The translations under genes and the position numbers were made by a program. DNA of 64,000 bases, from the NCBI RefSeq assembly GCF_001542625.1, contig NZ_CP016279.1:4836001-4900000 (forward strand), in the 5' to 3' direction. This stretch comes from Streptomyces griseochromogenes. Its GTDB lineage: Bacteria > Actinomycetota > Actinomycetes > Streptomycetales > Streptomycetaceae. Positions 1 to 64,000 of the stretch are shown here, piece after piece; position 1 is the stretch's first letter; each line of letters begins with the position of its first letter. The notes under the pieces were generated by a model. The model did no database searches and was not told the origin of the DNA. It saw nothing but the letters and a program-made list of their open reading frames with translations.

Positions 1-130
1 TGAGGCGCAGAGGTGGCCGTGTTGTCCGGGAGCACGGCGAGGGCGACCGTGAGGGTGGGGAGCGAGGGAGTGAGTACTGTGAGGGCGCTCGTCTACCACG
101 GCCCGCAACAGACCGCGCGCCGACGCCAGG

Positions 131-561
131 TCACCCGAACTCGATCCGCATATCGGGCGGTCGGTGCAGCGTGTTGTGCACCGTGCAGTGGTCGACCACC
201 GCAGGCAGCGCCTCCATCCTGGCCCTGCTCAGCCCGTGCGGCACCAGGACCCGCAGACTCATGCGGCATTGCGGGCAGGCCGGTCGTCGGCCATGGTGAA
301 GTCCGCCATCACACGGAGGCGTTCGCGGTCGAGCTGGTGGCGTTCCAGGAAACGCCCCGCGTAGTAGGCGACACATGAGGCAAGCGACATGACGAGCGCT
401 TCGACCGGCGTCGGGCCGCGGTCATCACCACCCGCCTCGACGGGCTGATCGGTGACGGCTCCGTGGCCACGTACCGTGACTTCGAACGCCTGGCCCTTCA
501 GGTGACTCACCTGTATGTGGCCCAGCGGCACCGGGGTGACGTGCGGGCTGTGGTCTGTCAT
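131..561 (-). pseudogene. OsmC-family protein, frameshifted
   Basis: Two adjacent reading frames together give one OsmC-like protein, a family of small thiol-dependent organic hydroperoxide reductases. The first frame starts with ATG at 561 and contains GPTPVEALVMSLASCVAYYAG, with the first conserved Cys region, but stops at about 259 after DDRPARNAA. The expected C-terminal half, including VDHCTVHNTL with the second conserved Cys, continues in another frame to the TGA at 131. A single indel near 262-275 therefore separates the two catalytic cysteines. The ATG overlaps the stop of the upstream metalloprotease gene (ATGA), so the two were translationally coupled. The identity is solid. Whether the indel is biological or a sequence error cannot be told from here. 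Confidence 0.85.
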
Positions 562-1742
562 GACGTCTCCTTCGGTTGTCCGGGGCGGTCGCGGTGCTTC
601 CCGGCGGAGCCAGGCGCGGTGGACGCGGCAGGCCAGGCCAGGGCGCGGGTGATGTCCGCGAGGGTGAGGATTCCGACAAGACGGCCCCCGTCGAGGACCA
701 GCGCCCGGCGCAGGGGGCTCACCTGAAGTTCGGGGAGCAGGCCGAGTACGGGGTCCTCGGGGGCGGCCGTGACGATGTCGCCCAGGGGACTCATCACCTC
801 GTGGACCGCTGTGGCCGCACGGTCCTGGGCCGGGGTCGCGTCGATCCGCCGCAGGGTGATCACCCCGGTCACCGAGCCGTCGGCCGTGAGCACCGGGAAC
901 GCCGTGTGGCGGTACCGGCCGAAGGGTCCCTCCGCCAGGAAGTCGGCGAGGGTTGCCGTGTCCGGCACGGTGACGGGGTCCGGGGTCATGACGAGGCTGA
1001 CCGGGACTCCGCCCAGAAGGCCGCGCATCTCGGCCTGACGGGCCTCGGCGGTGGCCGCGGCGATGAGGAACCAGCCGAGCAGCGCCGGCCACAGCCCGGA
1101 CAGGCCACGCCCGTGCAGCAGGGCCACGAATCCGGTCACCACCATGAGCCAGCCCAGTGCCCGTCCCGCCGCCGAGGCACCGCGAGTGGCTCGCAGCCGG
1201 TCGCCGGTGCGGTGCCACAAGTACGCGCGCAGCAGCCGTCCGCCGTCCAGCGGCGCGGCGGGCAGCGTGTTGAAGACGGCCAGCACAACGTTGATCGCGG
1301 CCAGCCAGGCGACCGCCTCGACCACCAGTCCGGACGCGTGGAGCGCGTCCAGCCCTGCGGCGAGGCCGGTGAGTACGCCACCGGCCACAAGGCTCGTGAG
1401 CGGACCGACGGCGGCGATGTGCAGCTCCGCGGCCGGTGTCGGAGCCTCGTCGTGCAGGCGGGCGGCGCCGCCCAGCATCCACAGGGTGATGCCGTCCACC
1501 TGGACGCCGTTGCGCCGGGCGACCACGGCATGTGCCAGTTCGTGCGCCAGCAGGGAGCCGAGGAAGACGACGGCGGTCAGCAGGGCGAGTGCCCAGTACA
1601 CGAGAGCGGAGTGGCCCGGGTGGGCTTCGGGAAACCGGCCGCGCGCCAGTGTGACCGTCACCAGGGCGACGATGACCAGGACACTCCAGTGCAGGCCGAC
1701 CCGCACACCGGCGATCCGGCCGAGGGACAGCGTCTCGTTCAT
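558..1742 (-). CDS. M50-family site-2 zinc metalloprotease with CBS domains
   Basis: This 394-residue membrane protein has several hydrophobic segments in its first ~220 residues. They carry the zinc-protease motif HELAH at residues 67-71 and a second motif LPAAPLDGG, a variant of NPxxDG. Two CBS-like repeats follow (MTPDPVTV... and MSPLGDIV...), ending in a short Pro/Lys-rich tail. Proteases of this rhomboid-like or SpoIVFB type cut membrane-embedded substrates, and CBS domains usually sense adenine nucleotides. The ATG at 1742 has a purine-rich GAGGCGAG upstream; an ATG at 1772 is an alternative. The stop overlaps the OsmC start. The substrate is unknown, and the gene appears intact beside decayed neighbours. 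Confidence 0.9.
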   Translation of the reverse strand: MNETLSLGRIAGVRVGLHWSVLVIVALVTVTLARGRFPEAHPGHSALVYWALALLTAVVFLGSLLAHELAHAVVARRNGVQVDGITLWMLGGAARLHDEAPTPAAELHIAAVGPLTSLVAGGVLTGLAAGLDALHASGLVVEAVAWLAAINVVLAVFNTLPAAPLDGGRLLRAYLWHRTGDRLRATRGASAAGRALGWLMVVTGFVALLHGRGLSGLWPALLGWFLIAAATAEARQAEMRGLLGGVPVSLVMTPDPVTVPDTATLADFLAEGPFGRYRHTAFPVLTADGSVTGVITLRRIDATPAQDRAATAVHEVMSPLGDIVTAAPEDPVLGLLPELQVSPLRRALVLDGGRLVGILTLADITRALAWPAASTAPGSAGKHRDRPGQPKETS

Positions 1743-1933
1743 GAAGTCTCGCCTCACCCTCAGCTCCGTCATCAGCGCGGACGCCGCCGACCTCCCGGCC
1801 GGGAGCAGGTCTGCGGCACCTTCATCGTCCGACGGCGGTCGTCCCGCGGGCAGGGGCCGATCGGCTCGCAGCAGGGACGACCGGCCCCTGCGCCGCCGCA
1901 GCCCTTCTTCAGGGGCGGAGCAGGGCAGAGGCG

Positions 1934-2275
1934 CTACGGCAGGTGTGGCTGTACCTCGAAGAGGCTCGCGAGGCCGGTGGCGTGCAGCAGCCGCTTGAAG
2001 TCCGTGCTGTCGGTGACCAGCCGCAGTCGGCCCTGCCGGGCGAGTGTCCGGTTCCGTGTCCGGCACAGGATGCCCAGCCCGGCGCAGTCGATGAAGACGA
2101 CCTGCCGCAGGTCGAGCACGAGGTCGTGGTCCGGGAGAGCGGTGAGTGCGTCCAGCCGCTCCGCTAGCGTGCCCGCGACCAGCACATCGATCTCCCCGTG
2201 CAGGGCCACGACGGTCGCTCCGCCGGCCGTCTGGCCTGCGGGGAACGCAGCGGCCCGTGTGTGGTTCTCGGACAT
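1934..2275 (-). CDS. STAS-domain protein (anti-sigma factor antagonist-like)
   Basis: This small protein of 113 residues folds as a STAS domain: a beta-rich start (VVALHGEIDVLVAG), a central strand DLVLDLRQVVFIDCAGLG and a C-terminal helix. STAS antagonists bind anti-sigma kinases of the RsbW/SpoIIAB family and are switched off by phosphorylation of a Ser in DSSGLG. Here the motif reads D63-C64-A65-G-L-G, so the phosphorylatable Ser is absent. The protein may be constitutively active or may bind something else. The ATG at 2275 was chosen over an upstream TTG at 2287. About 290 bases upstream, as far as the PNPOx gene, show no supported gene. Confidence 0.85.
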   Translation of the reverse strand: MSENHTRAAAFPAGQTAGGATVVALHGEIDVLVAGTLAERLDALTALPDHDLVLDLRQVVFIDCAGLGILCRTRNRTLARQGRLRLVTDSTDFKRLLHATGLASLFEVQPHLP

Positions 2276-2566
2276 GGTTCGAGCCAAGCGGGTTCTTGGA
2301 GCCGGCGGTAGGGCCGACCGGTCCCGACGCGAGGGCGGTTGGGGGCACCGGGCGGCCTTCCAGGTCGACCACCTCGACGAGGCGGTCGGCCAGGGCTGGA
2401 GCGTCGGCCGGAGGCTCGTGCAGCCTGTGGGCGCGCATCGACGCCTTCACCGTCACCGGACACCGGACACCGGATCACCGTGTGAGGCGGGGTGGACGCA
2501 AGGCGATACGAGACATACGACCGTACGTGGGCCACGCCTTCAGCCGTGCTTCCGCACCAAGGTGAA

Positions 2567-3022
2567 TCAGATGTTCTCAGGCGCCTTCTTCCGCACGGTG
2601 AGGAGGACCCCCGTGATCAGGTCGGGACGGATGCGTACCGCGTGGTCTGTGGTCGGGCAGGCTGCCCAGGGTTTCAACAGCGCCCGAATGCGTATCAGTT
2701 CGCCGGGGTCGGTCACCAGCCGGGCGTAGCCCGTGGCCACCACGCTCCAGCCGAGATGCGTGTCGGGGTCGATGGCGTCCGCCTCGTAGGCGACGACGAC
2801 GCCCGAGTCGTCACCCTGCTGGGTCCGGGAAGTGAGGGACGAGCCCTCGGGGGTGCGGATGACGATGTCGCCGCCGTCGAGGACGTGGTTGACCGGACGG
2901 ACCGTGGGCAGGGCCTGCCGGGTGAAGACGATCCTGCCCATGGACACGCTGCCGAGCAGCCGCAGTGCCTCGGTACGGTCGAGGTCGACGCGCTGGTGCG
3001 CCGGACGGTCATCACGGATCAT
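2567..3022 (-). CDS. Pyridoxamine 5'-phosphate oxidase-like (PNPOx) family protein
   Basis: This protein of 151 residues matches the short flavin-binding split-barrel proteins common in actinobacteria. [30 protein letters not shown] forms the first strands, and [19 protein letters not shown] is the second conserved block. Such proteins bind FMN, F420 or heme and reduce small molecules. The exact substrate cannot be read from sequence. The start is ATG at 3022, preceded by GAAGAAG. The next gene upstream is the PPDK remnant, on the same strand. In streptomycetes this family often sits with stress or dormancy genes, which fits its neighbours here. Confidence 0.85.
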
Positions 3023-3222
3023 GGCTTGGCTTCTTCGCGGGTGTGGCGCTGTCTGCTTGCCTGTCTTGACGCTCTGCTGCCTCCTGTGGCGTGAGACGGG
3101 GGACGGAGCGACACCGCGGGGGATCGGTATCGCTCCTGTGCCCACCGTCACCCATGTCTCGCTCTCTCTCCAGTGCCGTTCGGGCCCGATCGAAGGAGTC
3201 GGTCGGCCCTGCAATCCGACGC

Positions 3223-3809
3223 TCACCTGCTGTCGCTCGGGCCCGTGCCGTTCAGCGCGGCCCGGCCCGCCTCCAGGCGGGCCACGGGGACCCGGAACGG
3301 CGAGCAGGAGACGTAGTTCCAGACCGGCTGTGTGGAAGAAGTGGATGGACTCGGGGTCACCGCCATGCTCTCCGCACACGCTGAACGCGGCTTCCTCGTC
3401 GTCGCGGGAGAAGCCCCAGGTGGTCTGGGTGAGGTCGTTGGTGCCGAAGGAGAAGAACTCCGCCTCCTCGGCGATCCGGCCCGCCGTGAGCGCGGCCCGG
3501 GGCAGTTCGATCACCGTGCGATGGGGCAGTGGACGGAGGTGCCGATCTCCTCGGTGACCTCGGCCAGCACCCGGGTCACGTCCTCGCGAGTGAGCTGGAG
3601 CTCCTCGACGGCGCCGACGAGCGGCACCATGATCTCCGCTCGCGGGGATCCGCCGGCGCGGGTCCGCTCGACGACCGCCCGGGCGATCGCCCGCACCTGG
3701 ATCGTCACCAGTCCCGGCACCACCAGTCCGAGCCGCACGCCGCTCAGGCCGAGCATCGGATTCTCCTCGTGCATGCGGTTCACGTCGTCGAGCAACTCCA
3801 CATCGGGCA
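3223..3809 (-). pseudogene. ppdK: Pyruvate, phosphate dikinase C-terminal remnant
   Basis: The remnant keeps pieces of the PEP-binding TIM-barrel domain in three frames. The first holds [20 protein letters not shown] and [16 protein letters not shown]. The next has [42 protein letters not shown] joined directly to [11 protein letters not shown]. The last runs from [20 protein letters not shown] to TGA at 3223. Known PPDKs have roughly 35-45 residues between DDEEAAF and VCGEHGG, so there is an internal deletion as well as at least two frameshifts. The whole N-terminal two thirds of the enzyme is missing. It cannot be functional. PPDK interconverts pyruvate and PEP. Confidence 0.85.
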
Positions 3810-4071
3810 CGTCCGGTTGCCTGGCCGTGGCGGAGTGCGGCGAGCACCCAGCCCACCGCCGGCGGCACCGCGGACAGGGTGCCCAGGGCCCACAGGAGGT
3901 CGGCGAGACCCTCGTGACCGGTGAGCAAGGCGGCACCGCCTGCGGTCAGGGCTGTCGCAGTGATGACCAGGAGGGCGGGCTGCAGCCGTGGCGAGCCGAG
4001 CGCACTGGTCAGGGAGCGCAGCCGAGGTGTGAAGGTCGCGCCTGTGCCCGCCGAGCCGGTTCGTCCCTCCC
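3810..4071 (-). pseudogene. N-terminal remnant of a heavy-metal P-type ATPase
   Basis: One frame reads [20 protein letters not shown] and then [26 protein letters not shown]. These are two hydrophobic segments typical of the start of actinobacterial heavy-metal-transporting P-type ATPases. The frame runs into the PPDK remnant near 3810, and no phosphorylation (DKTGT) or ATP-binding domain is present anywhere nearby. It is therefore the head of one gene deleted up against the tail of another. The assignment rests on pattern recognition of the membrane segments and is less certain than the PPDK call. Confidence 0.55.
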
Positions 4072-4211
4072 GGGCTCATAAGGGCCCATCGGCCCGTCGC
4101 ATTGGCCTCACCGGCTCATGCCGTGTTCTGCGGCTGCGGCGAGCCTGAGAAGCAGACACCGAGACAGCCGCAGGCACCGGGCCCGTGCTCCCGGCGCCCT
4201 CGAGAAGGTGA

Positions 4212-4508
4212 GTGACCGTGATGATCTGGTACGACCACGGTGTCGGCGGGTGGGGCTGGTTCGCCATGTCCGTCGGCATGATCTTCTTCTGGGCCCTGAC
4301 CATCACCATCGGCGTTCTTCTGTACCGCGCCCTGGTGACGCCCGGACGGAGCGGCAACGGTGCCGACGCCCGGCAGCCCGGGCCCCCTCCCGAACAACTC
4401 CTGGCCGAACGCTTCGCCCGAGGCGAGATCGACGAGGACGAGTATCACCGCCGCCTGACTGTCCTGGGTGAAACCACCGGCGACGTTTCCCGGCTCAGTC
4501 GGCGTTGA
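4212..4508 (+). CDS. SHOCT-domain small membrane protein
   Basis: This protein of 98 residues has one membrane-spanning helix (about residues 16-42, FAMSVGMIFFWALTITIGVLLY). It ends in a SHOCT domain (QLLAERFARGEIDEDEYHRRLTVL), a short C-terminal helix-turn-helix-like oligomerisation module. The start is uncertain. A GAGAAGG lies at 4202-4208, GTG at 4212 is the longest choice, and ATG at 4221 has the better spacing. It lies just upstream of the CBS gene in the same direction, and the two may share a transcript. The function is unknown; the family is common near stress genes in streptomycetes. Confidence 0.8.
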   Translation: MTVMIWYDHGVGGWGWFAMSVGMIFFWALTITIGVLLYRALVTPGRSGNGADARQPGPPPEQLLAERFARGEIDEDEYHRRLTVLGETTGDVSRLSRR

Positions 4509-4524
4509 CCGGGAGGAGGCAGCC

Positions 4525-5019
4525 GTGGGCGAGAGGCTTTCCGTGGGCGCCCTGATGGACCGGACGCCGTACTCGATCAGCGAGGACGAGACATTGCTGA
4601 TGGCCTGGGAGGTGTGCGAGCGGTCCAGGCAGTGTCACGTGCCGGTGGTGCGCCAGGACGGCTGCTGCGCCGGTGTGCTGGACCGCGCCGAGCTCGCCGT
4701 CGCCTGCGGGGACCCGGCCGTGACCCTGTCCTGCAAGAGGGTGCGTGACCTGGTGCACGGCCGCCGAACCGTCACGGTGCACGCGGAGGACTCGGTTGTG
4801 CGTGCGGCGGCCGTGATGACGGAGGAATGCCTCGACGCCCTACCCGTCACGGACCCGCATGGAAAACTGGTGGGCCTGGTCACGGCCCGGGACTACGTTG
4901 CCTGGGCCGCAGGACTGCACAGCCGAGCCATGCCTGTCAGCCAGGGCCCCGCACGGGCCACTCTGCCGGGGCTGCCGCCTCGCCGCTCAGCGCGGGAACG
5001 CGGAATCGTCGTTCCGTAG
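4525..5019 (+). CDS. CBS-domain pair protein
   Basis: The protein of about 164 residues consists of two CBS motifs in tandem. The first is LMDRTPYSISEDETLLMAW...HVPVVRQDGCCAGVLDRAEL and the second VRDLVHGRRTVTVHAEDSVVRAAAVM...ALPVTDPHGKLVGLVTARDY, followed by a basic, disordered tail. Stand-alone CBS pairs bind ATP or AMP and act as energy sensors. GTG at 4525 was chosen because GGGAGGAGG lies 5-6 bases upstream, at 4510-4518. A longer frame opens at ATG 4468 inside the preceding gene. Confidence 0.85.
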   Translation: MGERLSVGALMDRTPYSISEDETLLMAWEVCERSRQCHVPVVRQDGCCAGVLDRAELAVACGDPAVTLSCKRVRDLVHGRRTVTVHAEDSVVRAAAVMTEECLDALPVTDPHGKLVGLVTARDYVAWAAGLHSRAMPVSQGPARATLPGLPPRRSARERGIVVP

Positions 5020-5068
5020 CGAGCCGCTCACCCAGGCCGCTCAGCCCGTGGGCGGGACAGGTTGCCCG

Positions 5069-5133
5069 ATGCCTGCGCAACCTCAGTGGCACATCATGAA
5101 AGGAGAGCACCCCAGGAGGGGGTGCGCAGGCAT
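5069..5133. repeat. Inverted repeat, 11-bp perfect arms
   Basis: ATGCCTGCGCA at 5069-5079 is repeated as its exact reverse complement at 5123-5133, with 43 bases between. It lies between the CBS gene and the next small gene. There is no T-run, so it is not a clear terminator. A regulatory stem or a protein-binding dyad is possible. Confidence 0.5.
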
Positions 5134-5244
5134 GGGAAGGCGCCCCTCTGCCACGACCGGGTTCTCATGGGATTCCGCCAGGCCGATGGCACACAGCAGG
5201 TGGCTCAGGTGCGAGCCGCGCACTCAGGAAGGAAGGCTGACGTC

Positions 5245-5538
5245 ATGGTCTGGGCATCGTGGACAACCCCCGGGGTCTTCGCCGGCCGGGGCGGCGCGCG
5301 TACGGACGAGGCGGGGGTCGTCACCGGCGACCTGACCGTCCACACCACCTGGGACGGCAATGTGGCCGACGTGACCGTCCAGTACACCGGCACTTCCGAA
5401 TGGTTCACCGTGACTGGAAGCCCCGTGCCCTGCCATTCGGAGCGGCAAAGCCGGAATCTGCACCAAGCGGTGGTGGCAGCTGTCAGAGCAGGCGGGGGAG
5501 TCACCGTTGACCAAGGGCTTGTCAGGGAAACCACCTGA
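5245..5538 (+). CDS. Small hypothetical protein
   Basis: This 97-residue soluble protein begins MVWASWTTPGVFAG and contains a beta-rich middle (LTVHTTWDGNVADVTVQYTG, then EWFTVTGSPVP), followed by an amphipathic helix HQAVVAAVRAGGGV. No family was recognised. The ATG is preceded by GGAAGG at 5230-5235, a good ribosome-binding site, which sets the start. It sits between stress-type genes and appears intact. It could be a short stand-alone regulatory or binding protein. No function is claimed. Confidence 0.6.
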   Translation: MVWASWTTPGVFAGRGGARTDEAGVVTGDLTVHTTWDGNVADVTVQYTGTSEWFTVTGSPVPCHSERQSRNLHQAVVAAVRAGGGVTVDQGLVRETT

Positions 5539-5677
5539 ATCCGCGGGGGACTTGACCTCGTTGGTGCCGTCCGCCGCCCACCGGCGGAATCGGGTGTGAA
5601 GTGGCGCCCACGACCCGTATGGATCAGGAACATCCCGTCACGCGGTCCCGGTGCGAAACAGCCACACGATCCCATGC

Positions 5678-6646
5678 CTAGGACTGGTCGGTTCCGAGGG
5701 CGTTGCGGAGGAACAGAGTGGCCTGGTCGATGGCTCCACGGGCGGCTTTGGACTGACTGAGCGAGTTGAGCAGCATGAAGTCGTGGACCGTGCCGTCGTA
5801 GCGCACCGTGGTTACCGGAACGCCGGCCGCTCGGAGCTTGGCGGCGTACGCCTCACCCTCGTCGCGCAGCACGTCGGCCTCGTCGACGATCAGCAGGGCG
5901 GGTGGCAGGCCGGACAGCTGCTGGACGGTGGCCTGGTTGGGAGACGCGGTGATCTCGGCGCGCTGGTTCGGGTCGGTCGTGTAGGCGTCCCAGAACCACT
6001 CCATCAGCTTGCGGCTCAAGTAGTAGCCGGTGGCGAACTGGTCGTAGGAACCGGTGTTCATGGCCGCGTCCGTGACCGGGTAGTACATGGACTGCTGTAC
6101 GAACTTGACGTCACCGCGTTCCTTGGCCATGAGGGCGAGTGCAGCGGTCATGTTTCCGCCGACCGATTCCCCGGCCACTGCCATGCGCTTTGCATCCAGC
6201 CCCTTGGACGCTCCCTCGCGGATGATCCACTGCGCGGTGGCGTAGCCCTGCTCGATGGCCACGGGGTAGTGGGCCTCGGGCGACGGCGTGTACTCCACGA
6301 AGGCCACTGCCGCCTGTGCGCCAACCGCCAATTCGCGCACCAGGCGGTCGTGGGTGCCGGCGTTGCCCAGCACCCAGCCACCGCCGTGCATGTACAACAC
6401 GACGGGCAGCGTTCCGGCGGCGCCCCGCGGTTTGACGATACGTACCCGTACGTCGCCCACCGTGGCCGGTACGGTGACCCACTCCTCGTCGACCGGCAGC
6501 TTGTCGACCGGTGCGGCCTGGAGGTCGTCGAGGACCTTGCGCGCCGCGGTCGGATCCAGCTCGTACAGGAACGGATGGTGCGAGGTTGCCTCGGCGAGTT
6601 CCCGCGCCTCGGGCTCAAGAACGATTGCGGCGGTCTGAGCAGCCAT
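5678..6646 (-). CDS. Alpha/beta hydrolase, hormone-sensitive-lipase (HSL) type esterase
   Basis: The product of 322 residues has the HSL-family oxyanion-hole motif HGGGWVLGN, the nucleophile elbow GESVGGN, a late acidic residue in IVDEADVLRDEG and a catalytic His in YDGTVHDFM. It probably hydrolyses small ester substrates in the cytoplasm, as no signal peptide is seen. The ATG at 6646 has AGGGAG about 7 bases upstream. It is transcribed alone. About 640 bases without a recognisable gene separate it from the next gene upstream. Confidence 0.9.
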   Translation of the reverse strand: MAAQTAAIVLEPEARELAEATSHHPFLYELDPTAARKVLDDLQAAPVDKLPVDEEWVTVPATVGDVRVRIVKPRGAAGTLPVVLYMHGGGWVLGNAGTHDRLVRELAVGAQAAVAFVEYTPSPEAHYPVAIEQGYATAQWIIREGASKGLDAKRMAVAGESVGGNMTAALALMAKERGDVKFVQQSMYYPVTDAAMNTGSYDQFATGYYLSRKLMEWFWDAYTTDPNQRAEITASPNQATVQQLSGLPPALLIVDEADVLRDEGEAYAAKLRAAGVPVTTVRYDGTVHDFMLLNSLSQSKAARGAIDQATLFLRNALGTDQS

Positions 6647-7290
6647 GGGAATACTCCCTGGAAAGTCCGGAAAGCGCATGGTGACGAGCGCAGCAGGCTG
6701 AAGAGCGTCGCGGTGCGCTCGAATTATGGGGCGGCCAGTGGAGTCGGCGCCCTCGTTCAAGCCCCCGATGGAGCTGGATCCAGCATAGTCACGCATTCTC
6801 TGTCGCTGCATTCCAAGGAACCGCCTTCGCCGTTTCGCCCGGAAGTCGTGTCCGACATCCACACGACACTGGCCGTGAGACGCCGATACGGAAAGTGAGA
6901 CGTTACAACGTTGTCGTACTCGAGATGGCAGTGCTCGCGTTAAATTCACTCGCCATATCGGTTTTTCGACGAGGCGCAGCGTCCGACCTTGTCTCGGCAG
7001 AGGATGTGCAGCCATGCCTCGTACGCCAGCACCACAGTGCGGACGAGAAGAGACGCCACCGCCTCGCTCAGCCTCCATGGAACAGACGCGCCTGTACGGG
7101 GAGAGGAGGGTTCAGGCAGAGGCCTTTTCATGGCGAGTCCCTAAGGCGTGTGGCGTTCAAGCGCGGTTCGACTCCTTGCGCCGACTGCGGCAGCGAAGGC
7201 CTTCACGCGGGGTGGCTTGGGCCCGCACACGCTGTGCCTCGATGCCGGTGAGCACGACGTAGGGGTGGGGCGGATGGGTTGCGGCGTTGG
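6647..7290. other. Intergenic stretch with no supported gene
   Basis: Short frames exist on both strands, but none has a family signature or a convincing ribosome-binding site. The part nearest 6650-6900 should hold the promoter of the esterase gene, and the part near 7290 is the 3' flank of the broken ketoacyl synthase. Around 6890-6960 the sequence is less GC-rich than its surroundings, consistent with regulatory or decayed DNA. Confidence 0.5.
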
Positions 7291-8446
7291 TCAGGAGGCT
7301 CTGGCCAGAGCGAGGACGACGTTGTGGCCTCCGAATCCGAAGGAATTGCTGACGGCCATGCGAATGTCCTGATGACGTGGTTGTTTGATGACGCAGTCGA
7401 TGTCGAATTCGGGTGCAGGGGCTTGCAGATTCGCAATCGGCGGCACTGTGCGGTGCTGGATGGCGAGCACGGTCAGGGCCGCCTCGATGGCGCCCGCCGC
7501 GCCACAGCTGTGCCCGAGAACACCTTTGGGGGCGGTGACGCTGGGGCGGTGCGGCAGCACGCGGGCGATCATGGCGGCTTCGCCGACGTCGTTGAGGGGC
7601 GTGGAGCTGCCGTGGGCGTTGACGTGGTCGACATCGTGCCGAGCCACACCCGCCTCGGTCAGGGCGGTGCGCAGGGCCGCCTCGGCGCCGCGGGCCTGCG
7701 GGGCCGGTGCGGTGGGATGGTGGGCGTCCGAGGTGCTGCCGCAGCCCACCAGCAGGGAGCGAGCGCGGGCGGCGTCCTCGGCACGCTCCAGGACCAGGAT
7801 GCCGGCGCCCTCTCCCAGGACGAAGCCGTCACGGTCGGCGGCGAAGGGCCGAGATGCCTCGGCGACCGCGCCAGTGCGCTGGGACAGGGCTTCATGCGCC
7901 AGAAACCGGTGGCCGTCAGCCGGCTGATGGGTGTTTCCGCACCGCCGGCCACCGCGATGTCGCACTGCCCGGAGAGCAGGAGGTCTCTGGCGACGGCCAT
8001 GGCTGTGGCTCCGGAGGCGCAGGCGGTGACCGGGGCCAGGCTGGGACCATGGGCCCTGAGGGCGATGGACACCTCTCCGGCCGCCATGTTCGGGATCATC
8101 TGGGGGAGGGTGAGCGCGGAGACCATGTCGGGCCCCGGGTCCGCCAGTCGGCGCCCCTGCTCTTCGCGCACCGCGTCTGTTCCCAACCCGCAGCCGATGA
8201 CGACGGCGACCCGGTCGCCGTTCCACGTCTGGGAATGGAGACCGGCATCCTGTACCGCTTCGCGGGCGGCGAGCACCGCGAGCTTCGCGGTTCGTGACAT
8301 GCGCCAGGAAGTACGTCCGACACGGTCGTCCAGAGCGTCGTCCGAGAGGGGGACGCGGCAGGCGAAATCGACGGGTAGTCCGGCGAGCGCCGGGTCATGG
8401 GCCGCGGTACTCACGCCATGGCGGACCGCGTTCCACGCGGCATCAT
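7291..8446 (-). pseudogene. Beta-ketoacyl-ACP synthase II-like, frameshifted and 5'-truncated
   Basis: Two frames form one KAS. The first runs from about 8446 and holds PSLAPVTACASGATAMAV with the active-site Cys. The second, to TGA at 7291, holds RDGFVLGEGAGILVLE, HVNAHGSSTPLND with one catalytic His, GVLGHSCGAAGAIEA with the Lys/His region altered from the usual KSMxGH, and SNSFGFGGHN. The shift lies at AAG-CCCTG near 7890, where one base would restore RMKALSQR. The first ~30 residues are missing. The frame begins abruptly at AAWNAVRHGVSTAAHD, where it abuts a histidine-kinase remnant. It would have been a condensing enzyme of fatty-acid or polyketide synthesis. Confidence 0.85.
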
Positions 8447-9471
8447 GAGGGTGGCGGGCGGCTCGTAGTCGATGTGCACCCGCACCGCGGCGCCGTCGGC
8501 GTGTTTGCGGGCGTTGGTCAGTGCTTCCTTGACGATGCGGTAGACGGCCAGGCGGTGCGTGGTGGGGGCCTGCCCGGACACGCCTTCGACGGCCGGCGCG
8601 ACGTGCTGCCCGGCAGCGCGTGCCTCCTCGGCCAGCCCTGTACTTCCCTCATGAAGGCGCGCGGCCGGACGCCGCCCGTTCGGTGCCGGACTCGCGCAGG
8701 GCGCCGAGAACACGACGCAGGCCGGCCAGGGCTGCCACGGACGGGGGGCGCGGCAGGCCGAGGCGTTCGGGGACCGGCGCGGGCAGTGTGCCGTACTTGG
8801 TGGACAGGACGCCGGTGTGCAGGGCGATCAGGCTCAGGCGGTGGGCCGGCACGTCGTGCGTCTCCGCCGCGATGCGGGAACGCTCGGTGGCGCGGGCCGC
8901 TTCTTTAGCGCAACTGCGTTTCGATCCGTAGGCGCTCGACCTGCGAGGCCGGCGCCTGAACCAGACGCCGCCGGTTGCCCAGCCACAGGCTGATGACCAT
9001 GGCGAGCGGCGGCAGGAGCACGGTGGAGGCGTACTGGTTTCGGCGTCCACAGCGGGGTCGCCCGGTCGCTGAGCAGGCTGCCGCCGAGCGCGGCGAGGGC
9101 ACAGGCCGTCGCCACGCGTGCCCGGCCCTCCACGGCCAGGTCGAACGGGGCGAGCACGAGCAGCGTCAGCATCGGCCATCCCCACCACACCGTGGCCGCG
9201 GTGACCAAGAGCGTTCGCGACGGGCCGGCGCCGGGGCACGATCAGGGCCGCCCCGCACACGACGGCCACGGCCGTGACGGGGACCGGATAGCGGCCGGTG
9301 CTCACCGCCGCGCCGTTCGGACACGCCGCCGCATCGTCTCGGCGGCGCGGATCTCACCCTGGGCGGCCCCGCTCTCCCTGCGGTGGCCCTGGCCGCTCTC
9401 GGGGCCGTGCTCGTGTGGAGGAAGAGGCGCAGGCGACGCCCCCGACCCCAGAGTGCCTCGCGCACCCTCAT
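8447..9471 (-). pseudogene. Two-component sensor histidine kinase (NarL-partner type), broken
   Basis: Pieces of a HisKA_3-type kinase occur in several frames. There is an N-terminus MRVREALWGRG at 9471 and degraded hydrophobic segments. The dimerisation and phospho-acceptor box is ERSRIAAETHDVPAHRLSLIALHTGVL (usually EMHDVLAHRLS), then RRVLGALRESGTE. In another frame come AVYRIVKEALTNARKHADGAAVRVHIDYEPPATL from the ATPase N-box. The G-boxes are absent because the frame is cut at about 8447 and continues as ketoacyl synthase. At least two frameshifts plus the 3' deletion make it non-functional. No adjacent response regulator gene survives. Confidence 0.85.
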
Positions 9472-9517
9472 GTGCCCTCCCGGCGTGTGATTGCTCGGGC
9501 GGGCACGGCCTCTGTCC

Positions 9518-10285
9518 TCACATCCCGGCGGTACCGCCACCGGTGAGGCCCGGAGCCAGCGTCGGGACCCAGAAGACGGCGACGGCCAGGGCGATCGAGG
9601 CGAACCCCACGGCGCGGGCCACCAGGCGGCCGGCCGGAGCCAGCTTCTCAGTAGTGATCACTGCGGTCAGGACCACCATGGCCCACAGGTTCATCACTCC
9701 GAACGCCGCCAGGAGCACCATCAGCGACCAACAGCAGCCCAGGCAGAAGGCCCCGTGGTGGGCTCCGGCACGCAGATCGCGCGAGGGCCCCGGGTGTGAG
9801 GCGTAGCGCAGCATGTGCCCGATCGGCGAGCGGCACCTCGCCAGACAGCGATCTTTGAGGGGCATGAGCTGGTAGACGCCGTTGACCGCGAACACGGCCG
9901 CGGCCACCGCGGTCCCCGCCACGGCAGGGAGGTCCGCCACCCCGCCCAGACCCGCGGCCAGCCCGTACGCCGGCAGCCCGGCCGCGGCCCAGACGAGCAG
10001 GTAGGCGAGGGTGAAGACAACCATGCGCGGCGCCCGGTGCACGGTGATGGTGCGTGCGTACAGCGCGGCGACGGGCGCCGTGGCGGGCAGCATCATGGCA
10101 GCCATCATCAGCGTCCACACGGCCAGGAAAGCGGGCAGGCCCAGGCCCATGGTGCCCGGCATCGCCTGCATGCCGCCCCAGCGCGTCACCACCCAGATCC
10201 AGGCGGCAGCCGCCGCGACCAGCAGCAGTCCGGCGGGGGCCGCCCCGGGTTGGACGGTGACCGGCCGACCGGTCACGCGGACCAC
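9518..10285 (-). CDS. DUF2182 integral membrane protein
   Basis: The predicted polytopic membrane protein has 255 residues and about six or seven hydrophobic segments. The family landmarks are MMAAMMLPATAPV, KDRCLARCRSPIGHM and HHGAFCLGCCWSLMVLL. The Cys/His/Met-rich loops are why the family is annotated as predicted metal-binding. The GTG at 10285 lies 13 bases inside the end of the upstream DUF1326 gene, so the two are translationally coupled and probably act together. This pairing recurs in actinobacteria. The biochemical role is unknown. Confidence 0.9.
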   Translation of the reverse strand: MVRVTGRPVTVQPGAAPAGLLLVAAAAAWIWVVTRWGGMQAMPGTMGLGLPAFLAVWTLMMAAMMLPATAPVAALYARTITVHRAPRMVVFTLAYLLVWAAAGLPAYGLAAGLGGVADLPAVAGTAVAAAVFAVNGVYQLMPLKDRCLARCRSPIGHMLRYASHPGPSRDLRAGAHHGAFCLGCCWSLMVLLAAFGVMNLWAMVVLTAVITTEKLAPAGRLVARAVGFASIALAVAVFWVPTLAPGLTGGGTAGM

Positions 10286-10887
10286 GTGAAGGGCGCCGAG
10301 TGTCCGTTGCCGCCGGAGAAGTCCCAGGACCGGCCGTACACGCCGTCACCCGTCGCCCGGGTGGACCGGGCAATGGTCAGCGTGCTGTTCGCCGGGTGGA
10401 ACATGCCGGTCAGGCTCATGACCGGACCGTCCTCGCCGAACTGCGGGGCGATCTGGTCCTCGATCTCGATGTCGATGGCGTCGCCCACCCGCGCGGCGTG
10501 ACGGCGGCCGTCGTCGCGGTAGTCGATGGGAACGCGCTCCACGCCGAGGACCTCGCCGATGAGGGGAGTGAGCGCCGCCATCGGCCCGCCGGCCTGGCCT
10601 GAGAAGATCTTGCCCAGCGCCTCCGCCTGGCTGTCATCGGCCGAAGCGTCGAGGTACAGCGCCACCTGCCAGCCGCCCTCCGACATCACCTGGGGCGCGT
10701 CGATGAAGACGGCGACGCTGCGGTCGGAGACGTCCACGCCGTCCACGTTCCCGCGGTCCACGTGGAACGCGAAGGTCACCTGGCAGCGGTCGTGGTCGGC
10801 CGGTGCGGTGAGGCCCGAGGTGGTGCAGGGGCACACCGCGTCACAGTTGCAGCTCTCCAGATACGTGCCGTTGAGATTCCAGGGCAT
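10273..10887 (-). CDS. DUF1326 protein
   Basis: The product of 204 residues opens with the family signature MPWNLNGTYLESCNCDAVCPC and continues with a beta-rich body ending SGGNGHSAPFTWSA. The clustered cysteines near the N-terminus suggest metal or cofactor binding. No signal peptide or membrane helix is seen, so it is probably cytosolic and works with the coupled DUF2182 membrane protein. The ATG at 10887 is preceded by a purine-rich GAGGGAGGCGAAG, a strong ribosome-binding site. The gene is intact. The function of the family is not established. Confidence 0.9.
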   Translation of the reverse strand: MPWNLNGTYLESCNCDAVCPCTTSGLTAPADHDRCQVTFAFHVDRGNVDGVDVSDRSVAVFIDAPQVMSEGGWQVALYLDASADDSQAEALGKIFSGQAGGPMAALTPLIGEVLGVERVPIDYRDDGRRHAARVGDAIDIEIEDQIAPQFGEDGPVMSLTGMFHPANSTLTIARSTRATGDGVYGRSWDFSGGNGHSAPFTWSA

Positions 10888-11122
10888 GGCTCTTCGCCTC
10901 CCTCTTTTACGTCCCCCTCAGTGAAGGGAGTGCATCGGGGGGCCTGTTCCGTTCCGGTGCAGCTCTTCTCCAGGCTATTCCGGACGACCCCTGGCGCGCA
11001 GATCCACTGTCGGCGCAGCTCACCGTCCTGGGTGCCGGGCCCAGGGGGCACCCGCTCTGTCGAGGACCCGGCCATGTGTCGGCGTTGTCAGTGGTCACCC
11101 GGCTGGCACAACCACGTCGACC

Positions 11123-12610
11123 TCATCCCGCCGGCGCGGTGATCTCCCTTTTGAGGATCTTGCCGCTGGGGCCGGTCGGCAGTGTGTCCACGAGCCACAC
11201 CTGGCGCGGGTACTTGTACGCCGCCACCCGCTCCTTGACGAACTGCCGGAGCTCGTCGGGCGTGGCCTGTGCCTTCGGGCGCAGCACCACGGCGGCAGCG
11301 ATCTCCTCGCCCAGATGCGCGTCGGCCACGCCCACCACCGCGGCCAGCGCGACGGCCGGGTGCTCGTGGAGCACCTCCTCGATCTCGCGCGGGTAGACGT
11401 TGTAGCCGCCGCGGATGATCATGTCCTTCTTGCGGTCGACGATGTACAGGTAGCCGTCCTCGTCCCGGCGCGCGAGGTCACCGCTGCGCAGCCAGCCGTC
11501 CGGGAGGGCGGCCGCCGTCTCCTCCGGGCGGTTCCAGTACCCCTTCATCACGTTCGGCCCGCGCACGGCCAGTTCGCCGATGTCTCCGGGAGCCACGTCC
11601 TGGCCCTTGTCGTCGAGGAGCCGCACCTCCACATCCTTGATCGGGGTGCCGATGGACCCGGCCTTGCGCGGTCGGTCGGGGTGGTTGAAGGTGACCACCG
11701 GACTGGTCTCGGACATGCCGAAGCCCTCCAGCACCACGCAGCCGAAGCGATGCTCGAAACCATGAAGGATCTCCACCGGCAGCGAGGCGCCGCCGGAGAC
11801 GCACATCCGCAGCGTGGACACGTCGGCCTCCGAGGGGTGCTGGAGCAGCGCCGCGTACATGGTCGGTACGCCCTCGAAGATCGTCGCCCGGTCGCGGGCG
11901 ATGGCGTCCAGCACGGTCTGCGGGTCGAAGCGGGGGATCAGGGTGAGCGAGGCACCGGCGCGGACGGTCACGCTCATCGTGCAGATCTGGCCGAAGATAT
12001 GGAACAGCGGCAGACAGCCCACGACCACGTCCTGCGCCGTCATCCGCTGCACATCGACCGCGTTGACCTCGGTGTTGTGCCGCAACCCCGCGTGGGTGAG
12101 CGTGGCGCCCTTGGGACGGCCGGTGGTGCCCGAGGTGTACAGCAGCACGGCCACGTCCTCGCCGTCCGGCTCGCTCACCTCCGGCAGCGGCTCGTGACCG
12201 GCCAGCAGGCCCGCGAAGGCTACGGGCTCGACGGCCATGTGCCCCACTCCGGCGGCGGCCGCGCCCTGCGCGCCCTCGCCCGGCGCCTGGTGCCACTCGA
12301 AGAGCATCACCGCGCCGGAGTCGCGCAGGTGGTACTCGGTCTCCCGGGTCTTCAGCAGCGGGTTCATCGGCACGACGACCGCTCCGGCGCGCAGCACGCC
12401 GTAGTACAGGACGACGAACTCGGGAACGTTGGGCAGCATCAAAGCGACCCGGTCTCCCGGCCGTACGCCCTCGGCCTGCACCAGCGTGGCGGCGCGGGCG
12501 CTGCGTTCGTCGAGCTCCGCGTAGCTGGTGACCTGGCCCCCCAGTCGCAGTGCGGGGCGTTCCGGCTGCCGCCGTGCCGTCTCCACCAGGAACTGAGCCA
12601 GATTGGCCAT
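11123..12610 (-). CDS. fadD: Long-chain fatty-acid-CoA ligase (ANL superfamily)
   Basis: This 495-residue acyl-adenylate-forming enzyme carries LLYTSGTTGRPKGATLTH (P-loop, A3), PLFHIFGQ, GFGMSETSPV (A5), WLRSGDLARRDEDGYLYIVDRKKDMIIRGG (A7/A8) and the catalytic Lys in PTGPSGKILKREI (A10). It activates a carboxylic acid with ATP and loads it on CoA. Fatty acids are the likely substrate, but related benzoate-type acids cannot be excluded. The ATG at 12610 begins MANLAQFLVETA. It is divergent from a PucR-type regulator 149 bases away, which is the obvious candidate controller. Confidence 0.9.
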   Translation of the reverse strand: MANLAQFLVETARRQPERPALRLGGQVTSYAELDERSARAATLVQAEGVRPGDRVALMLPNVPEFVVLYYGVLRAGAVVVPMNPLLKTRETEYHLRDSGAVMLFEWHQAPGEGAQGAAAAGVGHMAVEPVAFAGLLAGHEPLPEVSEPDGEDVAVLLYTSGTTGRPKGATLTHAGLRHNTEVNAVDVQRMTAQDVVVGCLPLFHIFGQICTMSVTVRAGASLTLIPRFDPQTVLDAIARDRATIFEGVPTMYAALLQHPSEADVSTLRMCVSGGASLPVEILHGFEHRFGCVVLEGFGMSETSPVVTFNHPDRPRKAGSIGTPIKDVEVRLLDDKGQDVAPGDIGELAVRGPNVMKGYWNRPEETAAALPDGWLRSGDLARRDEDGYLYIVDRKKDMIIRGGYNVYPREIEEVLHEHPAVALAAVVGVADAHLGEEIAAAVVLRPKAQATPDELRQFVKERVAAYKYPRQVWLVDTLPTGPSGKILKREITAPAG

Positions 12611-12759
12611 GACCGCCTCCACGAACGTCGCCGTCGAAATCCGCTGTTCACGTTGACGACATCGTGCAGAGGTCCGTGGCGACGGCCTATGTACGGTATG
12701 ACAGCGTCTGCCGTCCCGGATTGTTCCCCAGCACAAAACAGGGGCGTTAAGCTGCGGGA

Positions 12760-13944
12760 ATGAACCTCTCCGGGGTGGTCTCGGCGCTTCATGCGAGGCT
12801 GCCGGAACTGGGCGAGCGGATGGCGCAGCGCATCCGCTCGGACGTCGATGCCTACAGGGACGAGTCGCTGATCCCCTTCGACTCGCTGCACCGCTCGTGC
12901 ACCGCCAACGCGGACCTGCTCCTGAACCAGTTCGGCCGCGCGGGCGCGCAGGACCCGAGTCCGGCGCGGGAGACCGGCCGTCTCCGCGCCGAGCAGGGCG
13001 TGCCGCTGGCGGACACCCTGCACGCGTACCGGATCGGCTTCGAGCTCCTGTGGACGGAGGTCCTCGCCGAGGCGCGCACCCATCCCGAGGTCACCGACGC
13101 CCAACTGGTGTCCCATTCGGCGGAGATCTGGGCCCTGTTCGGCCGCTACGCGGAGGCGGTGGCGGCGGCCTACCGGGAGACGACCACCGAGCTGACATCA
13201 CGGCGTCAGGCGCGCCGCTCGGCACTGGTGGAGGCGCTCTTCACCGGCGCCGTCGCCGACCGCACGCTGTGGGAGGCCGCCCGTGAGCTGGACCTGTCCG
13301 ACCGCGGGCCCTATGTCGTCGTCGCGGCGGCCGCCGACGCTCCCGGCGAGGAGCCGCTGGCGGGGACGGAAGCGGCGCTGCGTCAGGCCCAGGTCCACTT
13401 CGCCTGGCGGCTGCTGCCCGACCAGCAGATCGGTCTGGCCGCCCTGCCCACGGCGAAGGTCGAGAGCGCCTGCCTGCGCATCCTGCGCCGCGCGGGCGCC
13501 CGCGTAGGGATCAGCCCCTGCTTTCACTCGCTGCGGGACACCCCCCAGGCTCTGCGCTTCGCCCGTCTGGCCCTGGCCGGCCTCCCGGGCACCGGCCCCG
13601 GCGTCGCGCGGTTCGACGACGACCCGCTGGCGATGGTCGTTGCCGCGGCCCCGGCCGAGGCGGCGCACCTGGTGGAAGTGGTCCTCCAGCCCCTGCTCGA
13701 TCTCCCGGCCGCGGAGCGTGCCCGTCTCCTGGAGACCCTGGAGCACTGGTACGCCGCCGCCGGCTCCACCGCGGACGCGGCGCGGAGTCTCTTCGTCCAC
13801 CCCAACACCGTCCGCTACCGGCTGCGCCGCGTCGAGGAACTGGCGGGCCGTTCCCTGTCCGATCCGCGAGCGGCGGCGGACATCGGCGCGGCGCTCCTGG
13901 CGGTCCGACGGGTGGGCGCGTCATCGAGTGACATCGCCGAGTAG
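12760..13944 (+). CDS. PucR/CdaR-family helix-turn-helix regulator
   Basis: The protein of 394 residues has an N-terminal RsbT-co-antagonist-like helical region (residues ~10-150, with RAEQGVPLADTLHAYRIGFELLW) and a central GGDEF-like CdaR segment. At the C-terminus is the PucR helix-turn-helix, LEHWYAAAGSTADAARSLFVHPNTVRYRLRRVEEL. Such regulators respond to small metabolites and often control the divergent neighbour, here the acyl-CoA ligase. The ATG at 12760 immediately follows GCTGCGGGA. The gene is intact. Confidence 0.9.
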   Translation: MNLSGVVSALHARLPELGERMAQRIRSDVDAYRDESLIPFDSLHRSCTANADLLLNQFGRAGAQDPSPARETGRLRAEQGVPLADTLHAYRIGFELLWTEVLAEARTHPEVTDAQLVSHSAEIWALFGRYAEAVAAAYRETTTELTSRRQARRSALVEALFTGAVADRTLWEAARELDLSDRGPYVVVAAAADAPGEEPLAGTEAALRQAQVHFAWRLLPDQQIGLAALPTAKVESACLRILRRAGARVGISPCFHSLRDTPQALRFARLALAGLPGTGPGVARFDDDPLAMVVAAAPAEAAHLVEVVLQPLLDLPAAERARLLETLEHWYAAAGSTADAARSLFVHPNTVRYRLRRVEELAGRSLSDPRAAADIGAALLAVRRVGASSSDIAE

Positions 13945-14169
13945 CTCAACCGCGTGCTTCCAGTGGCGTCCTCGTCCCGGTCGGCCCGTACGGTTCGGCG
14001 GGCCGGGCGAGTGGCCCGAGGACTACCGAGGCGGTCCGATGTCGCAACGAGTGCCAACCGTCGCCCGCCCACGGGAACCGGCGAAATGCGGACTGCGGGG
14101 TGACGGAATGGCATGGCTGGTGGCGCCCCATCGTCGCATCGGGCGCTCGCCGGACAGCGGGCGTTCCCT

Positions 14170-15213
14170 CTATTGGTCAGGCTGGTCGCCGCGGATCTGC
14201 CACCTTGCATCGGCCGGGTTCCAGACCAGGCGGATCCGGCCACGGTCAGGCCGCTGAGCGGTCAGCTCGTCGAGATTGAGAGAGGCCAGGGCCCGCAAGG
14301 CCTCGTCCGAGACGTCTGACCACAAGCACAAGGTGATGTGTGCGTCGGGGTCGTCCGCGATCAGCAGCGTCGCCCCGCTCCTGGCCTCGCTCTGGGCCGG
14401 AGACCGGCGGAGCATGCGTTGGACCAGCGCACGAGCCTGCCCGTACGCGTCCTCGGCTGCTTTGGACATCAGGGCCTGTACGAAGGGGATGACAGAAGTC
14501 GCGACCACGGCGGTCACGACGACCGTTCCCGTCGCCGAACGCCTGTAGAAGGCACGATTTACGTTTGCTTCCCACTCAAGGACGCGCTTCGCTCGATCGC
14601 GCCACTGACCTGCCTCGTCGATACGGCCCTGGGCGGCCAACAAAGTCACGAGTTCAAGGCATGCCTGGTGCCGCGGACCGAGGCCGGCATCGATCTCGGC
14701 CGGGTCGCGTGGCTCGATCCACTGTTCGCCGTCGTCTTCGGCCGCTGCGCGGAGCCAGTGTTCCGCCTCCTGGGACAAGTCCCGATCACGTAGTGCGCGA
14801 CCAAGCTCCAGCTTCGCGTCGGCATGCCCGTTCTCGGCGGCGTGTCGCAGCCATCCACCGCGCTCATCAGCGTCATCGCAGGTCGTGCCCATCGCGTACA
14901 TGGCTTGGAGGTGTCCCGCCTCCGCGGCCCGCCGGTACCAGTGGAGGGCCTGGTCTGCCTCTCGTCCCGCGAGGAGCTCGGCGAGACGGTACATCGCGTC
15001 GCTCTCGCCGGCCTCAGCGGCGTCCTGGAACCACCGCTGAGCCCGCTGGGGATCACGGCGTTCGAAGAAGTGAGCCAGGCGCATCATCGCCCGTGAGTCA
15101 CCGAACTCGGCGGCCTGCTCCAGACCACGGTCCGGCCTCTCCCAAGAACTCTGCTCGAACGCCACTGAGCCCTCCCGACCCGACCCCGCGGTTCCCCGCC
15201 GCCTGACTGACAT
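14170..15213 (-). CDS. Sel1/TPR-like repeat protein with one membrane segment
   Basis: The product of about 347 residues has four to five degenerate 30-36-residue repeats between residues ~30 and 210 (AAEFGDSRAMMRLAHFFERRD, DAAEAGESDAMYRLAELLAG, RRAAEAGHLQAMYAMG, HAAENGHADAKLELGRAL). These are followed by a hydrophobic stretch TVVVTAVVATSVIPFVQALM and a C-terminal domain ending WNPADARWQIRGDQPDQ. Sel1 repeats are protein-interaction scaffolds. The C-terminal domain was not recognised. ATG at 15213 is used; a GTG at about 15165 (VAFEQSSWERPD) is possible. It is divergent from the broken propeller gene. Confidence 0.75.
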   Translation of the reverse strand: MSVRRRGTAGSGREGSVAFEQSSWERPDRGLEQAAEFGDSRAMMRLAHFFERRDPQRAQRWFQDAAEAGESDAMYRLAELLAGREADQALHWYRRAAEAGHLQAMYAMGTTCDDADERGGWLRHAAENGHADAKLELGRALRDRDLSQEAEHWLRAAAEDDGEQWIEPRDPAEIDAGLGPRHQACLELVTLLAAQGRIDEAGQWRDRAKRVLEWEANVNRAFYRRSATGTVVVTAVVATSVIPFVQALMSKAAEDAYGQARALVQRMLRRSPAQSEARSGATLLIADDPDAHITLCLWSDVSDEALRALASLNLDELTAQRPDRGRIRLVWNPADARWQIRGDQPDQ

Positions 15214-15242
15214 TCTTCATACCGCATGACAACGGGAGGCGA

Positions 15243-15956
15243 GGGACGACCTGGCCGTTCTGGGAATTCGACGAGTTCGACACGGGAGCCGCGCACGCCG
15301 TCCGGTGGTCGACCTCGCGGTGGTCGGGGCGGTCGACGGACCTTTGGTCGTCTGTTTCGACCGTGACAGCGCCGTGTGGACCTGGGATGTGCAGCGTGAC
15401 CTCTGGCGGCAGCACCCCTTGGCGTACGCCTTTGCCGACGATCCGCTTGCCGCCCAGTACCCCGACGCCGCGAACGAGCTGGATGCGGTGGCCGCGGCTG
15501 TCCACGGTGGTCGTGTGCTGCCGGCCGCAGGCGGCCACGAACAGGGCGCTGCCTTGTGGGATCTGGAAAGTGGTGCGCTGGTCCGGGTAGCGCGGTACGA
15601 CGAGCCCTACGTCCAGGCTCTGACCCTGGCGGAGGGGGAAGAGGCTCCGCGGTTCGGCGCGGGGGCGGACCCTGGGGTTCTGGTGTGGGAGCTGCCGGCC
15701 GAGGAACCTCCTCAGGAGCTGCCGGAGTGCGATGACAACGGCGTCTGGGCCGTCGCGACGATGCGGATCAACAGCCGCTCGTTGGTCGTGGGGGTGGCAG
15801 CGACGTGGGCGTGTGGGATCTGGCGGGGGACAGGCAGCTGGCCGCGTTCCTCCCCGACGACGGCACGGTTGAGATGGTCGGGGTGGCCCGGCTCGCCGAT
15901 CACCTCCTCGTGGTGGCGGCGGATCCCGGCGGGATCTACCCGCACCCAAGCCCGCC
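15243..15956 (+). pseudogene. WD40/beta-propeller-like protein, frameshifted and truncated
   Basis: Three consecutive frames give one beta-propeller-like protein. WPFWEFDEFDTGAAHAV starts near 15252. The main run is VVDLAVVGAVDGPLVVCFDRDSAVWTWDV to DDNGVWAVATMRINSRSLVVG. After a shift near 15795 it becomes DVGVWDLAGDRQLAAFLPDDGTVEMVGVA and on to VVAADPGGIY. The repeating VWDL/VWTWDV blades are WD40-like. The 3' end is lost where the convergent exporter gene begins at 15957. With two frameshifts and no 3' end, the gene is dead. What it bound is unknown. Confidence 0.7.
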
Positions 15957-17573
15957 TCACTGGTCGGACAGCGTGAGGTTCGGCACCCGCCAGGCCGCGA
16001 TCAGGAAGGCGACCAGGACCACAGCGGCGCCGGTGAGGAAGACGAGGCGCAGCGAGGCGACGTACCCCTCCAGGAAGGGCAGCGCCGCGCCGGGATCGAG
16101 GGCGTGCAGGAAGGCGGAGTCCTCCAGGCCGACACCGCCGCCGGGGCGCAGGACACCCGCCAGGGCGTGCGCGTTGTCGGGCTGGGCCAGCAGACGGCGA
16201 TAGGCCGTGTGGTGGCGGGCCTGGGCCAGCCGGTCGGCGATATGGCCGGTCGCCGTGGTGAACAGGATCGACAGGAAGGCCGTGGTGCCGACCGTGCCGC
16301 CGTTGGAGCGGAAGAAGTTGACCGACGCCGTCGCCGCGCCCATGTCCCCATGGGGCACCTCGCACTGCGCGAGCGTGGTGAGCGTCTGCATCGACGCGCC
16401 GAGCCCCGCGCCCATCAGGGCCATGCCGAGCGCCGCGTACCACAGCGGGCTGCCCACGCGCAGAGTGGCGAAGACGAGCATCGCGGCGGTGAACGAGCCG
16501 AGACCGGCGACGAGATGGACCTTGAACCGGCCGGTCCGCGCGATCAGCCGCCCCACCAGCAGCGTCACCGCGAGATTCGCGGCGACCGTGGGCAGGGTGG
16601 CCAGACCCGCCGCCATGGGGCTCATGCCCCGTATGAGCTGGAGGTAGAGCGGCAGCGTCGTCATCGCGCCGAACATGCCGATGCCGACGACGAAGTGCAG
16701 CCCGACGCCCAGCCGGAAGGCGCGGATGCGGAACAGGCGCGGCGGCAGCAGCGCGGCGTCGCCCATCCGCCGCTCCACCACGACGAACACGGCGAGCCCG
16801 ACCAGGCCCATCGCGTACGCCAACAGCGCCCGGGGCGAGCTCCACCCCCACGTGCGGCCCTGTTCGGCGACCGTCAGCAGCGGCACGAGGCCCACGGCCA
16901 GGGCGAGCGCTCCGAAGTAGTCGAGCCGGTGCCGGACCCGCCGGTGCGGGATGCGCAGCACACGGACGATCGTCATGGCGGCCGCGGCGGCGAGCGGCAC
17001 GTTGATCAGGAAGATCCAGCGCCAGCCGTCGATGCCGAGCAGGGTGGCCCGGCCCGCGAACGCGCCGCCCACCAGCGGGCCGACGATGCTGGCGCCGCCG
17101 AACACGGCGATGAAGTAGCCCTGGTATCGGCCCCTTTCGCGCGGTGTGGTGACGTCGGCGGCGATCGTCATCGCCAGTGACATCAGCCCCCCGCCGCCGA
17201 GGCCCTGCACGGCGCGGAACGCCGCGAGTTCGTAGATCGACCCTGCGCATCCGCACAGCAGTGAGCCGACCGTGAACAGGGCGATCGCGGCGAGGTAGAC
17301 GGGCCGTCGGCCGTGGATGTCGGAGAGTTTGCCGTAGAGCGGTGTCGCGATGGTGGCGGTGATGAGATATGCGGTGGTCACCCACGCCTGGGCCGTCAGC
17401 CCGTGCAGATCGTCGGCGATGGTCCGCAGCGCGGAGGAGACCACCGTCTGGTCCAGCGCCCCCAGGAACATGCTGAGTACCAGCCCGGACATGACGGTGG
17501 TGATCTGCCGGTGACTGAGCCGAGCGGGCACGTCCCCCGCTGCGCCCTGTTGCTGGGTGTCGGAGAAGGTCAC
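15957..17573 (-). CDS. MFS drug/metabolite exporter, DHA2 (14-TMS, EmrB/QacA) family
   Basis: The product of 538 residues has about 14 hydrophobic segments and the family motifs GALDQTVVSSALRTIADDL (motif D1), GKLSDIHGRRPV (motif A) and GLGGGGLMSLAM with RERGRYQGYF (motif C/B region). These are proton-driven exporters of amphipathic compounds in the cytoplasmic membrane. The start is a GTG at 17573. It is co-directional with a glycosyltransferase and the frameshifted UDP-glucose dehydrogenase, opposite a TetR gene. Together these suggest export or inactivation of a glycosylated small molecule. Confidence 0.9.
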   Translation of the reverse strand: MTFSDTQQQGAAGDVPARLSHRQITTVMSGLVLSMFLGALDQTVVSSALRTIADDLHGLTAQAWVTTAYLITATIATPLYGKLSDIHGRRPVYLAAIALFTVGSLLCGCAGSIYELAAFRAVQGLGGGGLMSLAMTIAADVTTPRERGRYQGYFIAVFGGASIVGPLVGGAFAGRATLLGIDGWRWIFLINVPLAAAAAMTIVRVLRIPHRRVRHRLDYFGALALAVGLVPLLTVAEQGRTWGWSSPRALLAYAMGLVGLAVFVVVERRMGDAALLPPRLFRIRAFRLGVGLHFVVGIGMFGAMTTLPLYLQLIRGMSPMAAGLATLPTVAANLAVTLLVGRLIARTGRFKVHLVAGLGSFTAAMLVFATLRVGSPLWYAALGMALMGAGLGASMQTLTTLAQCEVPHGDMGAATASVNFFRSNGGTVGTTAFLSILFTTATGHIADRLAQARHHTAYRRLLAQPDNAHALAGVLRPGGGVGLEDSAFLHALDPGAALPFLEGYVASLRLVFLTGAAVVLVAFLIAAWRVPNLTLSDQ

Positions 17574-17696
17574 GTGTCGTCCTCGGGGGTGGGCGAGTGC
17601 GGAGATTCCGGGTGGGCCGGGGGCAGCGTGGCGTGTATGCGCCCCGCCCTGTCCCCGGCCCGGCGGCCGACGGGTCAGTCGGCGACGGCGGACCGG

Positions 17697-18905
17697 TCAA
17701 CCGGCGATCTGCTCCAGGTCGGCGACCGCGTGTTCGATCCCCGGCAGCGTCAGCATGGCCAGCTGGGCGGACCGGGCCCGTGCCCGGGGCGCGGGGTCGG
17801 CGAGGAGCTTGCGGCACACGTCGGCGATGCCGGCCGCGCTGCGGTCGGTGATGTGGCGGCCCAGGCCCAGTTCCTCCACGCGGTCCGCATTGGCGTGCTG
17901 GTCCCCGAAGTGCGGCAGGACCGCCAACGGCGTGCCGGTGCGCATGGCCTCGCGGATGCTGTTGAAGCCGCCGTGGGTGACGAACAGGTCGACCGACTCC
18001 AGCAGAAGCGGCTGCGGCACCCGCTCGGTGACGTGGATGTGTCCGGGCAGCCCCTCGGTCTCCAGTGGTATCCCGGACGTCGACACGACCACCGTGCAGT
18101 CGTTCAGCTCCGCCGCCGCCCCCACGATCGCGCGCAGGCTCTCGGTGGCGTCCGGCATCTCCACGAGCAGCGGCGTGGACCGGCCGGCCTTGCGCTCGCG
18201 CAGCACCGGCAGGGCGGTGCCGATCGCGGCGTACACCAGTGGCCGGTCCGTGAGCAGTGCGGCGGCCCACTCCGACAGCACCCCGCCGCGCTCGACGTCC
18301 ACCGTCTGCCGGTAGGTCAACGCCTGGTGCAGGTGCCGGGCGAAGGAGAAGGCGGGCGGCACATAGTCGACGCGGCCGTGCGGTACGACGGACAGCGGGT
18401 CGTCCTGCACGGGCAGCCCCAGCTCCTGACGCCGCTTGTTGAGCTGTGGCAACACCTCGGCGGGGTCCATGATGTTGCTGAACCCGGAGGGCGTCGGCAG
18501 CTGGGGTACGCCCAGCAGCTCGGCGGTGAGCACGGCGCCCATGTCCATGCCGTCCCGCAGGATCAGATCGGGGCGGAAGTCCCGGGCGAGGGGAAGCAGG
18601 GTGTCCAGGTGCGGCTTGATGCCCGGCGCGGCCACGGCCCGCACCAACAGCCGGGTCATCGCAGCCATCCGCTCCGCCGGGTCGGCGGTGTCCTGGAGTT
18701 CGGCGAGGTACGGCTCCAGCACGGCCGCCGGGTCGAATTCCGGTAAGACCGCGTTCACTTGGACGTCGTCGTCGCGGAAGACGGGGGCGAGGGCGTCGGT
18801 GGTGACCACAAGCACCTGGTGCCCGGCCTCGGCGAGGGCGCGCAGCAGGGGCAGTTGGGCACGACCGTGGGAGGGACTGCCGAGCGTGGTGCACAGAATC
18901 CGCAT
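17697..18905 (-). CDS. GT1-family glycosyltransferase (macrolide-type UDP-glycosyltransferase)
   Basis: The 402-residue enzyme begins MRILCTTLGSPSHGRAQLPLLRALAEAGHQV, the acceptor-domain signature with the catalytic His of GT1 (GT-B fold). Its donor-binding motif is LLESVDLFVTHGGFNSIREAMRTGTPLAVLPHFGDQHANADRVEELG. It transfers a sugar from an activated donor to an aglycone, as macrolide or polyketide glycosyltransferases do. The neighbouring Ugd suggests UDP-glucuronate as donor, which is inference only. ATG at 18905 follows GAGAAAGG, a good ribosome-binding site. Confidence 0.9.
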   Translation of the reverse strand: MRILCTTLGSPSHGRAQLPLLRALAEAGHQVLVVTTDALAPVFRDDDVQVNAVLPEFDPAAVLEPYLAELQDTADPAERMAAMTRLLVRAVAAPGIKPHLDTLLPLARDFRPDLILRDGMDMGAVLTAELLGVPQLPTPSGFSNIMDPAEVLPQLNKRRQELGLPVQDDPLSVVPHGRVDYVPPAFSFARHLHQALTYRQTVDVERGGVLSEWAAALLTDRPLVYAAIGTALPVLRERKAGRSTPLLVEMPDATESLRAIVGAAAELNDCTVVVSTSGIPLETEGLPGHIHVTERVPQPLLLESVDLFVTHGGFNSIREAMRTGTPLAVLPHFGDQHANADRVEELGLGRHITDRSAAGIADVCRKLLADPAPRARARSAQLAMLTLPGIEHAVADLEQIAG

Positions 18906-19182
18906 GGTGTGAACCTTTCTCTCAGGGAGTCTTCGGGACTTTTCGACGGTGGGGACGAGGGGACGGGGGTTGCCAGGTCGGCCCGGACACGGCGGACCGG
19001 TCCGCGCACCCGACCGGGGGTGGACCCGTGTCCCATGGGGGGCCACGCCTACGACGGGATAAGCGGGGCGAACGACCGGAGCAGCCCCCGTACGACGCCC
19101 GCAGCCGGAAGCACGAGGGCCACAGGCGGACGGGACGACGCCAGGCGCCGAAGTCTTGACGACCGGCCACCCCGTGCGTGGT

Positions 19183-20506
19183 TCACCCCACTCGCGCCGG
19201 CGCCGCCGCGCGTCCGACGCCCTGCCAGATCAGCCCGGCCCGCGCGAGCCGGTCCGCGTCCAGCAGGTTGCGGAAGTCGTGGACCTCGTGGCCGGCCATG
19301 CGCGTGGCGATCGCCGCCCAGTCCACGTCGCGCAGCTCCGGCCACTCGGTGAGGACCACGCAGGCCGCCGCCCCCTCCGCGGCCCGCACCGGGTCGTCCA
19401 CGAGATCGACCAGATCGCTCAGATCGGGCCGGTCCTCGTGCAACGCCGGGTCGTACGCGGTGAGTTCGGCGCCCCCGTTCGCGCAGCAGCCGGGCGACGG
19501 CGAGCGCGGGCGAGTCGCGTAGATCGGACGTGCCGGCTTTGAAGGTCAGGCCGTACAGGGTGAGCCGTACGCCGTGCAGCGAGCCGTCCGCGCCGCGCCC
19601 GCACGCGGCGGCGACGCGTTCGACGAGCCGGCGCTGGTGGGTGACGTTGGTCTCGATGGTGGCGCGCAGCAGCGGGAAGTCGACCCCGGCCCGGTCGCAC
19701 GCGGTCAGCAGGGCGTGGGTGTCCTTGGGCAGGCAGGAGCCGCCCCAGCCGGGCCCGGGCCGCAGGAAGGCGGAGCCGATGCGCGGATCGCGCCCGATGC
19801 CCTCGGTGACATCGGCGATGTCGGCGCCGAAGCGCTCACAGACGGTCGCGAGATTGTTGGCGAAGGACAGCTTCATCGCGAGGAAGAAGTTCGCCGCGTA
19901 CTTGGTCAGTTCGGCGCTGGCGGTATCGGTCAGCACCAACGGCGCGTCCAGTTCGGCGTACAGGTCGGCCACGCGCCGGGCGGTGTCTCGATCGGCGGCG
20001 CCGATCACGATGCGGTCGGGGTGCAGGAAGTCGTGCACGGCGTGGCCCTCGCGCAGGAACTCGGGATTGCTCACCACGGCCACATCCGCCCGGCCGAGAA
20101 GCGCGGCGACACGCTCGCAGGTGCCGACCGGCACAGTCGACTTGTTGACGACGACGCAGCCGGGCGGCAGCACGTCGCGGATCTGCCCGGCGACGGCTTC
20201 CACGGCGGCGAGATCGGCCGCGCCGCCCGCTCCCATGGGCGTGGGCAGACACAGGTACACCACCTCGGCCTCGGCGACCGCTGCCGCGGTGTCGCCGGTG
20301 AAGTCCAGCCGGTTCGCGTCCAGGGCGTCCCGGACGGTCTCGGGCAGGCCGGGTTCCAGGATGTCCACCCGGGCCTCGCGCAGCCGCTCGACCTTGTGCG
20401 GGTCGGCGTCCGCGCACACCACGACGTGGCCGAGAGAGGCCAGGCAGGCACCGGTGGTCAGTCCGACGTAACCGGTTCCGATGACAGCGACACGTCGAGC
20501 AGGCAA
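19183..20506 (-). pseudogene. ugd: UDP-glucose 6-dehydrogenase, +1 frameshift
   Basis: The first ~350 residues are a normal UDP-glucose/GDP-mannose dehydrogenase: Rossmann start VAVIGTGYVGLTTGACLA, STVPVGT, EFLREGHAVHDF, AELTKYAANFFLAMKLSFANNLA and catalytic Cys in GPGWGGSCLPKDT. At LLRERG the frame changes. Removing one G from the run of five G near 19470 restores RERGAELTAYDPALHEDRPDLS and the whole C-terminal UDP-binding domain, ending WQGVGRAAAPARVG at 19183. Without the repair the C-terminus is ~140 unrelated Arg/Gly-rich residues. The start is a TTG at 20506 behind AAAGGGTGA. The enzyme oxidises UDP-glucose to UDP-glucuronate. A homopolymer sequencing error is a live alternative. Confidence 0.85.
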
Positions 20507-20630
20507 AGAAGATCACCCTTTCCGGTCGGTGGGGGGTGTCCGCGCGCAACGGCTCCGGCGGTGTGGGTGTGTCGGCGAACCGGGAACCGTGGGCCGACTC
20601 CGTCGTACGGCCCCAACACAGCGAGCACTC

Positions 20631-20725
20631 AAGTCATCAGTCGTTGACTTGTCCCAGATTTGACATGCGGCGCGAAGGGAAGTCAACGATTGATGACATC
20701 GGTCGGTGACTTTGAGACAGTCACC
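20631..20725. promoter_or_regulatory. Operator-like dyad array between ugd and tetR
   Basis: AAGTCATCAGTCGTTGACTT at 20631-20650 is repeated in inverted form at 20680-20699 with only two mismatches. Each arm is itself a dyad (AAGTCA...TGACTT). A third dyad, GGTGAC-n9-GTCACC, lies at 20705-20725. All are in the divergent promoter region, 60-150 bases from the TetR start. The simplest reading is TetR binding sites controlling both directions, which is an inference. Confidence 0.65.
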
Positions 20726-20782
20726 GGAGCCTCGAATATGGGCGGATGACGCAAGGTCCGCGGACAACGGAGGTACGGTGAC

Positions 20783-21592
20783 GTGACGGGAATGCAGAAC
20801 GGCGAGGCGTCGAAGGCAGCGGCCCGCCGGCCCGCCCACAGGCGCTCGGCCTCGGCCACGCGCACCGCGCTGAGGGCCGCCGCGGCCTTCCGCTTCGGCA
20901 AGTACGGCTACGAAGGCACCAGCGTGCGCGACATCGCGGGCGACGTGGGCGTGGACGCCGCCCTCGTCTACCGCTACTTCGGCTCGAAGGAAGCGCTGTT
21001 CAACGACGTGGCGTGCACCGGCAAGATGTTCGAACCGCTACTGGAGGAGCCGGTCGAGGCGATCCCCGACTGGTTCTGCGCGCTGCTTCGGGGGGCGCCG
21101 AGGGAAGGCGACTTCCCGCACCCGGTGATGTCCGTGCTGCGGTCCTCCGGCCGTGACGAAGCGGTGGGGCGGCTGCGCGCGGAATTCACGGAGGTGTTCT
21201 CCCAGCGTCTGGCCGCCCGCCTCGGCGGCCTCGACGCCGACCTGCGCGCGGAACTCCTGGCGGCCTGGATGTTCGGCACCAGCCTGATGCGCACCGAGAT
21301 ACGCACTCCCGCCCTGGCCTCGGTGCCGGACGCCACGCTGGAGCGGTATCTACGGGCGGGCATCGAAGTCCTGCTGGATCCGGCCCCGGAACGCGACGAC
21401 GAGGGGACGGCCCGAGCCGGAGACGGGGGATGTGCCACAACGGCAGAACACGGTCGGTGCGAGGCCTGCGACGAGCATGGCGAGTGCCAGGAATACGAGG
21501 TGGACCGCGCGCACGGCGCGCACGTCCGGAACCACGAGGGAAACAGGGACCGTGCCGGCTGCCCGGGCAACTGCCCGATCAGCCGAGCCTGA
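20783..21592 (+). CDS. TetR-family regulator with unusual Cys-rich tail
   Basis: The N-terminal half is a standard TetR DNA-binding domain (TRTALRAAAAFRFGKYGYEGTSVRDIAGDVGVDAALVYRYFGSKEALF) followed by an all-helical ligand domain to about residue 205 (RYLRAGIEVLLDPAP). The GTG at 20783 sits 9 bases after GGAGG at 20769. Beyond residue ~207 there is a 60-residue tail with six Cys and several His (GCATTAEHGRCEACDEHGEC...), atypical for the family. It may be read-through into decayed DNA or a metal-binding addition. It is divergent from ugd, GT and the exporter, which it probably represses. Confidence 0.85.
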   Translation: MTGMQNGEASKAAARRPAHRRSASATRTALRAAAAFRFGKYGYEGTSVRDIAGDVGVDAALVYRYFGSKEALFNDVACTGKMFEPLLEEPVEAIPDWFCALLRGAPREGDFPHPVMSVLRSSGRDEAVGRLRAEFTEVFSQRLAARLGGLDADLRAELLAAWMFGTSLMRTEIRTPALASVPDATLERYLRAGIEVLLDPAPERDDEGTARAGDGGCATTAEHGRCEACDEHGECQEYEVDRAHGAHVRNHEGNRDRAGCPGNCPISRA

Positions 21593-22104
21593 CCGACGCC
21601 ACCCCGGCATTGCCCGTACACCTCGCTCCCCGCGCCGCCCGACGGGCCACGGCTCGCAGGCGGTTCGGCGGGGAAGTACGCACGGCTGAGGTGAGGCCGA
21701 CGCCGGCCCTGAGGGCCGGCTGTCCGGCTGCCGACGTGGCTGAGCTACTCAACTTGACGGAGCAATGTCGGGACGGTTCGTCTGACAGCGGCCTGCCGGC
21801 TCCGGTAGCTCCTGAGGCGTGAGATAGGCGCAGGCGCGGAATTCTCCGCCGCCTGCGCCGACCACGGCCCCTACAACGTCCTGGTCACCCCCCCCGCCTG
21901 GCCCGAACCGTACATCGACCCTGCCACGCTCTACCGCAACCTCGTCCAAGAGCGCCTGCCCTCGCAACTGGTGAGGCATACAGCCGACCGTCCCACCAGA
22001 AGGTCGGCACAAGACCGCGCCGCGCTGGATAAATGACTTCCCAATCTTTACGTCAAGGGGGCGAAGGAGTGCCTGAGTGCCGTTCCGGGTTCCGTGGCGA
22101 GGGC
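21593..22104. other. Gene-poor stretch with a possible coding remnant
   Basis: No intact gene was found. On the plus strand about 21830-22035 one open frame without a start reads GAEFSAACADHGPYNVLV and then EPYIDPATLYRNLVQERLPSQLV, ending ALDK-stop. Its composition looks protein-coding, so it may be the tail of a lost gene. I do not recognise the family. Confidence 0.4.
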
Positions 22105-22704
22105 TCAGTGGTCGCCGAAGAAGATCTCCTTGACCTCTCGTGCGGCGTAGTAGACCAGCACGTAGCCGGCCGCTGGGTCGGCGCACCACCAGCCGACCGC
22201 GGTGTTGAGAATCAGCCCGAGCAGCACCGCGGCGGCCAGCAGCCCGTCGATGAGGGTGACCCGGCCCTCGGTGGTCAGCACCGGGTTGCCCAGGGCCGCG
22301 CCGGTGCGGGCCTTGCCGTAGGCCAGAGCGAACATCACGGCAGCGGTGATCGCGGTCCAGACGATGCCCAGCGGGGAGTGCTCTGGATGGAAGCCGGTGG
22401 CCAGCACCCACGTGGATTGCACCAGCAGGTAGACCGCGAGCAGCGCAAAGCCGACGCCGATCAGCCGCAGGGCGCGGCGCTGACGGTCCTCGCCGGTGCC
22501 GGACAGCTCCCAGATCACCACCGTCGAGGCGCCGATCTCGATCAGGGAGTCCAGGCCGAACCCGGCCAGGGCGACCGACTTCGCGGTGATCGCCGCGACG
22601 GCGAGGACCACGATGCCGACCACGTTCCAGCCGAGCGTGATGTATTCGAGGGTGAAGCCACGGCGCAGCAGGGCTTGGCGGCTGAGGTCATCGGTGCTGG
22701 TCAC
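22105..22704 (-). CDS. CDF-like cation transporter membrane protein
   Basis: The product of about 199 residues has five to six hydrophobic segments. Its opening LEYITLGWNVVGIVVLAVAAITAKSVALAGFGLDSLIEIGAS resembles the first two helices of cation-diffusion-facilitator proteins, including the conserved Asp in GLDSLIE. The end YVLVYYAAREVKEIFFGDH matches the last helix. The usual cytoplasmic C-terminal domain is missing, as in a short actinobacterial subfamily. A GTG at 22704 (VTSTDDLSRQ) is preferred; a GTG at 22734 is possible. The transported ion is unknown. An IS110 remnant lies directly upstream. Confidence 0.8.
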   Translation of the reverse strand: MTSTDDLSRQALLRRGFTLEYITLGWNVVGIVVLAVAAITAKSVALAGFGLDSLIEIGASTVVIWELSGTGEDRQRRALRLIGVGFALLAVYLLVQSTWVLATGFHPEHSPLGIVWTAITAAVMFALAYGKARTGAALGNPVLTTEGRVTLIDGLLAAAVLLGLILNTAVGWWCADPAAGYVLVYYAAREVKEIFFGDH

Positions 22705-22739
22705 TGCACGAGTTTCGCAGAGCCGCACGGCCACACACC

Positions 22740-23287
22740 GGCCTGGTCTGCTCGGCCGCGGTCAGGCTGCCCTGGCAAGGGGAGGCTCTGTGTCTGCGCA
22801 GGTTGCCGCTGCCGGAGTCCCAGGGCGCGGGAGCGAAGCCGGCCAGGCGGTCGGGGCCACCGAAGGTGCTCAGGTCGCCGCCGGTCGCGGCGATGAACTC
22901 CGCCCCGAGGGTGGGGTCCATGCCGGGAAGGCTGAGGATCACCTCGGCGTCCTGGTGCTGGCGAAAGCGCGCCTCGATCCGAGCGTCCAGCTCGGTGACC
23001 TCCTCGCGGTGGTCCATCATCACGCGCGCCGGCCGAGCCACGAGCTCGGAGCCCAGGTCCTCCCCGGGCAGTGCGGTCACCTGGGCTTGGGCGGCATCCA
23101 CGGCCCTGCGCGCGAGTGCGGCGGCATCGCTGACCTTGCGGTTGCTCAGCCAGGACTCCAGCCGCTTGGCGCCCATGCGCCGGATTTCCGCTGGGGTCTG
23201 ATACCCGGTCAGCAGCGTGACCGGACCCTTGTCTACTCCGGCCCAGATCCGGGGCACGGTCACATCCGCCGGCTTGCCGTCTCGCAT
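22740..23287 (-). pseudogene. IS110-family transposase remnant with internal deletion
   Basis: The frame opens with a normal IS110 start (MRDGKPADVTVPRIWAGVD). It then jumps directly to the C-terminal half, LLTGYQTPAEIRRMGAKRLESWL, through EARFRQHQDAEVILSLPGM and GAEFIAATGGDLSTFGGPDRLAGFAPAP, where it breaks up. About 150 residues holding most of the DEDD catalytic domain are deleted, and the last third after PWDSGS is garbled. IS110 elements transpose with a Holliday-junction-like transposase and a bridge RNA. This copy cannot move. Confidence 0.85.
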
Positions 23288-23510
23288 CGGTCCCGCAGCC
23301 GACCTCGCCGACATGGTCTTACAACAGCGATCAAGTCGCGTTTCCCAATTGGTGGTCGAGTCGTCGCGGGGCTCCGGGCGGCCAAGTTTCCAGAGCCATC
23401 CGAACTGCAACGGGAAACGAGCCATACCCGGAGCCCCTGAAGCCACCGATCCTACGAATGACCGATTGATCCCCACGGCGAAAACGTAAGACAAGCTAAC
23501 CTCGGCCCTT

Positions 23511-24008
23511 ATGAGTTGGCTGCCTGACGACTTCGTCCATCCCGTGTACGTGCCCGTGCCCAACACCGCGCTTCACCTGCGGCCGATCCGGGAGGCGGAC
23601 ACCCCGCTCGACTACCCCGCCGTGATGGGTTCCCGAGAGCGTTTGTGGGAGATCTTCGGCCCGGCCTGGGCCTGGCCCAAGGAGACGATGACCTATGAAG
23701 AGGACCGCGTCGACTTGCTGCGGCACGAGAAGGAGATAGCCGCGCACCAGTCATTCAACTACGCGCTGCTGGACGAGGAGGAAACGGCGATCCTCGGCTG
23801 CGTCTACATCGATCCGCCCGAGCGCGCCGGCTCCGACGGCGAGGTCTCCTGGTGGGTGGTGGACGATCTGGTCGGCGGCGAGGTGGAGCGCGCGCTCGAC
23901 GCGCTGGTGCCGCAGTGGATCGCGGCCGACTGGCCCTTCCGGCAGCCCCGTTGTCTGGGCCGCGACATTACCTGGCAGGACTGGCTCGCGCTGCCGCGCG
24001 CCTCCTGA
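23511..24008 (+). CDS. GNAT-family acetyltransferase-like protein
   Basis: This protein of 165 residues has the strand order of GNAT folds: TALHLRPIREADTPLDYPAVM at the start, FNYALLDEEETAILGCVYIDPPERAGSDGEVSWWVVDDLVGGEVERAL in the middle and a short end ITWQDWLALPRAS. The acetyl-CoA loop is poorly defined: the Q/RxxGxG/A motif seen in active enzymes is not evident, so activity is uncertain. The ATG at 23511 begins the gene. It is monocistronic, between an IS110 remnant and a regulator remnant. Confidence 0.75.
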   Translation: MSWLPDDFVHPVYVPVPNTALHLRPIREADTPLDYPAVMGSRERLWEIFGPAWAWPKETMTYEEDRVDLLRHEKEIAAHQSFNYALLDEEETAILGCVYIDPPERAGSDGEVSWWVVDDLVGGEVERALDALVPQWIAADWPFRQPRCLGRDITWQDWLALPRAS

Positions 24009-24139
24009 CACCGCCGGGGCAGTGCCTGGATCGTTCCTTTGCAGCGTGGGCGGGCCCGGTCCCGGCTGTGGCGCCCGTTTCGGCAGTACTGCCGGCGGTC
24101 GCAGTGCGCGCCCCAGCCGACCGTCTCGCATGGTCCGTG

Positions 24140-24409
24140 GAGACGCCCTGCTCCTGACAGGACGAGAGAAGCAGCTCGCGGGTGGCGTCGTCGCTCCAGT
24201 GCACGTCCTCGACGACCAGCGCGACCTGTCCGAGGGCGCCCAGCACCTCGCGTACTGCCTGCCCTCACCAGCTGGTACCGCTCACCGCGAGTGTCCTCGG
24301 CCGGCGGCGCGGCAGGCAGACGGTTGGCCGGCTCGGGCAGATTCCGGCTGAGCGCGCCCGCCACCCCGGCTACGCGCGCTGGGGTCAGCTCCGGTCGATG
24401 GATGAACAT
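24140..24409 (-). pseudogene. Fragment of a LuxR-type AAA/ATPase regulator
   Basis: Two frames give part of a large LAL-type regulator. ELTPARVAGVAGALSRNLPEPANRLP...GERYQLVRA lies at about 24409-24260. VLGALGQVALVVEDVHWSDDATRELLL, with the Walker B motif, follows at about 24246-24160. A frameshift separates them, and the Walker A segment upstream and the HTH domain downstream are missing. It is a dead fragment. Confidence 0.65.
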
Positions 24410-24454
24410 GGATGAACAAGGTCAAGGAACGGTAGTCAGGGCGCCGTTGCCGAA

Positions 24455-25408
24455 TTACGGCGCCGGCCGGCCAAGATCCGCCTCGGCGCCAGCGGCTGTA
24501 CCAGTCCCCAGTCCGGTGTAGTGGCGGGTGCGGACGAGGTCGTGGGTGAGGCGCGTGAAGGCGCGGGCGGCGGCACTTTGGTAGGCGTCGGTCCGGGTGA
24601 GGAGGGCGACGGTGCGGGTGGGCAGGGGTGGGTCGAGGGGGATCGGGACGAGGTCTGGGTGGTCGTGGGTGATGGCGTCAGGGAGGGCGGTGGCCAGCGT
24701 GGTGCGCTGGACGACCTCGGTGAGGGCCTGGACGGAGTTGGCCTCCACCGCGATGCGGGGGCTGACGCCGTGCCGGGCGAGGTAGTCGTCGATGTGGCCC
24801 CGGGTGGCGAAGTCGCCGCTCAGAAGGGCTAGCTGATGCCCGGCGAGGTCGCCCACGGGCAGGGGGCGGTCGTGGCCGGCGGGGTGGTGGGCGCTGGTGA
24901 CGAGGGTGAGCGTTTCGGTGAACAGTTCGTCGGTGGTGATGCCGGGCAGATGGCTGCCGGTGAAGGCGATGCCGAGGTCGATTTCGTCGGCGAGCAGGCC
25001 GGTCTCGATGCGGTCCTGGGTCATCTCCCGCAGCGTCAGCGTGATGCCGGGGTGGCGGGTGTGGAGTTCGGCGGCGAGCGGGCCGGTGAGATAGGCGGTG
25101 AAGGTGGGGGTGACCGCCAGGCGCAGGTGGCCGCGGGTGAGGTCGTGTACGTCGTGGACGGCGCGTTCTGCGGCGGCGAGGTCACGAAGTGCGCGGCGGG
25201 CGTGGTGGACGTAGGCCTCGCCGGCGTCGGTGAGGCGCACGGTGCGGCCGGTGCGATCCAGCAGTTGCACGCCGAGGATCCGCTCCAGCTGCTTGATCTG
25301 CTGGGAGAGAGTGGGCTGGGAGATGTGCAGTTCTTCGGCGGCGCGGGTGAAGGTGCCGTTCTCGGCGACGGCGAGCAGGTAGCGCAGATGACGCAGTTCC
25401 AGGACCAT
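24455..25408 (-). CDS. cynR: LysR-family regulator of the cyanate locus
   Basis: The 317-residue LysR regulator has the N-terminal winged HTH ELRHLRYLLAVAENGTFTRAAEELHISQPTLSQQIKQLERILGVQLLDR and a periplasmic-binding-protein-like effector domain from residue ~90. It is divergent from a carbonic anhydrase and a cyanase gene, the arrangement of E. coli cynR-cynTS, so it is probably the cyanate-responsive activator. The ATG at 25408 aligns with the usual LysR start; an ATG 21 bases upstream is also in frame. The short C-terminal tail (GTAAGAEADLGRPAP) is not conserved. Confidence 0.85.
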   Translation of the reverse strand: MVLELRHLRYLLAVAENGTFTRAAEELHISQPTLSQQIKQLERILGVQLLDRTGRTVRLTDAGEAYVHHARRALRDLAAAERAVHDVHDLTRGHLRLAVTPTFTAYLTGPLAAELHTRHPGITLTLREMTQDRIETGLLADEIDLGIAFTGSHLPGITTDELFTETLTLVTSAHHPAGHDRPLPVGDLAGHQLALLSGDFATRGHIDDYLARHGVSPRIAVEANSVQALTEVVQRTTLATALPDAITHDHPDLVPIPLDPPLPTRTVALLTRTDAYQSAAARAFTRLTHDLVRTRHYTGLGTGTAAGAEADLGRPAP

Positions 25409-25417
25409 ACATTCGAA

Positions 25418-25434
25418 TATAGATGACATCTATA
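25418..25434. promoter_or_regulatory. Perfect dyad in the cynR-cynT promoter region
   Basis: TATAGATG-A-CATCTATA is a perfect 17-base palindrome starting 10 bases upstream of the LysR ATG. A related half-site, CTATAGATG, recurs at 25462-25470. AT-rich dyads at this position are typical LysR-type regulator binding sites. Confidence 0.7.
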
Positions 25435-25534
25435 GCAGACATGGATAGCAGGTCTTGGACTCTATAGATGCAGGTCGTGCATGGTGGATTTCGCCAGCCC
25501 GGTGAGGGTGGCACCCACCGATAGGGAGTGACCC

Positions 25535-26128
25535 ATGCATGACCTTGCTGAGGGCGTCGCGCGGTTCCAGCGGCACGTCTTCCCGGCCAAGGAGGGACTG
25601 TTCGCCCACCTGGCCGGTCACCACGACCCGCACACTCTGTTCATCAGCTGCTCGGACGCCCGTGTCGTCCCGGAGCTGATCACCGACAGCGAGCCGGGCG
25701 AGTTGTTCGTGATCCGCACCGCCGGCAACCTCGTGCCCGCCTACACTCCTGGTTCCGACGGGGTGGCGGCGAGCATCGAGTACGCCGTCGCCGTCCTCGG
25801 CGTGAGGGACATCGTGGTGTGCGGGCACTCGGCTTGCGGCGCGATGACCGCCCTCGCCCGGCATCACGACCTGTCCGGCGCCCCCGCGATCGCCGGTTGG
25901 CTGCGGCATGCGGACGCCTCCCAGGCCGGTACCACCACCGTCGGCGACATCGATGCGCTGGTACGGCAGAACGTGCTGGCGCAGCTGACGAACCTGGCCA
26001 CCCACCCCTCGGTCGCCCGTGCCCTGGCGGAGCGGACGGTCACACTGCACGGCTGGGTCTACGACATCCCCACCGGCCGCGTCGACGACCTGGACCCCGC
26101 CGGCCTCCCCGCCGCCCGCGCGGCCTGA
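25535..26128 (+). CDS. cynT: Beta-class carbonic anhydrase of the cyanate locus
   Basis: The protein of 197 residues has all zinc-site residues of beta carbonic anhydrases: C39-S-D41-A-R43 in FISCSDARVVPEL, and H98 with C101 in VVCGHSACGAM. It catalyses reversible hydration of CO2. In cyanate degradation it regenerates the bicarbonate that cyanase consumes. The ATG at 25535 follows ATAGGGAG. The cyanase gene lies 105 bases downstream in the same direction, and the LysR gene is divergent. The gene is intact. Confidence 0.92.
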   Translation: MHDLAEGVARFQRHVFPAKEGLFAHLAGHHDPHTLFISCSDARVVPELITDSEPGELFVIRTAGNLVPAYTPGSDGVAASIEYAVAVLGVRDIVVCGHSACGAMTALARHHDLSGAPAIAGWLRHADASQAGTTTVGDIDALVRQNVLAQLTNLATHPSVARALAERTVTLHGWVYDIPTGRVDDLDPAGLPAARAA

Positions 26129-26233
26129 CCTCATGACTTCCCGCGCCGCCCCTGGCGCACGGGATCACGCTCCATCACCGTCGTGCGCAAGCGCGTACGA
26201 GGCATCGCAACCCCCGAAAGGAATCTCCTTCTC

Positions 26234-26704
26234 ATGGTGCACGCACAGTTCGACCCTGCCGCCCGCCAGGCCCTTGCCACGGAAGCCGTCGAGGCCAAGA
26301 CCCGCAAGAACCTGACCTGGGAGCAGATCGCCGAGGCTTCCGGCCTGTCGGTGGCCTTCACCACCGCCGCCGTGCTCGGCCAGCACGCCCTGCCGGAGAA
26401 GTCGGCCAAGGCGGTCGCTGAGCTGCTGGGGCTGGACGAGGACGCGGGGATGCTCCTGCAGACCATCCCCACCCGCGGCTCGATCCCCGGCGGCATCCCC
26501 ACCGACCCGACCATCTACCGCTTCCACGAGATGCTCCAGGTCTACGGCACCACCCTCAAGGCCCTCGTCCACGAGCAGTTCGGCGACGGCATCATCTCCG
26601 CGATCAACTTCAAGCTCGACGTGAAGAAGGTCGCCGACTCCGAGGGCGGCGAGCGCGCCGTCATCACCCTGGACGGCAAATACCTGCCGACCAGGCCTTT
26701 CTAG
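26234..26704 (+). CDS. cynS: Cyanate hydratase (cyanase)
   Basis: The 156-residue enzyme has the usual length and the complete active site: R96, E99 and S122 in [32 protein letters not shown], at the same residue numbers as the E. coli enzyme. An N-terminal HTH-like helical domain precedes it. It converts cyanate and bicarbonate to carbamate plus CO2, giving ammonia and CO2, and works as a decamer in the cytosol. The ATG at 26234 is preceded by GAAAGGA at about 26215-26221. Together with the carbonic anhydrase and LysR regulator it forms a complete cyanate detoxification locus. Confidence 0.95.
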
Positions 26705-26750
26705 GAGGTTGCCTCTCTTGGTCCGCAGTTGATCCGAGAGAGGGTCCTGC

Positions 26751-27376
26751 CTAGTCCCATCAGAAGGACCACGCATGCTTGCCCAGGATTTGGCCGGCCG
26801 CGTAGGCACGGAGGGTCTCGTCGCGGCCCTGGGCGATGTTGTCGGGTGCGAACACGATGTGTTCGGCGGCGACGGCCTCGACTTCGCTCATCTCCCCACG
26901 GGTGCCGCCACCGAGACGGTCACGCGGTCGTCCGACAGTCCGATCAGCCGTGTACCGAAGCGTTCCTCCCAGGACCGCAGGACTATGCACATCTCCGCTG
27001 TGTCATAAGGCCAGCCGGCTCCCTGGCGCACTTCGGCCAGGACAGGCAGATCCGTGCTGAGGTACGCCCTCTCCAGGAGATCCATCTCCTGGAGAGCGTC
27101 TTCGCCCTGCATCAGGCCGGCCAGCACCTGCGCCGCCACTTGCTCGGCGTCCGCCCAGGGTTCGGACGGCGGGTCCGCCAGCCCGGGTCACTCGGCGCCG
27201 AAGGGGGCGACTACCTCTTCGAATGGAGCGGGCTCGCCGAAGAGCTCGATGCCCCTGTCCCGACCGGGGTAGTCCTCGCCGGTATGCGCAATCTTCTCCT
27301 GGGCGTAGCTCTGCCAGCTCTGCCAGCTCTGGCCCAGGATCTGGTCCACTGTGCGTTCGTGCACGGCTCGACTCCA
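26751..27376 (-). pseudogene. DUF4253-family protein with nonsense and frameshift mutations
   Basis: The pieces read VDQILGQSWQSWQSYAQEK...EEVVAPFGAE-stop-PGLADPPSEPWADAEQ, then MCIVLRSWEERFGTRLIGLSDDRVTVSVAAP. After a frameshift near 26895 comes AEHIVFAPDNIAQGRDETLRAYA and finally WSF-stop-WD-stop. The family normally has AEWPGLA and WSFWWD, so both in-frame stops are TGG-to-TGA changes (27188-27190 and 26760-26762). The N-terminus is also missing. DUF4253 proteins have no known function. The G-to-A pattern points to genuine decay. Confidence 0.8.
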
Positions 27377-27733
27377 CCTTCCCGGTCTGTGGAATCGACG
27401 GGACGCCACCAGCCGTCTCCGACAGTGCCGGGGATGCCGGATTTCCGCGTGGACCCGCCAGGTCGCCGTGTGATGCGCCTCGTCGCGGGGCGGGCTGCCT
27501 CCCCTGCCAGCCCGCCCCGCACTCGCCTCCTGCCCGTACCCCGTCACCCGGAGGAATCCCGTGGTGGTGTAGGTGGAGATGCCTCGGCGACGAAGTACTT
27601 GTTCAAGTGTCGCGCGGTGATCGGCTTGCCCCGGGTCGGAATTGTTGCCTTGCGGAAGTGGATCTTTTGGCACGGGGTGGTCCGGGCAAGAGCCGTGACC
27701 GATGTTGTCAGACCTGCCTGGCATCCTCCGGGT
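27377..27733. other. Intergenic stretch with no supported gene
   Basis: No frame of recognisable family lies here. It would contain the promoter of the VOC gene and the lost 5' part of the DUF4253 gene. A minus-strand frame with RKATIPTRGKPITARHLNKYFVAEA around 27590-27680 looks weakly coding but was not identified. Confidence 0.4.
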
Positions 27734-28189
27734 ATGGAGATGACGCTGCAGCTGGTGATCGACTGTGCTGACCCGCAGAGGCTGGTGGGCTTCTGGGCCG
27801 AGGCTCTGGGGTACGTTCCAGAGCCTCCGCCGGGCGGCCACTCCACGTGGCGGGAGTATTGGGTGGGCATGGGGGTGCCCGAGGAGGAGTTGCCCGCCGG
27901 TGCCGGGGAGACGCCGGAGTCGATCATCGATCCTGCGGGACAGGGGCCGCGGGTGTGGTTCCAGCAGGTCCCCGAGCCGAAGGTCACCAAGAACCGGTTG
28001 CACCTTGACTTGAAGGTGGGCGGAGGGCGCGAGGTCCCGTTGGCGGTCCGCGCTCAGCGGGTCACCGCCATGGTGGAACGGCTCACCGAGGCCGGTGCCA
28101 CCGTGCTGCGGATCATGGATGACCCGGACATGGAGCACTACGCTGTCGTACTGCAGGACCCCGAGGGCAACGAATTCTGCGTCGTCTAG
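27734..28189 (+). CDS. VOC/glyoxalase-like domain protein
   Basis: The protein of 151 residues has two beta-alpha-beta-beta-beta halves of the vicinal-oxygen-chelate fold: LQLVIDCADPQRLVGFWAEALGYV at the start and VTAMVERLTEAGATVLRIMDDPDMEHYAVVLQDPEGNEFCVV at the end. The latter ends in the typical DPEGNEFC motif with a metal-ligand Glu. Members of this actinobacterial subgroup (MVERL...DPEGNEFC) are usually annotated glyoxalase-like. The substrate is unknown. The ATG at 27734 was chosen because it starts the first strand. It is monocistronic. Confidence 0.85.
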   Translation: MEMTLQLVIDCADPQRLVGFWAEALGYVPEPPPGGHSTWREYWVGMGVPEEELPAGAGETPESIIDPAGQGPRVWFQQVPEPKVTKNRLHLDLKVGGGREVPLAVRAQRVTAMVERLTEAGATVLRIMDDPDMEHYAVVLQDPEGNEFCVV

Positions 28190-28209
28190 AACCCCGTCGG
28201 GCGGTACTG

Positions 28210-28479
28210 GGCACAGCCACTCGCTGATGAAGCCGAAACGCGGCTCGTCTCGGGAACGTCACCGACACGTGCCAGTCGTACCGGCTCATGCGAAACCTTC
28301 CGGACGATCACCGTGTCGCGCGCCTTCAGGAGGCCGTCGAACGCGGCCTGCGCGCTTGCGTCCGCCCCGGTGAGCAGCTCTACTCGGTCAGCTGGTGGCA
28401 CCAGGGCTACCGTTTCGACCCGGCCCGCGTCGGAGGCTCCGGCCAGCCGAGGTGGCGGCATCGTGGGGGGCGGTCATAG
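28210..28479 (+). pseudogene. DUF2716-family fragment
   Basis: The stretch RVARLQEAVERGLRACVRPGEQLYSVSWWHQGYRFDPARVGGSGQPRW at about 28315-28460 matches the middle of DUF2716 proteins. The expected N-terminal strands and the C-terminal YPDGDYYLYVARDLRFGTFGHP-like block are absent. The frame ends in RGGRS-stop at 28479. It is a fragment beside other decayed small genes. Confidence 0.5.
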
Positions 28480-28556
28480 CAACAGGCGACCAAGAGGGCG
28501 AGCGGCGGGCCGCGGCCCAACCTGATGCGGCGTCGTCTGTGGATCCGGTGCGGCGC

Positions 28557-29168
28557 ATGGAGATCATCGCGCTGGCTCAGGGCGTCGACTTGAGGCAGCT
28601 GCGGCCTGTATCCGGAGGGGACGTCGGTGCTGAGATGGGCACAGGTCGTGGCAAGGCGATCGTGTCCCTGCACGCGGAGGACACGTTCCGTGTACGGATC
28701 TGTCTCCACGGTGCTTTCGCCTGGTCGGAGGGCTGGACGAACGATCTCGTTGCGGCGGTGGGGGTAGCGGACCTGTGGTGCCGGGGCGGCCGTCTGCGGG
28801 AGTTGCACGACCGATTCCCGTTCATGAGCTGGGACGAACTGGCACAGGCGTTCGAGGACGGTGACCCTGTTGCCACGAAGTGGCGACAGCTCCTTTCCAG
28901 CGATTGGCATCTACGTGACCGCCCGCTTCATGAGGCGGCCCATGTACACCCTGACCTGCGGGTGTTCTATCCGGACATCAGCATGGGGAGCCTGATGCTG
29001 AGCCGGAAGCCGTTCGACCTCGAATCCGGCCTCGTGAAGATCATGCCTCTTTCCGAAGAGCACTACCGAGTGACCATGTGGCCGACCGCATTCCGGCGTG
29101 ACGTGACGTCACTGAACGAGGCGCTTGACGTCGCGGTGGCCTGCTTCCGATCCCTGTCGGATTCGTAA
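28557..29168 (+). CDS. DUF6193-like protein
   Basis: The product of about 203 residues carries the pattern seen in the DUF6193 'natural product biosynthesis' family. After a beta-rich N-terminal part (FRVRICLHGAFAWSEGWTNDL) comes VAAVGVADLWCRGGRLRELHDRFPFMSWDELAQAFEDGDPVATKWRQLL. HEAAHVHPDLRVFYPDISMGSLMLSR follows, and a strand pair ends the protein. The start is uncertain: ATG at 28557 is used, but the frame stays open further upstream. Its real role is unknown, and no biosynthetic cluster adjoins it. Confidence 0.65.
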   Translation: MEIIALAQGVDLRQLRPVSGGDVGAEMGTGRGKAIVSLHAEDTFRVRICLHGAFAWSEGWTNDLVAAVGVADLWCRGGRLRELHDRFPFMSWDELAQAFEDGDPVATKWRQLLSSDWHLRDRPLHEAAHVHPDLRVFYPDISMGSLMLSRKPFDLESGLVKIMPLSEEHYRVTMWPTAFRRDVTSLNEALDVAVACFRSLSDS

Positions 29169-29225
29169 CCTCGCCGCTCGCGGGCGGTGTATGCAGGATC
29201 GTTCTGGCTGGGGGCGTCTTGACCA

Positions 29226-29830
29226 TGCAGGTCAACACACTCGAAGAGCTGCTCTTCCCTGGAGTGCGGCCAAGGGCGGGTGGTTGGCGTTCGTCGATGC
29301 GGCCTTGATGATCGACGCCGCTGCTTGCGGCCCGCCCGGAAGATGCCCGCAGTGCGACCACCCGGCGTGCGCGTTCACAGTCGGTACTGGCGACACATAG
29401 CCGACCTGCCCCTGGGCGGCCAGAAGATGGCTGTGCATCTCCGCGTGCGGCGGTTCTTCTGCGATCAGGGCGAGTGCCGACGTCGGACATTCGTGGAACA
29501 GGTGGCGGGCCTGACCGAGCGACGACTCAGCTCTTCAACTGCAGCGCGATCGGCCATGAGAGCGATCGCGGTGCAACTCGGCGGACGTCCGGTCCGGCGC
29601 CTTTGCCGGAAATTGCAACTCCATGGCCGGCGAAGCTCACTCCTGGGACAACTCACATCCCCACCCGCGCCAGCGCGGGCACCGCGGATACTCGGCATCG
29701 ACGAGTTCGCTTTCCACCGGGGCCGGACCTACGGAACCGTCCTCGTCGATGCCGAGACCTCCATCCCGGTGGATGTCCTGCCCGACCGGGAGACCAGGAC
29801 GGTCGCCGCCTGGCTCCGACAACCGTCCTC
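29226..29830 (+). pseudogene. ISL3-family transposase remnant
   Basis: Three frames together give the N-terminal half of an ISL3 transposase. MQVNTLEELLFPGV is followed by a zinc ribbon CPQCDHPAC. HSRYWRHIADLPLGGQ comes next, then the second zinc pair VRRFFCDQGECRRRTFVEQVAGLTERR, then APRILGIDEFAFHRGRTYGTVLVDAET with the first catalytic Asp of the DDE domain. The frame ends at AAWLRQ, so the remaining catalytic domain is missing. A different C-terminal scrap (FVLGAQTVEFELFLEGVETPDP) follows to 29953. The element is inactive. Confidence 0.85.
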
Positions 29831-30012
29831 GCCGAGGACATCAGAAGAAGGGCTTTTGTACTGGGTGCACAGACAGTCGAGTTCGAGCTCTTCTTGGAGG
29901 GCGTCGAAACCCCCGACCCGACTGAAGCTCTCCGCCCGTTTCGGAGGCAGTAAAACGCCCCAGTCCCGCAGCCGTCGTCGGACATCCGCAGGACCGGGGC
30001 GTCAGCAATTCC

Positions 30013-30474
30013 CTACGGAACCTTCACCTTGACGACAGGCGTTGTGGCATCGCCGATTTCGACGGTGGTACCCGGGCTGGTGCAGTGCGTCGAGCCCTGG
30101 AAGTTGCCCGACCAGTTCACCTTCTTGCCACCCGCCTCAGGCGTATAGAAGGTCGTCTTCGTGCCGTCCGTCTTGACCGAGCGCGTCTCACTCGATGTCG
30201 CGGCCGTCGAAGGAGCCTCGCCGGTGGAATACATCAAATGGCCTTTGCAATGGGCCTTGATGGTCGGCACGCTGCCTGCGCACTCGACGCGGGTCTTGTA
30301 GATGACACTCTTGGCGCCCTTGGACCAGTGCGGCCTGTCAGCCGATGCCTTGCAGACGAACTTGGGTCCGTCCGCCGCATGGAGGCTGTCGGCCATCGCG
30401 GGACCAGTGGTCAGACCGCCGACCATGATGAGGCTCATAGCTGAAATAGCAGTCGCCCTGAGCGGGTTACGCAC
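30013..30474 (-). CDS. Small secreted protein with signal peptide
   Basis: The product of 153 residues has a Sec signal peptide (RNPLRATAISAMSLIMVGGLTTGPAMA, predicted cut after AMA). The mature, Thr/Lys-rich beta domain has four Cys (FVCKASADRPHW, RVECAGS, AHCKGH, THCTSPG) that could form two disulfides. The start is a GTG at 30474 close behind GGGGGAA. No family was recognised. It stands alone between an ISL3 remnant and a long non-coding stretch. Confidence 0.7.
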   Translation of the reverse strand: MRNPLRATAISAMSLIMVGGLTTGPAMADSLHAADGPKFVCKASADRPHWSKGAKSVIYKTRVECAGSVPTIKAHCKGHLMYSTGEAPSTAATSSETRSVKTDGTKTTFYTPEAGGKKVNWSGNFQGSTHCTSPGTTVEIGDATTPVVKVKVP

Positions 30475-31087
30475 ACTTCCCCCTGCTTCGCATAACGGTG
30501 GGCCCGGTCACGGCCCTGAGTAGATGTTCGAAAGGGAGATTACCCAGAGAGATGGCAAACGATCAAGGAGCGTCCCGTTTCAGACAAACCTCGAACGACA
30601 CCTGCCACCACTGTGGGTAGCGGAGGCGTGGGCCGTGGCGTCACAGTTCGCCCGGGCGGCGCCCGACATTGGCTGTGCCCGGGGGTGCGTTTTTGTCGCA
30701 CCGAGTCGACCCATGAGATGTGAACGGCTTCATGTCGCCCAGCAATTGATATTCCGGAATGGTCCGACATAAAGGTCACGAAAGTCAGAACGGGCGCGTC
30801 CAGAATGTGACAAGGCACCTCGGCGTACTGACTACAGCGTCATGGACACCCGAACCTCACTGGGCCGCGATTGACAGGGGCTCCGCGTCAATGAGCGATC
30901 GCGCCCCCTTCGTGGTGAAGCCGACCAACTGGTGGGCTTGTCCGTGGTGTCGGGTACTGCGGGACCGCTTTCGGGGTGTTGGGGACAGATCTCGTCCATG
31001 CTGCCTTCGGGGAAGCCGCGGCCGGAGCCCATGCCGCTGACGTCACGTCGGCGGACCGCCCGCGAGGCGGGCCGTTACGGTTGCCCC
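30475..31087. other. Non-coding stretch, about 610 bases
   Basis: No frame here has a family signature or good ribosome-binding site. The left part is the promoter region of the secreted-protein gene, and the right part precedes the 86-residue gene. A perfect ATTCCGGAAT dyad near 30752 is the only clear symmetry. It may contain regulatory or decayed DNA. Confidence 0.45.
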
Positions 31088-31348
31088 ATGCACGTACGAG
31101 GAGTGGATCCGCAAGACACCACCTGGGAGCAGGATGACGCCACCTACCGTGCGTACTTCTGGGACAGGTCGGCGAGGACATCGGACGAGTATGAGATGAC
31201 CGGGGCCGACGTCGAGGAGGTCCTGGCCTGGGCCCGAGCCAAGGCGCAGAAGGCGGGCTCGGCCTACACGCTGTACGTGCGCGTCACCGACGAGGGCAGG
31301 CCTGGGCTGGTCCGCCTGAGCGGAGTGGCGGGCGACCCGTTCGCTTGA
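31088..31348 (+). CDS. Small hypothetical protein
   Basis: This acidic protein of 86 residues begins MHVRGVDPQDTTWEQDDATYRAYFW and has a helix with DVEEVLAWARAKAQKAGSAYTLYVRV, ending SGVAGDPFA. The layout (strand, DEYEMTGADV, helix, strand) resembles short conserved actinobacterial proteins of unknown function. The ATG at 31088 is the natural start, since a basic Arg-rich stretch unlike the rest precedes it. It is monocistronic. Confidence 0.65.
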   Translation: MHVRGVDPQDTTWEQDDATYRAYFWDRSARTSDEYEMTGADVEEVLAWARAKAQKAGSAYTLYVRVTDEGRPGLVRLSGVAGDPFA

Positions 31349-31465
31349 AATCCCGGCCCACCTCCAAGAGCGTTTTGTTCTGACGGGGTAGTTGGTTCGA
31401 GGTTCGGATGTCGCGACCGATGCCGAGCCTCCAGCCGCGAACCGCTCCGGACGGCGCATATCGCG

Positions 31466-31606
31466 GTGACCGATATCAGCTCCCCGGAGCTCTACCAGCG
31501 CATCGCGCGAAGCCTCGGCCGCGACGTTACGGAAGACACCTCCGAGGCGCGTGGTGAGTGGCAGCGGGAGGCACTCCAGCTCCATCAGCTCTACCGGTAT
31601 CAGTGA
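31466..31606 (+). CDS. Possible very small protein (46 residues)
   Basis: A GTG at 31466 opens VTDISSPELYQRIARSLGRDVTEDTSEARGEWQREALQLHQLYRYQ-stop. Composition and helix-like periodicity look coding, but there is no strong ribosome-binding site. It could equally be a remnant. It lies within the otherwise empty 31349-31669 interval. Confidence 0.3.
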   Translation: MTDISSPELYQRIARSLGRDVTEDTSEARGEWQREALQLHQLYRYQ

Positions 31607-31669
31607 AGGCTCCTGGTCGGCTCGGGTGCGGATCGTGGAGCGAGCGGGGGCGTCAGGCAGAATCCCGGT

Positions 31670-32167
31670 GTGACATCCATGGGGATCCTGACCGAGCTGC
31701 AAGCCGGCATGGCAGAACTGTCCACCCCGATGCGGGTGTACGTGGCGGCCGGGCGGTTCACCGAGCCGGACCCCGACCTGCCGGAGCTGGCGGCACAGGT
31801 CCGCGCGCTGCTGGCCGTGGTCGCGGTGGACGAGGCCTGGCGGCGCTTCCTGCAAGGGTACGTCCCGCCGTCCGTCCCTGAGATCTGCGCCGCTCTGGAA
31901 CCGGTGGAAACCCACGGCGCCGCCGCGTTCCTGGCCTGGGTCGCGGCCGTCGACCTGGTCTGGCCGAGCCACCGGCACCTGCCCGTCGAGACCGCCGAGC
32001 GCGCGGCGGAACGGGTGGTGTCCTTGCTCGGACCGGAGGCCAGCTGGTGGACGAACCACGACGCCGGATGCGGCGCCGTGAACGGGCTCACCTCACTGTT
32101 CGACAGCCTGCTCGCGGGAACGGACGGTGAGCACTTCGCGCTGGCCCTGCAGATCGCCGACGACTGA
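31670..32167 (+). CDS. Hypothetical helical protein
   Basis: This acidic, mostly helical protein of about 165 residues contains MRVYVAAGRFTEPDPDLPELAAQVRALLAVVAVDEAWRRFLQG in its first half. Its second half contains SWWTNHDAGCGAVNGLTSLFDSLLAGTDGEHFALALQIADD. No family was recognised. A GTG at 31670 or an ATG at 31679 could be the start. It appears complete and has no obvious partner. Confidence 0.6.
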   Translation: MTSMGILTELQAGMAELSTPMRVYVAAGRFTEPDPDLPELAAQVRALLAVVAVDEAWRRFLQGYVPPSVPEICAALEPVETHGAAAFLAWVAAVDLVWPSHRHLPVETAERAAERVVSLLGPEASWWTNHDAGCGAVNGLTSLFDSLLAGTDGEHFALALQIADD

Positions 32168-32365
32168 GCGCCCCGCCCGTAGGAGTGGTCATCAGTCTCT
32201 GCGCGCGCGGACGCACGGCGCACGCGCCAAGGAGGCCCGCATTCCTGATTTCGATGCTGCGGCGCACTCTCGCCCCGTTCGTGGCGCTCTGCTTGTCACC
32301 GCCGGAACCGTTGCCGGGACAGCCGTACGGCTTGCCCTGGCTGCCCCCTGCGACTGCGGCGTGCG

Positions 32366-32989
32366 GTGCTGCGAGCGGTGGCCGAACGGGGCTCCACCCC
32401 TGAGGAAATGGACATGATGCACAAGCTTTCCGACGACGAACGCCGGCGCCTCATCACCGACTTCATCGATGACACCTTCGGCGGGCTCGACGCCAATGCC
32501 GAGTTCGTGGACATGATGCGCTCGGCCATGCCTGACCTGCCGGACGACCCCGAACCCGATCAGGTCGACGCCTGGGTGGAACTCGCCGAGCTCACCCAGG
32601 ACTCCGACTTCCGTGCCGCCGTCCGCCGCATGGCGGAGTACCAGGCAGCCGAGCGCGCTCAGGGCGACGTCACCGGCTTGCACCACGACCTGACCGAAAC
32701 CGTCCGTGACCGCGTCGGCCGCGCGTTCGACGCCGGCATCGCCCCTGCTTCCGCCGAGGCAACACCCGTCATCGACGCCCTCACCGCCCGTTACGCGCAC
32801 ACCTTCGGCCGTGCCGACGACGCCGACTTGCGCCACTGGCTGCTGGCACGCCTGGAGATCGCCGGTGACCCCCGCGCGGAGCGCTACTGGTACCTGCTGG
32901 CTGTCATCAACGGATGGCCCGTGCCACCCAGCCTGGCGCCGGTGTTCACGTGGTTCACAGAAGCCTTGCGCGCCCGCACCCGGCAGTAG
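32366..32989 (+). CDS. MerR-type regulator effector domain lacking its DNA-binding domain
   Basis: The 207-residue product, from a GTG at 32366, matches the C-terminal all-helical portion of actinobacterial MerR regulators: LSDDERRRLITDFIDDTFGGLDANAEFVDMMRSAMPDLPDDPEPDQVDAWVELAELTQD...RYWYLLAVINGWPVPPSLAPVFTWF. The N-terminal winged HTH and coiled coil normally preceding it are absent, and the ~200 bases upstream show no remnant of them. It may be a stand-alone ligand-binding protein or a truncated, dead regulator. The body is undamaged. Confidence 0.7.
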   Translation: MLRAVAERGSTPEEMDMMHKLSDDERRRLITDFIDDTFGGLDANAEFVDMMRSAMPDLPDDPEPDQVDAWVELAELTQDSDFRAAVRRMAEYQAAERAQGDVTGLHHDLTETVRDRVGRAFDAGIAPASAEATPVIDALTARYAHTFGRADDADLRHWLLARLEIAGDPRAERYWYLLAVINGWPVPPSLAPVFTWFTEALRARTRQ

Positions 32990-33295
32990 TCCCGTGACTT
33001 GCGGTCGGCCCGGTCCTCGCGGCTTCGACCCCTGCCGCGAAGGTCTCGGGGCGTTCCATGAGGTGGCCGCCCTCGAAGCGGGCTCCGGCGTGCACGAGGG
33101 CGACGAGATTGCTCCTGGCCGAGTGTCCAGCTTCGAAGAGCGTCGGGGTGCATGCTCGGCGGGGACAGGCGGTGCGCGAGTACGTTGTGTATCTCCCGGG
33201 TCCAGTTGCCCGGCAAAGAAGTTGTGTTGCGATGCAACCTGCCTCCCAGCCCGTGCGTATTAGAGGCGATACCGCACCTCATCCGGGGGGATTAC
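32990..33295. other. Intergenic stretch upstream of the L,D-transpeptidase gene
   Basis: On the minus strand, near 33000-33150, one frame reads AGHSARSNLVALVHAGARFEGGHLMERPETFAAGVEAA, resembling the C-terminus of an alpha/beta hydrolase. It has no start and is probably a remnant. The right part holds a candidate ECF-type promoter, GCAACC at 33234-33239 then CGTAT at 33256-33260, overlapping a GTTGC-GAT-GCAAC dyad at 33226-33238. That promoter reading is tentative. Confidence 0.4.
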
Positions 33296-34309
33296 ATGTA
33301 TTTGGACCGTTCGGCCGTTCGGACCGTCGGCCGTTTCGGCGCTGTTGCAGTGGCCTGCGCGGCCTTGTTCTCGGCCGTCGGCTGTTCGGCGGACTCGGGT
33401 TCTGGCGTCAGGGTGGCCGCTGACGGGCCGGATGCCGGGGCCTCCACCACGGCGGCCGGCAAGGCTGCGGGCGGGCACAACGGCGGCGCGGGCAAGGCGT
33501 CCGGCGCACGCTCGGTTCCGTCGGTGCCGGAGCCCGCGGTGCTTGCGCAGGCGCAGGTGAACATATCCGACGGGCAGACGGTCGGTGTGGGTATGCCGAT
33601 ATCCGTCTCTTTCGCCCGGCCGGTCCCCGCCGCGGACCGCAAGAGCGTGGAGCGCTGGCTGCGCGTGCAGACCTCGTCCGGCACGAGGGGCGCGTGGAGC
33701 TGGGTGAAGGGCCACAACCTTCTGGACGGGCAGCGCGTCGACTTCCGCCCCAGCACCACCTACTGGCAGTCCGGCACCCAGGTCACCCTCCGTCTCGGCT
33801 CGCACGGCGCCCGCCGCTTCACCATCGGCCGGTCGCTGGTCGCCACGGTCGACGCGAAGACGCACATGATGACCGTCCGTACCGGCGGTGGTACACAGCG
33901 CATCCCGGTCACCACCGGGGCGCCGGGGATGGACACCTGGAGCGGGACGATGGTCGTCATGGACAAACAGTCCAAGGTGTATATGGACTCCCGCACCGTG
34001 GGCCTCGGCGACACCTACCATGGCTACTACTACTGGGCCGTGCACCTGACGACGTCGGGGACGTACGTGCACCAGAACCCGCGGGCGAACACCGAGGCCG
34101 GACACCGTAATGTCACTCACGGCTGTGTCGGCCTGGCCTCCAACGGCATCGCCCAGCGCTTCTACGACCAGGTACAGGTCGGCGACGTCGTCACGGTCAC
34201 CGGGGCGGACAAGGACATCGTCGCCGCCGGCAACGGCTACGGCGACTGGAACCTGACCTGGAAGCAGTGGCTCGCGCAGAGCGAAGCCGGCGCCACCACG
34301 ACCGCATGA
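33296..34309 (+). CDS. ldt: L,D-transpeptidase lipoprotein
   Basis: The product of 337 residues has a lipoprotein signal with lipobox ending at Cys30 (ALFSAVGC) and a Gly/Ala-rich linker. An Ig-like domain spans residues ~82-180 (VNISDGQTVGVGMPISVSFARPVP). The YkuD catalytic domain has H259 and the H275-G-C277 motif in HRNVTHGCVGL. It forms 3-3 peptidoglycan cross-links on the outer face of the membrane and is sensitive to carbapenems as a family. The ATG at 33296 is preceded by GGGGGG at 33284-33290. An ECF sigma gene follows 52 bases downstream. Confidence 0.93.
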   Translation: MYLDRSAVRTVGRFGAVAVACAALFSAVGCSADSGSGVRVAADGPDAGASTTAAGKAAGGHNGGAGKASGARSVPSVPEPAVLAQAQVNISDGQTVGVGMPISVSFARPVPAADRKSVERWLRVQTSSGTRGAWSWVKGHNLLDGQRVDFRPSTTYWQSGTQVTLRLGSHGARRFTIGRSLVATVDAKTHMMTVRTGGGTQRIPVTTGAPGMDTWSGTMVVMDKQSKVYMDSRTVGLGDTYHGYYYWAVHLTTSGTYVHQNPRANTEAGHRNVTHGCVGLASNGIAQRFYDQVQVGDVVTVTGADKDIVAAGNGYGDWNLTWKQWLAQSEAGATTTA

Positions 34310-34361
34310 CCCCCATCGCACCGGCCCTGCGCCCCACGCCGTAAGAAGAGAGCACGACAAG

Positions 34362-34868
34362 GTGACCGAGGACGAGTTCGACCTCTTCTACACGGCTGCC
34401 TGCCCACGTCTGGTGGGTCAGCTGTACGCCCTGACGGGCGACTACGCCGAAGCCCAGGACGTGGTCCAGGAGGCGTTCGCACGCGCCTGGGAGCGGCGTT
34501 CGTCCGTCCTGAACGGCGACCGGGATCCGGAGGCGTGGATCCGCACGGTGGCGCACCGTCTGGCGATGAGCCACTGGCGGCGGGCGCGCCGCTGGTGGGA
34601 GCTGGTGCGGGGCGAGTCCGCGCCACGGCCGGTGCCCGAACCGAACCCGGACCATGTGGCGTTGGTCTCCGCTCTGCGGCGTCTGCCGGAGGTCCAGCGG
34701 ACCGCGATCGTGCTGCATCACCTGTGCGATGTGAGCGTGGAACAGATAGCCGCCGAGACCGGTGCGGCCGTCGGCACCGTCAAGGCACGCCTGTCACGCG
34801 GCCGTACGGCACTCGCCGCTCACCTGGTGAGCGAGGAAAACCACTCCACGGAGGAAGCCTGTGTCTGA
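34362..34868 (+). CDS. ECF RNA polymerase sigma factor, SigE-family type
   Basis: The 168-residue sigma factor has region 2 in DEFDLFYTAACPRLVGQLYALTGDYAEAQDVVQEAFARAWERR and region 4 in HVALVSALRRLPEVQRTAIVLHHLCDVSVEQIAAETGAAVGTVKARLSRGRTAL. It matches the short SigE-family ECFs of actinobacteria. The start is a GTG at 34362. The last 8 bases overlap the GTG of the next gene (GTGTCTGA), so sigma factor and putative membrane partner are coupled. The adjacent L,D-transpeptidase and DacB suggest an envelope-stress regulon. Confidence 0.92.
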   Translation: MTEDEFDLFYTAACPRLVGQLYALTGDYAEAQDVVQEAFARAWERRSSVLNGDRDPEAWIRTVAHRLAMSHWRRARRWWELVRGESAPRPVPEPNPDHVALVSALRRLPEVQRTAIVLHHLCDVSVEQIAAETGAAVGTVKARLSRGRTALAAHLVSEENHSTEEACV

Positions 34869-35583
34869 CCAGCCACCACCGCATCCCCTGACCGAGACGG
34901 AGCTGTCGGCCCGGCTCCGTGGCCTGGCCGCGCAGGGCGCGGCACCGGCCACAGGGGCACAGGCGAGGAGCCGGGCGCAACGCCGCCGCCGCAGCCAGCG
35001 CGTTGTGCTCTCCACCACCGTGCTCGCGGCGGCGGCTCTCGCCGCCGTCGCCTCCGGCGCCCTGGGCTCCGACACCGAGGCGGCCGCACCCCCTGCGGCG
35101 TCCGTGTCCCACACCCCCACACCCGTCCCGTCCCCGGCGCACGTCCAGCGGGTGACGATCGACCTGGACGCCCACACACTGACCATCAAGGGCAGGAGGT
35201 TCCCCATCAGCGGGGTGCAGGACAACTGCCCGATCGGCGAGAGGGAGGTCACGGTCACCGCCAAGTACCCCACCCTGACCATGCCCCCCGACAAGTACTC
35301 CAGGCTGACCAAGTATGTGGACGTCAGGCAGTGGACTGTCACCTTCACCGACCGCCATCATCACGAGCGGCTGCTGATGTGGGCGCTGGACCCCTCCGCC
35401 GGTCTCAACAGCATCGGCAACAACGCCGGCCCCGGCTCCATCGCCCTCGCGCCCCAGGACGGCAAGTGGGTGTACGACGCCATCAAGCCCGGCGCACGTG
35501 TGGAGATCAAGGGCCGGCAGGCCGCGAGCGCGGACCCGGACTCCGTGTGCTACGACCGCCACCCGGTCACCGGCGACCACTGA
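34861..35583 (+). CDS. Putative anti-sigma membrane protein with degenerate YkuD-like domain
   Basis: The product of 240 residues has a short cytosolic N-terminus (LTETELSARLRGLAAQ), a basic RSRAQRRRRSQR patch, one membrane helix at ~45-67 and an extracytoplasmic domain from ~95. That domain begins VTIDLDAHTLTIKGRRFPISGV and contains GPGSIALAPQDGKWVYDAIKPGARVEIKG. The spacing and wording resemble an L,D-transpeptidase (YkuD) fold, where SHGCVRL is followed by ARWLYDxxPxGTPVxI, but the catalytic HGC is replaced by PGS. Its coupling to the sigma gene suggests an anti-sigma sensor. No classical zinc anti-sigma motif is seen. Both roles are inferred. Confidence 0.65.
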   Translation: MSDQPPPHPLTETELSARLRGLAAQGAAPATGAQARSRAQRRRRSQRVVLSTTVLAAAALAAVASGALGSDTEAAAPPAASVSHTPTPVPSPAHVQRVTIDLDAHTLTIKGRRFPISGVQDNCPIGEREVTVTAKYPTLTMPPDKYSRLTKYVDVRQWTVTFTDRHHHERLLMWALDPSAGLNSIGNNAGPGSIALAPQDGKWVYDAIKPGARVEIKGRQAASADPDSVCYDRHPVTGDH

Positions 35584-36092
35584 TAACGAACCGGCAGCGC
35601 GGCGTGGGCACGCCGACCGCACCGGTCCAAGGCTGCGCGAATACCACGCCGGTGACCTCCAGGGTATCGACGCAGGCAAGAGCCCGCCGCCCCTGCCGAC
35701 CCGCCCGACACCAGCGCTGTCCCGGCCGGGCATGTCGGGAGCCCATTCCACGTACTCCGTCGGAACGGATCGATTCCGTGTATTCCGCTGGAAGGAACCG
35801 ATTCCGCGCATGAGGATCGTCGGCGCCCATGGGACGGATGTATTCGAAGAATATGGACAACTGAACAAGTTCCCCGTCCAGCCCGTCAGTTCGGCCAGTC
35901 CTCGTGTCTGCCCGGCTGTCCGCTCAGCCGGCACACCCTGCATCATGCCCAGCCGACGACCGGCCGCAGACCAGGCCAATTGCCCGCACGGGCAGACACG
36001 TTGACCTCCGGCTGCATACATGTGTGATGGCTGATGCAGAGCGTTTGGCTTTCCTTCATCCAAAGCCCCCCTCCTGAAAGCGTCGAACCCCG
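35584..36092. other. Intergenic stretch upstream of dacB
   Basis: No supported gene. It holds an imperfect tandem repeat at 35745-35814 and, next to 36093, the presumed dacB promoter. Short plus-strand frames are low-complexity and lack ribosome-binding sites. Confidence 0.5.
35745..35814. repeat. Imperfect 28-base tandem repeat (2.5 copies)
   Basis: Units starting ATTCC at 35745, 35773 and 35801 share the pattern ATTCC-n3-TA-n-TCCG-n2-GGAA. The first two match at 20 of 28 positions. Each unit also contains TCCG...CGGA-type symmetry, so it may be a set of protein-binding sites. Confidence 0.4.
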
Positions 36093-37460
36093 ATGACCGA
36101 AGCACCTGTCAGGACACCCGAGAACACCTTCCTTCCGGGGGGCCGGCGCCGGCACCGCAAGCCCGGACAGAGTGGCACGGGAACCGGCCTGCGCCGGGCC
36201 CTCGTCCTCGCCATGGCCGTGCCCGTGGCGTCCGCCGCCCTGGCGGGTCCGTCCGCCTTCGCCGCCCAAAAGGGCGCCGGCGCGACGGCCAAGACCCACG
36301 GCCTGGACACCGGGGACCAGCAGATGGCCAAGAACCTGAAGACCCGGGTACTCGATCAGCGGCTGGGCTCGAACGTGAGCGGCGTGGTCCTCAACGCGGA
36401 CTCGGCCACCACTGTCTGGGGCCACAACGCCTCCACCGCGCTGATGCCGGCGTCCAACGCGAAGCTCGCCACTTCGACCGCCGCCCTGACCGTGCTCGGC
36501 CCGCAGCACCGGTTCACCACGAAGGTCGTCTACGGTCACGGCACGCTGACCCTCGTCGGGGGCGGCGACCGCACCCTGAGCACCGCCGACCTCGCGGAAT
36601 TGGCGAAGACCGCGATCGCCGGACTCAAGGCCGCGGGCCGGACCACCGTGACGGTCACCGTCGACGACAGCCTGTTCCCGGAGCCGACCCTGGCCAAGGG
36701 CTGGAACAAGGGCTACTACCCCGACACCGTCGCCCCGGTCCGCGCGCTGGTCGTCGACGGGCACGGCGTCCAGGACACCTCCATCGACGCCGGGCAGGTC
36801 TTCGCCAGGCAACTCGCCGCGCATGGCGTCACGGTCACCGGCGACGTCACCCGTGCCACCGCACGCCCGACGGACGTTCCGGTGGCCCAGCACAAGTCGG
36901 CGCCGCTGTCGGACATCGTCCGTACGATGCTCAAGCGCAGCGACAACGACATCGCCGAGACCCTGCTGCGGATGACGGCCCTGGGCGCCGGCCGCCCGGC
37001 CACCTTCGAGGGCGGCACTGAGGCCGTGCGGCGGGTGCTGAGCCGGGTGTACGGCGTTTCGCTCGACAACTTCGAGCTCTACGACGGCAGCGGCCTGTCC
37101 CGGGCCGACCGCATCCCGGCCGCCACCCTCGCGCAGATCCTCGAACTGCTGACGCAGCCCCGCTACGCGCACACCCTCGGCGCCGTCCGGGACGGCCTGC
37201 CCGTCTCCGGTGAGGCCGGCAGCACGCTCGGGCCGGAGTACGGCCGCTTCGACGACGCCAACTCCAAGTGCGCGGTGGGCAAGGTGCGCGCGAAGACCGG
37301 CACCCTCACCGGCGCCATCGCGCTGAGCGGTCTGACTCGGGGCAAGGACGGCAAGTGGAAGGTGTTCTCCTTCGTCGAAAACGGCGCCACGGCCGACCCG
37401 AACGCCATCAAAGACGCCATGGACGGCCTCGCGGCGACCGTCAACGGCTGCTACGCGTAA
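36093..37460 (+). CDS. dacB: D-alanyl-D-alanine carboxypeptidase/endopeptidase (PBP4, DacB type)
   Basis: The product of 455 residues has a basic N-terminus and a hydrophobic signal (ALVLAMAVPVASAALAGPSAFA). The class C penicillin-binding fold has S121-N-A-K124 (nucleophile and general base), S-D-N in MLKRSDNDIAETL and KTG in GKVRAKTGTLTGAIALSG. It trims or cleaves D-Ala-containing peptidoglycan peptides outside the membrane. By removing terminal D-Ala it makes tetrapeptides, the donors used by L,D-transpeptidases, so its closeness to ldt is biochemically sensible. ATG at 36093 follows CCCCTCCTGAAAGCG, a weak ribosome-binding site. Confidence 0.93.
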   Translation: MTEAPVRTPENTFLPGGRRRHRKPGQSGTGTGLRRALVLAMAVPVASAALAGPSAFAAQKGAGATAKTHGLDTGDQQMAKNLKTRVLDQRLGSNVSGVVLNADSATTVWGHNASTALMPASNAKLATSTAALTVLGPQHRFTTKVVYGHGTLTLVGGGDRTLSTADLAELAKTAIAGLKAAGRTTVTVTVDDSLFPEPTLAKGWNKGYYPDTVAPVRALVVDGHGVQDTSIDAGQVFARQLAAHGVTVTGDVTRATARPTDVPVAQHKSAPLSDIVRTMLKRSDNDIAETLLRMTALGAGRPATFEGGTEAVRRVLSRVYGVSLDNFELYDGSGLSRADRIPAATLAQILELLTQPRYAHTLGAVRDGLPVSGEAGSTLGPEYGRFDDANSKCAVGKVRAKTGTLTGAIALSGLTRGKDGKWKVFSFVENGATADPNAIKDAMDGLAATVNGCYA

Positions 37461-37578
37461 GGGATTCGGCCTCGGGATTGGTGGGCTCTGGTATTCACCT
37501 GTCGCGACATCTCCCGGATGAGGAATGGCGTCGGATCCGGTCTGCCGCGGTGCGCCCGGCGTGCGAGAGGGACTCTGG

Positions 37579-37789
37579 ATGGCCGGCGGCGTCGTGAAGT
37601 GGTTCAACGCTGAAAACGGCTTCGGTCTCATCGCCAAGGACGGCGGGACCGATGCGTTCGCCCATCGCAGCGACATCGCCGATAGCGGGTGCCGGGAACT
37701 AGTGGAGGGCGAGGAGGTGGAAGGCCACCTTCGCCGTGACCCAGGGGCAGAAGAAGCCACAGGCCGAGAACATCGTCCGCGACTGAAAT
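37579..37789 (+). pseudogene. Cold-shock protein (CspA family), frameshifted
   Basis: MAGGVVKWFNAENGFGLIAKDGGTDAFAHRSDIADSGCRELVEGEEV is a standard cold-shock domain, with RNP1-like NGFGLI and RNP2-like AFAHRSDI, although the normally aromatic residues GFGFI and VFAH are altered. After EEV an indel near 37718 shifts the frame. The expected end ATFAVTQGQKKPQAENIVRD-stop is intact in the next frame, to 37789. As read, the last ~25 residues are replaced by GHLRRDPGAEEATG. It is probably a decayed copy of a gene family that is usually multicopy. Confidence 0.85.
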
Positions 37790-37836
37790 AAGGATTCTGC
37801 CCCGCGTGGGGCTGCTGTGTATAGTGGACCTACCGA

Positions 37837-37910
37837 CGCGGGGTGGAGCAGCTCGGTAGCTCGCTGGGCTCATAACCCAGAGGTCGCAGGTTCAAATCCT
37901 GTCCCCGCTA
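37837..37910 (+). tRNA. Initiator tRNA-fMet (anticodon CAT)
   Basis: The 74-base gene folds as a cloverleaf: acceptor CGCGGGG/CCCCGCT with a C1-U72 non-pair, anticodon stem CTGGG/CCCAG around CTCATAA, and T-arm GCAGG-TTCAAAT-CCTGT. The unpaired position 1-72 and the three G-C pairs next to the anticodon loop are the marks of initiator tRNA. CCA is not encoded. A strong terminator follows directly. Confidence 0.95.
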
Positions 37911-37915
37911 CGAAA

Positions 37916-37955
37916 CCGAAGGGTCCGGCATCGTTCGCCGGGCCCTTCGGCTTTT
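37916..37955 (+). terminator. Rho-independent terminator of the tRNA gene
   Basis: CCGAAGGGTCCGGC at 37916-37929 pairs with GCCGGGCCCTTCGG at 37937-37950 (one G-T pair, 7-base loop) and is followed by CTTTT. It lies 5 bases after the tRNA 3' end. Confidence 0.9.
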
Positions 37956-38262
37956 CCGGCCCCGCTTGACGGCCTCGGCGATCTGACCGGGCACCAGCAT
38001 GCTTCGGAACTTCAGGTGCGCACGCGCAACGCACCGCACCTGTCCTGACAAGTCGCGCTGTCTTCGGAAGAGTCAACGAGTGCATCGTCCGCCAGCTCGT
38101 CACAGGTACAGCCGCCGCCGTGGCCTTGCTGCGACCGTCCGCGTCACGCGACCGGCCCTCGGGTTCTGGTGCTCTGGGCGACCGGCTCCATCAGGCGTTG
38201 CCCGCACTGCTCGTCGTGACGGCTGCCGCGGCCCTCGGCCGAGCGGCCGGCGCCCTCTCGTC
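37956..38262. other. Intergenic stretch between the tRNA gene and tetR
   Basis: No supported gene. The minus-strand frame ending GTGFEPATSGL is the familiar spurious translation of the antisense of a tRNA gene. Part of the plus strand (about 38180-38270) looks weakly coding but has no start. Confidence 0.6.
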
Positions 38263-38892
38263 CTACGCCGGCCGCAGGCTCACCCCCTGTTGACGCGGTC
38301 GTCGTTGCACGGCATCCGCGATGACCGCTGTCACGAGCTTGTTGACGACCGCCGTGGCCGGCGGGCCGGGGTCGCGGTCCGCGAACAGGAGATGCCCGCC
38401 GCCGACCAGGGAGAGGGTGAGTGAGTCGATGTCGGCGTCGGCCGCGATGCGGCCCAGTTCACGCTCGTCGGCCAGATAGGCGGAGATCGCGGTCGTGGCC
38501 TCGGCGAGGATCGCGATGCCGCCTCCGGGCCTGGCTTGCCGCAGCCGTGCGCGCAGCTCGTCCCGGAAGGTGATGAGCGGGATGACTGCCACCGGAATCG
38601 GTCCGAACAGGGTGGTCAGCGCGCTGGTGAGGTTGTCGGCCACCGTGCCGGTGCCGGCGGACTCGCGCAGCGCACTCGCCTGCGTCTCGAGCTGCGCGGC
38701 CCGGTCGAGCACGAGGTCGGTGAGGAAGGCGTCGAAGTCGGTGAAGTGCCGATGCAGGACGCCTTTGGCGCAGCCCGCCTCGTCGGTGACGGCCCGGCTG
38801 GTCAACCCGTTCGGCCCGTCCCGCAGAAGTACGCGTTCGGCGGCGTCGAACAATTGCTGCCGCGCGTCGCGAAGGTGCACCCCAGTCGGCAC
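38263..38892 (-). CDS. TetR-family regulator
   Basis: The product of about 209 residues has the TetR HTH LRDARQQLFDAAERVLLRDGPNGLTSRAVTDEAGCAKGVLHRHFTDFDAFLTDLV and an all-helical ligand domain. GTG at 38892 (VPTGVHLRD) was chosen because GAGAGGA lies 7 bases upstream; an ATG at 38952 would overlap the operator-like palindrome. It is divergent from a methyltransferase gene 72 bases away, with a perfect dyad between, which suggests it represses that gene and itself. Confidence 0.9.
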   Translation of the reverse strand: MPTGVHLRDARQQLFDAAERVLLRDGPNGLTSRAVTDEAGCAKGVLHRHFTDFDAFLTDLVLDRAAQLETQASALRESAGTGTVADNLTSALTTLFGPIPVAVIPLITFRDELRARLRQARPGGGIAILAEATTAISAYLADERELGRIAADADIDSLTLSLVGGGHLLFADRDPGPPATAVVNKLVTAVIADAVQRRPRQQGVSLRPA

Positions 38893-38935
38893 TCGCAGAT
38901 CCTCTCGTGCGTCACTCTGCTGGCACCCGTTGCCC

Positions 38936-38971
38936 AGTGGGCGCACGCCCACTAAGGTGGGCGCATGCCCA
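38936..38971. promoter_or_regulatory. Palindromic operator-like sequence at the tetR-methyltransferase divergence
   Basis: AGTGGGCG-CA-CGCCCACT at 38936-38953 is a perfect 18-base palindrome. A second, imperfect copy GGTGGGCGCATGCCCATC at about 38955-38972 covers the methyltransferase start codon. Occupancy of either site would block initiation, as expected for a TetR autorepressor. Confidence 0.75.
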
Positions 38972-39792
38972 TCTTACCGCGACAGCAACCAGAACCGTCT
39001 CCGGCGGAGCCGCACAAGGCCCGGCGGATGGCCGAATCGTTCGGTGCGGACGTGCAACGCTACGACCAAGCCCGGCCCGGCTACCCCGAAGCGCTGGTGG
39101 CACGGATCGTCGCCGGAAGCCCCGGTCCTGACGTGCTCGACATCGGCTGCGGCACCGGCATCGCAGCCCGCCAGTTCCAGGCCGCCGGCTGCGCCGTGCT
39201 CGGCGTCGAGCCCGATGCGCGGATGGCCGACTTCGCGCGAGCCCGTGGCCTGCAGGTCGAGGTGGCGGCCTTCGAAGCCTGGCAGTCGGCCGGCCGGACG
39301 TTCGACGCGGTCATCGCCGCCCAGTCGTGGCACTGGGTGGATCCGGTCGCCGGCGCCGTGAAGGCGGCACGTGTGCTGCGTCCAGGGGGACGGCTGGCGA
39401 TCTTCGGGCACGTGTACGAGCCGCCCGCCGAGGTGGCCGAACCGTTCGCCGCTGCCTACCGGCGGGTGGCGCCCGACTCCCCGCTCAACGGCCAACCGGC
39501 CCGACGTCCGCTCGGCCTCTACCAGGCGGCATACGCGAAGTTCGCCGACAGGATCCGCGAGACCGAACAGTTCGACGACCCCGAACAGTGGCGGTTCGAC
39601 TGGGAGCGGTCCTACACGCGCGACCAATGGCTGGACCTGCTGCCCACCACCGGTGGCCTCACCCAACTCCGTCCCGATCAGCTGGCCGAGATATTGGACG
39701 CGGTCGGGGGCGCCATCGACTCCCTGGGCGGACGCTTCACGATGAACTACACCACCCTGGCCGCGACCGCCGTACGTGCTGACACCGCCTGA
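38965..39792 (+). CDS. Class I SAM-dependent methyltransferase
   Basis: The 275-residue protein has the Rossmann motif I VLDIGCGTGIAARQF, motif II acidic end VLGVEPDARMADFARARG, then FDAVIAAQSWHWVDP and ARVLRPGGRLAIFGHV. It matches the UbiE/Methyltransf_11 group that methylates small molecules; the substrate is unknown. The ATG at 38965 lies inside an operator-like dyad and has no clear ribosome-binding site, so the mRNA may be leaderless or the start slightly downstream. The gene ends 285 bases before the convergent lazF. I see nothing tying it to thiopeptide synthesis. Confidence 0.88.
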   Translation: MPILPRQQPEPSPAEPHKARRMAESFGADVQRYDQARPGYPEALVARIVAGSPGPDVLDIGCGTGIAARQFQAAGCAVLGVEPDARMADFARARGLQVEVAAFEAWQSAGRTFDAVIAAQSWHWVDPVAGAVKAARVLRPGGRLAIFGHVYEPPAEVAEPFAAAYRRVAPDSPLNGQPARRPLGLYQAAYAKFADRIRETEQFDDPEQWRFDWERSYTRDQWLDLLPTTGGLTQLRPDQLAEILDAVGGAIDSLGGRFTMNYTTLAATAVRADTA

Positions 39793-40076
39793 GTCCATCT
39801 GCCCAGTCGTCGCCGACCCAGAAATCCGCGCGGACATTCGACGCTCTGCCCGGCGTCGGCGGAGGAGCGCGGCCAGCCGCCTGGGCTGCCGTCGATGGGT
39901 CGATATGTGTGCTGAGGTCGCGTGGCGCTCGCTCGCCCCGGACCGCTGCCACCACCACACCGATCCCACCGTGCCCCGAGCCGTTCCGCCGGCGTACCTG
40001 TGCGTGATATTCCGGCCGTGCCGTCGGCCGGCTCGGGCGCCTGCCACAAAATAACCGCCGAGTAGCTCTCGTATCG
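39793..40076. other. Convergent intergenic region between methyltransferase and lazF
   Basis: It contains a GC-rich dyad, CCGGCCG-n6-CGGCCGG at 40012-40031, which may terminate one or both convergent transcripts, though no T-run follows. No gene is seen. Confidence 0.4.
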
Positions 40077-41837
40077 TCAGATGCCCCGTGGACTGGTCAG
40101 TCTGCCTGGCGGGGCGGGGCGGCCCAGGGGGAGGAGGTACTGGACCGGCTCGTCGAGGTCGTCGAGGCCGAGGAGCTCGTGGGTCAGGTCGTCGTGGAGG
40201 CCGCCGAGCGGGAGAGTGGCGAGGCCGAACGCCGCCGAGGTGAGCAGCAGCGTCTGCGCGAGGTGGCCGGCCTCCAGCAGGCCCAGCCGCAGGGCCCGCA
40301 GGCCGTAGCGGCGGCGCAGCAGGCCGAGGTCGAGGTGGACGGTGAGTACCGCCGGGGCCTCGTCGATGCCCACCGCGTCCGGGTCGTCCGCCGGCCGGGA
40401 GAGGTACGAGGACAGTGCCTTGAGCTCGGCGACGGTCGGGGCCGGGCCGATCGGGAGCAGTGTGCGGCGCTCCGGCACGCAGTGGTACGTGCCCGCGGCC
40501 AGGCCCGCGACATCCAGCGCCACCAGGCGCACGCGCACGCTGTAGAGGGCACCGGCGCTCGGGTACGGGCGGTGCCGGAGGGTCTGTACGGTGCCGTCGG
40601 CGAGCGGCCGGTGCGTCGCGTGGCTCTCGGCGTACGCGGACCACAGCACCCCGCCCAGGGTCCCCGCGTCCAGCGGCCCGTACAGCGGTCCGCGCACGGA
40701 GCTGCGTCGGCACAGTGCCTCGGCGAGCGACAGTTCCGGCAAGGGGACGGCGGGCAACGGCAGTTCGGCCGTCAGCCGGGCCGCCGAAGGGGTCGGCGGC
40801 GGGGGCAGGTCGCGCAGCGCGGTGTCCTCGGGTCGTCCGATCCGGAACTTGCTGCGCTCCAGGTACTGGTAGTCGGCCGCGCGGTGCCCGGCGGGGAAGA
40901 ACCCGGGGTCGTCCTCGGTCTCCAGCAGCGTGCGGGCCGCGAGGCGGCAGACGGCCCGCTCCTCGTCGGGGGTCACACCGAGCCGGTTGAACAGCATGTG
41001 CAGCTGGGACGCCCAGACCCAGGGCACACGGCGGGCGGCCTGCTCCGCGGGCACGGCGTCGCGCAACCGGGCGTCCGTGGCGCCCACCCGGCGCGCCCAC
41101 TCCGCCAGCCAGTGCGCGGCGGTGCCCGCGTCGAGGGCGGCGCCGAGGGCCCCGGCGCGCCGGACCAGGCCCGGCCGCTGGAGGGCGAACACCGAGTTCA
41201 CGCGGGAATGGACGGCGGCCCCGGGCAGCGGCTCCACCTCGGTGATCCAACGCCAGGAGGCGGCGTGCCGACGCAGCCAGCCCGCGGCCTGGAGTTCGTC
41301 GAGGCCGAGCGCGTGGGCGGTGGCATGGGCGAGGTCGAGGGCGAGCGGGAGCCGGGCGGCGCGGTCCGGGGTCGCGCGCAGCGCCTCGACGGCCGCGCGG
41401 GTGGAGTGGCAGAACACCTCCTCGGCGACGCGCAGCGCGGCGGGGCCGCCGTACCGCTCGGCCTCGGGTACGTACGGCACCTCGCGCACCTCGCCGTGCC
41501 GGGACGGCCAGGAGCCGGTGAACTCCGCGGGCCGGGCGGCCGCCAACTCCGCCAGGACGGCGGGAAGTCCGGCCGCCGCACCGGCGGGCAGCGGTCCCCG
41601 GAAGCGGATCCGCAGGTGGGGGCCGCCCTCGCCGTAGCGGATGAAGAACCAGGCGGCGCGCGGGTCGGCGGTCAGATCGTCCATCAGCGGAGCGAGGTCG
41701 TCGGTGACGAACGCGTCCGTCTCCGCGCCGCCGGTGTGCAGGGCGAGGTGCAGGCTGTGCCAGGCGTGTCCGGGGTACTCGGACGCGACCTCGGAGGCGG
41801 TCGGGCAGGGGCGGGGGCGGGGGCGGGCGGTCGTCAT
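40077..41837 (-). CDS. lazF: LazF-like fusion: glutamate-elimination domain plus azoline dehydrogenase
   Basis: This 586-residue protein has two parts. Residues ~20-280 are a SpaB_C/thiopeptide-type elimination domain (WHSLHLALHTGG, AWFFIRYGEGGPHLRIRFRG, PWVWASQLHMLFNRLGVTPDEE). Residues ~340-586 are an FMN-dependent SagB-type nitroreductase (LCRRSSVRGPLYGP, YPSAGALYSVRVRLV, GLLEAGHLAQTLLLTSAAFGLATLPLGG). In lactazole synthesis LazF removes glutamate from glutamyl-Ser to give dehydroalanine and oxidises thiazolines to thiazoles. This fused architecture is a hallmark of lactazole-type clusters. The ATG at 41837 lies 7 bases after the lazE stop, and it is the last gene of the chain. Confidence 0.92.
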   Translation of the reverse strand: MTTARPRPRPCPTASEVASEYPGHAWHSLHLALHTGGAETDAFVTDDLAPLMDDLTADPRAAWFFIRYGEGGPHLRIRFRGPLPAGAAAGLPAVLAELAAARPAEFTGSWPSRHGEVREVPYVPEAERYGGPAALRVAEEVFCHSTRAAVEALRATPDRAARLPLALDLAHATAHALGLDELQAAGWLRRHAASWRWITEVEPLPGAAVHSRVNSVFALQRPGLVRRAGALGAALDAGTAAHWLAEWARRVGATDARLRDAVPAEQAARRVPWVWASQLHMLFNRLGVTPDEERAVCRLAARTLLETEDDPGFFPAGHRAADYQYLERSKFRIGRPEDTALRDLPPPPTPSAARLTAELPLPAVPLPELSLAEALCRRSSVRGPLYGPLDAGTLGGVLWSAYAESHATHRPLADGTVQTLRHRPYPSAGALYSVRVRLVALDVAGLAAGTYHCVPERRTLLPIGPAPTVAELKALSSYLSRPADDPDAVGIDEAPAVLTVHLDLGLLRRRYGLRALRLGLLEAGHLAQTLLLTSAAFGLATLPLGGLHDDLTHELLGLDDLDEPVQYLLPLGRPAPPGRLTSPRGI

Positions 41838-41844
41838 CGCGTCC

Positions 41845-43887
41845 TCACGGGAAGGGGTGGGGGTCGAGGGGCAGTTCGTCGCGTCGCGGCGGCCGGGCGG
41901 TACGGCCCAGCCGGTGGGGCACTGTCAGCAGCCGGTCCAGTCCCGCGGTGCGGCGGTTGACGTGCCCGAAGGTCATCGGAAGCGTGCCGGGGACGATCAC
42001 CTTGGCGCAGTGCAGCCCCAGCCGGTCCCGTACGCCCGGCTCGTCCTGCGTGACCGCGATGACCTCCAGTCCCTCGGCGGCCAGCCGCTCCACGGTTCGC
42101 TCCAGCAGCCCCGTCAGGTCGGCCACCGGCTCGGGCGCCCCCGGCCACCGCTCGTACCACGGCGCCTCCGCGGTGTCGGCGAACAGGAAGTCCAGCCGGG
42201 GCTGCGCCTCGGGCAGGGTGTTGAGGCCGACGTGGTCGTCGAGGTCCAGCACCAGCTCGGGGCGGTCAAGCATCGGACGCAGCCGCTCCGGGTCCCGGGG
42301 ACCGCCCGGAGCGCAACGGCGGGCGGACTCCTGGACGTTGGTGACCACCTCGGCGACCGCCGAGCGGATCGCCACCCGGGGGTCGTGATGGGCGCCGGCA
42401 GCCAGGAACACGCGGGGCGCGTCGGGATGCGCGCCCTCGTAGCGGCAGAGCGAGATCACCGCCGGGACGCCCAGGTCGTTGGTGGCGTCCAGCAGGGTCA
42501 GGCGGTAGCGCAGCAGCGCGGCGCGGTCGGCCAGGGCGGTGACCTCCGGGTCGTCGGCGGGGACGGAGATCCGGGGCAGCGGGGTGCGCGCGTACCAGGC
42601 CATCAGGAAGGCGTCGCGTTCGGCGACCTCGAACAGCCCGTACAGCGCGGCCTCTTGGGGGCTGTTGCCCAGTCCACAGCCGTTCGAGGACTCGTACACC
42701 ACCCGCGGCCGGTCCGGCCCCGGTACGTCCCAGTACGCCACGTGCTCGGGTACCGCCAGCGCGCGGCGCTCGGTGAGCGACCAGCCGTACACCCAGTCGA
42801 GTGCGAGGCCGGGGGAGTACGGGAGGGTCCGGCGGGCGGGGTGACCGTCGAGCTCGGGATCCGGCAGGCCGAGCCGGACGGGGTCGAGTACGGCGTGCCC
42901 GCCCGCGGCGACGAGGTCGGCGTACGAGGCGCGGAGCACGGTACGGCGGCCGGTGGGCCGCATCCCGGCGAACCGCTCCACGCTCTCGAAGAGGGCGACG
43001 CGTTCGCTGGACCGGAAGTCGCCCGACCGGCCGTAACCGCCGTCGTCGAGGGGGCGGCCGTCCGTCACCCAGGCGGTGGTCAGCGCGAACGCGGAGTCCT
43101 CGGTCCTGAAGAGCCGGCGCACCGGCCCGAACCGCTCGTCGTGCAACTCGGCCCGCAAACGGGCGGGCGTGGCACGGGCGTTGGGGCCGCGCAGCACCGA
43201 CGGGTCGGGCACCGGCCGGGGCTCGGCCGGCAACCGGGCGTCGGCGGGCGAGTCGTCCGGCAGCGGCCGGCAGACCGGGCAGCCGCCGACCGGCCGGATT
43301 CGGTGGGTGGACCAGGTGTACCGGTCGCCTTGGAGGATGTGGAGGACGGCGCGGTCGTCGACCGTGACCGGGTCGGGGGCGTCGGGAGCGTCTGGCCCGG
43401 CGGGGCTGTCGGGGCCGTCGCGGTCGGATGGGGGCGGGGCGTGGCGGTCGGACGGGGGCGGGGCCGGTTCGAGCGGGTCGGCTGTGAGCAGGTCGGCCGT
43501 CAACAGGTCTGCCGCGAGCCGGAGCGCGGCCTCGGCCAGGGGCGGGGTCGCGGTGCCGCCGAGCGCCAGCCGCGGGCTCTGCCACGGCACCCGGCCGCCT
43601 GCAGTGGCCAGCCGCTGGTACTCCGCGCAGCCGACGCAAGCCCGCGCTCCGGGACGGAGTACGGGCCCGATCACGGTCAATGCCCCGTCCTCGCGCACCG
43701 GCACGAACCGCACCGGATGAGCCAGTGCGTGCCGGCTGAGCCGCTCGGCCAGTGCGAGATCCCACGCGGTCAGCCGCACGACGGCGGTGCCCGCGACGGT
43801 CGCGAGCGCCGCCGCCGGATCGAGGACCGGGACCGGGACGGGGACGGCGTACGGATCGGGGACGGCGTACGGAGCGGCGGTGCTCAT
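41845..43887 (-). CDS. lazE: LazE-like YcaO azoline cyclodehydratase
   Basis: The 680-residue protein has an N-terminal domain (~1-230) with two CxxC pairs (ACVGCAEYQ and GCPVCRPL) probably holding zinc. The YcaO domain follows, with ATP-binding elements FRSSERVALFESVERFAG and LFEVAERDAFLMAWYARTPLPRI, and the C-terminal PxPxP motif (PHPFP) typical of active cyclodehydratases. It uses ATP to turn Cys/Ser of the precursor core into azolines, working with the leader-binding LazD. Its ATG overlaps the lazD stop (ATGA at 43884-43887). An acidic, Pro-rich linker (about residues 150-185) is repetitive. Confidence 0.93.
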   Translation of the reverse strand: MSTAAPYAVPDPYAVPVPVPVLDPAAALATVAGTAVVRLTAWDLALAERLSRHALAHPVRFVPVREDGALTVIGPVLRPGARACVGCAEYQRLATAGGRVPWQSPRLALGGTATPPLAEAALRLAADLLTADLLTADPLEPAPPPSDRHAPPPSDRDGPDSPAGPDAPDAPDPVTVDDRAVLHILQGDRYTWSTHRIRPVGGCPVCRPLPDDSPADARLPAEPRPVPDPSVLRGPNARATPARLRAELHDERFGPVRRLFRTEDSAFALTTAWVTDGRPLDDGGYGRSGDFRSSERVALFESVERFAGMRPTGRRTVLRASYADLVAAGGHAVLDPVRLGLPDPELDGHPARRTLPYSPGLALDWVYGWSLTERRALAVPEHVAYWDVPGPDRPRVVYESSNGCGLGNSPQEAALYGLFEVAERDAFLMAWYARTPLPRISVPADDPEVTALADRAALLRYRLTLLDATNDLGVPAVISLCRYEGAHPDAPRVFLAAGAHHDPRVAIRSAVAEVVTNVQESARRCAPGGPRDPERLRPMLDRPELVLDLDDHVGLNTLPEAQPRLDFLFADTAEAPWYERWPGAPEPVADLTGLLERTVERLAAEGLEVIAVTQDEPGVRDRLGLHCAKVIVPGTLPMTFGHVNRRTAGLDRLLTVPHRLGRTARPPRRDELPLDPHPFP

Positions 43888-46103
43888 CGGGCGCCTCCCC
43901 GTCCGGTCAGGAGCGTGAATCCGGCTGCGCGCAGGGCGTCGGCGAGGGGGTGATGGTGGCCGGTGCCCCGCCGGGGTGTGGGGCGTAGGCCGGTCAGGCG
44001 GTGCAGGGCGGCGCGCAGGGCCGGTTCCCGGGCGGCGATCCCTGCCAGCCAGGCGTCGGTCCAGCCCTCGTCCGCCCAGCCGGGCGGCTCGACGCCGGCG
44101 AGCGGGGCCGCGGCCCCGCTGAGCGCGGTGTGCCGCGCCCGGTCCGGCACGTGCTCCGCCGCCATCGCGCGCGTGACCGCGTCGATGGCGGCGAGGGCCA
44201 CGGCGTCGGCCGCGGTGGCCTCGACGGCGTGGCTCACCGTGGCGGGGGAGGCGCTGGTACCGGCCGAGACCGATCGGACCCGGATGACGGCCGAATGGGC
44301 TTCCTCGGAGCCGAGTCGCCGGACCGACAGATCGGCCGACCGGCCCATGCGTTCGGTCAGCACGGTCCACCAGTGACGGGCCTGAGGGTGCGTGCGCCAG
44401 ACGTCGTTCCCGATGCCGTCGGCGCGGGCGCCGGCAGCGACCGGATCCGCCTCCGACGCGGTGTCGGCGGCTTCCGGCCCGATGTGGTCGAGGACGGCGC
44501 GGCGCAGTGCCCGGCCGTATGCGTGATCGGGGCTCGCTCCGACGATCGGGGCCGACGGGCCGTCGGCGAGGGCGAGTTCGGCGGCCCGGCAGGCGGCTTC
44601 CAGCCGGGCCAGGTCCGCTCGTACCGCTCCGGCGACCAGCAGACCCGCCGGGGTCCGGCAGGATGCGAGCGACGCGGGAAGCTGCGGCAGGGCCCCGGGC
44701 AGCGGCGCGTCGAGCACGCCGAGCAGCGGGTCGCCCAGGGCTGTGACCCGGCGCAGCGCCTCCCCGAGATCCGGCGCGGGCGGGGCGTCCGGCCTCCGGC
44801 GGGCAGCCCGAGGGGCCGCCGCCCACGGGTGGTACGTCGCCTCCGGCGGCTCGGCTCGGGCGATCAGCACGGCCGAGTGTCCGGCCGTCGCCGTGCCGGA
44901 GGCGTCCTCGTGCGCGGCAGGGTCGGGCAGGCCGGCGACGGCCGCGAGCAGCCGCCCGGCCGCGGCACCTGCGAGCAGGGCGACATGCGTACGGGACGGC
45001 TCCCTGGCAGAGGCAGAGGCACCGGTAACGGCAGCGGCAGCCGACTGCGACGGCGCCCGGGCACCTGCAGGCGGTGTGGCAGGCGCTGCCGATCGCGACT
45101 GCGTGGTGCCGGGCCTGCCTTGAGCCAACGCCGGCGTCCACAGTGGTGTGCTGGTGGTGAGGCGGGTGGCGATGGCGGTGGCGTCGGGGCGGGCGTGGTC
45201 CGGGGGGCCGGGCTCGGTGACGAAGCCGCCGTCGGCGTCGCAGGAGACGGCCAGCGCCACGGCCCCGGACGGAGCTTGGGCCGTGACCACGGCCCAGCCG
45301 ACGGGCAGCCGGCCGTCGGCGGTGACCCGCGGGCTCGCCCCCGCGCGGCGGAGCGCCCCCACGAGGCTCACGGCGAGAGGACCCTCGGGATCCGGAGTGG
45401 AGACGACCGGTCGCGCGGTCCGGATCGCTTCGACCGCCTCAGCCGGGTGGGCGGCTGACGAATCCGGCCAGGGCGGGAGTTCGGCCCCGTCCGGGTGCTC
45501 GACCAGCAGGTCGTGCTCGCGCAGTCGGGCCGCGAGCGTGGCGAGCGCCGCTTCCACCCGAGGGCCGGCCTGATCGCTCGCTGCGGCCCTTCCCCGGCTG
45601 CCTGCCTGCTCTCCGGCCTCGGCCTGCGCCCGGGCCACGCCCTGAATCTGGGCGTCGGCCCAGGGAGTGTCGTCCGCTCGTGCCTCGGTATCGGTCTGCG
45701 TGTCGTCGTCCGCCCTCGCCTCGGTACCAGCCTGTGCGTCACCGTCGCCCCGCACTGCCTGGTCCGGGGCGAGCCGGTCCGAGAGCAGCTGCCACAGGGC
45801 CGGCAGCGCGCGGCTGCCCTCCAGCGTGACGACGGCGCCGCGGCCGCGCAGGTGCAGACCCGTGAGCAGCGGGGTGACGGCCACGCCGGGCCGCAGTCGG
45901 AACCGCGGCTCCGACCCCGGCCGCGGCGCGGGCGCGACGAAGGTTTCGGGCGCGACGGGGGCCTCGGGCATGACGGGGGCTTCGGGCGTCGGCGGGGCGG
46001 GTTGCCCTCCTGGAACGGGGTCCGGGGGCTTCGGGACCGTGCCCGCCGCGGAGTCCGAGGGCTCCGCGGCTGTGTCTGGCGCGGCGGCGGGGGCAGTGGT
46101 CAT
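43884..46103 (-). CDS. lazD: LazD-like leader-peptide-binding (RRE) partner of the cyclodehydratase
   Basis: The 739-residue protein belongs to the ocin-ThiF-like group. After a Pro-rich N-terminus (residues ~1-60) comes a winged-helix RRE (FRLRPGVAVTPLLTGLHLRGRGAVVTLEGSRALPALWQLLSD...LATLAARLREHDLLVEH). A large domain with Ala-rich segments, conserved in thiopeptide clusters, completes it. It holds the precursor leader and presents the core to LazE. The RRE is interrupted by an unusual ~60-residue Asp/Ala/Thr insert with repeated TEARADD units. Its ATG overlaps the lazC stop (ATGA at 46100-46103), so stoichiometric translation is likely. Confidence 0.9.
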   Translation of the reverse strand: MTTAPAAAPDTAAEPSDSAAGTVPKPPDPVPGGQPAPPTPEAPVMPEAPVAPETFVAPAPRPGSEPRFRLRPGVAVTPLLTGLHLRGRGAVVTLEGSRALPALWQLLSDRLAPDQAVRGDGDAQAGTEARADDDTQTDTEARADDTPWADAQIQGVARAQAEAGEQAGSRGRAAASDQAGPRVEAALATLAARLREHDLLVEHPDGAELPPWPDSSAAHPAEAVEAIRTARPVVSTPDPEGPLAVSLVGALRRAGASPRVTADGRLPVGWAVVTAQAPSGAVALAVSCDADGGFVTEPGPPDHARPDATAIATRLTTSTPLWTPALAQGRPGTTQSRSAAPATPPAGARAPSQSAAAAVTGASASAREPSRTHVALLAGAAAGRLLAAVAGLPDPAAHEDASGTATAGHSAVLIARAEPPEATYHPWAAAPRAARRRPDAPPAPDLGEALRRVTALGDPLLGVLDAPLPGALPQLPASLASCRTPAGLLVAGAVRADLARLEAACRAAELALADGPSAPIVGASPDHAYGRALRRAVLDHIGPEAADTASEADPVAAGARADGIGNDVWRTHPQARHWWTVLTERMGRSADLSVRRLGSEEAHSAVIRVRSVSAGTSASPATVSHAVEATAADAVALAAIDAVTRAMAAEHVPDRARHTALSGAAAPLAGVEPPGWADEGWTDAWLAGIAAREPALRAALHRLTGLRPTPRRGTGHHHPLADALRAAGFTLLTGRGGAR

Positions 46104-47281
46104 GACGAGCCCTCCACCGCCGCGATCACTTCGTCGATGCGGCCCTGCCAGGTGTGCCCGGTGAGCTCCGGCACCGTGCGCACGACCAGGTACGCGGCGA
46201 GGTACCGCTCCACCGGCCGTACGTCGCAGATCGCGAACAGCCGGTAGAGCGCGTTCGTACAGGCCCGGTAGATCAGGTAGTTGGGCCGAGTCCACATCGC
46301 CCCCTGCGGGTCCGAGCGGCGCAGCCGGCGGTGGAACTCGCTGTAGCGGGTGCGTACGTCCTGGTTCCAGCGGTCGGCCACCGTCCGGTCGCCGAGCACC
46401 GCCGCCCGGTCCCGGTACTCGAGGGGGTCGCCGGCGAAGTCCGCGCCCGCCGCGAACCGCTGCGCGGCGATACGCCACGCATCGGCGGACCAGTCGGCCC
46501 AGGCGCGCTCCCAGCCGGCCGCCCCGCCGCCCGTGATCCGCCCGACCATGGCGGTGACGGCCGGCCCGGTGGCCTCCCACCTGCGTTCGAAGGCCGCGCG
46601 GAGCCGCCCGTCCGGGTCCTCGTAGACCAGGAAGTCCTCGAGGTGCGAGACGAACGAGTAGTGGCCGCCGATCAGCCCCTCGGGGTGCGCCGTGGCGTGC
46701 GCGGCCAGCGCCGCGACCGCGAGCTGCACGCGGGCGGCGGGCGCGTCGCCGTGCCCGCCCAGGAACGCGCACCCCGTGTCGAGGGCCTGCAGGCCCAGTG
46801 CCAGCAGGTCGTCGCGGAGCCGGACCCCGTCGGGCCCGATCAGGACGCGCAGGGACGACTGGTCCACCGGCTCGACGCGGACCGTGCCGTCCGGTACGAG
46901 CGGGCCGTACGGCGGGGCGATCAGCTCGGCGCGGCCGGCCACGGCGGCCCGGGCGAGGATTTCCTCCTCGGTGACGTGGGCGGCCGAGGGGTGGTCGGCG
47001 GCCCAGGTCCGCAGGGCGGAGGCGGTGCGCTCGGCCGCCAGGGCCACCCGGTGGGGTACGCCGCGCAACCGGATCCGTACGTGCGGGCCGTACAGCCAGT
47101 GGCGCTCGACGTGCCCGGTCAGGCGGGCGCTTGCGGCCCGGCGGGCCAGCGGCAGCACCGCCTCGCGCAGCAGCGGGGCCTTGTCCTCGCGGTAGTCGTA
47201 CAGGACGACGTCGAGGGCCGTGGCGGACCCGGGCACGGCCGGGTCCGGCGGGGCGGGGGCGGGGCCGGCCGGGGCGTTCAT
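46100..47281 (-). CDS. lazC: LazC-like pyridine synthase (aza-[4+2] cyclase)
   Basis: The 393-residue protein is of the thiopeptide-type/SpaB_C fold (ALDVVLYDYREDKAPLLREAVLPLARRA, HWLYGPHVRIRLRGVPHRV, HYSFVSHLEDFLVYEDPDGRLRAAFERRW). In lactazole and thiomuracin systems this enzyme joins two dehydroalanines through a formal aza-Diels-Alder reaction, makes the pyridine core, closes the macrocycle and expels the leader. Its position second after lazB and its length agree with LazC/TbtD. The elimination role is carried by lazF, leaving cyclisation to this one. Its ATG overlaps the lazB stop (ATGA at 47278-47281). Confidence 0.9.
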   Translation of the reverse strand: MNAPAGPAPAPPDPAVPGSATALDVVLYDYREDKAPLLREAVLPLARRAASARLTGHVERHWLYGPHVRIRLRGVPHRVALAAERTASALRTWAADHPSAAHVTEEEILARAAVAGRAELIAPPYGPLVPDGTVRVEPVDQSSLRVLIGPDGVRLRDDLLALGLQALDTGCAFLGGHGDAPAARVQLAVAALAAHATAHPEGLIGGHYSFVSHLEDFLVYEDPDGRLRAAFERRWEATGPAVTAMVGRITGGGAAGWERAWADWSADAWRIAAQRFAAGADFAGDPLEYRDRAAVLGDRTVADRWNQDVRTRYSEFHRRLRRSDPQGAMWTRPNYLIYRACTNALYRLFAICDVRPVERYLAAYLVVRTVPELTGHTWQGRIDEVIAAVEGSS

Positions 47282-50118
47282 CGGGTGCCTCCTCGACGGG
47301 GTACGGGCGGGGCGGCGGGCCGGGTCGCGGCCCGGTCGGCTGTGCGGCGGCGCGCCGGGCGGTACGTCTCGATGACGGACTCGACGGCATGGGCGGGCTG
47401 GTCCCGGCCGCCGAATGCGGGCAGGGCCTCCTCCAGGACGACGCCCTGGGGATGGCGTGCCAGCCAACTGCCCAGGCAGCGCAGGTGCAGGACGTTGCCC
47501 AGGTCGAGCGCCTGCGGTTTGGGCGCCCGCAGTTGCGCGACGAAGTCGTCGACCGCGCGCCCGGCCGGGGGCCGTGGAACCGTGTGCAGGAAGAGCTGCT
47601 CCGGCAGGTCGAGCAGGGCCCGCCAGCGGGCCACCGTGGCGGCCGGCACCTCCCGCTCCTCCGTGGTCAGGTCGGCGCGCAGCGCGTCGAGCACGCCCGG
47701 GCCGAGGTGCCAGCGGCGCCGGGCCAGCACCAGGTGGCGGTGGCGCAGCCGCGGCGTACGGACCACCTGGCCGCCCGGCGCCGCCATGGCGTGCCGGGGC
47801 AGCAGCGGGTGGAAGTCCACCACCCCCGCGGGATGGTCGGAGAGGAACGGCCCGAGCCGTCCCGGCAGCATGATCGGTGCGAGGAAGCCCAGGTAGAGCA
47901 CGTCCAACGGGTCGCCGGTCGCCCGTACGCGGAACCGCAGTCGGTCGGTGACCGGGTCGTGGACGAGATCGAGGTCGGCTTCGGCGAGGGCGGTCCGGCC
48001 GCGGTCGGGTCCGATCTCCTCGGCGAGCAGCAGCGGGTGAAGGTTGGCGTTGAACCCGCCCACCGGCCGGACCTGGGCCGCCCGCGCGCCCGCGCCGAGG
48101 CCGCGCCGGACGCGCTCGCCGACCGCGGCCGCGGCGCTCACGGGCATGGCGTCGAGGAAGCGGCTGGTGAACCGGCCCCAGCCGCCGTAGACGTGGTTGA
48201 CGCACAACAGCCCGTCGTCGTGAACGCGTTGGACGAAGTGGGAGTAGCTGAGCGGCCGGGCGGCCGTCCAGTCGGGCAGACGGGCGGCGAGGGCGCGGAC
48301 GGGGTCGGCCGGCAGGACGATCGCGGGGGCCGTGTCCCCGGCCGGTCCTGCCGCCGCCCGTGCCAGCGCGGAGAACTCCTCGCGCAGACAGGCGAGTTCG
48401 ACCAGTCCGGCCGGCAGTTCGGGATCGTCGGACGGCCGGGCCACGAGGCGGCCGGATTCCTCCCAGGCGGCGGCGGTGTCGGCGCCGAAGTCCCATGGGT
48501 CGCGGCAGGTTCCGCCCTCTCCGTAGCGGGCGACGAAGCGGTCCCGGGCGATCCGGCTCATCATGTGTCCGAGGTCGAACAGCTCGGCCAGGGGGGTGAG
48601 TTCGCTGAGCGCGGCGTGGTCGGCGGGAGTGAGCGGGTCGTACCCGGCGGGCCGGTCCTCGTACGGCGCTCCCGTGGTCCGCTCGTCCGTGTCCGGTGCG
48701 GTCGGCGGGCGGCGTGGGGACAGGGGAACGGGGGCGACGGCGTCCTCGGTGAGGGTCGTCAGCGGGGCCGCGTCCGGCGGGACGGCTCGGCCGGTGTCGG
48801 CGAGCAGCTCGTGCCAGTGGTCGGCCAGGGTGGCGAGCAGGGCGGGGCGCTCGGCGGCGGGAGTGTCCGCGAACCGCCGTGTGTCGTGCGCGAGTCGGGT
48901 GAGCCGGTCCGCCAGGACCGCGTCCGCGGGCCACTGGCGCAGCCAGTCGGCGAGCGCGAGGAGCGGGGCGGGGTGCTGCGGGTCGACGGGCTCCGCGGGC
49001 ATGAGCAGCCCGGAGTCGGCGAGCCGGTCCACGAAGCCCGCGACGGCGGGGTCGTCCGGCGTGCGGCCCAGGCCGGCGGCGAGCCGGGCGGTGAGCGTAC
49101 CGAGGGCGAGCGGGCCGCCGGCGAGGACGGCTGCCAGCGTGTCCAGCGCCGGGCGGGCAGCCACCTCGACCTCGTCCTCGCGGGTGACCAGGTACCGGCC
49201 GCCGGCGAACAGCGCCTCCGCGCGGGCGAAGCGGGCCCGCCCGTCGGCCACCCGTGCGGTGCTCGTCATGCGGTGGGGGAGGGCGCGGCGGCGGCGCGGC
49301 TCGTCGAGCAGGGCCGCGGTGAGCGCGGCGACGAGGGTGCGGTTCTCCTTGACGACAGAGGTCAGCGGGGTAGTGGACCCGGGCTCGGGCTCCGTCGCGG
49401 CGGTGGCCGTGGCAGCCGTGTCGGCGACCGGTTCGGCCGCCCACCCGACGGCGGTGAACCAGGACAGCGGACTGGTCTTCGTGCTGGCCCGCAGGGCGTG
49501 CCGCAGGACCGAGGCCTCCTCCTTGCGCGCCCGCCGCCCGGTCTCGCCCCGGCCGGCCCTGCCGACCGCCCGCAGCAGGTCGGCACTGGTCAGGGCGATG
49601 GCCCGGGCGAAGGCCGGGGAGCGGCAGAGGCCGGCGAGCGCGGCGCGCTCGGCGGTCAGGGCGGGCGGTACGGCGGCGCCGAGCTCATCGAGCAGCCGGG
49701 CGCGCAGTTCTCGCAGGGCGAGCCAGTCGGCGAGCCGAGGCACCCGGTCGGGAAGGGCACCGAGCCGGCCGAGGAGGGCGGGGCGGGGCTCGCGGCCGTT
49801 GTGCAGGGCGCGGCGGAGTGGAAGGACCACCTGGCGGTGGAACTGCTCCTCGTGGCCGGCGCGCGCGGCGAAGAGGTCGTCGGACAGGGCCGCCCGCAGG
49901 GCGGCGTCCTGGGCGGCCAGGGCGGTGAGCCGGGCGAGCAGGGTCCGTACCTCGGCGGCGGGGGCGGTTTCGGCGGGGTATGGGAGCACGGTCGTACGGA
50001 CGAGGGTGTACGGCGCGGTCCGGTCGTACGGGTCCGCCGGGTCGTAGGGGCCTGCCGGGTCGGCCTGGTCGGGCTGCGGCACGCGCACCGGGGTTGCCGG
50101 CGGGGCGGAGTACGGCAT
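47278..50118 (-). CDS. lazB: LazB-like tRNA-Glu-dependent Ser glutamyltransferase (lantibiotic dehydratase N-terminal type)
   Basis: The 946-residue protein spans the Lant_dehydr_N family: TPYTLVRTT-like opening, KEEASVLRHALRASTKTSPLSWF at ~199-221 and HFVQRVHDDGLLCVNHVYGGWGRFTSRFLDAMP in the second half. It transfers glutamate from Glu-tRNA to Ser residues of the precursor core, the first half of dehydroalanine formation. It lacks the elimination domain, as in split thiopeptide dehydratases. ATG at 50118 follows GGGAG by 8 bases and begins MPYSAPP. The uninterrupted 2.8-kb frame argues for good sequence quality. It heads a four-gene ATGA-coupled chain. Confidence 0.93.
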   Translation of the reverse strand: MPYSAPPATPVRVPQPDQADPAGPYDPADPYDRTAPYTLVRTTVLPYPAETAPAAEVRTLLARLTALAAQDAALRAALSDDLFAARAGHEEQFHRQVVLPLRRALHNGREPRPALLGRLGALPDRVPRLADWLALRELRARLLDELGAAVPPALTAERAALAGLCRSPAFARAIALTSADLLRAVGRAGRGETGRRARKEEASVLRHALRASTKTSPLSWFTAVGWAAEPVADTAATATAATEPEPGSTTPLTSVVKENRTLVAALTAALLDEPRRRRALPHRMTSTARVADGRARFARAEALFAGGRYLVTREDEVEVAARPALDTLAAVLAGGPLALGTLTARLAAGLGRTPDDPAVAGFVDRLADSGLLMPAEPVDPQHPAPLLALADWLRQWPADAVLADRLTRLAHDTRRFADTPAAERPALLATLADHWHELLADTGRAVPPDAAPLTTLTEDAVAPVPLSPRRPPTAPDTDERTTGAPYEDRPAGYDPLTPADHAALSELTPLAELFDLGHMMSRIARDRFVARYGEGGTCRDPWDFGADTAAAWEESGRLVARPSDDPELPAGLVELACLREEFSALARAAAGPAGDTAPAIVLPADPVRALAARLPDWTAARPLSYSHFVQRVHDDGLLCVNHVYGGWGRFTSRFLDAMPVSAAAAVGERVRRGLGAGARAAQVRPVGGFNANLHPLLLAEEIGPDRGRTALAEADLDLVHDPVTDRLRFRVRATGDPLDVLYLGFLAPIMLPGRLGPFLSDHPAGVVDFHPLLPRHAMAAPGGQVVRTPRLRHRHLVLARRRWHLGPGVLDALRADLTTEEREVPAATVARWRALLDLPEQLFLHTVPRPPAGRAVDDFVAQLRAPKPQALDLGNVLHLRCLGSWLARHPQGVVLEEALPAFGGRDQPAHAVESVIETYRPARRRTADRAATRPAAPPVPRRGGTR

Positions 50119-50241
50119 GACGGGGCTCCCGGCGTACGGCTCGGAGGGCGGGCGGGATCGGCGGAGCGGGCGGGAACGCGCGGACGGCTTCAGCGGTACC
50201 GGGTGGACCTCTGCGGACCGCGTCGGGGTAGGCGCGGGGTT

Positions 50242-50283
50242 GTGCGGCCGGCCGGCTGGACAGGACGAGCCGGCCGGCCGCAC
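50242..50283 (-). terminator. Perfect hairpin between the precursor genes and lazB
   Basis: GTGCGGCCGGCCGGC at 50242-50256 pairs perfectly with GCCGGCCGGCCGCAC at 50269-50283 (15-bp stem, 12-base loop). It lies 46 bases after the lazA2 stop and ~120 bases before lazB. There is no T-run. It probably attenuates transcription or stabilises precursor mRNA so that precursor exceeds enzymes. Confidence 0.75.
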
Positions 50284-50329
50284 GGAGCCGTGGCCCACCG
50301 GCCTCGTGGGAAGCGAGGCCGAGGGCGCA

Positions 50330-50509
50330 CTAGTAGGGCAGGTCGGGCAGCCTGGGCTGGGCGCGCGAGGAGGAACCGCATGAGCCCGAGCCGGCTCCCC
50401 CGGATGCGCCCGTCTCGGGCAGCGCGACGGTGTCCCGCAGGGCGGTGACGGTCAGTTCGCCGAGCTCGGGGTCATCGAGGGCTAGGAGGTCCCCGCTGTG
50501 GTCGGGCAT
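50330..50509 (-). CDS. Second thiopeptide precursor, divergent core (LazA2)
   Basis: The 59-residue peptide begins MPDHSGDLLALDDPELGELTVTALRDTVALPETGA, a leader almost like that of LazA1. The core follows: SGGAGSGSCGSSSRAQP then RLPDLPY. Compared with LazA1 the Trp and three of four Cys are replaced (by Gly, Gly, a shifted position and Arg). The Ser-Cys pair needed for the pyridine-attached thiazole has become Ser-Arg. The GSSS-x-AQP segment is kept. ATG at 50509 follows GGGAGG by 6-7 bases, so the gene is well translated on paper. It may make a different product or be a degenerating duplicate. Confidence 0.88.
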   Translation of the reverse strand: MPDHSGDLLALDDPELGELTVTALRDTVALPETGASGGAGSGSCGSSSRAQPRLPDLPY

Positions 50510-50556
50510 GTGGAGCCTCCCAGGTTCGAAAGACGGTGTTCGGGATGGGCCCGGGG

Positions 50557-50760
50557 TCAGAGGACTACGGGCGTGTCCACTTGCGGCTGCGCGCACGACG
50601 ACGAGCCCTGGCACGAGCAGGAGCCCCACGAGGCGCCGTTCTCGGGCAGCGCGGCGGTGTCGCGCAGCGAGGTCACGGTCAGGTCGCTGAGGTCCAGGTC
50701 CGCGTCCAGGGCGAGGTCCTGGAGGTCCAGGCCGTCCTGCTGGTTCGGGGTACGGGACAT
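50557..50760 (-). CDS. lazA: Lactazole-type thiopeptide precursor (LazA1)
   Basis: The 67-residue peptide has an acidic leader (GLDLQDLALDADLDLSDL then TVTSLRDTAALPENGA) and the core SWGSCSCQGSSSCAQPQ followed by VDTPVVL. Lactazole's precursor, as I recall it, has the core SWGSCSCQASSSCAQPQDM, so the first 17 positions differ only at position 9 (Gly for Ala) while the tail is new and longer. Predicted chemistry is azoles at the Cys and Ser sites, dehydroalanines, and a pyridine from Ser1 and Ser12 with the thiazole of Cys13. ATG at 50758-50760 follows AAGGGAG by 7 bases. First gene of the operon. Confidence 0.95.
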   Translation of the reverse strand: MSRTPNQQDGLDLQDLALDADLDLSDLTVTSLRDTAALPENGASWGSCSCQGSSSCAQPQVDTPVVL

Positions 50761-51783
50761 GACGAACTCCCTTGGGAGGAAGGTGGAGGTCGGAACGCGC
50801 CTATGGAATGACGGCGCGAAACATGCCGAAAAGCAGGGCATGTAAGGGAATTCCGCTCGAAGCTGGAGAAAGAGCCCGAACGGTCATTCGTCGTACAGCA
50901 GCGAGTCTGGGTCCCGGGGGAGGCCGGCAGCAAGGCCAATTCAGTTATTGGCCTGTTGTGTTCATCCCGGTTCGGTGCGTCTTGGCACGTCGCGTCGCGG
51001 TGGTGCGGCCGCGTTTGGACTGGTGCGAGGTGAAGAAAATGTGGATGCATGTGTCCCTTGTGAGGTGGATCTCCCCTGGTTGTCCACGAGGTGAGTCAGG
51101 GTCGTGACAGGCGGACGTCAGGCCTCCGTCAGCCGGGTGTCAACGCCTCCCGGCGCCCTCGTGCGGCCCGGCGCACGGAGGTGGCGCACGTCGCGTCCAT
51201 GAGGGGTGCACAATCGGTCAACTTCCTTTCCGGGGAGGTCGGGTGGATAGGTACGGGCCCCGGACCGAGTCTCGGTCCGGGCCTACATCCGGGCCGGAGA
51301 GGTCGAGATCCCGCTCCTGCTCGCCGCACGCGCGATCGGGCATGCCGATGCCAGTCGGATCGCGGTCTGCCTTCCCTGATGGGTTGCTTGGCGGGGTGTC
51401 CTTGCCGTCGACCTGGTGCGCTTTCCGGGCCGCCGGGTGCCGGATCTCTGCCCGCTGAGTGACGACCGGTAGGTCGCCCGGATCGGGGTGGAGGCGGATC
51501 TGCCGCGGGGTGCACCTGGACGCGGCGCCGGCGCGACCGGTTCGGCCGCGTGACTCAGGGCTGGGATGCCCGGAACGCCGCTCCGGCACGGAACGGCGTG
51601 GCCTGGCTACGGTCTGCCCGTCGCATGCATCGGGGTGCTTCACGGGCACATAAAGGGGATTTACTTCACACATCAAGTTTATTGTTCAACTATGTATGGG
51701 TGCGTAGCTTTGCCAGGGCCAAGACAACGGGGCGTCCGCCGCCGGCAGGCACGGAACGGCGGGCAGTGCAAGGAGGAAAGATC
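50761..51783. other. One-kilobase non-coding region upstream of the laz operon
   Basis: This should hold the laz promoter on the left and the promoter of the small secreted protein on the right. Close to lazA1 there is a dyad ACATGCC-n9-GGCATGT at 50821-50843, and at 51256-51283 a strong stem, GGCCCCGGACCGAG with CTCGGTCCGGGCC. A plus-strand frame around 51270-51380 (VRAYIRAGEVEIPLLLAARAIGHADASRIAVCLP-stop) looks coding but has no start and may be a remnant. No cluster-specific regulator gene is present. Confidence 0.5.
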
Positions 51784-52188
51784 ATGAAGAAGCTCATGCG
51801 GCGTATCGCGACCGCAAGCGTTTCAGTGACACTCGCCGGAGGCGCTCTCCTCGCCGCCGGCGGCTCCGCGACTGCGGCCACTTCGCAGGACAGCGGGCCC
51901 ACCCCTGCTCCGGCCGCCCTGACTGCGGACGCGAAGGTCATCGACCTCCACGGCATACATCACGACCGTGGCGCCCCTACGTACGGTCACCGGCTCCATG
52001 ACCGCGGTGACCAGGACTACGGCAGCCGGTGTGACGACGGCCACGGTCACGCTGGCACGTACCGGACGGCGGGTGGCCGCTTCGACCCCTGGGTGGACGA
52101 CCAACTGCTGAAACCCGACCCCTGGATCAAGGATCAGTTGGCGATGTTCGTCCACTCCGGCGAACCCGGTCATCGGCACTTCGTGTGA
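51784..52188 (+). CDS. Small secreted His/Asp-rich protein
   Basis: The product of 134 residues has a clear Sec signal peptide (MKKLMRRIATASVSVTLAGGALLAAGGSATAA). The mature part is rich in His, Asp and Gly, with repeated HDRG (HHDRGAPTYGHRLHDRGDQDYG), and a short Trp-containing motif pair (DPWVDDQLLKPDPWIKDQL). AAGGAGGAAAG directly upstream is an excellent ribosome-binding site. The His/Asp content suggests metal binding, which is a guess; no family was recognised. Confidence 0.75.
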   Translation: MKKLMRRIATASVSVTLAGGALLAAGGSATAATSQDSGPTPAPAALTADAKVIDLHGIHHDRGAPTYGHRLHDRGDQDYGSRCDDGHGHAGTYRTAGGRFDPWVDDQLLKPDPWIKDQLAMFVHSGEPGHRHFV

Positions 52189-52773
52189 CCCGCGCCGCAG
52201 CGTCCGCACGCACTCGGACCGCACAGGGAAGGGCACCCGCCGCTGAGTGCTCGCCCGGAGCACACGCAGGTGCGTCGCCCCTGCGTCGGCAACCGGCGGC
52301 TTGTGCCTGGCGCGGACCTCGGGCCCGCGTCGCCGTCCTGTACTCGTGGTGAGCCCACTCGGTGCCACCCTCGACCGCCTCCCGCACCACTGCGAGGCCG
52401 TCCCCACCAACAACAACGGCTACCGGCTCAAGAACGTCTCCAGATCATCGAACGAGACACCGGCGTGGCGTGAGCGGTGCACATATCCCCGTACTTGGTG
52501 CTGCACTCACGCGAGTACGGGGACAACAGCCCACCGACGACACCAACCCGAGCGTGTCCGCGCCTGCTTCCCTATCCCGTCCGCTCCGGCCAAGGCGAAG
52601 CCGAACCCGGACCAGCCCCCTGACCACACGCCTGTCCGGGCGGCCTCTTAACATCATTTGGCATTCTTCGACGGACGCTGATGCCCGCTTGGCCGCGCCC
52701 GCCGTCCAACGCCCAACACGACACAACGACTCCACCGCGTCGCGACGGAGTCGTGCATCGAGGAGGAACGTTC
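52189..52773. other. Intergenic stretch with no supported gene
   Basis: Plus-strand frames around 52340-52480 include NNNGYRLKNVSRSSNETPAW and, in another frame, LQIIERDTGVA-stop. These look like remnants of one small gene in two frames, but the family is not recognised. The right end carries the promoter and GAGGAGG ribosome-binding site of the next gene. Confidence 0.4.
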
Positions 52774-54318
52774 ATGCACGCCCGGAGGATCGGCGCAGCC
52801 GCCGCAACAGCGTTGGCGGTCCTGGCTGCCCGCGACCTCACCCAGAAGAAGCACGCACTGCTCCGGAACTTCCCGGTCATCGGGCACGCCCGGTACCTGT
52901 TGGAGAAGATCGGGCCGGAGCTGCGGCAGTACATCGTGACGTCCAACGAGGAGGAGCGCCCGTTCAGTCGTGACCAGCGCACCTGGATCTATGCGTCGGC
53001 GAAGGAGGAGAACAACTACTTCGGGTTCGGAACCGAAGTCGACGTCGAGCACGTGCAGGGGCACGCCTACCTGAAGCAGCGCACGTTCGCCGGCACTCTG
53101 CCCGACACGCACGACCCGCAGGCGTCACTGCCCTCCGCCAAGGTGCTGGGCGGGCCGCGCGGGCGCGCCAAGGCGTTCCGGCCGGCGAGTGTGGTGAACA
53201 TCTCTGCGATGAGTTTCGGATCGCTCTCCGGCGCGGCCATCACGGCGCTCAACAAGGGGGCGGCGCTGGCGGGCACGATGCACAACACGGGCGAGGGCGG
53301 TCTCTCGCCGTACCACCGCAACGGCGGCGACCTCGTCCTTCAGATCGGTACCGCGTACTTCGGCTGCCGCAACGAGGACGGCAGCTTCAACCTCGACAAG
53401 CTCAAGGACGTGGTCTCCGGCGCCCCGGTCAGGGCGATAGAGATCAAGCTCTCCCAGGGCGCCAAGCCGGGGCTGGGCGGGATGCTGCCGGGCGCGAAGG
53501 TGACCCCGGAGATCGCCGCGATCCGCGGCATCCCGGTCGGCAAGGACTGTGCGTCCCCGTCGCGGCACACCGCGTTCAACGACGTCGACTCGATGCTCGA
53601 CTTCGCGGAGCTGATCGCCACCGAGACCGGTCTGCCGGTCGGGGTCAAGAGCGCGGTCGGTGAGATGGGTTTCTGGCGGGAGCTGGCCACGCTGATGGCG
53701 CGGGGTGACCGTGGTGTCGACTTCGTGACCGTCGACGGCGGTGAGGGCGGCACCGGGGCGGCGCCGAGGATCTTCGCCGACTCGGTGTCGCTGCCGTACC
53801 GGATGGGTTTCTCCCGGGTCTACGGCACCTTCGCCGAACTGGGGCTCACCGACGAGCTGACCTTCATCGGCTCCGGCAAGCTCGGCCTGCCCGAGAACGC
53901 CGCGGTCGCCTTCGCTCTGGGCGCCGACATGATCAACGTGGCCCGTGAGGCGATGCTGTCCATCGGCTGCATCCAGGCACAGAAGTGCCACACCGACACG
54001 TGTCCCACCGGCATCGCAACCCAGAACCCGTGGCTGGCCCGCGGCCTGGACCCGGCCTCGAAGGCCACCCGGGCCGCTGTCTACCTGCGCACCCTACGCA
54101 AGGAGCTGCTCAAGGTTTCGGCGGCCGTCGGCGTCGCCCACCCGGGACTCATCACGGCCAACGACATCGAGATCATGAACGGCGACTACGAGGCCCGCAC
54201 CCTGGCCGGCGTCTACGGCTACAAGGACGGCTGGGGCGAACTCGGCCCGCACCTGGCCGATGAGATCACGGCACTGCTCACCACCAAGCCGGCCGCCGTC
54301 CACAAGCCGGTCGTCTGA
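52774..54318 (+). CDS. FMN-binding glutamate synthase-family protein (GltB central-domain type)
   Basis: The 514-residue protein has an N-terminal hydrophobic helix (AAAATALAVLAARDL) and the FMN/4Fe-4S barrel of the glutamate synthase large subunit: NISAMSFGSLSGAAITALNKGA, GEGGLSPYH, IEIKLSQGAKPGLGGMLPG, FVTVDGGEGGTGAAPR and the iron-sulfur cysteines in SIGCIQAQKCHTDTCPTGIATQ. The glutaminase domain is absent. Stand-alone proteins like this are oxidoreductases of unknown substrate and are probably membrane-tethered. ATG at 52774 follows GAGGAGGAACG. An alpha/beta hydrolase gene follows 131 bases downstream. Confidence 0.9.
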   Translation: MHARRIGAAAATALAVLAARDLTQKKHALLRNFPVIGHARYLLEKIGPELRQYIVTSNEEERPFSRDQRTWIYASAKEENNYFGFGTEVDVEHVQGHAYLKQRTFAGTLPDTHDPQASLPSAKVLGGPRGRAKAFRPASVVNISAMSFGSLSGAAITALNKGAALAGTMHNTGEGGLSPYHRNGGDLVLQIGTAYFGCRNEDGSFNLDKLKDVVSGAPVRAIEIKLSQGAKPGLGGMLPGAKVTPEIAAIRGIPVGKDCASPSRHTAFNDVDSMLDFAELIATETGLPVGVKSAVGEMGFWRELATLMARGDRGVDFVTVDGGEGGTGAAPRIFADSVSLPYRMGFSRVYGTFAELGLTDELTFIGSGKLGLPENAAVAFALGADMINVAREAMLSIGCIQAQKCHTDTCPTGIATQNPWLARGLDPASKATRAAVYLRTLRKELLKVSAAVGVAHPGLITANDIEIMNGDYEARTLAGVYGYKDGWGELGPHLADEITALLTTKPAAVHKPVV

Positions 54319-54449
54319 CGCGCCGACAGTGACAAGCACCGCGCTCAAGGCGCCCTTGCGCGGAACACGAGCGTGGCACCAGCCGGTGTCGCCCTCACCC
54401 ATCCACTTGCCCCTACCCCACGGCCAGTCCGTGCCGAGGCGATCACAAC

Positions 54450-55232
54450 ATGACTGAAGAAGTGAGATTCAAGAGCGTCGTCGGCCCCGAACTGGCCGGG
54501 TCGATCGACCTGCCCGAAGGCGAGATCCGGGGCTGGGGAATCTTCGTCCACGGATTCACACTCGGCAGGAACTCGCCGGCCGCCTCGCGCGTCAGCAAGC
54601 AGCTGGCACGCGAGGGGATCGGGATGCTGCGCTACGACAACCTCGGGATCGGAGACTCCGACGGCGACTGGGGGGACGGTTCCTTCACCATCAAGGTCCA
54701 GGACACGGTCCGTGCAGCCGCTTTGATGGCGGAGCGAGGAACTCCAGCAGACCTGCTGGTGGGGCACTCGTGGGGAGGCGCCGCCGCCATCGCCGCCGCG
54801 GCCGAGGCAACCGGCGTCCGCGCGGTCGCCACGATCGGGGCGCCTGCCGACCCCAGCCACGTCGAGAGACAGTACGACGCGGTCATGGAACGCGTTCTCA
54901 ACAAAGGTTCGCACGAATGGTTCGTCGGCGGGAGGACCCTGGTCCTCAAGCGTGCCTTCGTCGACGACGTCCACCAAGCTCGCCTGCGCGACCGGATACG
55001 CGAGTTGCACCTGCCGCTACTCGTCATGCATTCGCCCACCGACAACACCGTCGACATCGCCAACGCCGGGGAGATCTTCCGCGAGGCACGCCACCCGCGA
55101 AGCTTCATCTCGCTCGAAGGAGCAGACCATCTCCTGACCGCACGAGGACAAGCGCAGCGAGCCGCTCACATCATCAGCGCCTGGGCCGACCAGTACATCC
55201 ACAGGTCACGGCCCGGAGGAAAAGACATGTGA
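54450..55232 (+). CDS. Alpha/beta hydrolase (OsmC-associated type)
   Basis: The 260-residue hydrolase has an oxyanion segment GWGIFVHGFTLGRNSPAASRVSKQLAREGIGMLRYDNLGIGDSDGDWGD, nucleophile elbow VGHSWGGAAA, an acidic residue in HSPTDNTVDIANA and catalytic His in EGADHLLT. This subgroup is normally fused to, or beside, an OsmC domain. Here no OsmC follows, and the only OsmC gene of the window (at the start) is broken and 54 kb away. ATG at 54450 was used; the ribosome-binding site is weak. Confidence 0.88.
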   Translation: MTEEVRFKSVVGPELAGSIDLPEGEIRGWGIFVHGFTLGRNSPAASRVSKQLAREGIGMLRYDNLGIGDSDGDWGDGSFTIKVQDTVRAAALMAERGTPADLLVGHSWGGAAAIAAAAEATGVRAVATIGAPADPSHVERQYDAVMERVLNKGSHEWFVGGRTLVLKRAFVDDVHQARLRDRIRELHLPLLVMHSPTDNTVDIANAGEIFREARHPRSFISLEGADHLLTARGQAQRAAHIISAWADQYIHRSRPGGKDM

Positions 55233-55320
55233 GGGAGCCGCTGAGCCATCGGAAGGGGTGGCTCGGCAGCGTTGCATCTCCTGGTGAAGACCGACGTTCC
55301 CCGCGTGGGCTGGGCGGACA

Positions 55321-55361
55321 GCCCCCGTGCCCCAGACCGGGTGGGCCTGGGGCACGGGGGC
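55321..55361. terminator. Bidirectional terminator hairpin
   Basis: GCCCCCGTGCCCCAG at 55321-55335 pairs perfectly with CTGGGGCACGGGGGC at 55347-55361 (15-bp stem, 11-base loop). It is placed between the convergent hydrolase and secreted-protein genes. Confidence 0.85.
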
Positions 55362-55384
55362 GGCGCCGGCGCCGGGGAGGCGGC

Positions 55385-56311
55385 TCAGCCGCTGCGGTGC
55401 GAGCGCCGCATGCGGTGGACGCCGAAGCAGGCGCCGACCAAGGCGGCAGCCGTGGCGGCGGCGCCCGCGGTGACGGCTACGTCGGCGGTTGCCACGGGTG
55501 CGGCGGACGCGCGCGGGGGCGCGGCCGTACCGCCGTAACCGCCACCCTCGCCCGCCCGGTCGTAGGCCGACCCCGGGAGCTTGTCGCCGTATTTCGCGTG
55601 TACGAGGCGTTGGTAGGCGGCCAGGGGCACGCCGCCCTTCCCCACCGCGCGCCGCGCGTCGGGGTCGAGCGGCAGCACACGGCCGTCGCGCACCACGTAC
55701 CAAGCGTCGATCTGCGGTTCCCGGAAGACGGTTCCGCGGCCGTGCGCCTCACTGACGTAGTGGGTCTCGTCACCGCCGGTCGCGATGTTGACGACCTTCC
55801 ACCCCTTCGCCGTCCGAACGGTCCACACCGAGGCGACCTGGCCGTCTGCGGAGACCGCCTTGCTCGCGACGAACTGCGGGTCGGCGACATGGGCGCCCGG
55901 GCGTCCGGCGACGAACCCCGGGTCGAGGAAGTAGATGGTCACCGACGGTCCGACCAGGCGTGGCCGGGCCGCGCTCCGCGCGATCGCGTCATCGCGGGCG
56001 AAGAAGCGCGAGAGGGTGTGGAGGGTGGCCGGGGTTGACGCCGCCTCGCGTGCCTGAGCGGTGTCGGCGGCGGTGAAAGGCGCGGGGAAGTCGCCGGCGG
56101 TCGCCGCGTGGGCGGTGACGGGGGCGAGTGCGCCGAGCAATGCGGTGGCGGCGAGCACCACGACCGCGGCCTTCTTGCGGACGGGCTTGCGGCCGGGGGA
56201 CGCGTGCCGGTTCGGTGTGCGGCGCTTCGATGACGTCTGGGTCGGCGGCATGCCGCTCGATGACGTCTGGGGCGGTGTGGTCTGGATCGGTGACGTGCGG
56301 ATCGGGGTCAT
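55385..56311 (-). CDS. Secreted/membrane-anchored partner of the cysteine protease
   Basis: The product of about 308 residues has an N-terminal Thr/Pro-rich stretch and a signal or anchor helix (KKAAVVVLAATALLGALAPVTAHA). An extracytoplasmic domain follows (FTAADTAQAREAASTPATLHTLSRFF, VTIYFLDPGFV, ASVWTVRTAKGWKVVNIATGGDETHYVSE). A second hydrophobic segment and basic tail end it (AAATAAALVGACFGVHRMRRSHRSG), like a C-terminal membrane anchor. The start is uncertain because several in-frame starts precede the signal. It begins 4 bases after the protease gene, so it shares that transcript. Function unknown; a chaperone or substrate role for the protease is possible. Confidence 0.75.
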   Translation of the reverse strand: MTPIRTSPIQTTPPQTSSSGMPPTQTSSKRRTPNRHASPGRKPVRKKAAVVVLAATALLGALAPVTAHAATAGDFPAPFTAADTAQAREAASTPATLHTLSRFFARDDAIARSAARPRLVGPSVTIYFLDPGFVAGRPGAHVADPQFVASKAVSADGQVASVWTVRTAKGWKVVNIATGGDETHYVSEAHGRGTVFREPQIDAWYVVRDGRVLPLDPDARRAVGKGGVPLAAYQRLVHAKYGDKLPGSAYDRAGEGGGYGGTAAPPRASAAPVATADVAVTAGAAATAAALVGACFGVHRMRRSHRSG

Positions 56312-56315
56312 GGGG

Positions 56316-56930
56316 TCACGCTCCGATCCCGTAGAGCGAGTGGGTCCACGTGAACGAGTTGTTGGTCACGTAGTAGTCGTAATCACCCCAGTTGTAGCGG
56401 TAGTTGGAGGGCCACGGGTCGCCCCAGTAGACTTGGTTGTCAGAGGTGTCGTAGCCGTACAGCACATGCATGTGTCCGCCCCCGGAGCTCCACTCGATGC
56501 GCGTCTCGACGGGGCGGTCGGCACTGATCTCGTTCTGCACGGTGCCGTAGCGCAGATACCCTCTGACGTACGTACCGGGGTTGATGCCCATCCAGTCGAG
56601 GGCGTTCTGCACGTCGTCCAACGCCGCTTGCCAGTTGCCGCAGGTGCTGCCCTGGGGCCGGTTGAAAGCGGCGTCACAGAACTGGTTCTGGGTGTAGTTG
56701 CGCCCGAACCACGACGCGATGGTGTTGCCGCTCGCCGCCCAGCACCAGTTGCTGTGCTCCTGCGCCTGCATGGTGATGTTGAGGCGCTTGGCGGCGGGAA
56801 CGGCACGGTGGGCGACGGCGTGGGGAGCGGCGTGAGCGGTGGCCGTTGGCACGAGGGCGGGAGTCAGGACGGCGACGGCCGCGAGGACCGCTGACGCCAG
56901 CCGTCTACGGCCCCGGGTGGTAGTGGACAT
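56316..56930 (-). CDS. Secreted papain-like (C39/C70-like) cysteine protease
   Basis: The 204-residue protein has a signal peptide (SAVLAAVAVLTPALVPTATAHA) and a compact papain-fold domain with Q58 and C63 in QEHSNWCWAASGNTIASWFG. The catalytic His is in GGGHMHVLYGYD and the Asp/Asn partner is near YWGDPWPSNYRYNW. Two further Cys (NQFCDAAF, STCGNW) may pair. It is secreted and probably cleaves peptides or proteins outside the cell. ATG at 56930 follows GGGAGGAACGCC, a strong ribosome-binding site. It is co-transcribed with the membrane-anchored partner downstream. Confidence 0.88.
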   Translation of the reverse strand: MSTTTRGRRRLASAVLAAVAVLTPALVPTATAHAAPHAVAHRAVPAAKRLNITMQAQEHSNWCWAASGNTIASWFGRNYTQNQFCDAAFNRPQGSTCGNWQAALDDVQNALDWMGINPGTYVRGYLRYGTVQNEISADRPVETRIEWSSGGGHMHVLYGYDTSDNQVYWGDPWPSNYRYNWGDYDYYVTNNSFTWTHSLYGIGA

Positions 56931-57183
56931 GGCGTTCCTCCCAGTCAGGGTGGGGGTGGAGGAGCGCGTCCGGACGCTGCGACAGCAGCATCGATCTCTT
57001 GTCGGGCCCCGGTCAATGAAGTTATCCACAGGGCTGGCGGCGAAGTGAACTCCACCCGTACGGTTGTGAACGCCACAGCGGGTACCGGCAGGTGGCAGCG
57101 CAAGTAACGCTCCGTTCCAGGACGGAGAAGTGAATGTTCACAAGTCAATGATCACAGGGGGTGGGGGGAGGGGAGGGGGCCCA

Positions 57184-58167
57184 ATGGCAGCACATAGCGC
57201 CGATCGCCGTGCCACCCCGCGCCCCGGTGACCCAGCTCTCGGCTCGCCCCGCCGCCCCACCCCCGAGGCCGAACTCGCCGAAGCCCTGCGCACCGGTCCG
57301 TTCTCCGCCGCGCTCCGGGCCGCGCTTGCCGCACGCGGTCTGGCCCTGCACCGTGTGCAGCACCGGCTCGCCCAGCGCGGCATACGTGTCGGTGTGACCA
57401 GCCTCAGCTACTGGCAGCGCGGTGTGCGGCGGCCCGAACGGCCCGAGTCGCTGCGTGCCGTCACCGCGCTTGAGGAGGTGCTGGAGCTTCCCCCGCACGC
57501 CCTCACCCGCCTGATAGGCCCACGTGCCACCAGCGACCACCCCCCGGCCCGCTCGTATCGCACCCTCCTGGAACCCGCCGCCGCGCTCGAATCACTGCTG
57601 GCGAGTCTGGCGGCACCGGCGGACGGCGGGCTGCACACCGTGATCCACTACGAACACGTTCACATCGGTGCCCATAGAGAGCTCGCCGCCCGCGACTCGC
57701 AACACGTCGTACGGGCTCACCGCGATGGCGTCGACCGCTATCTCGCCATCCATCACGGCGACCCGGGCTGCGATACGGAACGGGTACGGGTACGCGGTCT
57801 CGGCAACTGCCGGGTCGGGCGGATCCGGCGCCACGGCGCTTCGGGAATGATCGTCGTCGAGCTGCTCTTCGACGGGCGATTGAGAGTCGGGGAGACCGCC
57901 GTCCTGGGGTACCGCTTCGAGGACGGAACCGGCGCGCCCAGCCACGAGTACGTTCGCGGCTTCACCTACGGCGGCGGCCAGTACGTCCTCCAGGTCGGCT
58001 TCGACCGCGCCGCGCTGCCTGTCCACTGCCGCCGCTTCGCCCGTCCCTCGGCGACCGCCCCTCGCGAGGCGGTCGCCGATCTGACGCTGAACGCCCATGG
58101 CTCTGTCCACCTCATGGAGCAGCAGATACGGCCGGGCGTCCTCGGTATCACATGGGAGTGGGACTAA
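57184..58167 (+). CDS. Helix-turn-helix regulator-like protein
   Basis: The product of about 327 residues has an N-terminal XRE-like helical segment (AALRAALAARGLALHRVQHRLAQRGIRVGVTSLSYWQRGVRRPERPESLRAVTALEEVLELP) and a long beta-rich C-terminal domain (VIHYEHVHIG, RVRGLGNCRVGRIRRHGASGMIVVELLFDGRLRVGETAVLGYRFED). This matches a streptomycete family of putative regulators without known ligand. ATG at 57184 lies behind a very purine-rich GGGAGGGGAGGGGG. Starts at 57130 (GTG) are possible. Confidence 0.75.
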   Translation: MAAHSADRRATPRPGDPALGSPRRPTPEAELAEALRTGPFSAALRAALAARGLALHRVQHRLAQRGIRVGVTSLSYWQRGVRRPERPESLRAVTALEEVLELPPHALTRLIGPRATSDHPPARSYRTLLEPAAALESLLASLAAPADGGLHTVIHYEHVHIGAHRELAARDSQHVVRAHRDGVDRYLAIHHGDPGCDTERVRVRGLGNCRVGRIRRHGASGMIVVELLFDGRLRVGETAVLGYRFEDGTGAPSHEYVRGFTYGGGQYVLQVGFDRAALPVHCRRFARPSATAPREAVADLTLNAHGSVHLMEQQIRPGVLGITWEWD

Positions 58168-58179
58168 AGGCAACATCAA

Positions 58180-58596
58180 CCAGCTCAAGAACCCGGCTGC
58201 CGCGCCGGAGAACGTCGGCTGACACCTCCCGTCGAGGCCGGCGCACAGCTCCTGCCTCGACCGGAGACCGCCCCGAACAAGCGAGAGAATGGCCCCTGGC
58301 CCTCGCCATCACTGCGGGGCAGGCGGGGGACGCACCGGCTTTGAGGCCGTGATGGCAGGCATCGTGTCCCGTGGAGCGGACGTGGGAGACCGAGGACCCG
58401 GCCGGAGGCCGTCCTGGCGGATCGCGCGTATTCGTCCCGTGCGATCCGTGGGCAGCTGAGCCGGCGCGGGATCCGTGCCGTCAATCCGCAGCCTTCCGAC
58501 CAGGCTGGGCACCATGTGCGGCGAGGTCGCGCCGGCGGTCGCCCGCCGATCTTCGACGCCGAGGCGTACAGGCAGCGCAACGCGGTCGAGCGATGT
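58180..58596 (+). pseudogene. IS5-family transposase fragment (plus strand)
   Basis: Frames on the plus strand read LALAITAGQAGDAPAL, then VLADRAYSSRAIRGQLSRRGIRAV, NPQPSDQAGHHVRRGRAGGRPPIFDAEAYRQRNAVER. These are the central and C-terminal DDE-domain segments of an IS5 transposase, with frameshifts between. Neither the N-terminus nor the end after RNAVER is present; there it abuts a second, inverted fragment. Confidence 0.7.
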
Positions 58597-58599
58597 TGG

Positions 58600-58990
58600 A
58601 TGGGGTCCAGGACGGGAATCATCTGCGGGGTTTCATCCCATTGTCCGGGCGTGACCTGGACGGCCGGCGGGCGGCAGGCGCCGTCACTCACCGGATGGAT
58701 CTTCGCCGGGAGCCCGCCAGGTGAGCGGCCGATCCCCTCGTCGGGACGATGCCAAGCAGGGTGAGCGCGTCGCCCCGGTATCCGAACCGGCCGGTGACAC
58801 GCCCCGGCGGCGTGCTGGTGCGCGCGGCACACCGTGGACTCCACGCTCACCACGCTTCAGTCGATGCGGCCTGCCGCGTCGGCGTCGGCCCGCACGGCAC
58901 GCAGGATCTTCTCCCGCGTACCGGCCGGCCATCGCCGATGGCGATCATGAACGGTCTTCCAGTTCCCGAACCGAGCAGGCGGGTCCCGCC
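58600..58990 (-). pseudogene. IS5-family transposase fragment (minus strand)
   Basis: Reading the minus strand gives RFGNWKTVHDRHRRW, then EKILRAVRADADAAGRID-stop-SVVSVESTVCRAHQHAAGACH. In other frames come EGIGRSPGGLPAKIHPVSDGACRPPAV and the PGQ segment. Intact relatives have AGRIDW at the stop, so this is another TGG-to-TGA change. It is the N-terminal to central part of an IS5 transposase, facing the plus-strand fragment. Confidence 0.7.
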
Positions 58991-59060
58991 AAGGGATGCC
59001 GGTCCGCTGGCGATTCATGGAACACGCCTGAGGACGCCCGGCACGCCAGCTCTGTGAACC

Positions 59061-60308
59061 CTACTGAGGCGTGCCGAGAGACAGGGTGACCCGCACGATG
59101 GCGTCACGTGACACCTGAACCCCGGGTGAAGGCATCTGCTCGCACACCTGGCCGGGTGTGGCGGGCTGGGGACACACCCGGTGCCGCACGTGGATGCGCA
59201 CCCCTGCCACCTGAGCGCGCGATCGGGCTTCGGCCATCGTCATGCCGACAAGTGACGGCGCCGAGACGGAAGGCCGAGCCGGAGCCTGCCACCCGCTGAT
59301 CATGTAAGTGGCCAGGCCGGCTGTCAGCAGTGCCGCGGTTGCCTGGAGGGCCCTGCGGATGCGTCGTCGACGCATGGGGCGCGTCTTCGGCGAGCCCTGA
59401 TGCGGCAGATGCCGCGTCTGCTGGACCGTCGCCGACGGTACCGGCAGCGGCGGGGCGACTGCTGTGGGGCGGGCTGCAAGTATCTCCCCGATGGCGTCGT
59501 GCATCTCTTCGGCCGTCTGATACCGCTCCGCGCGATCCTTGGAGAGTGCGCGGAGCACCAGGGTGTCGTAAGCGCCGGGGAGCCCTGGTACGTGGGCGGA
59601 CGGAGGCACGGGCGGTTCCGAGACGTGCTTCATGGCCACGGCCAGCGGTGTGTCACCGGTGAACGGGGGTAGGCCAGTGAGCAGTTCGTACAGGAGACAG
59701 CCGGTCGAGTACAGGTCGGTTCTACGGTCCACCTGCTCGCCTCGAGCCTGCTCCGGTGAGAGGTACTCCGCTGTGCCCACAACCATCGACGTCTGGGTGA
59801 GGGCTGTTTCCGTCAGATCCGTCGAACGGGCTATGCCGAAGTCCATCACTTTCACCATGCCCTCGTGAGAGACCATGGCGTTCGCCGACTTGATGTCCCG
59901 GTGGACGATGCCATGGTGGTGAGCATGCTCGAGCGCTTCCAGGACGCCGACGGTGAGCTCCAGAGCGTGCTCGGGCCCGGTGATCCGCTTCTCGCGCACC
60001 AGCTGGAGCAGCGTGATGCCTTCGACGTACTCCATCACCAGATAAGGGGCGGGTGCTCCATCCGCCATGTCCTCGCCTGCGTCGTAGACCGCGACAATGG
60101 ACGGATGGCCGAGCAGTGCGGCCGAGACGGCCTCACGGCGGAAGCGTGCCCAGTGTTCGGCATCGGCCGCCAGTTCCGGACGCAGCATCTTCACCGCGAC
60201 CGAGCGAAACAGCAGCAGATCGTACGCGAGCCATACCTCGGCCATTCCCCCCTGGCCCAACATCTGTTCCAGACGGTAGCGCCCGCCCAGACAACGTGTG
60301 CGATCCAC
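59061..60308 (-). CDS. Membrane Ser/Thr protein kinase with one PASTA domain (PknB-like)
   Basis: The 415-residue Hanks-type kinase has the Gly loop LGQGGMAEVW, catalytic Lys in VAVKML, HRDIKSANAMV catalytic loop, DFGIA and GTAEYLSPEQARGEQVDRRTDLYSTGCLLYELLTG. A basic juxtamembrane region follows, then a single membrane helix (ATAALLTAGLATYMISGW) and one extracellular PASTA-like repeat (APSLVGMTMAEARSRAQVAG). Kinases of this type sense cell-wall fragments; most PknB homologues have four PASTA repeats, so this is a short form. GTG at 60308 was chosen because GAGGGGGAG lies 5 bases upstream. Confidence 0.92.
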   Translation of the reverse strand: MDRTRCLGGRYRLEQMLGQGGMAEVWLAYDLLLFRSVAVKMLRPELAADAEHWARFRREAVSAALLGHPSIVAVYDAGEDMADGAPAPYLVMEYVEGITLLQLVREKRITGPEHALELTVGVLEALEHAHHHGIVHRDIKSANAMVSHEGMVKVMDFGIARSTDLTETALTQTSMVVGTAEYLSPEQARGEQVDRRTDLYSTGCLLYELLTGLPPFTGDTPLAVAMKHVSEPPVPPSAHVPGLPGAYDTLVLRALSKDRAERYQTAEEMHDAIGEILAARPTAVAPPLPVPSATVQQTRHLPHQGSPKTRPMRRRRIRRALQATAALLTAGLATYMISGWQAPARPSVSAPSLVGMTMAEARSRAQVAGVRIHVRHRVCPQPATPGQVCEQMPSPGVQVSRDAIVRVTLSLGTPQ

Positions 60309-60379
60309 TGTGCTCCCCCTCGTCGCCAGCATCCGGCGACGCACAGTAGGGGCAGACCTTGTGGGATCTCTGTGATCCC

Positions 60380-60840
60380 GACAAACCCCGATCGCAGGTC
60401 AAGCGCTGGCATCTCCAGCTCGGCGACGGTGTTGTGGTCCAGGTCGAGCGAGTGCAAGGTGCGCGGCATGGCGCGGGCGGTGTCCGAGATGATGAACGCG
60501 CCACGGGTATCGGTTGTCGCTTTGCCGGGGTAGAGGTCGGCGATCCGCCGCATCGTCAGGCCGGGCAGATGGGCGACCTGACAGCCCGTGTCGCGGGCGA
60601 CGGCCGGCGGCAGGGCCCCGATCGTGGCCGGCTGGTCGACGACCACGAGGACGGTGCCGTGGTTGGCCTGCAGTTTTGCGAAGACCTTGCGGAGTTGGGG
60701 TTCGATGTCGGGCAGCCGCTCGTCGAATGCCTTCTTGCCGGCTGGGTGACGGCGGCGGCGTGGTGCTCGTCCCCGCCGACGTCCAGGCGGAGGTAGAGGT
60801 CGATGTCGCCGGTGCCGATCACGTGGTGTGTCCTCCGGTC
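60380..60840 (-). pseudogene. IS110-family transposase N-terminal fragment
   Basis: The pieces are DLYLRLDVGGDEHHAAAVT and, after a frameshift near 60770, AGKKAFDERLPDIEPQLRKVFAKLQANHGTVLVVVDQPATIGALPPAVA...TMRRIADLYPGKATTDTRGAFIISDTARAMP. This is the DEDD catalytic domain of an IS110 transposase. The usual TDAKDA catalytic motif reads TDTRGA, losing an Asp. The C-terminal half is missing. It is a different subgroup from the IS110 remnant at 22.7-23.3 kb. Confidence 0.8.
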
Positions 60841-61322
60841 GTACTCCTCCGGCCCTGCCACGGCGCCGATCGCCACATTCGTACTCCGAAGGCTCGTGAC
60901 GTTGTTGCAGGGCAACCAGGACGGAAATGGGGGCCTCGACCGGCACCAGGCCTATGGCGGGGCGCAGTTCGTAGTCTGTCATCTGCATGGTCACCGACGT
61001 CGGCAGCCTGGCCGACGGGATGTCTGGGGCAGTTGGGCCGAATGGATGGCCGACTGCTGCCCCTGGAAGCAACCACCGCCGGGTACTTGGAGCAGTTGAT
61101 GAGTTTTCGCGTTCGGCCACGATGCGTTCATCGGCTTCCCCTGGAGTGGTCGTTCCGACGCGGGACGGTGCAGTGTTCACGGCTGGTTGCCGCGCGGGGG
61201 AAGCGGGGCGAGCGCAGGTGGCCGGCTGCTGCGGGGGCGTGCTGGGTTGTGATGTCCTGGCGGGTGGTGTGCCCTTGTTCCTGGCGGGCGGTGTGCGCTT
61301 GTTCCTGTCGGGCCGGGGTCGT
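60841..61322. other. Intergenic stretch with no supported gene
   Basis: It lies between the IS110 fragment and the coupled three-gene operon. Plus-strand 61230-61320 is low-complexity, with near-repeats of GTGTGCCCTTGTTCCTGGCGGG. No gene is recognised. Confidence 0.45.
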
Positions 61323-61745
61323 TCAGGTGCCGGGGCGCCCGGCGGCCGTCCAGGCGGCGTACTCCTGGCGGACGTAAGGACGGCGGCTGGGGCCGAGTGC
61401 GATCGCGTCGGGGTGGTGCGGGCCGGCCACCAGGTCGGGATGGCGGCGGTCGTACAGCACGAGTTGTTCGGCAGTCTGTGCGGCGGCGCCGACCGGGCCG
61501 GGGCTGGGGTCGTCCAGGGCCATCCGGTCCATGAGGGCGGCCCTACGCAGCAGCCAGGCGCGTTCGGTGGCCGGTGTCTCGACCGGCGGGCCGGTGCCGG
61601 TCCTGGCTTGGCGGCCGTCGCGTTCGGCCCCGAGGGCGAGCACCAGGTGTGTCTCGCGACGCAGGTCGGGGGCGTCCGCGTACGCCTGGTGCGGAGGCGC
61701 CGCGCCGATGACCGCGGCGGTATTCGCGGTGGTCCCCACGCTCAC
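61323..61745 (-). CDS. Hypothetical protein, third gene of an HATPase operon
   Basis: The 140-residue protein begins (GTG at 61745) VSVGTTANTAAVIGAA and contains a helical middle (ETPATERAWLLRRAALMDRMALDDP then AAQTAEQLVLYDRRH), with a tail RRPYVRQEYAAWTAAGRPGT. No family was recognised. Its start overlaps the stop of the gene before (GTGA), so three genes are translationally coupled. In streptomycetes small proteins of this sort often follow RsbW-like ATPase genes. Confidence 0.65.
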   Translation of the reverse strand: MSVGTTANTAAVIGAAPPHQAYADAPDLRRETHLVLALGAERDGRQARTGTGPPVETPATERAWLLRRAALMDRMALDDPSPGPVGAAAQTAEQLVLYDRRHPDLVAGPHHPDAIALGPSRRPYVRQEYAAWTAAGRPGT

Positions 61746-62029
61746 ACCTGCGCCGGTACGTCGGGGCCGGCGCCGCAGCGTTTGCAGAGCACCGTGTGTT
61801 GGTCGGGGTCGCCGTGGTCGAGGGCCGACTGGTGTGCCGGTGACCACATGGGCAGCTGAGCCGGGCCCGGGCAGCCGTCGACGGGGCACGGCTTGTGGGT
61901 CGCGAAGGCCCACTCGGTGGGGTCGTCGGGTGATCCCGCGGCGCAGCCGCTCCCGGTGGCCGGTCGCCGTGCTGTGGTGCTGGGCCCGGCGGGGAGCCGT
62001 AGCTCGTGCGGAACGCCAGGGCCGGTCAT
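61742..62029 (-). CDS. Small putative zinc-binding protein
   Basis: The 95-residue protein begins MTGPGVPHELRLPAG. It has two Cys pairs (CPVDGCPGPAQ and TVLCKRCGAGPD) separated by a His-containing stretch SPAHQSALDHGDPDQH, consistent with one zinc site. Both ends overlap neighbours by 4 bases (ATGA with the HATPase stop upstream, GTGA with the next start). It is probably an accessory to the HATPase. Function unknown. Confidence 0.65.
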   Translation of the reverse strand: MTGPGVPHELRLPAGPSTTARRPATGSGCAAGSPDDPTEWAFATHKPCPVDGCPGPAQLPMWSPAHQSALDHGDPDQHTVLCKRCGAGPDVPAQV

Positions 62030-62454
62030 GCCGAGCACCTCAGGCAGGCGCGGACTTCGCGGCCGCTGCGCGTCTGGTGGACCTCGGTCGACTGTGCGAG
62101 GTACTGGACGATGCCAGTGCCGCGGCCGTGTTCGTCCGGATCGATGTCGGGGCGAGGGCGTTCCACGGCCGTTCCGGAGTCACTGACCACTATGTGCAAG
62201 GTGTCGTGGTCGAGGACGAGGAGCAGGGTCATGCGCTCGCGCCCGTACTGGGCTGCGTTGGCGGCGAGTTCGTCGATGATGAGAACGGCGGAGTCCCGTT
62301 CGCTCGCGGGAACGCTCCAGGTCTCCAGCAGATCGGCCGCGAAGTGACGAGCGGCGGAGACGTGCGCCTCCTGCGCGGGCAGGGTGAGCAGCGCCTGGTG
62401 GCTGCAGTGTTGGGACAGCCCCGCGCTCGGGTGGGGGGAATCGGTCACAAACAT
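62026..62454 (-). CDS. RsbW-like HATPase (anti-sigma-type histidine-kinase ATPase domain)
   Basis: The 142-residue protein is a lone HATPase_c domain: LPAQEAHVSAARHFAADLLETW, N-box DSAVLIIDELAANAAQYGRERM, G1-like VVSDSGTAVERP and G2 GRGTGIVQYLAQSTEVHQT. Such proteins are typically anti-sigma serine kinases or regulatory ATPases, abundant in streptomycetes. The ATG at 62454 was chosen, since the frame upstream is not conserved in the family. It heads a three-gene coupled operon with no STAS antagonist adjacent. Confidence 0.85.
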   Translation of the reverse strand: MFVTDSPHPSAGLSQHCSHQALLTLPAQEAHVSAARHFAADLLETWSVPASERDSAVLIIDELAANAAQYGRERMTLLLVLDHDTLHIVVSDSGTAVERPRPDIDPDEHGRGTGIVQYLAQSTEVHQTRSGREVRACLRCSA

Positions 62455-63050
62455 GGTCTTCTTGCTCTTCTGTGGATGTGCGGAGACCGGATCATGGGGG
62501 ACCGCCAACGACTTCGAGGGCTGGTCGCTACGCCGGATCCTGCATGGGAGCGCTCATTGAGTTCCACGGGCGGCGCATGCCGAACGGTTCGAGTTATTCA
62601 CGTCTTTTGCTCGACTTCTCGCGGGTCAGGTCAAAGCCGATGGCCGGGCCGGGCTCACTTGCCGCCGTCAGAGCGCGGTGCTGTTCCTGTCGGGCCGGGC
62701 ACCGGCGGCTCGGCCCCCGTGCGTGGTCTTTCTGGCGGCCTTGAGGGAATGTCGCTCCGTAGAGCTGGACGAACGTCCCTGCCCCGTGCTCGGCCCGCTC
62801 GTGGTGGCCTCGGCGTGCAGCGCAGGGATCCCCTTCTTCGCGCAGTGGGGAGGGCTCGCCATTCGCCAACTGCCCGGCTCCCTTTCCGCGAGCGGCGCCG
62901 ACCCTGCGTAGCGCGGCGTCTTGGCCCCTTGAGCTGCTCGCCGGTCACGGCAGGTGGACGCACGCTCGGGAGTGCGTCAGAGCCCGCACTGTCGCGACCG
63001 GCGCGCCTTTTCCTCCGGAGCGCAGCGTGAGGAGGCGGTCGGATACGGGA
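62455..63050. other. Intergenic stretch with no supported gene
   Basis: It holds the promoter region of the HATPase operon and the downstream flank of the anti-sigma gene. A plus-strand frame at 62678-62911 has no recognisable family and no convincing start. Nothing else is seen. Confidence 0.5.
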
Positions 63051-63085
63051 GGGAGCCCGCCCGACGCGGCATCGGGCGGGCTCCC
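63051..63085 (-). terminator. Terminator hairpin downstream of the anti-sigma gene
   Basis: GGGAGCCCGCCCGA at 63051-63064 pairs perfectly with TCGGGCGGGCTCCC at 63072-63085 (14-bp stem, 7-base loop), 6 bases past the stop codon of the anti-sigma gene. Confidence 0.85.
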
Positions 63086-63091
63086 CGCCCC

Positions 63092-63880
63092 TCACGCCAG
63101 CATGGTGACCAGCTTCTGACCGTTGCCTGCGAGGATCTCGAAGTGCTCGATGGCACCCGGAGACATGGCAACCGCCCCTGGGACCGTGGTGCCGGGAGGG
63201 TACTCTCCTGCCCGCCACGTAGCGCCGTCCGCCCTGGCCCCGCCGGGCCCGACCGCCTGTAGCCGGCAAGTGATTCCGGCGGGAGCCCCCCTGGCGGAGA
63301 CTTGCAGGATACTGCCCCAGGCAGAGGGCGAGACCTTCACCGAGGCGGAGACGCCGGTGGCGGCATCACTTCCGGAGAAGGTGCGCCAGGCAGTCGGCGC
63401 GGTGGGCCCGGGCTGCGTCGCCTGACTTCCCACCGATCCGACAGCCGCCAGCCATGTGCCGCCGGCCGCTGCCGCGATGAACACAAGGGAGGATGCGGCG
63501 CCGGCCAGTTGCAGCCGCCAGGTCCGGCGGCGCCGAGCCGCGGCCTGCTGGAGCAGCCTCTCCAGCACACCCGCCTGTGGCACCGGCGGCACCTGCGGCA
63601 CCGCAGGCCGTGCGGGCGAGGAGTCCTGAGCGCGCTCGGTGGCCCGCGCCACCAACTGGTCGGCCAGGTCCTCGCCGGCCGTCGGCACGGTCTGGCCCGC
63701 GGCTTCGGCTTCGGTCACCGTCGCCAGCAACGCGGGCAGTCCCGCCAGCTGGGCGTGCTCTGCCCGGCACTCGGCGCATCCCGCGAGGTGGGCCGCCACC
63801 TGTTCCATTTCCGCCGGGGGCAGTGTGCCCAGGACGTATCCTCCCAGCGCCAGCCGGAGGGCGTCGTGCTCCGCACTCAT
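63092..63880 (-). CDS. RskA/RslA-type zinc anti-sigma factor
   Basis: The 262-residue protein has an N-terminal zinc anti-sigma domain with H31-x3-C35-x2-C38 (HLAGCAECRAEH), an Ala-rich cytoplasmic part, one membrane helix (LQLAGAASSLVFIAAAAGGTWLAAV) and an extracytoplasmic RskA domain (SDAATGVSASVKVSPSAWGSILQVSARG...HFEILAGNGQKLVTMLA). It would hold its ECF sigma factor at the membrane until released by signal-induced proteolysis. The sigma gene ends 25 bases upstream. ATG at 63880 follows GGAGGTGGCGACC. Confidence 0.92.
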   Translation of the reverse strand: MSAEHDALRLALGGYVLGTLPPAEMEQVAAHLAGCAECRAEHAQLAGLPALLATVTEAEAAGQTVPTAGEDLADQLVARATERAQDSSPARPAVPQVPPVPQAGVLERLLQQAAARRRRTWRLQLAGAASSLVFIAAAAGGTWLAAVGSVGSQATQPGPTAPTAWRTFSGSDAATGVSASVKVSPSAWGSILQVSARGAPAGITCRLQAVGPGGARADGATWRAGEYPPGTTVPGAVAMSPGAIEHFEILAGNGQKLVTMLA

Positions 63881-63905
63881 GGTCGCCACCTCCTGCACGC
63901 CACGG

Positions 63906-64000
63906 TCATGGCTCGATGCCCCGTTCCTGCAGCGCCAGCCGAAGGGCGTGCAGGGCGTAGTACGTCCGCGACTTCACGGTGCCCAGCGGGATGCCCAGGA
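63906..64000 (-). CDS. 3' end of an ECF sigma factor gene (cut by window edge)
   Basis: The last 30 codons before TGA at 63906 read LGIPLGTVKSRTYYALHALRLALQERGIEP. This is the recognition helix and C-terminal end of sigma region 4 of the SigK/SigL kind (typically GVPLGTVKSR). The rest lies outside the window. Its position next to an RskA-type anti-sigma gene confirms a sigma/anti-sigma pair. Confidence 0.85.
   Translation of the reverse strand, partial: LGIPLGTVKSRTYYALHALRLALQERGIEP

What the first reader, a model, noticed from the sequence alone, without database searches (positions are those of the whole stretch)
50330..50509. Second precursor LazA2 with a core that cannot make the usual thiazolyl-pyridine
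Seen: the leader and the GSSS-x-AQP segment match LazA1, and the ribosome-binding site is good. But the Trp and the Cys at the positions of C5 and C7 are Gly, the pyridine-flanking Cys13 is Arg, and only one Cys remains. At the compared sites TGG/GGG, TGC/GGC and TGC/CGC differ by single bases. Established: lactazole's pyridine carries the thiazole from Cys13. Inference: LazA2 is a decaying duplicate, a decoy for the enzymes, or the precursor of a product with an unusual (non-azole-flanked) macrocycle and a Pro/Leu-rich tail.
Basis: partly seen in the sequence, partly recalled or inferred. Interest (0 to 1): 0.85.

Follow-up and report, generated by a model that had tools for sequence, protein, structure and literature searches.

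The report
A fading second lactazole precursor gene
This is an intact gene for a second precursor of a lactazole-type ring peptide, one of an old and widespread kind, but here its core has lost a cysteine that most relatives keep, so it is likely a spare that is wearing out, one that would still be able to form a ring poorly.

Summary
The ORF is real: window 50509-50330, minus strand, 59 aa, 47 bases after lazA1. It is not a degenerate copy of LazA1. It belongs to an old second-precursor class, LazA2 (Ser1, Cys9, Ser11-13, no Trp2), found beside LazA1 in 19 of 37 loci of a genome scan, alone in 4 of 37, and in one as a pseudogene. Gly2 and the one-residue longer ring are therefore ancestral. 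Particular to this strain are Ser5Gly, Cys7Gly, Cys14Arg and the leader changes Leu14Pro and Asp15Glu. It departs from 4 of 29 columns conserved at 90% or more; none of the other 37 LazA2 compared departs from more than 2. Its sister cluster (S. cellostaticus) carries LazA2 as a frameshifted pseudogene, and another close kin has Cys14Tyr. Best reading: relaxed constraint, early decay. "Cannot" is too strong: published LazA C13A still cyclises (PMC7210931), so a 35-membered product with a thiazole-free pyridine, at low yield, is possible. dN/dS does not decide (0.38, inside the range of other pairs). A separate LazA2 sub-class with Asn/His in place of Cys14 exists, in one case beside a complete laz cluster. 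That sub-class, rather than this gene, is the better place to look for natural lactazoles without the flanking thiazole.

The parts
50330..50509 (-). lazA2, second lactazole-type precursor, 59 aa, ATG to TAG
   Evidence: PF19409 and NF033400 above cut-off
50516..50521 (-). Shine-Dalgarno GGGAGG of lazA2, 6 nt before the ATG
50333..50404 (-). predicted core peptide SGGAGSGSCGSSSRAQPRLPDLPY (Ser1 at 50404-50402, Cys9 at 50380-50378)
   Evidence: core start by homology with LazA and LazA2 alignments
50363..50365 (-). CGC, Arg at core position 14, where 56 of 66 LazA2-register cores have Cys
50557..50760 (-). lazA1, canonical lactazole-type precursor, core SWGSCSCQGSSSCAQPQVDTPVVL
   Evidence: PF19409, NF033400
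47278..50118 (-). LazB, glutamylation (dehydratase N-terminal) enzyme, 946 aa
   Evidence: PF04738; colinear in L018 and L048
46100..47281 (-). LazC, predicted pyridine synthase, 393 aa
   Evidence: tblastn 87% and 88% identical at the same place in L018 and L048; named by order with laz; this exact ORF was not run against a family library
43884..46103 (-). LazD, predicted leader-binding (RRE) cyclodehydratase partner, 739 aa
   Evidence: position and homology to L018/L048; named by order with laz; a longer ORF containing it gave no Pfam or NCBIfam hit
41845..43887 (-). LazE, YcaO cyclodehydratase
   Evidence: PF02624, TIGR03604 on 41845-43842; start at 43887
40077..41837 (-). LazF, elimination domain fused to azoline dehydrogenase
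   Evidence: PF14028 + PF00881, TIGR03891, TIGR03605
50242..50283 (-). very stable hairpin between lazA2 and lazB, without a T-run
   Evidence: -42.6 kcal/mol, z -5.6; hairpins at the same place in L018 (z -2.9) and L048 (z -2.4)

Best explanation
lazA2 is an intact 59-codon gene of an old second-precursor class of lactazole clusters, and in this strain it is likely under relaxed constraint and on its way to becoming a pseudogene, while lazA1 and the enzymes LazB-F stay intact. SHOWN: the ORF, its ribosome-binding site, its place after lazA1, the class it belongs to, the strain-specific changes (Ser5Gly, Cys7Gly, Cys14Arg in the core; Leu14Pro, Asp15Glu in the leader), and the broken LazA2 of the sister cluster. 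INFERRED: the peptide would still be bound through its leader. Cys9 would become a thiazole and Ser12 an oxazole (LazDEF); Ser1, Ser11 and Ser13 would be dehydrated (LazBF); and LazC would join Dha1 with Dha13 at low efficiency, giving a 35-membered ring whose pyridine carries an Arg-Ala-Gln-Pro... tail instead of a thiazole. No selected product is assumed.
For: LazA2 is a distinct class and usually intact: 19 of 37 loci of the genome scan hold both LazA1 and LazA2, 4 of 37 a LazA2-type only. Sister cluster S. cellostaticus DSM 40189 (LazB tree support 98/86) has LazA2 with two 1-base deletions and a lost stop (TAG to TGG) beside an intact LazA1. S. actinomycinicus has the canonical core, so the changes arose on the window branch. 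4 of 29 columns conserved at 90% or more are changed here; of the 38 LazA2 compared, 29 change none, six change one, and P0053 and P0016 two each. Nine amino-acid changes on the window branch against 3.3 expected from LazB-F (P 0.007), 4 of them on conserved columns, about the 4.4 that unconstrained change would give (9 x 29/59, arithmetic). Close kin P0053 (NPDC086787) has Cys14Tyr and Ala29Val. G379 holds a LazA2-like frame that has lost its stop. G110 and G173, which group next in the tree (87/80), have LazA1 116 bases before LazB and no LazA2 match between.
Against: The ORF is unbroken after 15 counted substitutions on its branch. The serines thought to be needed (1, 11, 12, 13) and Cys9 are kept. 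The ribosome-binding site is good. dN/dS gives no support for relaxation: 0.38 against S. actinomycinicus, inside 0.00-0.59 for 13 other canonical LazA2 pairs, and N:S on the window branch does not differ from the enzymes (Fisher P 0.60). Synonymous change is somewhat raised too (6 against 3.2, P 0.10), so part of the excess may be a local rate effect. A LazA2 sub-class without Cys14 shows that loss of this Cys need not mean decay. The S. cellostaticus frameshifts come from one draft assembly.
Confidence: 0.7

Rival explanations
1. LazA2 here is a working precursor that has been re-shaped: it makes a 35-membered lactazole-type macrocycle whose pyridine bears Arg instead of a thiazole, with a Pro/Leu-rich tail.
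For: Intact ORF and ribosome-binding site. Ser1, Ser11-13 and Cys9 kept. LazA C13A was converted to a thiopeptide in vitro and the minimal motif was put at oxazole11-Dha12 (PMC7210931, section read). Tail extensions of up to 15 residues and rings up to 62-membered were accepted there. A LazA2 sub-class with Asn or His at this place exists and in one genome sits in a complete laz cluster.
Against: The two members of this clade seen to have lost Cys14 replaced it differently (Arg here, Tyr in P0053), with no sign of a preferred new residue. Two near-invariant leader residues changed as well. The sister lost the gene. In LazA-min Cys13, Trp2 and Ala14 were needed for efficiency, and S4-C7A,C13A was poor.
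Confidence: 0.2
2. LazA2 is a decoy or regulator: a precursor that occupies the enzymes without being finished, slowing LazA1 processing.
For: Leader largely kept, so binding would persist; co-directional with and 47 bases after lazA1.
Against: No class-wide non-processable core: 56 of 66 LazA2-register cores keep Cys14. The sister dispenses with it. Nothing tested here bears on regulation.
Confidence: 0.04
3. LazA2 is a recent degenerate duplicate of LazA1.
For: Shared leader segment and SSS-x-AQP.
Against: LazA2 with its own register and leader runs alongside LazA1 across the Streptomycetaceae laz clade and stands alone in four loci. The best hits of the window LazA2 are other LazA2, not LazA1.
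Confidence: 0.02

Closest known systems
LazA / lactazole A (S. lactacystinaeus laz cluster, BGC0000606; PMC7210931)
   Same: Same five-enzyme set LazB-F, same precursor type, Ser1 and an SSS triad for the pyridine (paper sections read; the LazA letters themselves are recalled).
   Different: Core register one residue longer (predicted 35- against 32-membered), no Trp2, no Cys5/Cys7, no Cys after the SSS triad, a longer Pro/Leu tail.
LazA2-type precursors of Streptomyces and Kitasatospora (named 'thiazolylpeptide-type bacteriocin' by NCBI; e.g. P0005, P0008, S. actinomycinicus L018)
   Same: Leader, Ser1, Ser6, Ser8, Cys9, Ser11-13, a Pro-rich tail ending LPDLPY as in P0005, place after lazA1.
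   Different: Most have Cys14 (56 of 66 register cores) and the DLDLGEL leader stretch; here Arg14 and DPELGEL.
LazA2 sub-class with Asn/His14 (P0059, P0063, P0075, P0084, P0086, P0104, P0108, P0123, G649, CBMA291)
   Same: Single Cys (Cys9 in the same register, except P0108, two residues longer), no pyridine-flanking Cys.
   Different: In 8 of the 9 aligned rows N-S/T-S-I-V/I-H-P follows the triad (P0104 differs); here R-A-Q-P-R-L-P. Not the nearest kin of this gene.
Pyritides (MroA1/A2, Micromonospora rosaria; PMC9247985, passages seen)
   Same: A pyridine macrocycle without a thiazole at the pyridine would result.
   Different: Pyritide precursors have no Cys and the cluster lacks azole genes; here Cys9 and LazDEF are present, and the ring would be far larger than 14-17 members.

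Membership tests
Thiopeptide precursor (PF19409, NF033400) | Profile score above the curated cut-off | tested here: met
   43.1 against 23.5 bits; 38.3 against 30 bits
LazA2 class | Register Ser1 - Ser8-Cys9 - Ser11-Ser12-Ser13 | tested here: met
LazA2 class | Gene before lazB, after lazA1 where lazA1 is present | tested here: met
LazA2 class | Cys at core position 14 beside the pyridine | tested here: not met
   Arg; of 66 distinct cores seen 56 have Cys, 7 Asn, 1 His, 1 Tyr, 1 Arg. Since 10 of 66 lack it, it is typical rather than strictly defining.
LazA2 class | Usual leader stretch D-L-D-L-G-E/D-L before TVT | tested here: not met
   D-P-E-L-G-E-L; Leu14 and Asp15 are conserved at 90% or more in the other LazA2 compared
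Canonical lactazole precursor (LazA) | Trp2, Cys5, Cys7, Cys13 and Ser10-12 | tested here: not met
   core SGGAGSGSCGSSSRAQP
Canonical lactazole precursor (LazA) | Conversion to a thiopeptide by LazB-F | not testable with these tools
   needs an in vitro reaction
Pyritide precursor | No Cys in the precursor and no azole-forming genes in the cluster | tested here: not met
   Cys9 present; YcaO and SagB-type dehydrogenase present; definition from PMC9247985
Pseudogene | Frameshift, internal stop or lost start | tested here: not met
   intact in the window; met in S. cellostaticus L048

The most novel reading that the evidence does not exclude
Lactazole clusters carry a second precursor line, LazA2, that has repeatedly given up the cysteine beside the pyridine (Arg here, Tyr in NPDC086787, Asn/His in a Kitasatospora/Streptomyces sub-class). 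This strain's LazA2 is a live member that makes a 35-membered lactazole with an Arg-bearing, thiazole-free pyridine: a natural bridge between thiopeptides and pyritides.
Probability: 0.17. Interest if true: 0.6.

Novelty: new variant of a known kind. Interest (0 to 1): 0.4.

Why it matters
Lactazole-like clusters were put at 251 of 508 predicted thiopeptide clusters, with only one member characterised by 2020 (PMC7210931, introduction read). The LazA2 line shows that many such clusters encode a second, differently built core, and that several replacements for the pyridine-flanking cysteine occur in nature. If the Asn/His sub-class makes rings, its LazC accepts such cores in nature as LazC accepted C13A in vitro. 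The window gene is useful mainly as a case of a precursor line caught during loss.

Tried and rejected
Pairwise dN/dS as a test of decay: not informative (0.38, inside the range of other pairs). A recent-duplicate origin: rejected by distribution. A closer relative than S. cellostaticus: not found; searches added none closer, and one search gave nearly the same genome draw. Counting LazA2 loss from protein lists (20 LazA1 protein clusters P0127-P0146 of this clade's type against 3 clade LazA2: P0004, P0005, P0053) is only suggestive: short ORFs often go uncalled, one search listed 120 of 396 hits and 120 of 121. The first rate test used rounded site counts, too large for the partly held LazF; one search recounts with exact three-way sites and its numbers are the ones given (N 9 against 3.3, P 0.007; S 6 against 3.2, P 0.10; all 15 against 6.4, P 0.003). 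A 34-base LazA2-like match upstream in G110 lies in an unrelated frame.

Literature: the listings, and passages of PMC7210931 (sections 4, 6 and part 1 of 7 read; others by term), PMC9247985, PMC10683472 and PMC4603692 (by term), showed no description of two-precursor lactazole clusters or of a LazA2 class; the listed papers were not otherwise opened. The thiopeptide survey of 2018 and the original lactazole paper of 2014 (both recalled) are not held, nor were any supplements read, so a description there cannot be excluded. Structure prediction was not used.

Full report
WHAT IS THERE. Window 50509-50330 on the minus strand is an open reading frame of 59 codons with a GGGAGG ribosome-binding site 6 nt before its ATG. 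It follows lazA1 (50760-50557) after 47 bases and precedes LazB (50118-47278), LazC (47281-46100), LazD (46103-43884), LazE (43887-41845) and LazF (41837-40077), all open reading frames without a break. B, E and F were identified by Pfam/NCBIfam; C and D are named by order and by homology to the same places in two relatives. Both precursors exceed the curated cut-offs of PF19409 and NF033400. The core is SGGAGSGSCGSSSRAQPRLPDLPY.

IT IS AN OLD SECOND-PRECURSOR CLASS, NOT A RECENT COPY. A homologue search with the window protein gave 32 proteins, itself included; the best are of one kind with core S[G/N]xxSSxSCGSSSCAxP. A scan of the genome collection (84,980 species by the tool's description) with their alignment gave 37 loci. 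Of these, 19 hold LazA1 and LazA2 side by side and 4 hold a LazA2-type precursor only (L028, at a contig end; L037; L042; L045). The other 14 have no intact LazA2: LazA1-type only, two LazA1-type genes, other precursors, or, in L048, a broken LazA2 (L048). In a draw of 392 genomes of the genus, 29 matched the LazA2 model, LazA1-type and weak matches included. In a LazB tree of 37 rows, LazA2-bearing clusters are spread through the Streptomycetaceae part. Hence Gly2 and the longer spacing (Ser1 to Ser11-13, against Ser10-12 in LazA) are ancestral: none of 66 distinct LazA2-register cores seen here has Trp2, and position 5 is Ser in 55 of 66 (the 66 come from capped lists).

WHAT IS PARTICULAR TO THIS STRAIN. 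Against S. actinomycinicus (L018) and S. cellostaticus (L048) the window branch changed Ser5Gly, Cys7Gly and Cys14Arg in the core and, among others, Leu14Pro and Asp15Glu in the leader. At core position 14 the 66 cores have 56 Cys, 7 Asn, 1 His, 1 Tyr and 1 Arg; at position 7, 39 Cys, 17 Ser, 9 Thr and 1 Gly. I counted departures from columns conserved at 90% or more in the others (29 or 30 columns; 38 LazA2 chosen by a motif that fixes part of the core but leaves position 14 open, and that leaves out the Asn/His sub-class). The window has 4 (Leu14, Asp15, Ser40, Cys49 in protein numbering), P0053 and P0016 have 2 each, six have 1, and 29 have none, among them its closest intact kin P0005 and L018. 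Scored against a profile of the others, the window ranks third lowest of 39, after P0104 and P0019; P0053 is fourth.

EVIDENCE OF DECAY. The nearest cluster by LazB is that of S. cellostaticus DSM 40189 (support 98/86). Its LazA2 has two single-base deletions and TAG changed to TGG, while LazA1 is intact. The NPDC086787 protein P0053 has Tyr at position 14 plus leader changes. G379 carries a LazA2-like frame without a stop, with some serines and leader residues altered. G110 and G173, which group next in the tree (87/80), have LazA1 116 bases before LazB and no LazA2 match between. On the window branch LazA2 has 9 amino-acid and 6 silent changes over 56 comparable codons; 3.3 and 3.2 are expected from LazB-F on the same branch (P 0.007 and 0.10), and LazA1 has 1 and 2. 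Four of nine amino-acid changes fall on conserved columns, about what unconstrained change would give (9 x 29/59 = 4.4, arithmetic).

EVIDENCE AGAINST DECAY. dN/dS does not show relaxation: window against L018 0.38, thirteen other canonical pairs 0.00-0.59, and the N:S ratio on the window branch does not differ from that of the enzymes (Fisher P 0.60). The frame is unbroken. The serines thought to build the pyridine and the oxazole are kept, and so is Cys9. The S. cellostaticus frameshifts rest on one draft assembly.

COULD IT STILL WORK. In the published FIT-Laz system (PMC7210931; sections 4, 6 and part 1 of 7 read, other passages) S1A, S10A, S11A and S12A abolished thiopeptide formation, C13A did not, S4-C7A,C13A worked poorly, and W2A was inefficient; the authors put the minimal motif at oxazole11-Dha12. 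The window core keeps Ser1 and Ser11-13 and lacks Trp2 and the flanking Cys. By inference it would be a poor but not impossible substrate, giving a 35-membered ring (lactazole's 32 plus three atoms for one residue) with Arg at the pyridine. Native enzymes of two-precursor clusters presumably tolerate absence of Trp2, since no LazA2 seen has it. Pyritides show that a pyridine macrocycle needs no neighbouring thiazole (PMC9247985, passages).

A BETTER CANDIDATE FOR THE BOLD READING. A LazA2 sub-class replaces Cys14 by Asn or His while keeping Ser1, Cys9 and Ser11-13 (nine sequences aligned; P0108 is two residues longer in the ring). In 8 of the 9, N-S/T-S-I-V/I-H-P follows the triad; P0104 differs. 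In genome G649 such a gene lies after a LazA1-type gene and before complete LazB, C, D, E and F; in CBMA291 it is the only precursor found, with LazB, LazC and the start of LazD before the contig ends. So absence of the flanking cysteine can be a settled state. Pairwise dN/dS between these two members is 0.57, and 1.27 over the core alone; between the G649 gene and a canonical LazA2 (L033) 0.84 and 1.55 (few sites; one canonical pair, L042-L037, also reaches 1.09 over the core). Purifying selection on that core was therefore not shown; the shared Asn and tail are the evidence.

VERDICT. Likely early decay of a normally useful second precursor (0.7). The live-precursor reading stays open (about 0.2).

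Noticed in passing
P0059, P0063, P0075, P0084, P0086, P0104, P0108, P0123; L139:2813-3010 (+); L045:9953-10156 (+): LazA2 sub-class with Asn/His instead of the pyridine-flanking Cys, most with a shared S/T-S-I/V-V/I-H-P tail; beside a LazA1-type gene and complete LazB-F in G649, the only precursor found in CBMA291.
   Followed up: partly
window 50242-50283 (-), L018 and L048 same place: A 16-pair GC-rich hairpin (-42.6 kcal/mol, z -5.6) without a T-run between lazA2 and lazB, also predicted in both relatives: a possible attenuator between precursors and enzymes.
   Followed up: partly
L117 about 5330-5480 (-): In genome G379 the second precursor looks decayed: core SPGAGSCSRGSSPCAAPRPPDLPL, no stop at the usual place.
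   Followed up: partly
L122 651-1698 (+), genome G643: Four tandem lactazole-type precursors, one of them with a core that begins with Thr (GATTQNCSCMASSSC) instead of Ser.
   Followed up: no
P0055, P0061, P0068, P0069, P0070, P0076, P0085, P0093, P0099, P0106 and others: LazA2-register cores, several of them named as Lentzea proteins, with extra cysteines after the triad (SSSCCC or SSSCSSC), 11 of 66 cores: tails of several azoles expected.
   Followed up: no
L020, L030, L047, L049: Clusters with two Trp2-type precursors and no LazA2, so doubling of the precursor also happened within the LazA1 line.
   Followed up: no
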